36,813 nt of DNA from an uncultured Bacteroidota bacterium (GTDB lineage: Bacteria > Bacteroidota > Bacteroidia > Bacteroidales > CG2-30-32-10), in the NCBI GenBank assembly GCA_903847905.1, contig CAINEZ010000559.1, positions 1-36,813 of the forward strand, read 5' to 3'. A model generated the notes under the pieces. The model saw only the letters and a program-made list of their open reading frames with translations, ran no database searches and was not told the origin of the DNA. Positions 1-36,813 of this stretch are shown piece by piece; the stretch's first letter is position 1; every line of letters starts with the position of its first letter. The position numbers and the translations under genes were made by a program.

Positions 1-60
1 AAGGGTTTATCGGGACGCTATATGGTTAGGTAAAATTGCGTGTTGAAATGCATTAAAAAA

Positions 61-237
61 TTAACGAACTATTGTTTTAAGAAACTTCACATAACTTAGG
101 TAATGTTCGCTGCCATGCGCTTTAGAAACACCTATAAATAAAGTGTCGTATGGAGATGTATTTTTTGCATTTACACAAAAAGAAGAAAATATAAATGATA
201 AATATAAAATTAGTAATGTAAAGTTTGATCTTTTCAT
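61..237 (-). CDS. Possible small secreted peptide or gene fragment (58 aa)
   Basis: A 58-codon reading frame starts at ATG 237 and stops at TAA 63-61. Residues 1-24 look like a signal peptide: Lys-Arg at positions 2-3, then a hydrophobic run rich in Leu, Ile and Phe, ending Cys-Val-Asn-Ala. Only about 34 residues would remain after cleavage (beginning KNTSPYDTLFIGVSKAHG). It lies 42 bases downstream of the T9SS gene on the same strand, so the two could share a transcript. A complete signal peptide on such a short mature part suggests either a genuine small secreted peptide or the 5' remnant of a longer gene broken by a premature stop; only 60 bases remain to the window edge, so this cannot be settled here. 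I do not recognise a family. Confidence 0.4.
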   Translation of the reverse strand: MKRSNFTLLILYLSFIFSSFCVNAKNTSPYDTLFIGVSKAHGSEHYLSYVKFLKTIVR

Positions 238-279
238 ATTTTATAACTTAACTAGTTTTTTCTGATTTACACGGTTTGT

Positions 280-1209
280 TTATAGGCAACTTATTATTTT
301 TCTGTTTGTCGTTTTGTTTTCCTTGTCAATTACTGTCAGGATATAAGTACCACTTGGTAAATTGTCTATGTCGATTTTTTTCTGATTATTGGACGGCTGT
401 CGAAAAACAATATTTCCAAGCAAATCAGTCAATTGAATTTCACTGATATTTATTGGCTGGTCGAAGTTAACCGAGAATGAGCCGTTTGAAGGATTGGGAA
501 AAACTTTTACTTGATTTGAAATTGGGGCAGTAGAATTTACTGAAGTAATTATTTGGCAATTTGTTGCCGTGCCTGGATAAAGTGTAATGCCATTTTGCTC
601 GAAACAATTAATTGAATAATCTGGAAAATCTGTTGCGCAACCAGGAGACAATTGTAATAAACCATAAGTAGAACCAATTCCTTCAATGATGTAAATATTA
701 TAACAAGTATTAATATTCCACCTTTTATAATAATTGCTGCCAACCAAAACGGAATCAATAGAGTAAACAGTATCTTGAGAAAGTGCAAAAGATTCAAGAA
801 AACCTTTAACTGTGTCTCCTATTTGCAAATTATAATCGTATAACAATTGTTCAGTACTACTTGTTGGTGGGATATAAAATACTTTTTTTGCTAAAGTGTC
901 TTGTCTGATTGCCCCTTTGTAACCAGTCAAATTAGTAACTGTGCAAGAACCTGACAAAAAAGATTGAACAAACGGTGTGAAAAATTTGTGATATGTTTCA
1001 CTATTAATTAAAGTGTCACCTGAAAGAAATATCGAATAAAACTCTTCATCTGTCCCAATCATACAACTCCCAGTGAAATGAATGTTCCAAACAGCGTTGC
1101 TGTCAGGAAACGGATGGTAAACCGATGTCTGTGCTTTTGTCGAAAGTGCCGTGAGTGTCGCAATTAAAAGCAAAAGTTTTTTTATTTCTATCGTCTTTAA
1201 GTTGCCCAT
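280..1209 (-). CDS. T9SS type A sorting-domain secreted protein
   Basis: A 309-residue protein with a signal peptide (basic IKK near residues 9-11, hydrophobic LLLLIATLTAL, cut after about residue 26, STKAQ). The middle (residues ~30-225) is an unrecognised extracellular region with several Cys residues and many short Thr/Ser/Tyr-rich beta-strand-like stretches. The last ~80 residues are a type A T9SS C-terminal sorting domain: VFPNPSNGSFSV, then a LTDLLGNIVF strand, LPSGTYILTV and a basic tail. It should therefore cross the inner membrane by Sec and the outer membrane by T9SS, and end up on the surface or outside. Its biological role cannot be told. Just upstream is a TAnnTTTG box. The sorting tail makes the class secure. 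Confidence 0.85.
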   Translation of the reverse strand: MGNLKTIEIKKLLLLIATLTALSTKAQTSVYHPFPDSNAVWNIHFTGSCMIGTDEEFYSIFLSGDTLINSETYHKFFTPFVQSFLSGSCTVTNLTGYKGAIRQDTLAKKVFYIPPTSSTEQLLYDYNLQIGDTVKGFLESFALSQDTVYSIDSVLVGSNYYKRWNINTCYNIYIIEGIGSTYGLLQLSPGCATDFPDYSINCFEQNGITLYPGTATNCQIITSVNSTAPISNQVKVFPNPSNGSFSVNFDQPINISEIQLTDLLGNIVFRQPSNNQKKIDIDNLPSGTYILTVIDKENKTTNRKIISCL

Positions 1210-1241
1210 AACTTGTTTCCCCTAAAGTTATTATTTGCTCC

Positions 1242-1249
1242 CAAATTTA
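1242..1249 (-). promoter_or_regulatory. Possible -7 box of the T9SS gene
   Basis: Read on the minus strand this is TAAATTTG, a match to the Bacteroidota -7 consensus TAnnTTTG, 32 bases before the ATG at 1209. No convincing -33 TTTG is found at the right spacing, so it is a weak call. Confidence 0.3.
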
Positions 1250-1440
1250 AACATTTTCCAAACATCCTAAAAATTATTAAAGTATTAAATAAGGCAGTTA
1301 GGCTAGGAAAAACTTCCGTTCCTGTTGTTCATTGGCAGATAAACAAAGGGGCTATGTTTACTATAAACGGGCTATGAAAAAATAACTGAAATTAAAAATT
1401 ACAATTTCGAATATTGTGGATGATAGGATTGAAAAAAAAA

Positions 1441-2130
1441 TTATTCTTGAGTTAAAGGTTTCTTTAATAGTTCTATTTTGTCAAGATGAAATTTTCTTTT
1501 AGAATCCCTAAGTATCCAGAAAATAACTCCACTTATTAATGCTGCAAAAAAACACCATACGGAAGTAAGATTTTGTGTAAAAAATATTGCTGTAACTAAA
1601 CACGAAAGAAATATTAATACACCTAACAGGTGAGTCCTTTTAATACTCGAAACAAAAAGAGGAATTATAGTGGTAATTATGTAGATAATATTAGTCAGCA
1701 CTACCATAGATCCAGGAAAATCATTATCATACTGGATATGATAATATATAATTTTTGGTGTAACATTAAAAGACAAAAAACAATAAGTATAATACATTGC
1801 AAGGGATATACCCATTACTAATAATGCCCATAATATTCTTTTTCTCTTTTTATTCTCTTCCATGTACAGAACTGCTATAGGGACCATAACAGGCCAAAAA
1901 ACCTCAGCCATTAGTAAAAATATATACGTGGCAATTTTTTGAACATTAATATATTCCTGATAAGGCAATGATAACCACAAAAAGCCTTCAGCAATTTGTT
2001 GAACCCCGAAAAATAATGGAATGCACGCAAATATCAGTTGGGAAGGTTTATGAGTTTCTCTGATAGTAGCAATACCAATAGAAGAAATGATAATACCTCC
2101 TGCAAAACTTGCTTCTGCCGAAAAACACAT
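1441..2130 (-). CDS. DUF6629 family integral membrane protein
   Basis: A 229-residue polytopic membrane protein beginning MCFSAEASFAGG, the characteristic opening of the DUF6629 family (MCFSAxASF). About seven hydrophobic segments can be seen, including GGIIISSIGIATI near the start, IFACIPLFFGVQQIAEGFLWL, a segment around ATYIFLLMAEVFWPVMVPIAV, and GVLIFLSCLVTAIFF near the C terminus. The frame can be extended 22 codons upstream to 2196, but I place the start at 2130: that Met begins the conserved family motif and is preceded by AAAGGGGGA, a strong Shine-Dalgarno-like stretch that is rare in this phylum. Function is unknown. It is transcribed divergently from dnaX and ends 231 bases before the T9SS gene on the same strand. 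Confidence 0.75.
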   Translation of the reverse strand: MCFSAEASFAGGIIISSIGIATIRETHKPSQLIFACIPLFFGVQQIAEGFLWLSLPYQEYINVQKIATYIFLLMAEVFWPVMVPIAVLYMEENKKRKRILWALLVMGISLAMYYTYCFLSFNVTPKIIYYHIQYDNDFPGSMVVLTNIIYIITTIIPLFVSSIKRTHLLGVLIFLSCLVTAIFFTQNLTSVWCFFAALISGVIFWILRDSKRKFHLDKIELLKKPLTQE

Positions 2131-2329
2131 AATATTCCCCCTTTCAATTATTTGCAAGATACAACTAAATAAATGGATATAAGTTTTTTTAATCAAAGTC
2201 TTCTTAATTATGATATACTACCTGAATGATTTTACATTTTAATATACTGAATTCACCCGCTCATCAACCGATGTCATCGAAAAATTACAAATTCATTAAA
2301 CCGGAATTATAACCAAAAGAAAATTATTA

Positions 2330-2337
2330 TATATTTG
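2330..2337 (+). promoter_or_regulatory. Likely -7 promoter box of dnaX
   Basis: TATATTTG matches the TAnnTTTG consensus and lies 19 bases before the dnaX ATG, implying a very short leader. A -33 TTTG is not evident. Confidence 0.5.
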
Positions 2338-2356
2338 CCCATTACATTTATAAATA

Positions 2357-4126
2357 ATGGAAAATTTTATTGTATCGGCAAGGAAGTACAGACCAATAAC
2401 ATTTGATACGGTAATTGGCCAGGTTTCGATAACTTCAACACTTAAGAATGCCATAAAAAACAATCATCTTGCACAGGCATTTCTTTTCTGTGGACCACGG
2501 GGAGTGGGAAAAACAACCTGTGCGCGGATACTTGCCAAAACCATCAACTGCGAAAATCTTTCACCGAACATCGAAGCTTGCAATGTTTGCAAGCCCTGTC
2601 AATCGTTCAACACATCCAATTCGTTCAATGTTTTTGAACTGGATGCAGCATCAAATAATTCTGTTGACGATATCCGTAACCTTGTTGACCAGGTGCGTGT
2701 GCCCCCTCAAATAGGAAAGTATAAAATATATATTATTGATGAAGTCCACATGTTATCAGCTTCTGCTTTTAATGCATTCCTGAAAACACTTGAAGAACCG
2801 CCTGCTTATGCTAAATTTATTCTTGCAACCACCGAAAAACATAAGATCATACCAACTATACTTTCCCGTTGCCAGGTTTTCGATTTTAATCGTATTACCA
2901 TTGATGATATTGCAAAACATCTTGGATATGTAGCCAATTGCGAACATGTTTCTGCTGAACCCGATGCTTTGCACATTATTGCTCAGAAAGCAGACGGCGC
3001 TTTGCGTGATGCCCTTTCAATATTTGACCAGATTGTCAGCTTCGCCGGAAGTGATACAATTACTTATAAAGCTGTTATCGAAAACCTGAATGTTTTGGAT
3101 TATGATTATTTCTTCAACCTTACTGATTTCTTTTTGAAAGGAAATATTCCCGAAACATTATTAATATTAAATGAAATCCTTGAACACGGCTTCGACGGTC
3201 ATCATTTTATTAACGGACTTGGCGAGCATTTCCGCAATCTGCTTGTATGCAAAGATGCAGCTACAATAAAACTTTTAGAGGTGGGAGAAAATATACGCGA
3301 TAAATACCGTGAACAGGCTCAAAGTTGCACTCCCGATTTTTTACTTAAAGCGCTTGACCTTGTCGCTAAATGCGATGTAAATTATAAAACCGCAAATAAT
3401 AAAAGGCTTTTGCTTGAACTTACACTTATGCAGATATGTTCATTTCATTCTCAAAGCAATCCTTTTAAAGAACCTGCAAAAGCAGAAAGCATAAAACCGA
3501 TTACAAAAATTCCAGATGCTAAAACTAATACTGTTCAGCCTGAACCATTGAAAAAGATTGAAAATACAATTGTTAATGAAATAAAAAAAGAAGACCTTCC
3601 GGTTAATATTGTTGCTGAACCTTCGCATAAAACTGCTCCAAAGAAAATCGTTCATGGAACACGATCAATACTTGAAACACTTGCTGAAACCGATAAAAAG
3701 AAAAGTGAACTTGAAAATAATAAAGTTGAAGAAGTAAATACAAAATACGAAAAACCCGAAGCCGAATTTACTAAAGAACAATTTGAAATGGCATGGACTA
3801 TGTATGCCCAGCAATTCAAACAGGAACTTCCGGATTTTTTTATTACGCTTACTTCACGAATACCTGAACTGAAAGAAAATTTTATTATTGAACTTACCAT
3901 TGATAATGTTGTCCAGGAGAAAGAAATTGCTGACAGAAAATTAGACATGCTTACTTTTTTGCGGAAAGAACTGAACAATTATAAAATTCAATTGCAATTG
4001 ATCATCAATAAAAATCCTGACAATATAAAGCCTTTTACACCTCAGGAAAAATTTAAAAAAATGGCAGAAAAAAATCCTGCAATAAAAAAGCTGAGAGACA
4101 AATTCGATCTGGAAATAGATTTTTAA
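2357..4126 (+). CDS. dnaX: DNA polymerase III subunit gamma/tau
   Basis: The clamp-loader ATPase subunit (589 residues) that loads the beta sliding clamp and links it to the polymerase core. It opens with the typical SARKYRP and has Walker A GPRGVGKTT (46-54), the zinc cluster Cys65, Cys75, Cys78, Cys81, Walker B DEVH (128-131), the LKTLEEPP segment (142-149) and sensor SRC (170-172). Residues ~180-370 form the AAA+ lid and collar. Residues ~375-470 are a low-complexity Lys/Glu/Pro linker, followed by a C-terminal tau-like region that is poorly conserved in this phylum. No obvious programmed-frameshift slippery site was noted, so only the full-length form is assumed. A TAnnTTTG box lies immediately upstream; downstream lies a word-repeat hairpin array rather than a simple terminator. 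Confidence 0.97.
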   Translation: MENFIVSARKYRPITFDTVIGQVSITSTLKNAIKNNHLAQAFLFCGPRGVGKTTCARILAKTINCENLSPNIEACNVCKPCQSFNTSNSFNVFELDAASNNSVDDIRNLVDQVRVPPQIGKYKIYIIDEVHMLSASAFNAFLKTLEEPPAYAKFILATTEKHKIIPTILSRCQVFDFNRITIDDIAKHLGYVANCEHVSAEPDALHIIAQKADGALRDALSIFDQIVSFAGSDTITYKAVIENLNVLDYDYFFNLTDFFLKGNIPETLLILNEILEHGFDGHHFINGLGEHFRNLLVCKDAATIKLLEVGENIRDKYREQAQSCTPDFLLKALDLVAKCDVNYKTANNKRLLLELTLMQICSFHSQSNPFKEPAKAESIKPITKIPDAKTNTVQPEPLKKIENTIVNEIKKEDLPVNIVAEPSHKTAPKKIVHGTRSILETLAETDKKKSELENNKVEEVNTKYEKPEAEFTKEQFEMAWTMYAQQFKQELPDFFITLTSRIPELKENFIIELTIDNVVQEKEIADRKLDMLTFLRKELNNYKIQLQLIINKNPDNIKPFTPQEKFKKMAEKNPAIKKLRDKFDLEIDF

Positions 4127-4137
4127 CTAATGAAAAA

Positions 4138-4260
4138 AACCACTAAGGCACTTAGAACACTTGGATTCACTGAGAAATACAAAAAAATATTCTTAGTGCC
4201 TGCCTTGCCGCCTGCCTGCCGGTAGGCAGGTTTCTTAGTGTACTGTGTGTCTAAGTGGTA
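4138..4260 (+). repeat. Word-repeat array A (CACTAAG), inverted arms with GC palindrome
   Basis: The left arm repeats a word like CACTWAG about every 8-10 bases (CACTAAGG, CACTTAGAA, CACTTGGATT, CACTGAGAAA). The right arm carries the same words on the opposite strand (CTTAGTG twice, CTAAGTGG at the end). The right arm is interrupted at about 4200-4230 by a GC-rich near-palindrome (CCTGCCTGCCGGTAGGCAGG). The stretch begins 12 bases after the dnaX stop and fills most of the gap to the M16 gene. It could fold into a long imperfect hairpin and act as a transcript end, but lacks a T tract. Confidence 0.75.
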
Positions 4261-4327
4261 AATAACATTTTAGACGAATATCTACAATATTATTAAACAC
4301 AACCATAAATGCTAAATTCTTAAAACT

Positions 4328-7240
4328 ATGAAAATTAATTTTGTAAAACGATTTCTTTTAATTGTAGCGCTTGCATTATGCACAGGCGCAATTGCACAGA
4401 AACAATATGTTTATAAAACCGTTTCTGACGATCCTCTGAAAGCCAGGATTTATACTCTTGACAATGGATTAACAGTATATATGACAGTTTACAAGGATGC
4501 ACCGAGAATCCAGACCTTTGTGGCTGTTAAAGCCGGAAGCAAAAATGACCCTTCGGATGCAACCGGATTGGCTCACTATTTTGAACATCTTATGTTCAAA
4601 GGAACTAAGAATTTTGGTACTACGGATTATTCAAAAGAAGAGCCTTTCCTTAACCAGATTGAAAATTTATTTGAAGTATATCGGGGAACTAAGGATTCGC
4701 TTAAAAGATTAAGCATATATCATTCTATCGATAGTGTTTCAACTCTTGCTTCGCAATATGCAATCCCTAATGAATATGATAAACTTGTAAGTTATATAGG
4801 CGCCACTGGTACCAATGCTTACACCTCGTATGATCAAACTGTTTTTGTAAACGATATTCCTTCTAACCAGTTGAAAAACTGGCTTGAGATTGAATCTGAC
4901 AGGTTTAAAAATAATGTTATCCGCTTGTTTCACACAGAGCTTGAAACCGTTTATGAAGAGAAAAATATGACGCTTGCCAACGATCAGCGTAAAACTTATG
5001 AGGCTATGCTGGAAGGACTTTTTAAAAACCATACTTACGGAACTCAGACCACTATTGGAACTCCAGAACATCTGAAAAACCCTTCAATAAAAAAGATAAA
5101 AGAATTTTACAGTAAATATTATGTGCCAAATAATATGGCTATCTGTATTTCCGGCGACTTTGACCCTGATGAGACAATAAAATTAATTGATCAATATTTT
5201 GGTTCTTATGAAAAGAAGGACGTTCCGCAATACACTTATAAAAATGAAGATCCGATAATTTCTCCTGTTGTTAAAGAAGTCCTTGGTCCTGACGGAGAAA
5301 ATGTAAACATTGCATTTCGTTTTGATGGCGCTAACTCCAAAGATTCTGATATTCTGACCATACTTGACATGATACTATCTAATAGTACAACCGGCTTGAT
5401 TGACCTTAATCTTGTTCAGAAACAAAAAGTTTTAAGCGCTACTTCTTCTCCAATGAAAATGAAGGATTATTCCGCAGAAACTCTTTCAGGGAAGCCAAAA
5501 GAAAATCAGACATTAGATGAAGTACGCGATTTATTACTTGAACAACTGGAGCTGATTAAAAAAGGAGAATTTGCAGATTGGCTGATACCGGCAATTGTCA
5601 ACGATCTGAAACTTCAGGAAATGAAAAGTTACGAAGACAATCATTCAAGAGCTATGGCTTTTGTAAATTCATTCGTACTTGATATCCCCTGGGAAAATGA
5701 AGTTACCAAGTTCGACCGCTATTCCAGGATAACCAAACAGGATATTATGGATTATGCAAAAGCAAATTTCACAAATAAAAATTATGTAATAGTTTATAAG
5801 CGCACCGGCGTTGATAAAAATATTGTTAAAGTTAATAAGCCTAAAATTACACCTATCAAAATAAACAGAACGGATCAGTCGGCGTTTTATAAAAAAATTG
5901 TGAGCAATAAAGTTAATGACATAGAACCTGTATTTTTAGATTATTCAAAAGACATAATTACTCTGAAAACAAAAAATAATATTGAAGTTCTTTACAAAGA
6001 AAATACCGAAAATGGAACCTTCAATCTTACTTATGTTTTCAAGATGGGAAACAATAACAGCAAGAAATTAAATATTGCATTAAAATACCTTGATTACCTT
6101 GGAACATCCAAATACACGGCTGAAGAGTTAAAGCAAGAATTTTACAAGATAGCATGCACATACAATAATAGTGTTAACGATGAAGAAACTGTTTTTAATC
6201 TTTCGGGACTTACTGAAAATATTGATAAAGCTATGGGACTTTTTGAAAGCATGCTTTCCGACCCGAAAGCTGATAAAGCCTCTCTTGATAACCTTGTAAG
6301 TGATGTTTTGAAAAAAAGAAAAGATGCAAAATTAAATAAGCAAAATATTCTTAGCGCACTTAGAAGCTATGGTGTATGGGGCGCCAAAGGACCTTATAAA
6401 AATAAAATTAGCGAGACAGAACTTAAAGCGCTCACTCCTGAAGAACTTATTTCAATTATTAAAAAAGTTAACTCTTATGAGCACCATATTTTGTATTATG
6501 GCAGCCAGAAGAAAGAAGTCTTTATGGCTTCACTTGAAAAATATCATGTAGTACCTTCAGCTTTCACACCAATTCCTGCACCTGTTTTATTTGTTCAGCA
6601 ACCTACTTTAAAAAACCAGGTATTTCATGTTCCTTTTGAAATGAAGCAGGCTGAAATACTTATGTTATATAAGGGTGATGTTTACAACAAAGATATTGAG
6701 GCAAAAGCAGCTTTGCTCAACGAGTATTTTGGCGGTAAAATGAGTTCTATCGTTTTCCAGGAATTACGTGAAGCCCGTGCACTGGCATATACAGCGTTTT
6801 CATTCTATCAGAAACCTCTGACAAAAGAAAAATCATATTACAGCATATCTTACATCGCTACTCAAACTGATAAAATGGGCGACGCTCTGGCAGGTCTTAT
6901 CAGCCTTATGGATACTATGCCTGAATCAGATAAATCATTTGAACTTGCAAAAAGTTCTTTGATTACACAAATGAGAACAGATAGAATTACTAAAGCGGAT
7001 GTGCTTACTAATTATGAATCGGCTAAAAAACTTGGGCTTAACTACGACATTCGTAAAGATGTTTACGAACAGTTACCAAAATTAACTTTCGCCGATATTA
7101 AAGCATTTGAAGAAAAGAATGTAAAAAGTAAACCTCACACAACCCTTGTTATTGGCGATAAAAAACTTCTCGATTTCAAACTGCTTAAAAAATATGGGGA
7201 AATAAAATATCTTAACCTGGAGGATATTTTCGGTTATTAA
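4328..7240 (+). CDS. M16 family zinc metallopeptidase (two-domain, periplasmic)
   Basis: A 970-residue insulinase/pitrilysin-type protease. Residues 1-24 are a signal peptide (ending TGAIAQ), placing it in the periplasm or exported. The inverted zinc motif HxxEH is HYFEH at 83-87, within LAHYFEHLMFKGT, and the downstream zinc-binding Glu is in VYEEKNM (Glu210/211). The N-terminal half (~40-500) is the active M16 domain and the C-terminal half (~530-970) a second M16-type domain that lacks HxxEH, the usual arrangement for closing the peptide chamber. The spacing between HxxEH and the distal Glu is longer than in pitrilysin because of an insertion around residues 100-160. Expected to degrade peptides; substrate unknown. 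It ends in a clear terminator. Confidence 0.95.
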   Translation: MKINFVKRFLLIVALALCTGAIAQKQYVYKTVSDDPLKARIYTLDNGLTVYMTVYKDAPRIQTFVAVKAGSKNDPSDATGLAHYFEHLMFKGTKNFGTTDYSKEEPFLNQIENLFEVYRGTKDSLKRLSIYHSIDSVSTLASQYAIPNEYDKLVSYIGATGTNAYTSYDQTVFVNDIPSNQLKNWLEIESDRFKNNVIRLFHTELETVYEEKNMTLANDQRKTYEAMLEGLFKNHTYGTQTTIGTPEHLKNPSIKKIKEFYSKYYVPNNMAICISGDFDPDETIKLIDQYFGSYEKKDVPQYTYKNEDPIISPVVKEVLGPDGENVNIAFRFDGANSKDSDILTILDMILSNSTTGLIDLNLVQKQKVLSATSSPMKMKDYSAETLSGKPKENQTLDEVRDLLLEQLELIKKGEFADWLIPAIVNDLKLQEMKSYEDNHSRAMAFVNSFVLDIPWENEVTKFDRYSRITKQDIMDYAKANFTNKNYVIVYKRTGVDKNIVKVNKPKITPIKINRTDQSAFYKKIVSNKVNDIEPVFLDYSKDIITLKTKNNIEVLYKENTENGTFNLTYVFKMGNNNSKKLNIALKYLDYLGTSKYTAEELKQEFYKIACTYNNSVNDEETVFNLSGLTENIDKAMGLFESMLSDPKADKASLDNLVSDVLKKRKDAKLNKQNILSALRSYGVWGAKGPYKNKISETELKALTPEELISIIKKVNSYEHHILYYGSQKKEVFMASLEKYHVVPSAFTPIPAPVLFVQQPTLKNQVFHVPFEMKQAEILMLYKGDVYNKDIEAKAALLNEYFGGKMSSIVFQELREARALAYTAFSFYQKPLTKEKSYYSISYIATQTDKMGDALAGLISLMDTMPESDKSFELAKSSLITQMRTDRITKADVLTNYESAKKLGLNYDIRKDVYEQLPKLTFADIKAFEEKNVKSKPHTTLVIGDKKLLDFKLLKKYGEIKYLNLEDIFGY

Positions 7241-7266
7241 AACGTGAAAATTCAAATCATTATTAG

Positions 7267-7297
7267 AAAGAGAACCGGAAACGATTCTCTTTTTTTA
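7267..7297 (+). terminator. Rho-independent terminator after the M16 gene
   Basis: Stem AGAGAACCG / CGATTCTCT (one mismatch, GAAA loop, extended by A-T pairs) followed by a run of T, 27 bases after the stop codon. Confidence 0.8.
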
Positions 7298-7347
7298 TTA
7301 TAATTTCGTATATTATTTAGGGAGTGATTGCCCTTAGAGAAATTTAG

Positions 7348-7370
7348 TCCCGAATCCTGAAACTTCAGGA
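7348..7370. repeat. Dispersed hairpin motif TCCCGAATC...
   Basis: TCCCGAA followed by the palindrome TCCTGAA-ac-TTCAGGA. A related motif lies at 32848-32870 (opposite orientation). Function unknown. Confidence 0.45.
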
Positions 7371-7438
7371 CGGTAGACCACTACAGATAAAGATCGGTAT
7401 AAAAATTTAACAATTCTTTTTTTTATCCGGATAAATCT

Positions 7439-7446
7439 TATATTTG
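7439..7446 (+). promoter_or_regulatory. Likely -7 promoter box of the large surface protein
   Basis: TATATTTG matches TAnnTTTG and lies 49 bases before the ATG at 7496. A T-rich stretch sits where the -33 element would be, without a clean TTTG. Confidence 0.5.
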
Positions 7447-7495
7447 TTGTTCGCTAATAATCAAATAAATATTAAAATAACCTAAACAAATAATT

Positions 7496-10400
7496 ATGAA
7501 AAAAATATCATTACTATTATTCGCATGTGGGTTAATAACCTTTAGTTCCAAAGCACAGGTAGCTAACTATTTATTTAGCCAGGCAACTTCTACTTACACC
7601 GAAATAACAGGAGGAGCAGTTATCGGCAACACTTCCACCAACGACCAGCGATTCCTTGATCCTTCAGTACCCTTAGGTTCTACTACATTAACTACCGGTC
7701 CCGGTTTACCTATTGGATTTAATTTTGTCTATAATGGAAATACATTTGATGTAATAGGTATTCACGCTAATGGCTGGATTTCACTTGGGCAATCTTCTTT
7801 ATCTCCCGACCATGTGAATATGGCAACTTCGAGTTATACAAATGCAATAAGCGCTACATCTACGGCTCCTTCTATTCTTCAAAACAGAATTGCCGGACTT
7901 AGCCGCGATTTACAAGCCCAGGCTGGGGCGGAGTTGCGTTATGAAACAATTGGCGCCGCTCCAAACAGAACTTTGGTTATTCAATGGAAAAATTATAGAA
8001 GAATGGGGCTTAGTGGAGAAAGTTATAATTTCCAGGTCAGGTTATATGAAACTACAAACGTAATTGAATTTGCTTATGGAGCCTTCACTGTAAATTATAC
8101 AAATAATACACACCCTCAAGTCGGTTTGCGTGGTACAGCAGCTTCCGGAGTAGCGCCAACTGATTTTAATAACAGAACATCTACTACTAATTGGTTGTCT
8201 TCCAATGCCGGTATTTCCAATGCTTCAACAATTACTCTATCTACAACAGTATTCCCAATATCAGGGCTCACTTATATTTTTACACCATTAGCAAATGATG
8301 CAGGAATTTCTGCTATCAATTCCCCTGTTTCTACTGTTCATACAGGATTAAGCAATGTTACTGCAACTATTAAAAATTTCGGAACGGATACTTTAAAAAA
8401 TGCTTCTATTGCATGGTCGGTGAATGGCGTTCTTCAAACTCCGCATATATGGACAGGCAATTTAGCAATGAATGCAGTTGACGGACCTGTAATTATTGGC
8501 TCTTACAATTTTACTGGCGGGACCTTTGATACAATAAAAGTATGGACGGAAAATCCTAATGGCAGTACCGATTTGAATCATGTCAACGATACTTCCGTAA
8601 ACAATGTTTATGTGCAAAATTATGCCCCGCTTCCTTTCATAGAAAATTTTGATAATACATGGGTAAACAAATTTAACACACGTGATGTTCCCGGTTTATT
8701 CTGGATAAATACTCCTGCAACAGGTAACCCGTCATGGAGAAGGTTTGATGATGGAACTTCTGCTTCTTGGACATCTACAAATGGCGCATACACTGATGCA
8801 GGCGCCAGTGGCACATCGTTTTCTGCCCGTTTCCATTCTTATGAAACCCCTGCTGCATCAACAGGAACTATGGATGCATTCCTGAATTTTTCAACAACAG
8901 GCGATAAAACTCTTGAGTTCTGGTATATTAATCCTTCCGGAACGGATTCTCTGTCAGTTTATATGTCAACAGATGAAGGATCATCATATACTTTTGTTCA
9001 GAAAATTACAACTACTACATCTGTTTGGACTAAATATTCAATATCGCTGGGTTCTTCAACCGCTTCCAATGTAATATTAAGGTTTAAGGCAACCTCAGAT
9101 TATGGCGATGATGATATTGGAATTGATCAGGTAAATGTATTTATTTTACAGCCCAATGATATGGCGGCTGTTGAATGGTTATCTCCGCTTTCGGGTTGTG
9201 GACATACTGCAAGCGATTCAGTTACTATAAAAATTACTAACATTGGCACTCAGGCTCAATCAAATATTCCGGTTTTTTATACTATTGATGGAGGTCAGAC
9301 TATTGTTGGTACTGAAATAATTACCGGAACTGTTAACCCCGGTGATACTCTTACTTATACTTTCACTCAACATGCAGACTTTTCTACAGCCGGAAATTAT
9401 AGTTGTATTGCAGGTGTTGGGTTATTAACGGATCAGAACAATAATAACGATACTGTATTTGCCAGTATCAATTCTCTCGGAACTATCAACAGTTTTCCTT
9501 TTACAGAAAATTTCAATAACCCTAACGGAACATTGTACTTTTCGTTGACTTCTGCAGCTAATGCTGACGCATATCTTGTTGACACAAGTGGCGTAAGTAA
9601 TACAGGATGTGCGTTTTTTACCGGATTTTCCAGTAGTACCGGATGGACAGGAACAGGCACTATTCCCGCAGCTGAAGCTTATGGATACGCGTCGCATCTT
9701 TCAACTCTTGCCCCTTGTAATGTTGATGCAACCGGCCTTACAGACCTGAGAATGAAATTCGATCTGAAGCAAACTTATTATACGCAAAAAACTTACACAT
9801 GGCTTGTTTTGGTTGCAAATGGAACAGATACGTTAACCGATATTGATGGTATAAAATATTATAATCCTGTTACAACATCTTCTGATCCTTTCAAAACAAA
9901 AACATTTGATCTTTCAGCTTATGCCGGAACTGCATTTACACTCGAATTCAAATCGGCATGTAAATATAATGCTGCTGCCGGAACGCCCGGAAATAATAAT
10001 TATATTGATAACATTAAGCTTTATGTGCCACCAGCCGACGATGCAGGCGTTTCTGCTTTATTGTCGCCAGCCTCTACTTTCTGTGGCAACAGTAATGATT
10101 CGGTTGTTGTTGTTGTAAATAATTATGGAACTGCAAGCCAGACAAATATTCCTGTGGAAGCAAATATTATTACACCAACAGGAATCGTTACACTTTCAGG
10201 TTCATTAGCTGGACCTCTCGCTCCGGGCTCATCCGATACTATCAAGCTTGGAAATATTAATACTACAACTCACGGAAATTATATTTTTAATGTTTATACA
10301 AATCTGGCAAATGATACTATTTTTGAAAATGATACTATTCACTCAATAATATTAACTGACACCGCTTTTACTATTCCACATCTTGAAAATTTTGAAAGCT

Positions 10401-12244
10401 CAACTTCACTTTTAAGTTGGAATACCGATTTTCTGAGAAGCAACGGTCATGGCAATACTTCTTATGTGCTTTATAAAAATTTAAGAAACACAGCAACCAC
10501 CGGAAATGCTAAAATGAATAAGAAAATTGGCGTAATAACAAATAATTCCTATCTGACTTTTGATTACAGGATAGTTAATTTAACTTCCGGTACAGCTACA
10601 ACCCTTACAAAAGACTCCGTAAGAATTTTGGTTTCATCTGATTGTGGAAGTAATTATAATACAATTTATATTATCGATACTTTAACACATATTACTTCAA
10701 CTTCAATGGCTCATAAAGTATTACCATTAGCTGACTATGCAGGTAGTGATGTATTGCTTGGAATTAATGCAAAATGGGCTGCCGGTAATTATTACCTGGA
10801 TTTTGATAACATTGCTGTATCTAAAAAGGCAACAGTAGATATTGGACAAAATACTTATATATGCCCCGGATCTGATATTACTTTTGATGCCGGAATTGCG
10901 CCTGCAGGTTATACTTATTCCTACAACTGGTCCACACTTAACCACCCGGGTACTATAGCAACCACCCGAACTATCACTGTTGATTCAGCTGCAACTTACT
11001 TTGTTAGTGTTAACAATGGTTTCGGAGTATATACTTATGATACCATAACCATAACAATGGCTGCTGCTCCAACGGTTTCTCTTGGCAATAATACAAAAAG
11101 ATGTGTTTCTTATATTATTGATGCCGGCGCCGGATATGCTTCTTATCTCTGGTCAACAGATGAAACATCTAATAGTATTACTGTAACTTCTACTGGCAAT
11201 TATTCCGTTACAGTAACTAATGACCTTGGATGTTCGGCTGCTGATAATATTAATGTGGTTATTATTCCTTTGCCTACGGTTTATGCAGGAACAAACCAAT
11301 CTTTATGTTATCTTGACACTTTGCAACTTACCGAAGCAACTTCTGTAAATTATGATTCCCTGTTATGGACAACGAGCGGGGATGGCCATTTTAACGACAG
11401 CACCCTGCTGAATCCCTATTACATTGCGGGAACAGCCGACAGTACCAACGGAACCGCAAATATTACGCTTACTGCTTATGCTTACTGCGATACAATTAAT
11501 TCTCATATTGTATTTAATATTACATCATCTGCCGTTGCCGTTGCAGGTAGCGACGAAACTATTTGCCTTGGTGAAAGCGTTCAGTTATCTGCAACCGGTG
11601 GAAACACTTATCTATGGAGCCCTTCAACAGGTTTAAGCGATAGTACAATTTCTAATCCTATCGCTCACCCTGCAATTACAACAACTTACACAGTTACTGT
11701 TACCGGCTCCTGTGGTAACGCCACTGATGATGTTACTGTAACTGTTGATCATATTATTACTCCAAACCTTGGTGCCGATACCATTATGTGTGCTAATAAT
11801 TCCATTACTCTGAACGCAGGACCCGGATACGACAGTTATAACTGGTCAACAGGCTCAACGCTTCAAACTATAAATGTTGATACTGCCGGAATTGGTACCG
11901 GAACTTTCCCCTACTGGGTTCAAGTTACTAATGGAGTGTGCTCGGCTGCTGATACAGTAAATATAACATTCGCTGTTTGCACCGGAAATACTGAGTTAAG
12001 CCAGGATGCTGCTATTAACATATTCCCGAATCCAACCGACGGAATAATTAATATTCTATTGAACGGTTTTAATTCCAAAGCCGACCTTGCTGTATATTCA
12101 TTACAGGGACAGTTAGTTTTTGCTGATAAAATTTCTAATAATTCCGCTGCTAAATTCAACCTGTCGTTCCTTCCGAAAGGAGTTTATTTTATAAGGATAT
12201 ACAATGCAAGAATAAGCGTATTGAGTAAAATTATATTACAATAA
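7496..12244 (+). CDS. Large T9SS cell-surface protein with repeated Ig/PKD-like and jelly-roll-like modules
   Basis: A 1582-residue exported protein. Signal peptide 1-21 (MKKISLLLFACGL...SSKAQ). After an N-terminal beta-rich domain (~22-265) the chain alternates between CARDB-like modules with the phrase 'NDAG.SA..SP' (starting near residues 267, 555, 850) and MAM/jelly-roll-like modules opening with ENF(D/N/E) (near 385, 670, 965) and ending in a '(I/L)D.(V/I)' strand. Four or five shorter PKD/Ig-like modules follow (from ~1110), each with a GxxxxxC opening and a YxWS strand. The end is a type A T9SS sorting domain (INIFPNPTDGIINI ... LPKGVYFIRIY). Likely an adhesin or surface-layer component; no catalytic motif is seen. 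Strong promoter-like box upstream and an excellent terminator downstream suggest a single-gene unit. Confidence 0.88.
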   Translation: MKKISLLLFACGLITFSSKAQVANYLFSQATSTYTEITGGAVIGNTSTNDQRFLDPSVPLGSTTLTTGPGLPIGFNFVYNGNTFDVIGIHANGWISLGQSSLSPDHVNMATSSYTNAISATSTAPSILQNRIAGLSRDLQAQAGAELRYETIGAAPNRTLVIQWKNYRRMGLSGESYNFQVRLYETTNVIEFAYGAFTVNYTNNTHPQVGLRGTAASGVAPTDFNNRTSTTNWLSSNAGISNASTITLSTTVFPISGLTYIFTPLANDAGISAINSPVSTVHTGLSNVTATIKNFGTDTLKNASIAWSVNGVLQTPHIWTGNLAMNAVDGPVIIGSYNFTGGTFDTIKVWTENPNGSTDLNHVNDTSVNNVYVQNYAPLPFIENFDNTWVNKFNTRDVPGLFWINTPATGNPSWRRFDDGTSASWTSTNGAYTDAGASGTSFSARFHSYETPAASTGTMDAFLNFSTTGDKTLEFWYINPSGTDSLSVYMSTDEGSSYTFVQKITTTTSVWTKYSISLGSSTASNVILRFKATSDYGDDDIGIDQVNVFILQPNDMAAVEWLSPLSGCGHTASDSVTIKITNIGTQAQSNIPVFYTIDGGQTIVGTEIITGTVNPGDTLTYTFTQHADFSTAGNYSCIAGVGLLTDQNNNNDTVFASINSLGTINSFPFTENFNNPNGTLYFSLTSAANADAYLVDTSGVSNTGCAFFTGFSSSTGWTGTGTIPAAEAYGYASHLSTLAPCNVDATGLTDLRMKFDLKQTYYTQKTYTWLVLVANGTDTLTDIDGIKYYNPVTTSSDPFKTKTFDLSAYAGTAFTLEFKSACKYNAAAGTPGNNNYIDNIKLYVPPADDAGVSALLSPASTFCGNSNDSVVVVVNNYGTASQTNIPVEANIITPTGIVTLSGSLAGPLAPGSSDTIKLGNINTTTHGNYIFNVYTNLANDTIFENDTIHSIILTDTAFTIPHLENFESSTSLLSWNTDFLRSNGHGNTSYVLYKNLRNTATTGNAKMNKKIGVITNNSYLTFDYRIVNLTSGTATTLTKDSVRILVSSDCGSNYNTIYIIDTLTHITSTSMAHKVLPLADYAGSDVLLGINAKWAAGNYYLDFDNIAVSKKATVDIGQNTYICPGSDITFDAGIAPAGYTYSYNWSTLNHPGTIATTRTITVDSAATYFVSVNNGFGVYTYDTITITMAAAPTVSLGNNTKRCVSYIIDAGAGYASYLWSTDETSNSITVTSTGNYSVTVTNDLGCSAADNINVVIIPLPTVYAGTNQSLCYLDTLQLTEATSVNYDSLLWTTSGDGHFNDSTLLNPYYIAGTADSTNGTANITLTAYAYCDTINSHIVFNITSSAVAVAGSDETICLGESVQLSATGGNTYLWSPSTGLSDSTISNPIAHPAITTTYTVTVTGSCGNATDDVTVTVDHIITPNLGADTIMCANNSITLNAGPGYDSYNWSTGSTLQTINVDTAGIGTGTFPYWVQVTNGVCSAADTVNITFAVCTGNTELSQDAAINIFPNPTDGIINILLNGFNSKADLAVYSLQGQLVFADKISNNSAAKFNLSFLPKGVYFIRIYNARISVLSKIILQ

Positions 12245-12271
12245 ATTGATAAACCTTCAAAGGATTTTAAG

Positions 12272-12301
12272 AATGCCCGTTTGAGTGAAACGGGCATTTT
12301 T
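12272..12301 (+). terminator. Rho-independent terminator
   Basis: Perfect 11-bp stem AATGCCCGTTT / AAACGGGCATT with a 5-base loop followed by TTTTT, 27 bases after the stop of the large surface protein. Confidence 0.92.
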
Positions 12302-12345
12302 GATAATTTATAATGATGAATATTTATTTTGAATTAATTAAAACC

Positions 12346-13320
12346 ATGAAAAAACTTTTCTTATTAATGTGTTTATCGCTTAGTTCGGTATTTGCTTTTT
12401 CACAGTGGACATCACAAACAAGCGGAACAACTGAATATTTACAATCAGTTTATTTCACCGATGCTGATACTGGTTATGCTGTTGGTACTGGAAGAACAAT
12501 TCTAAAAACAAATAATGGAGGAACAAACTGGACAGTAAAATTAAGCGGAGGAGGAGCTATTATTTTAACATCAGTTTATTTCAGCGATGCTGATACTGGT
12601 TATGTTGTTGGCTACGATTACATGAGCTCTTATTTAATAATTCTAAAAACAACTAATGGCGGTACAAACTGGACATCAAAATCAAGCAGCAGAGCATTTG
12701 GTGATGATTTACAATCAGTTTATTTCACCGATCTCAATACGGGTTATGCCGTTGGTTCTAATGGAATAATTCTAAAAACAAGCAATGGTGGGACAAACTG
12801 GACATCACAAACAAGCGGAACAACTAATGATTTATATTCAGTTTATTTCACTGATGTAAATACCGGTTATGCTGTTGGCAATGGAATAATTATAAAAACA
12901 ACTAATGGCGGAACAAACTGGATAGCACAAACAAGCGGTGGAGAAACTAGTGTTTTAACATCAGTCTATTTCACCGATTCCAATACGGGTTATGCTGTTG
13001 GTTCTGGTGGAACAATTCTAAAAACAAATAATGGCGGGGTTACTTATATTGAAGAAACCGAATCATTGGAACCAACATTCAGTATTTATCCCAATCCTAC
13101 TACCGGCAAATACAATATAACTGTACCAGATGAATTTGTTAACGAGAAAAATTTAACGCTTACAATATTTGATAATAGCGGAAAACTTATCCAGCAAAAA
13201 AAATTAGAGATGAGCGAAGGAAAAATAAAATTAGATCTGGAACAGGAAGCAAAGGGGATTTATAATGTTACGCTGAGTAATGGGAAGAAAGTTTATGCGG
13301 GGAAGATAGTGTTTGGGTAA
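12346..13320 (+). CDS. Ycf48/BNR-like repeat protein with T9SS sorting domain
   Basis: A 324-residue secreted protein. I choose the Met at 12346 (MKKLFLLMCLSLSSVFAFSQ) because it starts a textbook signal peptide; an upstream Met at 12313 would add 11 residues that do not fit one. After the cut come five repeats of ~40-48 residues with the core SVYFTDxxTGYAVG...ILKTxNGGTNW, the Ycf48/photosystem-stability-factor-like beta-propeller blade found in many secreted Bacteroidota proteins. Five blades is short for a closed propeller. The C-terminal ~80 residues are a type A T9SS sorting domain (FSIYPNPTTGKYNI ... AKGIYNVTLSNG). Binding partner unknown. Blades are very similar even at the DNA level, indicating recent tandem duplication. 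Confidence 0.85.
   Translation: MKKLFLLMCLSLSSVFAFSQWTSQTSGTTEYLQSVYFTDADTGYAVGTGRTILKTNNGGTNWTVKLSGGGAIILTSVYFSDADTGYVVGYDYMSSYLIILKTTNGGTNWTSKSSSRAFGDDLQSVYFTDLNTGYAVGSNGIILKTSNGGTNWTSQTSGTTNDLYSVYFTDVNTGYAVGNGIIIKTTNGGTNWIAQTSGGETSVLTSVYFTDSNTGYAVGSGGTILKTNNGGVTYIEETESLEPTFSIYPNPTTGKYNITVPDEFVNEKNLTLTIFDNSGKLIQQKKLEMSEGKIKLDLEQEAKGIYNVTLSNGKKVYAGKIVFG
12445..13050 (+). repeat. Five in-frame tandem repeats (Ycf48-like blades)
   Basis: Roughly 120-145-base units with near-identical runs such as TCAGTTTATTTCACCGAT and ATTCTAAAAACA. They code for the SVYFTD...NGGTNW blades. Spacing varies because the loop after each blade varies. Confidence 0.85.
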
Positions 13321-13325
13321 AAATA

Positions 13326-13408
13326 AGTCCCAAATCCCAAGCTCCAACCCCCAAGAGCTAAGCCCACTTGAAATTTTGAAGTTGGGACTTGAGGCTTGGA
13401 TTTTTTTA
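13326..13408. repeat. Word-repeat array B (TCCCAA), inverted arms between convergent genes
   Basis: The left arm is a run of related words (AAGTCCCAAATCCCAAG, then CTCCAACCCCCAAG). The right arm gives the reverse complement (TTGGGACTTGAGGCTTGGAT) followed by a T run, and on the other strand by the coaE 3' end. It can fold as an imperfect hairpin and probably serves as a shared terminator for the Ycf48-like gene and the coaE operon, which converge here. Confidence 0.65.
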
Positions 13409-13434
13409 TACATAATCAGAAAATTCATTCTATG

Positions 13435-14019
13435 TCAGCTTCCGCACAGCGCTTTATGTATTTTCAATACTTGGGGAATTACAAGATCAATATCATTATT
13501 TACAATTACAAAATCCGCTTTCTTTATTTTATCTTTTTCTTTCATTTGGTTCTTCATGCGTTTTTTTACATCTGCTTCTGTAATATTATCACGCTTCATA
13601 ACTCTGCTTATCCGAATATTTTCAGGAGAAGTAACAACAATAATCTTATCAAATAAATCAGAATATTCGGTCTCAAACAAAATTGCAGATTCCATAATTA
13701 CATAAGGAATATTCTTTTGTTCTTTAATCCACAGCATAAAATTATTAACTACTGTAGGATGAATAATATTATTCAGAGCGCGAAGCTTTGCAGCATCAGT
13801 AAAAACAATCTCCGCAAGATATTTCCTATTAATTTTCCCGAATTTATCTATTACTTCGGCGCCAAAATTATTTTTAATTTTAAGTATAACTTTGGGTTTG
13901 TCAAGAAAAAGTTTTGCATTATAATCAGCATTATAAACAGGTATCTGCAGTATTTTAAAAATACCGGACACTATAGATTTTCCGCTACCGATGTTGCCGG
14001 TTAAACCAATCTTTAACAC
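13435..14019 (-). CDS. coaE: Dephospho-CoA kinase
   Basis: Catalyses the last step of coenzyme A synthesis, ATP-dependent phosphorylation of the 3'-OH of dephospho-CoA. The 194-residue length is usual for the family. The N terminus has the P-loop GLTGNIGSGKS (5-15, Lys14/Ser15). The Y(N)AD segment (near residue 30) that binds the acceptor follows, then a conserved I(I)HP (in NNIIHPTV, near 86). VVTSPENIRISRVMKRD (near 130-146) is the conserved lid segment with paired Arg, followed by IVNN near the C terminus. It is the last gene of a minus-strand series with nusB, DUF1573, yajC and ybbR-like, a gene order common in Bacteroidota. Confidence 0.95.
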   Translation of the reverse strand: MLKIGLTGNIGSGKSIVSGIFKILQIPVYNADYNAKLFLDKPKVILKIKNNFGAEVIDKFGKINRKYLAEIVFTDAAKLRALNNIIHPTVVNNFMLWIKEQKNIPYVIMESAILFETEYSDLFDKIIVVTSPENIRISRVMKRDNITEADVKKRMKNQMKEKDKIKKADFVIVNNDIDLVIPQVLKIHKALCGS

Positions 14020-14041
14020 TGTGTTTTTAATAATATAATTA

Positions 14042-14186
14042 TTTTTAGTTATTGGTTGATTAGTTGTTGGTTTTGGTTAATCAGTTTATAGTTTTAGTTT
14101 TCAGTATTAATTGCGCACTTTAGAACTAAAACTGGCAACTAAAAAAACTCAAACTAAAAAACCAAAAACTATTAACTAAAAAAACA
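14042..14186. repeat. Word-repeat array C (AACTAAAA), inverted arms
   Basis: The left arm repeats TTTTAGTT-like and TTTGGTTA-like words (GTTTATAGTTTTAGTTTTCAG). After a short spacer near 14107-14123 the right arm repeats the complement, ACTAAAACTGGCAACTAAA and onward through ACCAAAAACTATTAACTAAA. The whole gap between ybbR-like and coaE consists of this array. It could form a long AU-rich hairpin in the transcript. Confidence 0.75.
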
Positions 14187-14215
14187 GTAACCTATTTAAT
14201 ACTTATTACGAAGAA

Positions 14216-15217
14216 TTATTTCAACAATATATATTCAATCTTTTCAGGTTCAATTTTCCTGATATTTACAAACTGTGGAAACTTAACAATTTCAACTTTC
14301 AGTTTTTTTGATTTTGCATATAACGACTTTGAAATGTCAGCAACAGCAGTGAACATGGCGGGGTTCACATTTTTAAAATTATTCAGAGAAACAAGATAAG
14401 TAACTTTTACTTTTTCGGGAAAGGTTCTTACAATATAGTTGCCAGTATTGTTAATAATATTTATTGTCAGATCTATTGTCGTTTCTGTAAATTTTTCAAC
14501 AGGAATAAAAACTTTTACCGATGCAGGCGAAATGGTTAATTTATTTAATTTGTAACTTTTTGCATAATCAATCGAGAACACTTGATTACCGCTTAAGTTA
14601 GAAAAGTTTTTGTAAATAGTTTCTGCAAATTTAATAGTGTCAATAATGCTTTTTGGTCCGCTTACCAAAACACTGTCAGGATCAAATTTTATTGTATCCG
14701 AAAGTTCATATTGCCGTGCAAAATTCAGGTTTAACTTTAATCGTACCGGCACTTTTTTACTATGCAGTTTTTCTAATCGGAAATAAAGTGTGTCAGGCGC
14801 AATTGAAATCACGCTGTTCGGATAATGAATCTGATTCCCTATATTCTGGTAAAGATCGGATGTCGCAATATAATAATCTTTATTTATTTTTTTATTTTTC
14901 CTAATCATTGATGCAACATCAATAGTAATGATATGTGGCTTAAATATTATCATATTTGACAATATAACAAAACCTTTTGTTTTTAATTTTAAGGTCAGTA
15001 TCGAATCCGGATCGCTTACAATAATTTTACCTGCCGGTATATTACTATATATAACCGGGTATTTCTGAACTTCGGTGTAATCTCTCGAAAGCTTAATAAG
15101 TATCCAGGTAAAAGAAGAAAGTATAAAACAAATAATAAAAACATAAAGCTTTTTCCGGAAGCCAACATGCCGGATTTTACTTTTCTGATCAGTATTTAAG
15201 TTTAAATTCATCTTCAT
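14216..15217 (-). CDS. YbbR-like (CdaR-type) membrane-anchored protein
   Basis: A 333-residue protein with one N-terminal transmembrane segment (YVFIICFILSSFTWILIKLS, ~29-48) preceded by a basic stretch (KSKIRHVGFRKK). About three extracytoplasmic YbbR-like repeats of ~85 residues follow, each with the pattern YPVxYxNIPxG / VKVxxxP near its strands. YbbR domains in Firmicutes occur in CdaR, a regulator of the c-di-AMP synthase CdaA. In Bacteroidota a stand-alone YbbR-like protein commonly sits between yajC and coaE as here, and its role is not settled. No diadenylate cyclase gene is in view. Confidence 0.82.
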   Translation of the reverse strand: MKMNLNLNTDQKSKIRHVGFRKKLYVFIICFILSSFTWILIKLSRDYTEVQKYPVIYSNIPAGKIIVSDPDSILTLKLKTKGFVILSNMIIFKPHIITIDVASMIRKNKKINKDYYIATSDLYQNIGNQIHYPNSVISIAPDTLYFRLEKLHSKKVPVRLKLNLNFARQYELSDTIKFDPDSVLVSGPKSIIDTIKFAETIYKNFSNLSGNQVFSIDYAKSYKLNKLTISPASVKVFIPVEKFTETTIDLTINIINNTGNYIVRTFPEKVKVTYLVSLNNFKNVNPAMFTAVADISKSLYAKSKKLKVEIVKFPQFVNIRKIEPEKIEYILLK

Positions 15218-15233
15218 AAAAAATTACCTATTA

Positions 15234-15265
15234 CATCATTCTATCATTCCATCATTCCTTCATTC
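15234..15265. repeat. Word-repeat array D (ATTCCATC), one orientation
   Basis: Four copies of a variable octamer (ATCATTCT, ATCATTCC, ATCATTCC, TTCATTC) in tandem in the ybbR-yajC gap. No inverted arm is visible nearby. Confidence 0.65.
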
Positions 15266-15357
15266 AAATTTTTTTAATTCTATCTCGAACAAAACAATAA
15301 CAAACCATCGCAAGCAAATAGCCTACGAATATAATATAAAAAGAAAATTCACGAAAA

Positions 15358-15693
15358 TTATTTTTCCAAAGGTTGAACTTCAGCCGTACTTGTAGCTACG
15401 GCGCTTTTTTCTAATCTAAATCTTCCCTGTCCTTCGGTTTCAATGGTAAATGTTGTTTCCTGAACTTCTATAATTTTACCATGAATTCCGCCAATAGTAA
15501 CAATTTTATCTCCTTTTTTCAAAGCTTCCCTGAATTTCTTTGCCTCTTTGGTTTTCTTCATTTGCGGCCTTATCATAAAAAACCAAAATACCACTACAAT
15601 AAGTATGAGCGGAAGAAATGTCATTAACGGATTGCTTTGTTTTCCATTAGCCGCGCCACCTGACATTAAAATTACTGTAAGAAAATTTGTCAT
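15358..15693 (-). CDS. yajC: Preprotein translocase accessory subunit YajC
   Basis: A 111-residue single-span inner-membrane protein that associates with SecDF and SecYEG. The hydrophobic segment FLPLILIVVVFWFFMIRPQ (~28-46) with the invariant FF(x)IRPQxK signature is followed by a basic region and the soluble KGDKIVTIGGIHGKI motif (~64-79), which is diagnostic. Length is as expected. It lies between ybbR-like and the DUF1573 lipoprotein gene on the same strand, separated from the latter by about 120 bases holding short word repeats. Confidence 0.96.
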   Translation of the reverse strand: MTNFLTVILMSGGAANGKQSNPLMTFLPLILIVVVFWFFMIRPQMKKTKEAKKFREALKKGDKIVTIGGIHGKIIEVQETTFTIETEGQGRFRLEKSAVATSTAEVQPLEK

Positions 15694-15759
15694 AACTTTT
15701 TAGTTTTAAATTATTGAGTTGATTAATTATTTATTTTTTAGTGTTAATTATTTCTGTTG

Positions 15760-15787
15760 TTGACTGCTGACTGAAGGACTGCCCACT
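15760..15787. repeat. Word-repeat array E (GACTGCT), one orientation
   Basis: Tandem degenerate words TGACTGC, TGACTGA, GGACTGCCC, ACT in the gap between DUF1573 and yajC. Short, with no clear inverted arm. Confidence 0.5.
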
Positions 15788-15813
15788 ATTTAATTTTTTT
15801 TTGTTAAAAAAAA

Positions 15814-16293
15814 TTATTCATTTTCCCCTTCAGGTACCTGAATCGAAGCTTTAATTGTCAGCACTTTTGCGTTGGGTTGAGTATTTGAAATGAGAGTAAC
15901 TGTTTTATTCTGAAAACCTTTTTTCCCTTCAGTATTAAAGGTTACATCAATAGTTCCTTCGCCGTTAGGAGCAATAGCGGTTTTTGGATAATCAGCTATT
16001 GTGCAACCACAACTGCCTCTTGCATCAGTGATGATTAAATCGGACTTACCCACATTTTTGAATTTAAATGAGTATGAAACTTTTTCACCCTGAATAATTT
16101 TTCCAAAATCATGGATTTCTTCTGCAAACTGAAATACCGGAAGGTTTGATGTGTCGGAACTTCCATCAGCAGTATTAGGATTTTTAACAATATCGGACGA
16201 CAATGACTTATCGGCAGAATTATTATTACATGAAATGAAAATAAAAAATACTGATGTAAAAATAAAACACGCAATTATTTTATACGATCTCAT
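15814..16293 (-). CDS. DUF1573 domain lipoprotein
   Basis: A 159-residue exported lipoprotein. From the Met at 16293 the signal peptide is MRSYKIIACFIFTSVFFIFISC with a lipobox-type FISC (Cys22). The region after residue ~50 is a DUF1573 Ig-like fold (ASH/MSP-like): FxFAEEIHDFGKIIQGEKV, SYSFKFKNVGKSDLII and GSCGCTIADYPKTAIAPNGEG, the typical CGCT phrase. A Met at 16353 in the same frame would add 20 residues, but a good promoter box (16318-16325) lies between the two, so the shorter start is preferred. It usually sits between nusB and yajC in this phylum, as here. Precise function unknown. Confidence 0.9.
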   Translation of the reverse strand: MRSYKIIACFIFTSVFFIFISCNNNSADKSLSSDIVKNPNTADGSSDTSNLPVFQFAEEIHDFGKIIQGEKVSYSFKFKNVGKSDLIITDARGSCGCTIADYPKTAIAPNGEGTIDVTFNTEGKKGFQNKTVTLISNTQPNAKVLTIKASIQVPEGENE

Positions 16294-16317
16294 AAACGAA
16301 GTTATTAAAGAAGACTG

Positions 16318-16346
16318 CAAATATAATAAATAATTAAATTGGCAAA
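16318..16346 (-). promoter_or_regulatory. Promoter of the DUF1573-yajC-ybbR-coaE series
   Basis: On the minus strand: -33 TTTG (16346-16343), 17 bases, then -7 TATATTTG (16325-16318), with the ATG 25 bases further on. This fits the Bacteroidota sigma-A consensus fairly well and indicates that the genes after nusB have their own promoter. Confidence 0.55.
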
Positions 16347-16380
16347 AAAGCAATTACTTAGCATCTTGTATTGTGTTTTT

Positions 16381-16584
16381 ACCACATAATTCCGCATGTG
16401 CGGGATAGTTACATGGATTTCACATATACATGGTAAATTAATTTTTTAGTAATGCGGAAAATTTATTTGTTAAATTATTTTGATCCTCTTTGGTTTATTT
16501 CAGCTAAACGGTTTTATCTGCATTAACTACTATGTGTCATTCTATGTTTCTATTGTGGCCCTGCCTTGCCGGCAGGTATGTGGT
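16381..16584. repeat. Word-repeat array F (ACCACATA/ACATAGA), inverted arms each holding a palindrome
   Basis: This 328-base gap between nusB and DUF1573 holds two inverted arms of about 50 bases, ~90 bases apart. The left arm (16381-16432) reads ACCACATA, then a palindrome CCGCATGTGCGG (16392-16403), then ATAG..ACATGGA..CACATA. The right arm (16528-16584, reverse strand) reads ACCACATA, then a different GC-rich palindrome (16560-16576, CCTGCCTTGCCGGCAGG), then ATAGAAACATAGAA..CACATAG. No reading frame of note lies in the gap; the central ~90 bases are AT-rich. Confidence 0.75.
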
Positions 16585-16621
16585 GAAAATTGAACACTTT
16601 TTTAATTTTAAACTTTGAACT

Positions 16622-17566
16622 TTACATCAAACCTCTGCCGGTTTTTTTTATCATATCTGACTTGCGAAAATCATCAATCAGTTTATCTAATATTCCATTT
16701 AAAAATACGCTGCTTTTAGGCGTACTGTACATTTTAGAAAGATCAATATATTCATTCAATGTAACCTTTACAGGAATAGAGCAGAATTCAAGCAATTCAC
16801 AGATAGCCATTTTCATCAGTAAAATATCCATCATTGCAATTCGTTCAATATCCCAATTAACTGTTTTGTCAGATATTATTTTTCCGTATTTTTCCGAGTT
16901 AATAATGGTCTTACTGAAAAGGTTAATTGCAAATTCCTTATCTTCTTTATCAATAAACCACTCCAGTTCCGAAAAAGTTTTATCAACTGTATCTTGCTTG
17001 CTCATTCTGATAATCTTGATAAGGATCATATTTACAATATCAATATCATCCACCCAGAAAATGCTTTTATCTTCGTAATATTGTATTAAGGGTGGGAAGT
17101 CAGCAATATATTTCTTGATCAGGACAGCAACAATTTCTTTGTCTTTTTCAAAATTATTCTCTTCCGAAGACATGTATTTCTCATATTCGGGAGTAATCTT
17201 AAAATTACTGAATACACGACGTGCAATATCATTATCTCCTATCCATGAAATATTTCTTTTTTTATAAAGATCATTCAGGGTAGAATTCTTTGAAATAGCT
17301 GATATAAAAAGGTTATTAATAAATCTAAGATTGGGGTTACGTTCCTGATTGGAGGGTAAATGTTTTTGTTTGGCATCCTCTGTTTGTTTTTGGGCTACAT
17401 CAAACACTTCCTTCAGAAATGAAATTTGATATAAAAATAATTCATAATACCTGTTGATACTAAGCATCAACTCTTTCTCGCCTGCACCTATACTATCAAA
17501 CCCTGCATTCAAATACCCATACAATGCCTGCATTACTTTTATCCTGATATGCCTTCTGCTTAACAT
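16622..17566 (-). CDS. nusB: Transcription antitermination factor NusB (long form)
   Basis: A 314-residue NusB. NusB binds boxA RNA with NusE (S10) during rRNA transcription. The C-terminal ~130 residues are the canonical helical domain (NWDIERIAMMDILLMKMAICELLEF ... VKVTLNEYIDLSKMYSTPKSSVFLNGILDKL), while the first ~180 residues form the N-terminal extension seen in Bacteroidota, opening MLSRRHIRIKVMQALYGY. E. coli NusB is about half as long, so the length is a phylum trait rather than a fusion. It heads the minus-strand series and is divergent from the DUF3276 gene. Confidence 0.95.
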   Translation of the reverse strand: MLSRRHIRIKVMQALYGYLNAGFDSIGAGEKELMLSINRYYELFLYQISFLKEVFDVAQKQTEDAKQKHLPSNQERNPNLRFINNLFISAISKNSTLNDLYKKRNISWIGDNDIARRVFSNFKITPEYEKYMSSEENNFEKDKEIVAVLIKKYIADFPPLIQYYEDKSIFWVDDIDIVNMILIKIIRMSKQDTVDKTFSELEWFIDKEDKEFAINLFSKTIINSEKYGKIISDKTVNWDIERIAMMDILLMKMAICELLEFCSIPVKVTLNEYIDLSKMYSTPKSSVFLNGILDKLIDDFRKSDMIKKTGRGLM

Positions 17567-17598
17567 AAATATTTTTATGAACGATTATAAAGCCTGGG

Positions 17599-17606
17599 CA
17601 AAAGTA
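17599..17606 (-). promoter_or_regulatory. Likely -7 box of nusB
   Basis: TACTTTTG on the minus strand, 32 bases upstream of the ATG at 17566; -33 element not evident. Confidence 0.4.
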
Positions 17607-17786
17607 AATATTTTATTAACGATTTAACTGATTATATCTAAAATGATTTTATATTATTTATTCAACATACTTTATTAAACTTAAATGTCAGATATACAGA
17701 CAACTTAATATAAACAAAGCATGCTTTTAGAAGGTAATATCATATTTATGTCGAAAACTTTCTGATTTATTAATAAATATAATTAT

Positions 17787-17794
17787 TACATTTG
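17787..17794 (+). promoter_or_regulatory. Likely -7 box of the DUF3276 gene
   Basis: TACATTTG matches TAnnTTTG and lies 31 bases before the ATG at 17826, in the divergent nusB/DUF3276 gap. Confidence 0.5.
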
Positions 17795-17825
17795 CTTCCT
17801 GGGAATTGAATTAAACTAATTAATT

Positions 17826-18197
17826 ATGGACGATACTGAAAACACTGAAAACAAAGAAAGGCAAAGAGAAGAAGTTTTCTCTAAAGCAGTAAGGGCAGGA
17901 AAAAGAACGTATTTTTTCGATGTAAAAAGTACTAAATCTGATGATTATTATCTCACTATTACTGAAAGTAAGAAAAAATTCAGTAACGATGAAGGTAAAT
18001 TCCATTACGAAAAACATAAACTGTTTCTGTATAAAGAAGATTTTGAAAAGTTCGCTGATGGGCTGAATGAAGTCATCGAATTTATTAAAACAGGGGTAAG
18101 ACCTGCTCCTATTTCAGCAGAAACGTCCTCATCTGAATTCTCTGACGTTTCCTTCGAGGACCTGAAAGAAAACAAGGACAGCGAAGAAGAAAAATAA
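17826..18197 (+). CDS. DUF3276 family PUR-domain nucleic-acid-binding protein
   Basis: A 123-residue protein. Residues ~18-90 form a PUR-alpha-like repeat (VFSKAVRAGKRTYFFDVKS ... DDYYLTITESKKKF ... KHKLFLYKEDFEKFADGLNEVIEFI), the DUF3276 family, whose spirochaete relative BpuR binds DNA and RNA. The remainder is an acidic Ser/Glu-rich tail (SSSEFSDVSFEDLKENKDSEEEK) that is probably disordered. It has its own promoter box and is followed by an AT-rich word-repeat gap, so it is probably a single-gene unit. Expected role: abundant small nucleic-acid-binding regulator; not proven for this phylum. Confidence 0.88.
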   Translation: MDDTENTENKERQREEVFSKAVRAGKRTYFFDVKSTKSDDYYLTITESKKKFSNDEGKFHYEKHKLFLYKEDFEKFADGLNEVIEFIKTGVRPAPISAETSSSEFSDVSFEDLKENKDSEEEK

Positions 18198-18263
18198 AAA
18201 ATAAATATGCTCACATTAAAGTTGTAATACTGAATCCTCAATCTTTCAGCTTTATTCTTATAG

Positions 18264-18366
18264 CATTTATATAAATCACGAAATTTATAATAATAAAAGA
18301 TTTTGAATTAAATTTTGTGATAATAAATGATTTCCCATCAAAATCTAAAATCATAAATTTAAAATA
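18264..18366. repeat. Word-repeat array I (AAATCATAA), inverted arms
   Basis: In the 280-base gap after DUF3276. The right arm reads TCAAAATCTAAAATCATAA followed by ATTTAAAAT. The left arm has the complement (AGATTTTGA, TTATAAT, AAATTTAT, AAATGATTT-like words). The 9-bp pair AGATTTTGA / TCAAAATCT is perfect. AT content is high, so chance matches are likelier here than in the other arrays. Confidence 0.45.
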
Positions 18367-18416
18367 TTTTTAATGCTTACACTAATTTTATCAATCATTG
18401 TTCATAAATATTAATT

Positions 18417-18444
18417 TTTGCAAGAACATATTTTTTTAATTTTG
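18417..18444 (+). promoter_or_regulatory. Promoter of the UPF0173-parA-parB group
   Basis: TTTG (18417-18420), 16 bases, TAATTTTG (18437-18444), then the ATG 33 bases on. Spacing is slightly short of the usual 19. Confidence 0.45.
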
Positions 18445-18477
18445 CGTTAATATAAAACTGATAAAAAAATAACATTT

Positions 18478-19167
18478 ATGAATATCACTTATTACGGACA
18501 TTCCTGTTTTGAGATCATTGTCAATGGGAAAAAGTTATTGTTCGATCCTTTTATTAGTGGAAACCCTTTGGCTAAAAGCATAAACATAAAACAACTAAAA
18601 CCTGATTATATCCTTGTTTCCCATGGTCATGAGGATCATATTGCAGACGCTATTGCTATTGCAAAACAGTCTGATGCTGTTGTAATTTCAAATTTTGAAA
18701 TTGTGAACTGGTTACTCAAACATGGCGTAAAAAAAGGGCATCAGATGAATATTGGCGGAAAATTCACATTTGATTTTGGTAATGTAAAATATTTCAACGC
18801 TTTGCATTCCAGCGGTCTGCCCGATGGCTCTTATGGTGGAAACCCCGGAGGATTTCTTATTCAATCAACAGAAGCGAATTTCTATTTTGCCGGCGACACA
18901 GGTCTTACTTATGATTTAAAACTGATAGGTGAATATATGCCTATCTGTTTTGCTATGCTTCCAATTGGAAATAACTTCACAATGAGCGTTGATAATGCAA
19001 TAATAGCTTCTGAAATGATCAAATGCAGTAAAATATTTGGGATGCATTATGATACTTTCCCTAATATTGTTATTGACAAGAATGAAGCTATAGGAAAATT
19101 TAGCAGAGCCGGAAAAGAGTTGATTTTACTTAATATAGGAGAAACATTTAATTTTCAGAAGAAATAA
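18478..19167 (+). CDS. UPF0173 metal-dependent hydrolase (metallo-beta-lactamase fold)
   Basis: A 229-residue cytosolic protein of the UPF0173 family. It opens with ITYYGHSCFEI, followed by LFDPFISGNP (~21-30) and the metal site VSHGHEDHIADA (His49, His51, Asp53, His54). A downstream Asp in YFAGDTGLTYD and a His in FGMHYDTFPNI complete the usual metal ligands. Length is typical. The substrate is not known for the family. It ends six bases before the parA start, so the three genes UPF0173, parA and parB are probably one transcript from the promoter near 18440. Confidence 0.92.
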   Translation: MNITYYGHSCFEIIVNGKKLLFDPFISGNPLAKSINIKQLKPDYILVSHGHEDHIADAIAIAKQSDAVVISNFEIVNWLLKHGVKKGHQMNIGGKFTFDFGNVKYFNALHSSGLPDGSYGGNPGGFLIQSTEANFYFAGDTGLTYDLKLIGEYMPICFAMLPIGNNFTMSVDNAIIASEMIKCSKIFGMHYDTFPNIVIDKNEAIGKFSRAGKELILLNIGETFNFQKK

Positions 19168-19173
19168 TATTGT

Positions 19174-19989
19174 ATGAGCAAAGTTATTGCAATAGCAAAC
19201 CAAAAAGGAGGAGTCGGGAAAACTACCACTGCTATGAATCTTGCCGCAAGCCTGGCAGTACTTGATCAGAAAACGCTTTTGATTGATGCGGATCCGCAGG
19301 CAAATGCAACTTCAGGTATTGGTTTTGACCCTAAAAATATTAAAACCAGCATTTATGAATGTATTATCGACGATGTAGAACCAAAAAATATAATTCTTAA
19401 CACATCCACTCCAAACCTTGACCTGATCCCTGCGCATATTGACCTTGTTGGTGCAGAGCTTGAACTTATCAATCTGCCTAACAGGGAAAAAATGATGAAA
19501 AAGGTAATCAGCAAGATCAGGAACAATTATGATTTTATCCTGATTGATTGCTCTCCATCGCTCGGACTTGTTACGATAAATGCGTTGGCTGCATCCGATT
19601 CAGTTATCATACCTGTGCAGTGCGAATATTTTGCGCTTGAAGGGCTGGGAAAACTGCTGAATACAATAAAAATTGTTCAGACAAGGCTCAATACAGACCT
19701 GAATATTGAAGGAATTTTACTTACCATGTTCGATACCCGTTTGCGTTTATCTAATCAGGTTGTTGAAGAAGTACGGACACATTTTCAGCAAATGGTTTTT
19801 GATACTATAATTTTCAGAAATACAAAACTTGGAGAAGCTCCAAGCTTTGGGGAAACTATTATAACACACGACGTCCAGAGCAGAGGCGCCATAAATTATC
19901 TCAGCCTTGCCAGGGAAATTCTACAAAAAAACGAAATGACTAAAATAAATCAAGCTGATAAAAAAATAACCATTACAAATGAACGTTAA
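19174..19989 (+). CDS. parA: Chromosome-partitioning ATPase ParA (Soj)
   Basis: A 271-residue ParA/Soj ATPase that drives chromosome origin segregation with ParB. The deviant Walker A KGGVGKTTTAMNLA (11-24, with signature Lys11 and Lys16), LLIDADPQANATSGIG and ILIDCSPSLG are all present; there is no N-terminal helix-turn-helix, so it is the short chromosomal type. The last 11 bases overlap parB in another frame, giving translational coupling. Neighbours UPF0173 and parB, and DUF5683 plus lepB downstream, follow a common Bacteroidota order, though dapB, often found there, is absent. Confidence 0.97.
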   Translation: MSKVIAIANQKGGVGKTTTAMNLAASLAVLDQKTLLIDADPQANATSGIGFDPKNIKTSIYECIIDDVEPKNIILNTSTPNLDLIPAHIDLVGAELELINLPNREKMMKKVISKIRNNYDFILIDCSPSLGLVTINALAASDSVIIPVQCEYFALEGLGKLLNTIKIVQTRLNTDLNIEGILLTMFDTRLRLSNQVVEEVRTHFQQMVFDTIIFRNTKLGEAPSFGETIITHDVQSRGAINYLSLAREILQKNEMTKINQADKKITITNER

Positions 19990-20881
19990 GAAAAGAGCAT
20001 TGGGCAGAGGGCTTAGCGCCCTGCTGGAAAATTCAGGAGCGGAAGATATTACTATGCAATTCCGGAAAAGTAATGATATGATTATTGCCGGAGCTATTGC
20101 CAATATTCCGATAAATATAATTGACCCAAATCCTTTTCAGCCAAGAACACATTTTGATGAGGAATCGTTGAAGGAGCTTGCAAAATCCATCAAAGAACAT
20201 GGGATCATTCAACCTATAACTGTAAGGCTCACCGACGAAAATAAATTCCAGCTTATAAGCGGTGAACGCAGATTAAAAGCTTCCAGTTCTGCCGGTCTTG
20301 ATGTGATACCTGCTTATGTAAGAACTGTCAGCGATAATGCTGTGCTCGAAATGGCTCTTGTTGAAAACATACAGCGCAAGGACCTTAATGCAATTGAAAT
20401 ATCCCTTTCTTTCCAGCGCCTTATTGATGAATGCAACCTTACTCAGGAAGAACTTAGCGAAAGGGTCGGAAAAAACCGAACAACAATTACAAACTATTTA
20501 AGATTGCTTAAACTTCCTGCAACCATCCAGATGGGAATCCAGGAAAACCATATAAGTATGGGGCATGCCAGGGCCATTATTAATGTTCCCAGCATTGATA
20601 CTCAATTGGCAATTTATAAAGATATCATTGATCAGGATTTGTCAGTGCGACAGACCGAAGAAATTGTCAGGAATATTGATGACGAACCTTATAAACTTGT
20701 AAAAGCAAAAACAACCACTGTTTCCTTACCTCTAAAGTATAAGAAAATAAAAGATCAAATCGGTAAATATTTTGGGCTTAAAATTGACCTGAAAAGAAAT
20801 AATGGAGGAAAAGGAACTCTTATAATTCATTTCAGTTCTGATAATGAACTGGAACATATTATTTCAAAGATCAGGAAATAG
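19979..20881 (+). CDS. parB: Chromosome-partitioning protein ParB (Spo0J)
   Basis: A 300-residue ParB CTPase clamp that loads at parS and recruits ParA. It starts KKRALGRGLSALLE (4-17), the segment that stimulates the ParA ATPase. Next are PNPFQPRTHFDEESLKELAKSI and HGIIQPITV, the CTP-binding GERRLKAS box (95-102), ENIQRKDLNAIE (box III) and a helix-turn-helix (LTQEELSERVGKNRTTITNYLRLL). The C-terminal ~50 residues form the dimer domain. No perfect parS (TGTTTCACGTGAAACA) was found in the window. Confidence 0.97.
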   Translation: MNVKKRALGRGLSALLENSGAEDITMQFRKSNDMIIAGAIANIPINIIDPNPFQPRTHFDEESLKELAKSIKEHGIIQPITVRLTDENKFQLISGERRLKASSSAGLDVIPAYVRTVSDNAVLEMALVENIQRKDLNAIEISLSFQRLIDECNLTQEELSERVGKNRTTITNYLRLLKLPATIQMGIQENHISMGHARAIINVPSIDTQLAIYKDIIDQDLSVRQTEEIVRNIDDEPYKLVKAKTTTVSLPLKYKKIKDQIGKYFGLKIDLKRNNGGKGTLIIHFSSDNELEHIISKIRK

Positions 20882-20962
20882 GTAATAGGTAATAAGTATA
20901 AAAGGTATAGAGACATAAAGGTATAAGGAAGAGCGGGCTATATACCCTATACTCTTATACCT
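20882..20962. repeat. Word-repeat array G (AGGTATAA), inverted arms
   Basis: Starting directly after the parB stop: AGGTAATA, AAGTATAAA, AGGTATAGAG, AGGTATAAGGAAGAG on the plus strand, a GCGGGC spacer, then the complement (TATACCCTATAC, TCTTATACCT). Pairing of AGGTATAAG with CTTATACCT is perfect. It may serve as a transcript end for the parAB group. Confidence 0.75.
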
Positions 20963-20982
20963 GAAAACTAAATATAATAATT

Positions 20983-20990
20983 TACCTTTG
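20983..20990 (+). promoter_or_regulatory. Likely -7 box of the DUF5683 gene
   Basis: TACCTTTG matches TAnnTTTG, 34 bases before the ATG at 21025. Confidence 0.5.
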
Positions 20991-21024
20991 CAAAACATAA
21001 TACATACACATTACTGATCACTCA

Positions 21025-21636
21025 ATGCAATTCTTTTTCTTTAATACAAAAAACTTGTTTAATATTACGTCACAAATATTGCTAATAATATTTATTTTAT
21101 TTTATTCTTCGTTTTCAGTTTTAGCTCAAAATTCTGATACTAACAAAGTAAAAAATTCAGACACCACTAAAGTAAAAATTAAAAAGCATTCCCCGCAAAA
21201 GGCGGCCATTATGTCGGCATGTATACCAGGATTAGGACAAGCATACAATAAAAAATACTGGAAAATACCTATTATATATGCCGGAATTGCTGCAGTATCT
21301 TATTTTGCTATACTTAATTCCGATAGCCTTAAAATTTATAAAAAAGCCTATCAACTTCGAACTGATGGTAATCCGGCAACTATTGACAATTATGTTACTA
21401 AATATACCGATGATGATTTGCTGCAAATAAAAAATATTTACAGGAAAAATCTTGAACTTTCATTCATAATTGGAGCCGGTATTTATGCCCTAAATATAAT
21501 TGATGCCACTGTGGACGCGCATCTTTTCAAATTTGATATTAACGATGATCTCAGTGTTAAAGTTAGTCCGCTTTTCTATACTTTTCGTGATCATTCTGTT
21601 ACAGGATTATCTTTTTCATTTAGTTTTAGCAAGTAA
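21025..21636 (+). CDS. DUF5683 membrane protein
   Basis: A 203-residue protein with an N-terminal hydrophobic signal segment (ITSQILLIIFILFYSSFSVLAQ). A short charged Asn/Asp/Lys linker follows, then the DUF5683 core: KKHSPQKAAIMSACIPGLGQAYNKKYWKIPIIYAGIAAVSYFAI, with two membrane segments (around 80-100 and 145-165) and a C-terminal strand region (LSVKVSPLF ... GLSFSFSFSK). Its position directly after parB and before signal peptidase I is typical for Bacteroidota. Molecular role unknown. Confidence 0.88.
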   Translation: MQFFFFNTKNLFNITSQILLIIFILFYSSFSVLAQNSDTNKVKNSDTTKVKIKKHSPQKAAIMSACIPGLGQAYNKKYWKIPIIYAGIAAVSYFAILNSDSLKIYKKAYQLRTDGNPATIDNYVTKYTDDDLLQIKNIYRKNLELSFIIGAGIYALNIIDATVDAHLFKFDINDDLSVKVSPLFYTFRDHSVTGLSFSFSFSK

Positions 21637-21926
21637 AAAGCAGTCATTTTAAAATTAAAAATTATTGATATCAAAGAAAAATGAATTAATTATCAAATTG
21701 AATTTAACAATTTTTTAGAAATTAAATCGCACAAAGTTGACAATATTACCGTTATTCACAGCGTATTAAATAATTTGAATTTACTCTATTTTAATAAAAA
21801 TACATTGCGAAAAATATTCCTGTTTTGCTCGTAGTGCAATAATGACTACGGAATGGATATAAAAGCAGAAAAGGAGTTTTTGGAATGAAAAAATAATAAA
21901 CATGTTAAATCTTTAAACTTATTCTC
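21637..21926. other. AT-rich gap before lepB
   Basis: No gene is seen in these 290 bases; the dapB gene often found here in relatives is absent. A small hairpin CGTAGT / ACTACG lies at 21830-21850. A purine-rich AAAAGGAG lies near 21880, ahead of very short frames only. No TAnnTTTG box was found for lepB. Confidence 0.5.
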
Positions 21927-23480
21927 ATGAGCTTTTATGTAATTTTTATGATTCTTACTTTTGTTTCCACTATTATCGGATTATGGAAACTTTTCGAAAA
22001 AGCAGGCGAAAAGGGCTGGAAAGTACTAATCCCTTTTTATAATTTATATGTCTGGCTAAAAATTATTAAAAAACCCTTATGGTGGTTTATTTTTCTGATC
22101 ATTCCTTTTATCAATGTATTCGTTATTCTTCTGATGATAGTTGAAATAGTGAAATGCTTTAAAAAATATGGTATGGGAGCGCAAGCGCTTGGCGCAATTT
22201 TTCCTTTTATTTACCTTCCATACCTTGGATTTTCAAAAAAAGAAACATATCTGCATCCTGATAAACGCCCTGTTATTAAAAAGACAGCTGTCAGGGAGTG
22301 GGCTGATGCAATTATTTTCGCTGTTATTGCCGCTACAATAATAAGGACATTCCTTCTTGAAGCATATACTATTCCTACTTCGTCAATGGAAAAATCTTTA
22401 CTTATAGGCGATTTTCTTTTCGTCAGCAAAATCAGTTATGGACCCAGAGTTCCTATTACTCCTTTATCATTTCCTTTCGCTCATCACACCCTACCTCTTA
22501 CTTCCAGCACAAAATCATATCTTAACTGGATACAATTACCTTATTACAGGTTTCCAGGATTTGCTAAAATTAAAAATTGCGATGTAGTAGTATTCAATTA
22601 CCCTGACGGAGATACTACCACTGTTGAACTTCAAAGCAATGAAAGTTATTATGCAATGATAAGAAGAATGGGTAGAGATGAAGTCTGGAGACAATATCAT
22701 GTTATAGCACGTCCTGTTGATAAAAGAGAAAATTTTATTAAACGCTGTATTGGAATACCGGGCGATAAACTTCAGATTATTGATCAGCAGGTTTACATTA
22801 ACGGAAACATATTACCAACTCCTGAAAATGCTGAATTTTATTACAGGGTTAGAACAAAAGGAAGTACTTTCCCTAAAAGAACTTTCGAAAAATATGATAT
22901 CACAGAAGGAGTAAAACCTCCACAGCCGGATGAGCAAACCCAACCTCCTCCTTTTACTTTTTATTACAATTTTGAAGACAGCACATACCAATTAGTGCTT
23001 ACAAAAGAAATTGCAGAAAAACTAAAATCATCCCCGAATGTAGCTTCGATTGATAAAATAATGTATCCTAAAGGAATAGGTGATCAGAGGCTTTTTCCTT
23101 TCGATTCAACATTTAAGTGGAATATTGACAACTACGGTCCTATTATTATTCCTGCTGCAGGACAAACTATTCCTATCAGTATGTCAAACATTCCTATTTA
23201 CCAGCGCATAATTCAAGTTTACGAGGGAAATGAATTTAAGATAAAGGACAATAAAATTTTTATCAATGGTAAGGAAGCTAATTCATATACATTTAAAATG
23301 AACTATTATTGGATGATGGGCGACAACAGGCATAATTCAGCTGATTCACGCTTCTGGGGCTTTGTTCCCGAAGACCATATTGTAGGTAAGGCTGTATTTG
23401 TTTGGCTTTCACTCGATCCAAATAGGGGCTGGTTCAGCGGAAAAATCAGATTTAATAAAATGTTCAGATTAATTAATTGA
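21927..23480 (+). CDS. lepB: Signal peptidase I with N-terminal DUF5684-like domain
   Basis: A 517-residue membrane serine protease that removes Sec signal peptides. Residues 1-105 hold three hydrophobic segments of the DUF5684 type (WKVLIPFYNLYVWLKII is typical), then a transmembrane segment (IIFAVIAATIIRTFLLEAY, ~129-147) leading into the S26 domain. Catalytic Ser153 is in IPTSSMEKSLLIGD, the general-base Lys272 in NFIKRCIGIPGD, and box E is GDNRHNSADSRFWG (465-478). Between boxes D and E lies an insertion of ~150 residues with an internal Pro/Gln-rich part. The long form and the DUF5684 fusion are found in other Bacteroidota. A terminator follows directly. Confidence 0.95.
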   Translation: MSFYVIFMILTFVSTIIGLWKLFEKAGEKGWKVLIPFYNLYVWLKIIKKPLWWFIFLIIPFINVFVILLMIVEIVKCFKKYGMGAQALGAIFPFIYLPYLGFSKKETYLHPDKRPVIKKTAVREWADAIIFAVIAATIIRTFLLEAYTIPTSSMEKSLLIGDFLFVSKISYGPRVPITPLSFPFAHHTLPLTSSTKSYLNWIQLPYYRFPGFAKIKNCDVVVFNYPDGDTTTVELQSNESYYAMIRRMGRDEVWRQYHVIARPVDKRENFIKRCIGIPGDKLQIIDQQVYINGNILPTPENAEFYYRVRTKGSTFPKRTFEKYDITEGVKPPQPDEQTQPPPFTFYYNFEDSTYQLVLTKEIAEKLKSSPNVASIDKIMYPKGIGDQRLFPFDSTFKWNIDNYGPIIIPAAGQTIPISMSNIPIYQRIIQVYEGNEFKIKDNKIFINGKEANSYTFKMNYYWMMGDNRHNSADSRFWGFVPEDHIVGKAVFVWLSLDPNRGWFSGKIRFNKMFRLIN

Positions 23481-23501
23481 TATTCCTGGCAACAAACTTG
23501 C

Positions 23502-23529
23502 AAGCTGTTCTGTATGAACAGCTTTTTTT
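23502..23529 (+). terminator. Rho-independent terminator after lepB
   Basis: Perfect stem AAGCTGTTC / GAACAGCTT (loop TGTAT) followed by TTTTT, 21 bases after the stop. Confidence 0.92.
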
Positions 23530-23614
23530 ATGTCCCTCTGCAAAATACTTTTTTCATATTAGTCCAAAGGGGGAATATGAATTATAGAATGCCTGCCTGA
23601 CGGCAAAGCAGGGA

Positions 23615-23644
23615 TAATGCCGATTGACAATATGTTTAGTTTAA
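23615..23644. repeat. 30-base dispersed repeat, copy 1
   Basis: Begins TAATGCCGATTGACAATATG and ends GTTTAGTTTAA (overlapping). The second copy is at 28990-29019; 25 of 30 bases are identical. Confidence 0.7.
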
Positions 23645-23926
23645 TTTAAAAACCCACCGTCTTTGGCGGTGGTAATGTATATTTGGCTTTGTCGTCAATT
23701 TTTTTATTTAAGAACAAGGATTAACGAATAATGATTTTAGAAGTTTTCTGATTTAGCACAAACTCAATAGTTTGAAGTTTTTCTTCATAAATCAAAAATC
23801 GTTAATCATTGCTCGATATTCATTTTCCCCTCTTTTAGAGGGTTCTGTAATTAAAGCCACCGTTTTTAACGGTGGTCATTTACTCCACTCTTTTTGGACT
23901 ATTTTACATATTGCGCATCGGTATTA
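23615..23926. repeat. Inverted-arm intergenic element (possible MITE/IS200-type remnant)
   Basis: The outer arms TAATGCCGATTGACAATATG (left) and the complement of GCGCATCGGTATTA with its flank (right) match over ~20 bases. Inside are two CCACCG-type hairpins (23654-23672 and 23857-23875), a CCCTCT/AGAGGG hairpin (23828-23842), and a central inverted word pair (GATTAACGA...GATTTTAGAAG near 23720 versus CGTTAATC near 23808). A 9-bp pair TAGTCCAAA (23560-23568) / TTTGGACTA (23893-23901) partly straddles it. No ORF is visible in this 578-base gap. Hairpins near each end recall IS200/IS605 ends, but no transposase exists here, so the nature is inferred. Confidence 0.5.
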
Positions 23927-23981
23927 CAAACAATAATTAGAGTTTATTTTTTAAATATTTTTTATCATGATTCACTTTTAC

Positions 23982-23989
23982 TACATTTG
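23982..23989 (+). promoter_or_regulatory. Likely -7 box of the arginine decarboxylase gene
   Basis: TACATTTG matches TAnnTTTG. The leader to the ATG at 24059 would be about 65 bases and would include the 21-base direct repeat. Confidence 0.5.
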
Positions 23990-24001
23990 CAGTGAATTTA
24001 A

Positions 24002-24055
24002 AATCCAACTAACTTACCTTAATAGATAAAATACAATCCAACTAACTTACATTAA
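24002..24055 (+). repeat. 21-base direct repeat in the speA leader
   Basis: AATCCAACTAACTTACCTTAA (24002-24022) recurs as AATCCAACTAACTTACATTAA (24035-24055), differing at one base, 33 bases apart. The second copy ends three bases before the ATG, so a duplicated ribosome-binding/leader region is a possible origin. Confidence 0.85.
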
Positions 24056-24058
24056 GAA

Positions 24059-25447
24059 ATGAAAAATAAATACAGCGATCTGATAGGGCAAACTTTTGAG
24101 TTTCCGCAGGAAGAATTCAAAGTGATAGATAATGAATTATATTTCCACGATATCTCTTTGATGGATATAATTAAGCAATACGGAACACCTCTTAAAATTA
24201 CTTTTCTTCCTAAAATAGGGGAGCAAATATCAAAAGCTAAGCGGTTATTTAATGTTGCATTGGCAAAAGCTGATTATAATGCTGATTATCATTATAGTTA
24301 TTGCACAAAAAGCTCTCATTTTTCATTTATTATTGAGGAAGTCCTTAAAAATGATGTGCACATAGAAACTTCGTCAGCATTTGATATACACTTAATTGAA
24401 GAACTATATAAAACAAAGAAGATAAAGAAAGAACAATATATTATATGTAACGGGTTTAAACGACCTCAATATATTGATAATATTGCAAATCTAATCAACC
24501 TTGGGTTTGAAAATACAATTCCTATTCTTGATAATAAATTTGAACTTGATAAATACAAAAGCCTTAATAAAAAATGCAAACTTGGAATAAGGATAGCTAC
24601 TGAAGAAGAACCCAAGTTCGATTTTTATACCTCAAGGCTGGGTATCCGGTATAATGATGTTATACCTTATTATGAGGACCACATTAAAGATAATCCTAAG
24701 TTTGAATTGAAGATGTTGCATTTGTTCATTAATACTGGAATTAGAGATACTGCATACTATTGGAACGAACTTTCGAAATGCGTTAATCTTTATTGTGAAT
24801 TAAAAAAGGTATGTCCCGAACTTGATTCATTAAATATTGGAGGTGGATTTCCAATTAAAAGCTCCTTGGGATTTGATTATGATTATGAATATATGGTAGA
24901 TGAAATTGTTTTTCAGATAAAAAATATTTGTGAAAAAAATGTTGTTGCCGAACCGAATATATTTACTGAATTCGGCTCATTTACTGTGGGAGAAAGCGGA
25001 GCGGTACTTTATTCCATTATTGACCAGAAACAACAAAACGACAGGGAATTATGGAATATGATCGATAGCTCATTTATGACTACACTTCCTGACACATGGG
25101 CTATTAATCAAAGGTTTATACTTCTTGCAATAAATAATTGGGACTCGGAATATCAACGTGTTAATCTTGGAGGATTGACATGTGACAGCCATGATTATTA
25201 CAATGCAGAAGCTCATCAGAATGCTGTATTCCTTCCAAAATTAAAAGAAAATGAAACACAATATATTGGCTTGTTCCATACTGGCGCATACCAGGAATCA
25301 TTAGGCGGTTATGGGGGAATACAACATTGTCTTATTCCAGCGCCTAAACATATAATTATTGATGTTGATGAAAATGGGGAGAGCTATACTAAATTATTTG
25401 CAAAAGAACAGAGTTATAAATCCATGCTTAAAATATTAGGGTATTAA
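24059..25447 (+). CDS. Arginine decarboxylase (fold-III PLP type, Bacteroidota form)
   Basis: A 462-residue fold-III pyridoxal-phosphate decarboxylase of the alanine racemase/ornithine-DAP decarboxylase superfamily. The sequence resembles the Bacteroidota proteins annotated as arginine decarboxylase (agmatine from arginine, polyamine synthesis). Schiff-base Lys84 is in YCTKSSHFSF, the phosphate-binding GGGFP is at 261-265 and EFGSFTV at 304-310. The CDSHD motif (375-379) supplies the cross-subunit Cys and Asp. It is much shorter than E. coli SpeA and lacks its central insert. No agmatinase or other polyamine gene is next to it, so the substrate is a family inference; diaminopimelate or another basic amino acid is the alternative. 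Confidence 0.8.
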   Translation: MKNKYSDLIGQTFEFPQEEFKVIDNELYFHDISLMDIIKQYGTPLKITFLPKIGEQISKAKRLFNVALAKADYNADYHYSYCTKSSHFSFIIEEVLKNDVHIETSSAFDIHLIEELYKTKKIKKEQYIICNGFKRPQYIDNIANLINLGFENTIPILDNKFELDKYKSLNKKCKLGIRIATEEEPKFDFYTSRLGIRYNDVIPYYEDHIKDNPKFELKMLHLFINTGIRDTAYYWNELSKCVNLYCELKKVCPELDSLNIGGGFPIKSSLGFDYDYEYMVDEIVFQIKNICEKNVVAEPNIFTEFGSFTVGESGAVLYSIIDQKQQNDRELWNMIDSSFMTTLPDTWAINQRFILLAINNWDSEYQRVNLGGLTCDSHDYYNAEAHQNAVFLPKLKENETQYIGLFHTGAYQESLGGYGGIQHCLIPAPKHIIIDVDENGESYTKLFAKEQSYKSMLKILGY

Positions 25448-25464
25448 CTTGTGATGTTTTTCCC

Positions 25465-25488
25465 TTGCTCTACGGATATAAAGAGCAA
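25465..25488. other. Weak hairpin between convergent genes
   Basis: TTGCTCT (25465-25471) pairs with AGAGCAA (25482-25488). No T tract follows on either strand. A similar GCTCTaaAGAGC hairpin lies at 33227-33238, also just past the 3' end of a minus-strand adhesin gene. Confidence 0.35.
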
Positions 25489-25517
25489 AGCTAAACAGAG
25501 TAAACTTAACGGTATTG

Positions 25518-28500
25518 TTAAAAGTATCTAACTGCGCGCACATGCGAGTAGGCGCAGGGGCAATCCCCGCTCCCCCATTCACCATGAGATCCTTCCCATG
25601 TAACATTAAATCCCTGTAACCCGGTTTTAAATACTAGCAGCTGTGCTTCGCAATTGCATATATTGGGGTAGCTACCGCACATTCCATAAGGATCGATGTT
25701 ATAGTCATGGGATGAACTCCAATAGCTGGCTGGATCATTTGGATTTCCAGCACCAGTTTCAAATCCCCCAATCGCATCTCGGTTGATGTATAGTTTGTAC
25801 AATTCATCTTTGCTTGGCAAAAACCAATCACTATACCCACCAGATACATAATTGTCGCACCAGTATGCAGCATAGTCAGTGCACATACCGCTGCCATATG
25901 TTCCGACTATCAGGGTTGTGTTAATTTGCCCCTTTCCAATTTCATCATATATTGCGCCTGTTTGTGCGCAACTTGCTTGACACCGCCAATTAAAATGTCC
26001 GGGTGCATCACTTGTAGCGGCGATTAAACCGTGGCATTCCCCTGGTACATAACCCAGATCTCCTGCTACGAATATATAAGCTATAACACCTCCCTGGTAT
26101 GGAATACCAATACCATGTGTCGGATCAGTTACTGTCAAGGTTCGAGGAGTACTTGTACAACTACCAACACTTCCTGTTACACTTATTGTCCCTGCAGCGC
26201 CTGTAGTAACTGTTATAGATGATGTGCCTTGTCCCGCTGTAATTGCCCATCCTGATGGAACGGACCATGTATAAGTTGTTCCTGGTACATTGGTAACACT
26301 ATATGTCTGTGATGTTAACACACATGCATCTACCGTTGTTACTCCTGTTATTGCGCTTGGTTGAGCAGGTATTGGATTTACCGTTACCGAATAAGTAGCA
26401 GTTGCAGGCGTACATGGGCTGTTGGAAACAGTCATGGTTAAGGTAACTGTATTACCCACATCACCTGCTGCGGGTGTATATGTTGGCGTTAATGTTGTTG
26501 CGCCGGCAGTAATTGAACCTACTCCGTTTTCTGTCCATAAAATAGTACCGTTAGATGAACTTGCTCCACTTACTGTGGCTGTTCCGTTTTGACAAATTGT
26601 TTGGCTGCCTCCCGCTGATGCTGTGGGTAAAGCGTTTACGTTTACAGTATATGTTGCTGTTGCTGCTGTACATGGGTTGTTGGAAACCGTCATGGTTAAG
26701 GTAACTGTGTTACCTATATCGCCTCCCGCTGCCGTATATGTTGGTGTTAATGTTGTAGCTCCGGCAGTAATTGAACCCGCTCCATTTTCTGTCCATGCTA
26801 TAGTACCATTTGTTGAACTTGCTCCGCTTACTGTGGCAGTTCCAGTTTGGCAAATTGATTGACTGCCTCCTGCTGAAGCTGTGGGTAAAGCATTTACGTT
26901 TACTGTATAAGTAGCTGTTGCTGCTGTGCATGGGCTGTTGGAAACTGTCATGGTTAAGGTAACGGTATTACCTGCATCGCCAGCTGCCGCTGTGTATGTT
27001 GGCGTTAAAGTTGTTGCGCCGGCAGTAATTGAACCTGCTCCGTTTTCAGTCCATAAAATGGTACCGTTTGATGAACTTGCCCCGCTTACTGTAGCTGTTT
27101 CGTTTTGACAAATTGTTTGGCTGCCTCCAGCTGATGCTGTTGGTGCTGCGTTAACATTTACTGTATATGTAGCTGTTGCTGTTGCCGGTGTACAAGCATT
27201 ATTACTGGTAACCGTCATGGTTAAGGTAACTGTGTTACCCACATCACCAGCTGCTGCTGTATAAGTAGGTGTTAATGTTGTAGCGCCTGAAGTAATTGAA
27301 CCCGCTCCGTTTTCTGTCCATAATATAGTACCATTAGATGAACTTGCTCCGCTTACTGTGGCTGTTCCGGTTTGGCAAATAGATTGACTGCCTCCGGCTG
27401 ATGCTGTGGGTAAAGCATTTACGTTTACTGTATAAGTAGCTGTTGCCACTGCGCATGGGCTGTTGGAAACCGTCATGGTTAAGGTAACAGCATTACCTGC
27501 ATCGCCAGCTGCTGCTGTATATGTTGGCGTTAAAGTTGTTGCTCCGGCAGTAATTGAGCCTGCTCCGTTTTCTGTCCATAATATAGTACCATTAGTTGAA
27601 TTTGCTCCGCTTACTATGGCTGTTCCGTTTTGGCAAATAGTTTGGCTTCCTCCTGCTGATGCTGTTGGTGTTGCTCTTACATTTACTGTATATGTTGCAG
27701 TTGCTGCTGTACATGGGCTGTTGGAAACCGTCATGGTTAAGGTAACTGTGTTACCTGCATCGCCAGCTGCTGGTGTGTATGTTGGTGTTAAAGTAGTTGC
27801 TCCGGCAGTAATTGAACCTGCTCCGTTTTCTGTCCATAAAATAGTACCGTTAGACGAACTTGCTCCGCTTACTGTTGCTGTTCCGTTTTGACAAATAGTT
27901 TGACTGCCTCCCGCAGATGCGATTGGTGTTGCGCTTACATTTACTGTATATGTAGCTGTAGCTGTTGCAGGTGTACAAGAATTATTGCTGGTAACAGTCA
28001 TGGTCAAGGTAACCGTATTACCTGCATCACCTGCTGCTGGTGTATATGTTGGTGTTAATGTTGTTGCACCGGAAGTAATTGAGCCTACTCCATTTTCTGT
28101 CCATAAGATAGTACCATTAGATGAACTTGCTCCGCTTACTGTGGCTGTTCCGGTTTGACAAATTGTTTGACTGCCTCCAGCTGTTGCGACAGGAGCAAGA
28201 TCTGTAGTAATATGTAAAGTTCTCACAACGCTTGCTCCACATGAATTATTTGCTGTTACATTTATGTTCCCACTCGAACTACCTGTAGTTACTGTAAGGG
28301 AAATGGTTCCCTGCCCATCGGTAATTGACCAACCTGTTGGAACAGACCAACTATAAGAGGTAGCTAAAGGTACTGCTATTATAGAGTAAACTTCTGAATG
28401 GCTTTCACAAACAGTAGCATTGCCTGTTATTGCAGCAGGTTGTGCAGGGGGGGCACAGGTAGCAGGGCAGGATACTGTATTCCATGCGCTATTTACGTAC

Positions 28501-28844
28501 ATTTCTAAACACTTAGTGTCAGTGTTAAAGATAAGGAGGGATTCGGGAATAGGTAATGATATTAAATCGCGCTCTGCTGCTGTCAAACGTGGGATAAGCA
28601 TCCCCTGATATGGGGAAGTAGTACTGCTAACATCAAGGATTGCTTTAGGGTTGGGAGCATTGCCGAGAACATTTATGGCTACACCTTGCGAAAAAGAATG
28701 AAAAGTGAAAAGCGAAAAATTAAAAAAAATGAAAAAGAGGAAGATGGCGCTTTTAGACAGGCAAAGATCAAAAATGATTTTATTTTTATTGCCAATTGCA
28801 GCCCTGATAGCTATCGAGAGAAAATTAAAAATGATTTTTTTCAT
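25518..28844 (-). CDS. Giant repeat adhesin 1 with DUF1566/Lcl C-terminal domain
   Basis: About 1108 residues. I start at Met 28844 (MKKIIFNF), which aligns with the start of the paralogue upstream; an earlier Met at 28865 adds seven residues. The N-region before the hydrophobic core (FLFFIFFNFSLFTF...SFSQ) is unusually long (~35 residues). Next comes the phrase ILDVSS...GMLIPRLTAAERD, seen at the start of many Bacteroidota tail-fibre-like proteins. A PKD-like module follows, then seven ~85-90-residue repeats (ASAGGSQTICQNGTATVSG ... TLTPTYTPAAGD ... TLTMTV) and another Ig-like unit. The C-terminal head of ~190 residues is DUF1566/Lcl-like (GGVIAYI, HGLIAATSD, SDWFLPSKDELYKLY, SYWSSS, SHVRAVRYF). 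No T9SS type A tail is visible, so the export route is unclear. Confidence 0.82.
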   Translation of the reverse strand: MKKIIFNFLSIAIRAAIGNKNKIIFDLCLSKSAIFLFFIFFNFSLFTFHSFSQGVAINVLGNAPNPKAILDVSSTTSPYQGMLIPRLTAAERDLISLPIPESLLIFNTDTKCLEMYVNSAWNTVSCPATCAPPAQPAAITGNATVCESHSEVYSIIAVPLATSYSWSVPTGWSITDGQGTISLTVTTGSSSGNINVTANNSCGASVVRTLHITTDLAPVATAGGSQTICQTGTATVSGASSSNGTILWTENGVGSITSGATTLTPTYTPAAGDAGNTVTLTMTVTSNNSCTPATATATYTVNVSATPIASAGGSQTICQNGTATVSGASSSNGTILWTENGAGSITAGATTLTPTYTPAAGDAGNTVTLTMTVSNSPCTAATATYTVNVRATPTASAGGSQTICQNGTAIVSGANSTNGTILWTENGAGSITAGATTLTPTYTAAAGDAGNAVTLTMTVSNSPCAVATATYTVNVNALPTASAGGSQSICQTGTATVSGASSSNGTILWTENGAGSITSGATTLTPTYTAAAGDVGNTVTLTMTVTSNNACTPATATATYTVNVNAAPTASAGGSQTICQNETATVSGASSSNGTILWTENGAGSITAGATTLTPTYTAAAGDAGNTVTLTMTVSNSPCTAATATYTVNVNALPTASAGGSQSICQTGTATVSGASSTNGTIAWTENGAGSITAGATTLTPTYTAAGGDIGNTVTLTMTVSNNPCTAATATYTVNVNALPTASAGGSQTICQNGTATVSGASSSNGTILWTENGVGSITAGATTLTPTYTPAAGDVGNTVTLTMTVSNSPCTPATATYSVTVNPIPAQPSAITGVTTVDACVLTSQTYSVTNVPGTTYTWSVPSGWAITAGQGTSSITVTTGAAGTISVTGSVGSCTSTPRTLTVTDPTHGIGIPYQGGVIAYIFVAGDLGYVPGECHGLIAATSDAPGHFNWRCQASCAQTGAIYDEIGKGQINTTLIVGTYGSGMCTDYAAYWCDNYVSGGYSDWFLPSKDELYKLYINRDAIGGFETGAGNPNDPASYWSSSHDYNIDPYGMCGSYPNICNCEAQLLVFKTGLQGFNVTWEGSHGEWGSGDCPCAYSHVRAVRYF
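26385..28190 (-). repeat. Seven tandem ~255-base coding repeats in adhesin 1
   Basis: Coordinates approximate. Units share long near-identical DNA runs (e.g. GACTGCCTCCAGCTG, CATGGTTAAGGTAAC, ACCGTTAGATGAACTTG on the plus strand). Units differ in a long or short loop (TSNNSCTPATATATY versus SNSPCTAATATY). They match the repeats in adhesin 2 almost as well as each other. Confidence 0.88.
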
Positions 28845-28922
28845 AGGTTTCAGTATTCGGGACAATTTTTTAATGTGGACTCTAATAGTTTAAGCTCGTT
28901 CATTAATCTTACATGTACGGGA

Positions 28923-28930
28923 CAAAATTA
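28923..28930 (-). promoter_or_regulatory. Likely -7 box of adhesin 1
   Basis: TAATTTTG on the minus strand matches TAnnTTTG; the ATG at 28844 follows after a ~78-base leader. No clear -33. Confidence 0.4.
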
Positions 28931-28989
28931 CGATATTGTTTTCTGAAAATCTAATTTTACCTCCCTATTTTTATTTGTCCATATATCAG

Positions 28990-29019
28990 TAATACTAATT
29001 GATAATATGTTTAGTCTAA
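28990..29019. repeat. 30-base dispersed repeat, copy 2
   Basis: TAATACTAATTGATAATATG then TTTAGTCTAA. Compared with 23615-23644 all five differences are transitions. Confidence 0.7.
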
Positions 29020-29144
29020 CCTTTTGTGGGACTATATTGCTGTGCCAGGCAGGTATTTAAAATTTATCTTGTTGGATATTTTTTTATATAGTTTACCATT
29101 ATTTAATTGCGTTATCCTTTATTCTAAGTGGTAAATCAACACAC

Positions 29145-32100
29145 TCAATCATGAACGCATCGAACAGACCAACCAAAGCCTTTATGTCCATAGCCCCAAT
29201 TAAGTCCGCCATTGTCATGCGACAAGGTAATGTCAGAAGCCCATAAAGGATTATCGGGGTCAGTTGTTGACCCCCACCACATCCCATAGGAGTACCCTGA
29301 GTGGCCTTGGTCGCGGAACGAACCATCTGCAACATTACGGTAACCACCTGGAAGACCAGTAAAACCACTACAATTAGAAGCGCCATTAGGACTTAGCCAA
29401 TGAGTTGTTCCGGTTTCCTTCATCGGATCACCTGCCAGCATAACTCCACCAAGATAATTTATCATTGTAAACCATTCTGTTTCGCTCGGCAGATGCCAGT
29501 CTGTGGGGCATATTATATTAACGTTGGTTGCAGCGTACCAGTTGTATAATTTGCCATAAGTGACTGAATTTGCAGGATTATTGTCATAATCGCAATAAGC
29601 TCCGGTTGATAGATTCATCCACGTCCAATCATCAGTAACATTTGGTATAACTGTGCTGTTTCTATATTTAGTAGTTTTCAGGTTTTCTTTCATCCAGCAT
29701 TGAGTGCCTATAACGACTGTGTTGTAAGTATTAAAGCTAGCGTCGGTAACTGTCCCGCAATTTCCGGGAGTGGGGGCGGATAATGTAATAGGACCTGCAG
29801 CAGCCGATGAGCAGCCATTTAGTGTAACCACAATATTCGAATAAGTACCTGCTGCAAGATTTGGTATTGTCAATATTCCGCTTCCATTGGTAGCAATACT
29901 GGTTGGTCCTTGCGGTGAGCCGTCCTTCAGGTAGGACACCGAATAAGTTGTGCTTGCTGTTAAACCATTCAATGTAATGTTGCCGTCACCACTTCCTCCG
30001 CAAGGAGAAGATGGATTTGTACTGCCTGTTGAGCTGATCACGGGTGTTGTAGTCACAGTCATAGTGATCGAATTTGATGTTGCCGGATTTCCTGATGGAC
30101 AGGCTATATTTGAAGTTAATACACAGGTAACGGTATTTCCATTTGCCAATGTATTGCTTGTATAAGTGCTACTATTTGTTCCAACATTTCCGCCGTTTAC
30201 CTTCCATTGGTAAGTCGGTGTTCCTCCATTAGTTGGTACCGCAGTGAATGTAACGCTGGTTCCCGAACAAATTCCACCTGACGGGTTTGCTGAAATACTC
30301 ACACTTACCGGCAAATAGGGATTTACAGTTACAGTAATACTTCCACATCCGGCAGACCAACATAATGTGGTATTATCTCGGGATCTAATGTAATAAGTTC
30401 CGGAGGAATTTGCAGAATAAGTAGATGCTGAACCCAAAACTGTACTTATTCCACAAGAAGTTCCCTGCCAATACCATGTTTCTCCTCCTGGAGGACTTCC
30501 CGAACGTGTAAGCGTAACATTACCACATGGTGCATCATCACTCGTTGGCGCTCCTGGATTTGCAGGAGACGCATTAACTGTTACGGAATAAGTAGCAGTT
30601 GCTGTTGCCGGTGTACAAGCATTGTTGCTGGTTACAGTCATGGTTAAAGTAACTGTATTACCTGCGTCGCCAGCTGCTGCTGTATAAGTAGGTGTTAATG
30701 TTGTAGCGCCGGAAGTAATTGAACCTGCTCCGTTTTCTGTCCATAAAATAGTACCGTTAGATGAGCTAGCTCCGCTTACTGTTGCTGTTCCGTTTTGGCA
30801 AATAGTTTGACTGCCTCCCGCTGATGCAGTGGGTAAAGCATTTACGTTTACAGTATAAGTAGCAGTTGCAGGTGTACATGGGCTGTTAGAAACAGTCATG
30901 GTTAAGGTAACAGTATTACCTGCATCTCCAGCTGCTGCTGTATAAGTAGGTGTTAATGTTGTAGCGCCTGAAGTAATTGAGCCTGCTCCGTTTTCTGTCC
31001 ATAAAATAGTACCGTTAGATGAGCTAGCCCCGCTCACTGTGGCTGTTCCGTTTTGACAAATTGTTTGACTGCCTCCCGCCGATGCTGTGGGTAAAGCAGT
31101 TACATTTACTGAATAAGTAGCATTTGCAGGTGTACATGGGCTGTTGGAAACCGTCATTGTTAAGGTAACAGTATTACCTGCGTCGCCAGCTGCTGCTGTA
31201 TAAGTAGGTGTTAATGTTGTAGCTCCGGCAGTAATTGAACCTGCTCCGTTTTCTGTCCATAAAATAGTACCGTTAGATGAACTTGCTCCGCTTACTGTTG
31301 CTGTTCCGTTTTGGCAAACAGTTTGACTGCCTCCAGCTGATGCCGTTGGTATCCCATTTACATATACTGTATATGTTGCTGTGGCTATTGCCGGTGTACA
31401 AACATTATTGCTGGTTACAGTCATTGTTAATGTAACTGTATTACCTGCATCGCCAGCTACCGCTGTGTATGTTGGGGTTAAAGTTGTTGCGTCGGCAGTA
31501 ATTGAACCTGCTCCGTTTTCTGTCCATAATATAGTACCATTAGATGAACTTGCTCCGCTTACTGTGGCTGTTCCGTTTTGGCAAATAGTTTGACTGCCTC
31601 CCGCCGTTGCTGTGGGTAAAGCGTTTACGTTTACGGTATATGTTGCAGTTGCAGGTGTACATGGACTGTTGGAAACAGTCATTGTTAATGTAACTGTATT
31701 ACCTGCATCGCCAGCAGCTGGTGTATATGTGGGTGTTAATGTTGTAGCTCCGGCAGTAATTGAACCTGCCCCGTTTTCTGTCCATAATATAGTACCATTT
31801 GTTGAGCTTGCCCCACTTACTGTGGCTGTTCCGTTTTGGCAAATTGTTTGGCTTCCTCCCGCTGATGCGGTTGGTGTTGCGCTAACATTTACTGTATATG
31901 TAGCTGTAGCTGTTGCAGGTGTACAAGAATTATTGCTGGTAACAGTCATTGTTAAAGTAACTGTATTGCCTGCATCGCCTGCTGCTGGTGTATACGTTGG
32001 TGTTAATGTTGTAGTTCCGGCAGTAATTGAACCTGCTCCATTTTCTGTCCATAAGATAGTACCATTAGATGAACTTGCTCCGCTTACTGTGGCTGTTCCG

Positions 32101-32804
32101 GTTTGACAAATTGTTTGACTGCCTCCCGCTGATGCAACAGGCGCATGGTCAACAGTAACATGTATAGTTTGTAAAGGAACGCTTGCTCCACATGAATTAT
32201 TTGCCGTTACATTTACGTTTCCACTCTGACTGGAATTTCCTGTAATTACAGTCAGAGAAATAGTCCCCTGACCGTCAAAAATTGACCAGCCTGTAGGAAG
32301 AGTCCAACTGTAATAGGTAGCCAAAGGTACTGCTATTATGGAGTAAACCTCTGATTGGCTTTCACAAACAGTAGCAGAGCCTGTTATTGCTACAGGTTGA
32401 GCAGGGGGAATACAGGTAGCGGGGCAGGATACTATATTCCATGCGCCGTCAACATAAGACTCGAAACAATTACTGGAAATATTATAAATGAGCAGAGATA
32501 AGGGTGGAGCTAATATGGCATCACGCTCTGCGGTTGTCATACGTGGTATAAGAACCCCCTTATCTGTTCCGCTTACATCTAGCAAGGCTTTAGCGTCGGG
32601 CTCATTTCCTTGTACATTGATGGCTACGCCTTGAGAAAAAGACTGAAAAATGAAAAATGAAAAATTTAAAAAAATAAACAAAAGACAAAAAGCAAACTTC
32701 AACTGTATTATAGAAAAAGTAGTTTTTATTTTATTGAAAATTCCAACACCGAGAAATCTCGAAAGCAAATTGGAAATAGTAATATTGAATATGACTGTCT
32801 TCAT
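29145..32804 (-). CDS. Giant repeat adhesin 2 with FISUMP C-terminal domain
   Basis: A 1219-residue exported protein, paralogous to adhesin 1 in its first two thirds. Start MKTVIFNI, a long N-region, hydrophobic core (FAFCLLFIFLNFSFFIFQ...FSQ), then ALLDVSGTDKGVLIPRMTTAERDAI and a PKD-like unit. Six ASAGGSQTICQNGTATVSG repeats follow, then two or three distinct Ig-like modules (NPGAPTSDDAPCGNVTLT; PVSVSISANPSGGICSGTSVTF; TNPSSPCGGSGDGNITLNGL). The C-terminal ~190 residues match the Fibrobacter succinogenes major paralogous domain (FISUMP): TVVIGTQCWMKENLKTTKY, YGKLYNWYAA, CPTDWHLPSETEWFTM, GFGWSVRCVHD. No T9SS type A tail is seen. Confidence 0.85.
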   Translation of the reverse strand: MKTVIFNITISNLLSRFLGVGIFNKIKTTFSIIQLKFAFCLLFIFLNFSFFIFQSFSQGVAINVQGNEPDAKALLDVSGTDKGVLIPRMTTAERDAILAPPLSLLIYNISSNCFESYVDGAWNIVSCPATCIPPAQPVAITGSATVCESQSEVYSIIAVPLATYYSWTLPTGWSIFDGQGTISLTVITGNSSQSGNVNVTANNSCGASVPLQTIHVTVDHAPVASAGGSQTICQTGTATVSGASSSNGTILWTENGAGSITAGTTTLTPTYTPAAGDAGNTVTLTMTVTSNNSCTPATATATYTVNVSATPTASAGGSQTICQNGTATVSGASSTNGTILWTENGAGSITAGATTLTPTYTPAAGDAGNTVTLTMTVSNSPCTPATATYTVNVNALPTATAGGSQTICQNGTATVSGASSSNGTILWTENGAGSITADATTLTPTYTAVAGDAGNTVTLTMTVTSNNVCTPAIATATYTVYVNGIPTASAGGSQTVCQNGTATVSGASSSNGTILWTENGAGSITAGATTLTPTYTAAAGDAGNTVTLTMTVSNSPCTPANATYSVNVTALPTASAGGSQTICQNGTATVSGASSSNGTILWTENGAGSITSGATTLTPTYTAAAGDAGNTVTLTMTVSNSPCTPATATYTVNVNALPTASAGGSQTICQNGTATVSGASSSNGTILWTENGAGSITSGATTLTPTYTAAAGDAGNTVTLTMTVTSNNACTPATATATYSVTVNASPANPGAPTSDDAPCGNVTLTRSGSPPGGETWYWQGTSCGISTVLGSASTYSANSSGTYYIRSRDNTTLCWSAGCGSITVTVNPYLPVSVSISANPSGGICSGTSVTFTAVPTNGGTPTYQWKVNGGNVGTNSSTYTSNTLANGNTVTCVLTSNIACPSGNPATSNSITMTVTTTPVISSTGSTNPSSPCGGSGDGNITLNGLTASTTYSVSYLKDGSPQGPTSIATNGSGILTIPNLAAGTYSNIVVTLNGCSSAAAGPITLSAPTPGNCGTVTDASFNTYNTVVIGTQCWMKENLKTTKYRNSTVIPNVTDDWTWMNLSTGAYCDYDNNPANSVTYGKLYNWYAATNVNIICPTDWHLPSETEWFTMINYLGGVMLAGDPMKETGTTHWLSPNGASNCSGFTGLPGGYRNVADGSFRDQGHSGYSYGMWWGSTTDPDNPLWASDITLSHDNGGLNWGYGHKGFGWSVRCVHD
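30575..32150 (-). repeat. Six tandem ~260-base coding repeats in adhesin 2
   Basis: Coordinates approximate. Same unit as in adhesin 1. The 5'-most unit in each gene is the QTG variant (SQTICQTGTATVSG), followed in both by QNG-type units, so the two shafts share layout as well as sequence. Confidence 0.88.
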
Positions 32805-32847
32805 AGATTTATGTATTAAAAAGATTAATTCAAGTTATTCTTTCTCA

Positions 32848-32870
32848 TCCCGAAGTTTCGAGATTCGGGA
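32848..32870. repeat. Dispersed hairpin motif TCCCGAA/TTCGGGA
   Basis: Perfect 7-bp arms around a 9-base loop. Its reverse complement (TCCCGAATCTCGAAACTTCG...) resembles the motif at 7348-7370. Confidence 0.5.
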
Positions 32871-32956
32871 TTTGCGACAAATTTTTATTATTGGGCATCT
32901 TGTAATTATTTATGTCCTTTGATTAATAACGATTTGCGTTCATTGATATAATTTCA

Positions 32957-33137
32957 ATAATACCGATAGCTCATTAAATATATATGCTGAGCGGGTGTCG
33001 AAGTATCGTCCAATTTCGACTACGTCTTATTGAAATATTTTCATGCAGCATCGGCATTTATACCGATAGCGCATTCAATATAGTTTAATTGCGACTTCGT
33101 CTTATTAAACTATTTTCATGCAGCATCGGCATTTACA
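32957..33137. repeat. Two tandem nested-hairpin units
   Basis: Unit 1 (about 32959-33060) and unit 2 (33059-33135) share both ends: TACCGATAGC(T/G)CATT at the left and TATTTTCATGCAGCATCGGC at the right. Each unit is itself inverted: the left end AATACCGATAGCGCATT matches the complement of the right end AATGCCGATGCTGCATG. In the middle an inner stem surrounds GAC-nnn-GTC (TTTAAT/ATTAAA in unit 2, CAAT/ATTG in unit 1). Unit 1 has ~25 extra bases (TGCTGAGCGGGTGTCG...). Confidence 0.8.
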
Positions 33138-33184
33138 ATTGTATATTTATTTTTTGATTAGACTAAAAAATAAATACAATTGGT
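33134..33184. repeat. Long AT-rich hairpin
   Basis: CAATTGTA-ta-TTTATTTTTT (33136-33155) pairs with AAAAAATAAATACAATTG (33165-33182), an ~18-bp stem with a 2-base bulge around a 9-base loop. It directly abuts the second nested unit. Confidence 0.75.
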
Positions 33185-33226
33185 ATAACATAATGCGTTT
33201 GCCATGGTGTATTCCTTTTTTCATTC

Positions 33227-33238
33227 GCTCTAAAGAGC
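33227..33238. other. Small hairpin past the 3' end of adhesin 3
   Basis: GCTCT-aa-AGAGC, about 53 bases after the stop codon on the minus strand, with no T tract. Confidence 0.3.
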
Positions 33239-33290
33239 AAATTCAATAGGGAAATTTTTTGTCTTATACTCCCGTACTGGTCATATTTTT

Positions 33291-36200
33291 TCAAAAATTC
33301 ATTATACACCGTACCCGCCACAAATTATCTCGAAGTCTAGTTAAATTATCACTAGGGTTTATACAGGGTAGTACATAAGCGGCGCCGCAACTTTGAGTAT
33401 ACCCGCATCCCTCCGCGCCCCAATCGCAATAGTTGTTATATGTATCGGTCATTCCACCTCTGGTAGAGGACCAATAACATACACCATTCGTATAAGGAGG
33501 CTGAAAGCCACCTATTGCAGCATAATTAGCATACATAGTCTGAAATTCCGATATGCTAGGTAAATACCAGTCAGAATAAGTAACGCCTCCATCAACAATA
33601 GAATAATCATTGCACAATTTCGCCGCTCCAGCATTTGCATCTTTCGCGAGAATGTCTAATGTGTTCTGTAAACCATTGCCTCCTGCCCAATCTGTTCCTT
33701 CAACATTGCAACAACCCCATCTTATACCTGTACTATTATCACTTGTAGCGGCTATAAATCCGTGACAGCCCGTGCCATCGATGTAAGCTATTTTTCCTCC
33801 CTTATAGCTTTGTCCTATTGTGTATGGAATTCCGCTACAAGTTCCATTTGCATTTGCCCATGCTTGTGTATTGGCTGCTACTGCTGCATCATGAGCAGTA
33901 GTGTTCGCCGCGGCCACGCTTATACCTGAATAATATGTATTTGCCGCTACTGTGTATGTTGGCGTACTACCGGTTTGGCATGCAGTACAATTATTTCTTG
34001 TGTAATTAGCTACTGATTGCGCAGTATTACCACACAAAGCGCCGCTACAAGACCCATTTGCATTTGCCCATGCTTGTGTATTGGCTGCTACTGCTGCATT
34101 ATAAGCAGTAGTGTTCGCGTCTGCCACGCTTGTACTTGAATAATATGTATTTGCTGGTACTGTGTAAGTTGGAGCGCTACCGGTTTGGCAAGTACAATTG
34201 TTTTTTGTGTAATTAGCTACTGATTGCACAGTATTACCACACAAAGCGCCGCTACAAGACCCATTTGCATTTGCCCATGCCTGCGTATTGGCTGCTACCG
34301 CTGCATCATGAGCAGTAGTGTTTGCCGCTGTCACACTTATACTTGAATAATATGTATTTGCCGCTACTGTGTATGTTGGAGTACTACCAGTTTGGCATGC
34401 AGTACAATTATTTCTTGTGTAATTAGCAACTGATTGCGCAGTATTCCCACACAAGGCGCCGCTACACGACCCATTTGCATTTGCCCATGCCTGCGTATTA
34501 GCCGCTGTTGCTGCGCTCAAAGCCTGAGCATTGGCGTCAGCCTGACTTATACATGATGAATATAAATTTGCCGCTACTGTGTAAGTAGGCGTACTACCTG
34601 TTTGACAAGTACAATTATTTCTTGCATAGTTTGATGCCGATTGCGCAGTATTCCAATATAAATAAACGGTTATTGTTGTTGTAGGTGTGTTAACCGTTCC
34701 GCATGAACCGCTTGTTATTGCGCAGTAAAATGTTGAAGTTGCGGTTAAGATACCGGGAACATAAGTTTGAGAAGTAATTCCTGTAGTTACTCCGTTTTTA
34801 TACCACAAATAAGAATAAGAACCTGTACCGCCGCCGCCTGTTGCCGTAAATGTACCAGGCGCAGTATTAGAACATATTGACGTACTACTAGGGCTTATAC
34901 CGGCTGTTAAATTAGCATTTACCGTAATAGTTACAGGCGTGGTATAGGCTGAATAACATATAGCGCCGCTTAGAGTTGAAACTGTTCTCCTCTGATAACT
35001 GGTAGTAGAGGTAAGAGAAGGCGGCTGATAAGCAGCTGCCGTTGCAGAGCCAATGGTAACATAGCTGCCGCTGGCATTAGTTTGCCATGCATAAGTTATA
35101 GTTCCATCCCCAGTTCCGTCTGTCGTTGATGTCAGCATGGCTGGCGCGGTACCGTAGCATATTGTCTGCGCTGTTCCTATGCCGCCAGCCGTAGGAGTGG
35201 ACTGAACCGTAATAGTTACAGGAGCAGTATAGACTGAATAGCAAATATTACCGCTAAGAGTTGAAACTGTTCTCCTCTGATAACTGGTAGTTGCGGTAAG
35301 AGCTGGCGGCTGATAAGTAGCTGACGTTGCCAAGCCAATAGTAACATAGCTGCCGCTGGCATTCGTTTGCCATTCATAAGTTATAGTTCCTGAGCCTGTT
35401 CCGGCTAGAGTTGATGTCAGCATGGCTGGAGCGGTATTGTAACATATTGTTTGCGCAGTTCCTATGGTTCCAGCTGTCGGTATGGACTGAACCGTTATAG
35501 TTACCGTTATATATGCTGAATAACAGCTAATACCTCCGCTCACAGATACAGTTCTCCTTTGATAGCTTGTAGTTGAGGTAAGAGCTGGCGGCTGATATGT
35601 ATCTAATATTTCGCCAGGAATAGTAACATAGCTTCCTGTGGCATTTGTTTGCCATTCATAAGTTATAGTTCCTGGTCCTGTTCCTGCTGTAATTGATGTT
35701 AGCAGCGCCGGCGTTATGCCATTGCAAATAGTTTGAGCCGTTCCTATAGTTCCTGCGGTTACAGCGGCATTTACTGTTATTGTTACAGGCGCGGTATAGG
35801 CTGAATAACATATATTACCGCTAAGCGTTGAAACTGTTCTCCTCTGATAACTGGTAGTTGCGGTAAGAGCTGGCGGCTGATATGTAGCTGCCGTTGCAGA
35901 GCCAATGGTAACATAGCTGCCGCTGGCATTCGTTTGCCATTCATAAGTTATAGTTCCTGAGCCTGTTCCTGCTAGAGTTGATGTCAGCAAGGCTGGCAAG
36001 GTATTGTAGCATATTGTTTGATCCGTTCCTATGCCGCCTTCTGTTGGTATGGATTGAACAGTAATAGTTACCGCTGTGGTATAGGCTGAATAACATATAT
36101 TACCGCTTAGCGTTGAAACTGTTCTCCTCTGATAGCTGGTAGTAGTAATGAGTGCAGGCGGTTGATAAGTAGATGTTATTTCACCAGGAATGGTAACATA

Positions 36201-36813
36201 GCTTCCAGTGGCATTAGTTTGCCATTCATAAGTAATAGTTCCCGATCCCGTTCCGGCTGTTATTGATGTAAGCAGGGCTGGCGTGGTATTGTAACATATT
36301 GCTTGCGCAGTTCCTATTGAGCCCGCTGTAGGTATGGACTGAACAGTAATAGTTATTGCTGTAGTATAGGCTGAATAACAGGTAATACCTCCGCTCACAG
36401 ATACCGTTCTTCTCTGATAACTTGTAGTAGCAGTAAGGGCAGGTGGCTGATAAGTATCTCCTGTTTCGCCAGGAATAGTAACATAGCTTCCAGTGGCATT
36501 CGTTTGCCATTGATAAGTTATTGTTCCAGGTCCCGTTCCGGCTGATGTTGATGTAAGCAAGGCTGGTGTAGAGCCATTGCAAATTGTCTGAGCTGTTCCA
36601 ATAGTTCCAGCGGTTACGACAGCATTTACTGTTATTGTTACAGGAGTAGTGTAGTCTGAATAACAAATATTACCGCTAAGCGTAGAAACAGTTCTTCTCT
36701 GATAACTGGTTGTAGCGGTAAGTGCAGGCGGCTGATAAGTAGCTGCTGTTGCAGATGGAATGGTAACATAGCTTCCAGAGGCATTCGTTTGCCATTCATA
36801 AGTAATAGTTCCC
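33291..36813 (-). CDS. Giant repeat adhesin 3, 5'-truncated by the window edge
   Basis: At least 1173 residues; the frame stays open to base 36813, so the true start lies outside. From the edge inward come about seven Ig-like repeats of ~95 residues (GTAQTICYNxxPALLTS ... TITYEWQTNASGSYVTI ... TYQPPALTATTSYQRRTVS ... CYSAYTTPVTITV), then one different Ig-like unit (GISPSSTSICSNTAPGTFTATG). Four DUF5977 repeats follow (NTAQSVANYTRNNCTACQTG ... AANTYYSSISVxxAN ... NTQAWANANGSCSG). The C-terminal head of ~180 residues resembles the DUF1566/Lcl-type head of adhesin 1 (GGKIAYI, CHGFIAATSD, YSDWYLPSISEFQTMY, CYWSSTRGG, WRVRCIMNF). No T9SS type A tail is present. A surface adhesin is the likely role. 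Confidence 0.83.
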   Translation of the reverse strand, partial: GTITYEWQTNASGSYVTIPSATAATYQPPALTATTSYQRRTVSTLSGNICYSDYTTPVTITVNAVVTAGTIGTAQTICNGSTPALLTSTSAGTGPGTITYQWQTNATGSYVTIPGETGDTYQPPALTATTSYQRRTVSVSGGITCYSAYTTAITITVQSIPTAGSIGTAQAICYNTTPALLTSITAGTGSGTITYEWQTNATGSYVTIPGEITSTYQPPALITTTSYQRRTVSTLSGNICYSAYTTAVTITVQSIPTEGGIGTDQTICYNTLPALLTSTLAGTGSGTITYEWQTNASGSYVTIGSATAATYQPPALTATTSYQRRTVSTLSGNICYSAYTAPVTITVNAAVTAGTIGTAQTICNGITPALLTSITAGTGPGTITYEWQTNATGSYVTIPGEILDTYQPPALTSTTSYQRRTVSVSGGISCYSAYITVTITVQSIPTAGTIGTAQTICYNTAPAMLTSTLAGTGSGTITYEWQTNASGSYVTIGLATSATYQPPALTATTSYQRRTVSTLSGNICYSVYTAPVTITVQSTPTAGGIGTAQTICYGTAPAMLTSTTDGTGDGTITYAWQTNASGSYVTIGSATAAAYQPPSLTSTTSYQRRTVSTLSGAICYSAYTTPVTITVNANLTAGISPSSTSICSNTAPGTFTATGGGGTGSYSYLWYKNGVTTGITSQTYVPGILTATSTFYCAITSGSCGTVNTPTTTITVYLYWNTAQSASNYARNNCTCQTGSTPTYTVAANLYSSCISQADANAQALSAATAANTQAWANANGSCSGALCGNTAQSVANYTRNNCTACQTGSTPTYTVAANTYYSSISVTAANTTAHDAAVAANTQAWANANGSCSGALCGNTVQSVANYTKNNCTCQTGSAPTYTVPANTYYSSTSVADANTTAYNAAVAANTQAWANANGSCSGALCGNTAQSVANYTRNNCTACQTGSTPTYTVAANTYYSGISVAAANTTAHDAAVAANTQAWANANGTCSGIPYTIGQSYKGGKIAYIDGTGCHGFIAATSDNSTGIRWGCCNVEGTDWAGGNGLQNTLDILAKDANAGAAKLCNDYSIVDGGVTYSDWYLPSISEFQTMYANYAAIGGFQPPYTNGVCYWSSTRGGMTDTYNNYCDWGAEGCGYTQSCGAAYVLPCINPSDNLTRLRDNLWRVRCIMNF
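33840..34665 (-). repeat. Four tandem DUF5977 coding repeats
   Basis: Approximate limits. Units of ~65-70 residues in an A-B-A-B pattern: units 1 and 3 have NNCTCQTG, units 2 and 4 NNCTACQTG. Units 2 and 4 are nearly identical, pointing to duplication of a two-unit block. Confidence 0.82.
34930..36813 (-). repeat. Ig-like ~285-base tandem repeats, three-unit super-repeat
   Basis: Approximate inner limit; runs off the window. Units with VTIPGE and SVSGG(I) recur every third unit and each follows a unit ending TVNAxV then TICNGxTPALLT, so the larger period is about 850 bases. Confidence 0.8.

Follow-up and report, generated by a model that had tools for sequence, protein, structure and literature searches.

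Between nusB and a gene for a DUF1573 protein, the window (the whole 36,813-nucleotide stretch of DNA from an uncultured Bacteroidota bacterium that was analyzed) carries a 204-bp stretch with mirrored arms, and the features are listed in Table 1. Sequence comparison revealed that the two arms pair as inverted repeats with ACCACATA at each outer end. The left arm reads ACCACATA, ATT, CCGCATGTGCGG, and GATAGTTACATGGATTTCACATA on the plus strand, and the right arm reads ACCACATA, CCTGCCGGCAAGGCAGG, and GCCACAATAGAAACATAGAATGACACATAG on the minus strand; direct reading thus bore out the claim of the first-pass annotation that mirrored arms on opposite strands carry two different palindromes. The stem of CCGCATGTGCGG comprises five pairs around TG, and that of the right palindrome, CCTGCCTTGCCGGCAGG (16560-16576), comprises six pairs around a loop. 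The annotation had further placed both palindromes at the same point, which proved not to be exact. The right palindrome adjoins ACCACATA, and the left core CCGCATGTGCGG begins 3 nt further in; the extended left palindrome ATTCCGCATGTGCGGGAT does adjoin ACCACATA, at 16389. Each family has its own target, with CCGCATGTGCGG lying between AT dinucleotides.

Table 1. Positions of the features described in the window
Feature	Position	Strand	Basis
DUF1573 gene, flanking; likely ATG start at 16293	15814..16353	-	PF07610, E 6.6e-33
ACATAG word-array element, gene-less, mirrored arms, in the nusB-DUF1573 gap	16381..16584	.	Sequence, arm pairing, copy alignment
Left-arm terminal word ACCACATA	16381..16388	+	Direct sequence reading
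Family-2 palindrome in its extended form, ATTCCGCATGTGCGGGAT, with the core CCGCATGTGCGG at 16392-16403	16389..16406	.	Reading and copy contexts
Left-arm words GATAGTTACATGGATTTCACATATA	16404..16428	+	Reading and aligned copies
Remnant of GxxExxY gene 3' end, CCGCATTACTAAAAAATTAA; related copies ..FYxALPKS*	16438..16457	-	Copy comparison
Remnant of GxxExxY gene 5' end, ATGCAGATAAAACC; related copies MQITQKYLDE	16510..16523	-	Copy comparison
Right-arm words GCCACAATAGAAACATAGAATGACACATAG	16530..16559	-	Reading and aligned copies
Palindrome of family 1, CCTGCCGGCAAGGCAGG, between ACCACATA and G(A/C)CACAATAG	16560..16576	-	Reading, pattern search, joint scan
Right-arm terminal word ACCACATA	16577..16584	-	Direct sequence reading
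nusB, flanking gene	16622..17566	-	PF01029, E 4.8e-20
Self-nested family-1 palindrome, the second in the window, in a CACTAAG array	4199..4230	.	Phase AAA|CACTAAG

Copies of the element and the GxxExxY gene

The word ACCACATA occurs 92 times in the 4.56-Mb genome to which the window belongs (44 forward and 48 reverse). Ten inward-facing pairs less than 600 bp apart were identified in this genome, against approximately 0.3 expected by simple arithmetic, and no outward-facing pair was found within the same distance; among the ten, the sequence of one (L006) looks unrelated and two (L001) have a common left end. The words are short and AT-rich, as a chance or low-complexity artefact would have them, but these counts, together with the 0 to 1 matches in the palindrome controls and the offset scan described below, refute that reading, to which we give practically no credence. 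The copies in the genome align to one another, and L003 is an intact, insert-free copy of 138 bp. The sister genus G002 harbors approximately 25 palindrome-free copies, mostly of 110-130 bp. Like MITEs, the elements are dispersed, short, and noncoding and have terminal inverted repeats; when the element ends in the window were inspected for a target-site duplication, their flanks shared TTTTT/AAAA runs only.

A single-word search with ACAATAGAAACATAG in 149 genomes returned many one-mismatch matches. Those inspected were true arrays in G000-G002, G051, and G073; the matches inspected in G004, G015, G017, G055, and G132 were not arrays of the ACATAG-element kind. In G002 and the window's genome, the ACATAG element was also found nested within a larger repeat bounded by ATCGTTTAGTTAAG / CTTAACTAAACGACAT (L255, L256, L261, L264, L005, and L041).

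The orthologous nusB-DUF1573 gap is only about 50-95 bp long and has no array in G002-G005, and in G001 it holds another insert instead of the ACATAG element. Because the gap has no array in the sister genera, comparison of these sequences indicates that the element most likely entered it in the lineage of the window. The different insert in this gap of a sister genus (L105 / L134) has GAAACTGTTTTGA at its ends, and a GTGTCGAAG..CTTCGACAC palindrome lies inside it.

Absence from the sister genera also speaks against the hairpin arms acting as a terminator or functional RNA module in this gap. Compared with its shuffles, the transcript folds better (z -2.97), as such a module should, but inverted arms alone suffice for folding of this kind (L003, z -3.4). 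A terminator search and a search of Rfam revealed no terminator-like site and no known RNA family at the element, and we regard such a role as very improbable.

The comparison of copies pointed to a protein-coding origin. Intact GxxExxY genes (PF13366 / TIGR04256) lie between ACATAG arms in G051 and G073, and the genes encoding the GxxExxY proteins nearest to the query (74-88% identity; G073, G051, G114, and G559) are likewise located between ACATAG arms; loci with an intact gene inside such arms include L271/L304/L407, L273/L406, L408, and L409. According to the readings of L271 and L273, the intact proteins start with M(I/E)ITQKYLDEL and end with VNE(I/L)YAALPK. Short copies in the window's genome retain only the first and last codons of the gene, and that in L003 reads MQITKEYLDEFYIALPKS*, which is the protein start joined to its end. 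In the window copy, which is more decayed than L003, the gene is lost and no intact GxxExxY gene was found, yet both gene ends remain. Judged from these sequences, the arms are the ends of a GxxExxY gene element, and the window copy, which has the ACATAG arms in common with the family but not the gene, is a gene-less, decayed relic.

The association extends beyond the ACATAG word. The inverted match between upstream and downstream flanks exceeded that of all 200 shuffles in 20 of the approximately 33 GxxExxY loci tested, and the same comparison within the ACATAG-like subfamily yielded such a match for 20 of the 30 loci. GxxExxY genes in general thus tend to sit between inverted word arrays. 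Arrays of ACATAG accompanied proteins with 74-88% identity to the query, those of CACAATAG/CACATTAG mostly proteins of about 63-69%, and those of CATTAAG, CACTAAG, CACTTAG, or CATATAAG proteins of around 57-62%. Across L406-L435, L284-L313, and L400-L405, the array word shifts with GxxExxY divergence (ACATAG, CACAATAG, CATTAAG, CACTAAG, CGCAAAG, and CGCTGAT).

Probable entry sites of the two palindrome families

The two palindromes are unrelated to each other, as the first-pass annotation had maintained, and belong to two independent interspersed families. The family-1 pattern CCTGCC..GGCAGG yielded 110-125 matches in the window's genome, whose reversed control gave none, and no more than 36 pattern matches in any of 59 relatives. 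For family 2, CCGCATGTGCG yielded 17 matches in the window's genome versus 1 in the control.

We examined the surroundings of family-1 copies away from ACCACATA, scoring an array wherever three or more words lay no further than 50 bp away on either side and using 20,000 random intergenic points as the background. The results revealed that 12 of 54 copies were in arrays, compared with 2.5% of the random points; the number of independent cases is lower than the number counted because some of the arrays are homologous to each other. No word was found near half of the copies (27 of 54). The words that host family 1 in this genome are ACATAG, CGCAAAG, CACAGAG, CACAAAG, and CACTAA, and removing the palindrome restores the word, with the joint, marked here by a vertical bar, between A and G (CACATA|G, CGCAAA|G, CACAAA|G, CACTAA|G, and ACACA|G). 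The joints observed were CACATA|GACACAATAG (L002, L004, L010, and the window), CGCAAA|GACGCAAAG (L035), CGCAAA|GACAGCAAAG (L090), GCAAA|GATTGCAAAG (L009), ACGCAAA|GAATGCGCAAAG (L073), CGCAAA|GACACAAAG (L013), CACAAA|GGTATCGCTAAG (L076), ACACA|GAGCCACAGAG (L078), CTACA|GAGAACACAAAG (L080), and CACTAA|GGCTCAAAG (L084). The family-1 target is CRCNNA^G, and it is not duplicated. When the motif was scanned over the joints, offset 0 accounted for 10, or for 6 once the ACATAG copies were set aside, and offsets -3 to -1 and +1 accounted for none. Four copies, apparently homologous, have the further word phase AAA|CACTAAG. Along the words, the order is nearly always CCTGCCTRCC and then GGCAAGGCAGG; the exceptions are L035 and L397, in which the palindrome has the opposite orientation.

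Elsewhere in the class, joints of the same kind were found in G155, G214, G274, G311, G335, and G441, where only the next G and the surrounding array count as independent evidence because the search demanded CRCNWA upstream. The recurrence of the A|G joint across different words and genomes, together with the restored words, supports a preferred entry site. The suggestion in the first-pass annotation of a preferred site for GC-rich palindromes consequently holds for family 1, at the A|G step of CRCNNAG-like words and also in distant genomes, but not as one position common to both families.

The ACATAG arms themselves provided empty and filled copies. In the relatives, the gap from ACCACATA to ATAGnnACAT was empty, at 5-6 nt, in 27 arms of G002, 2 of G001, 7 of G051, and 5 of G073, a few longer matches having been set aside as unrelated. 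Inserts were hence absent from 41 of 41 arms in the related genomes, an outcome that the first-pass annotation had named as counting against its suggestion, but at least G001, G002, and G051 nearly lack CCTGCC palindromes to insert (2, 1, and 1 matches, respectively, versus 110 in the window's genome). In the latter genome, 9 matches had gaps of 0-8 nt, whereas those with an insert measured 16 nt (L007, L038, and the left arm of the window), 23 nt (the right arm of the window), and 27 nt (L002 and L010); in L004, a nested 42-nt palindrome fills the right arm and 269 nt fill the left arm. The L004 right-arm and L010 values were taken by reading the sequences.

Family 1 is an interspersed, GC-rich, self-nesting palindrome and resembles GC clusters in these traits. 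Concentric nesting at its own center, up to three shells deep, was observed at L036 781, L053 9822, L079 1511, and L088 1505 and 2282, among other loci. The second family-1 palindrome of the window is flanked by two plus-strand ORFs. At L013 8942, the loop of the family-1 palindrome at CGCAAA|GACACAAAG holds a third palindrome-like stretch (GTCAGCCTGAG.. with TCGAAG), and at L086 494, L003 6596, and L100 1565, CATTGCGAG..GAAGCAATC repeats host both palindrome families near one position.

A manual count of the 14 full family-2 copies revealed AT to the left in 11 and to the right in 10. Copies following GAT in CACTGAT/CGCAGAT arrays were found in L090, L091, L092, L095, and L099, and the GAT| or AT..AT context was present in L090, L091, L092, L093, L095, L099, L100, and the window. 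Where the window holds the family-2 palindrome, the empty left arm of L002, ACCACATAGAT|AGTTACATAG, has the same GAT. The flanking AT dinucleotides may represent either a duplication of 2 bp or a portion of a repeat unit of 18 bp. In L004 (3987-4250), an element of approximately 240 bp lies inside CCGCATGTGCGG with the 10-bp direct repeat CGCATGTGCG on its flanks; its ends are CATA..GTCAAG, it contains internal GGGCTAAAGCCC-type palindromes, and its left ends also occur at L001 4485 and L048 2380.

Possible routes of entry and related systems

Taken together, we consider it likely that the locus holds a decayed copy of a GxxExxY element that was later entered by two unrelated, site-selective families of mobile palindromes. 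The 204-bp stretch would be an inserted, gene-less copy with inverted ACATAG arrays as its ends, and both tiny GC-rich palindromes would have entered it after its insertion. Family 1 (CCTGCCTRCCGGCAAGGCAGG and variants) would enter between the A and G of the word, lengthening the site by no more than the palindrome itself and without any duplication; family 2 (YCCGCAYRTGCGGR) would enter at AT, typically after GAT at the end of a word, leaving AT on both sides. We infer palindrome insertion from the empty copies within the genome and from the restored words.

The common position could alternatively reflect descent, each palindrome having entered a master element once and been copied along with it. 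Both palindromes do occur in the window and L004, family 1 is common to four right arms, and several filled G155 arrays resemble copies of a single larger repeat; the filled ACATAG copies may indeed go back to a single ancestral insertion that was carried along as the element spread. The same joint, however, is present in arrays built from unrelated words (CGCAAAG, CACAGAG, CACAAAG, and CACTAA) and in genomes of different orders, and one insertion cannot explain this distribution unless arrays change words wholesale. Inheritance as the general explanation therefore seems unlikely to us.

Under the preferred reading of independent, site-selective entry, the palindromes would act as nonautonomous mobile hairpins, with an enzyme supplied in trans; a plausible route would be a nick at the word followed by a single-stranded hairpin intermediate. 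Single-strand HUH chemistry (PMC6006769) would account for the orientation and the missing duplication. The palindromes might accordingly be REP units moved by Y1/HUH transposases of the RAYT or IS200/IS605 type, which act on single-strand hairpins in a fixed orientation without duplication. The hairpin size, the one preferred orientation, and the absence of a target duplication resemble this chemistry (PMC6006769), and the window's genome contains four PF01797 genes. The flanks of these four genes, however, hold other short palindromes, with CCTGCC..GGCAGG at the ends of 0 of 4, and L322 has just one CCGCATGTGCGG nearby. Flank column counts were variable and revealed no conserved tetranucleotide 5' of the hairpin. 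We rejected a RAYT origin on the evidence of the flanking palindromes, and no motor gene for the palindromes was identified. Movement of REP units by Y1/HUH transposases is thus an explanation that we would not favor, although it has some appeal.

An attractive alternative would be that the GxxExxY protein itself nicks its word and thereby provides the entry site. More speculatively, and with considerable doubt on our part, GxxExxY may be the sequence-specific nuclease of a new class of elements whose ends are arrays of its own recognition word; word and protein would co-diverge, and an A-G nick would let hyper-parasitic palindromes enter. The cyanobacterial small dispersed repeats of Elhai et al. 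2008 are reportedly mobile units of approximately 21-27 nt that can sit inside other repeats; they are from a different phylum than the present host.

Nesting mobile GC-rich palindromes are already known in organelles (PMC4478555, PMC2670323). Yeast mitochondrial GC clusters such as GC42 are likewise mobile, short, GC-rich palindromes, which merge with one another, become shuffled, and have AG as a short preferred target (PMC4478555); they differ in being mitochondrial, in the target-site duplication reported for them, which family 1 does not have, and in having no tie to gene-associated word arrays. The short palindromic repeats of Volvox organelles include palindromes within palindromes, similar to self-nested family 1, but they are organellar, and a fixed target word was not found in the portion of that report consulted (PMC2670323). 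REP/REPIN sequences with RAYT are also many-copy short extragenic palindromes with a single-strand hairpin logic (PMC3116915, PMC3733652, PMC6006769), whereas neither an association with RAYT nor a tag tetranucleotide was found here.

The open literature searched on GxxExxY / PDDEXK_3 contains almost nothing on the family, and the papers searched overall yielded neither a fixed phase in the words of different arrays nor a link between arrays and GxxExxY. The present findings yield an exact and testable rule for the targets of very small mobile palindromes in bacteria. They also show that an uncharacterized, many-copy GxxExxY family sits in inverted arrays whose word changes with the protein, and this link between word and protein offers a direct handle on GxxExxY binding and on the spread of both arrays and palindromes.
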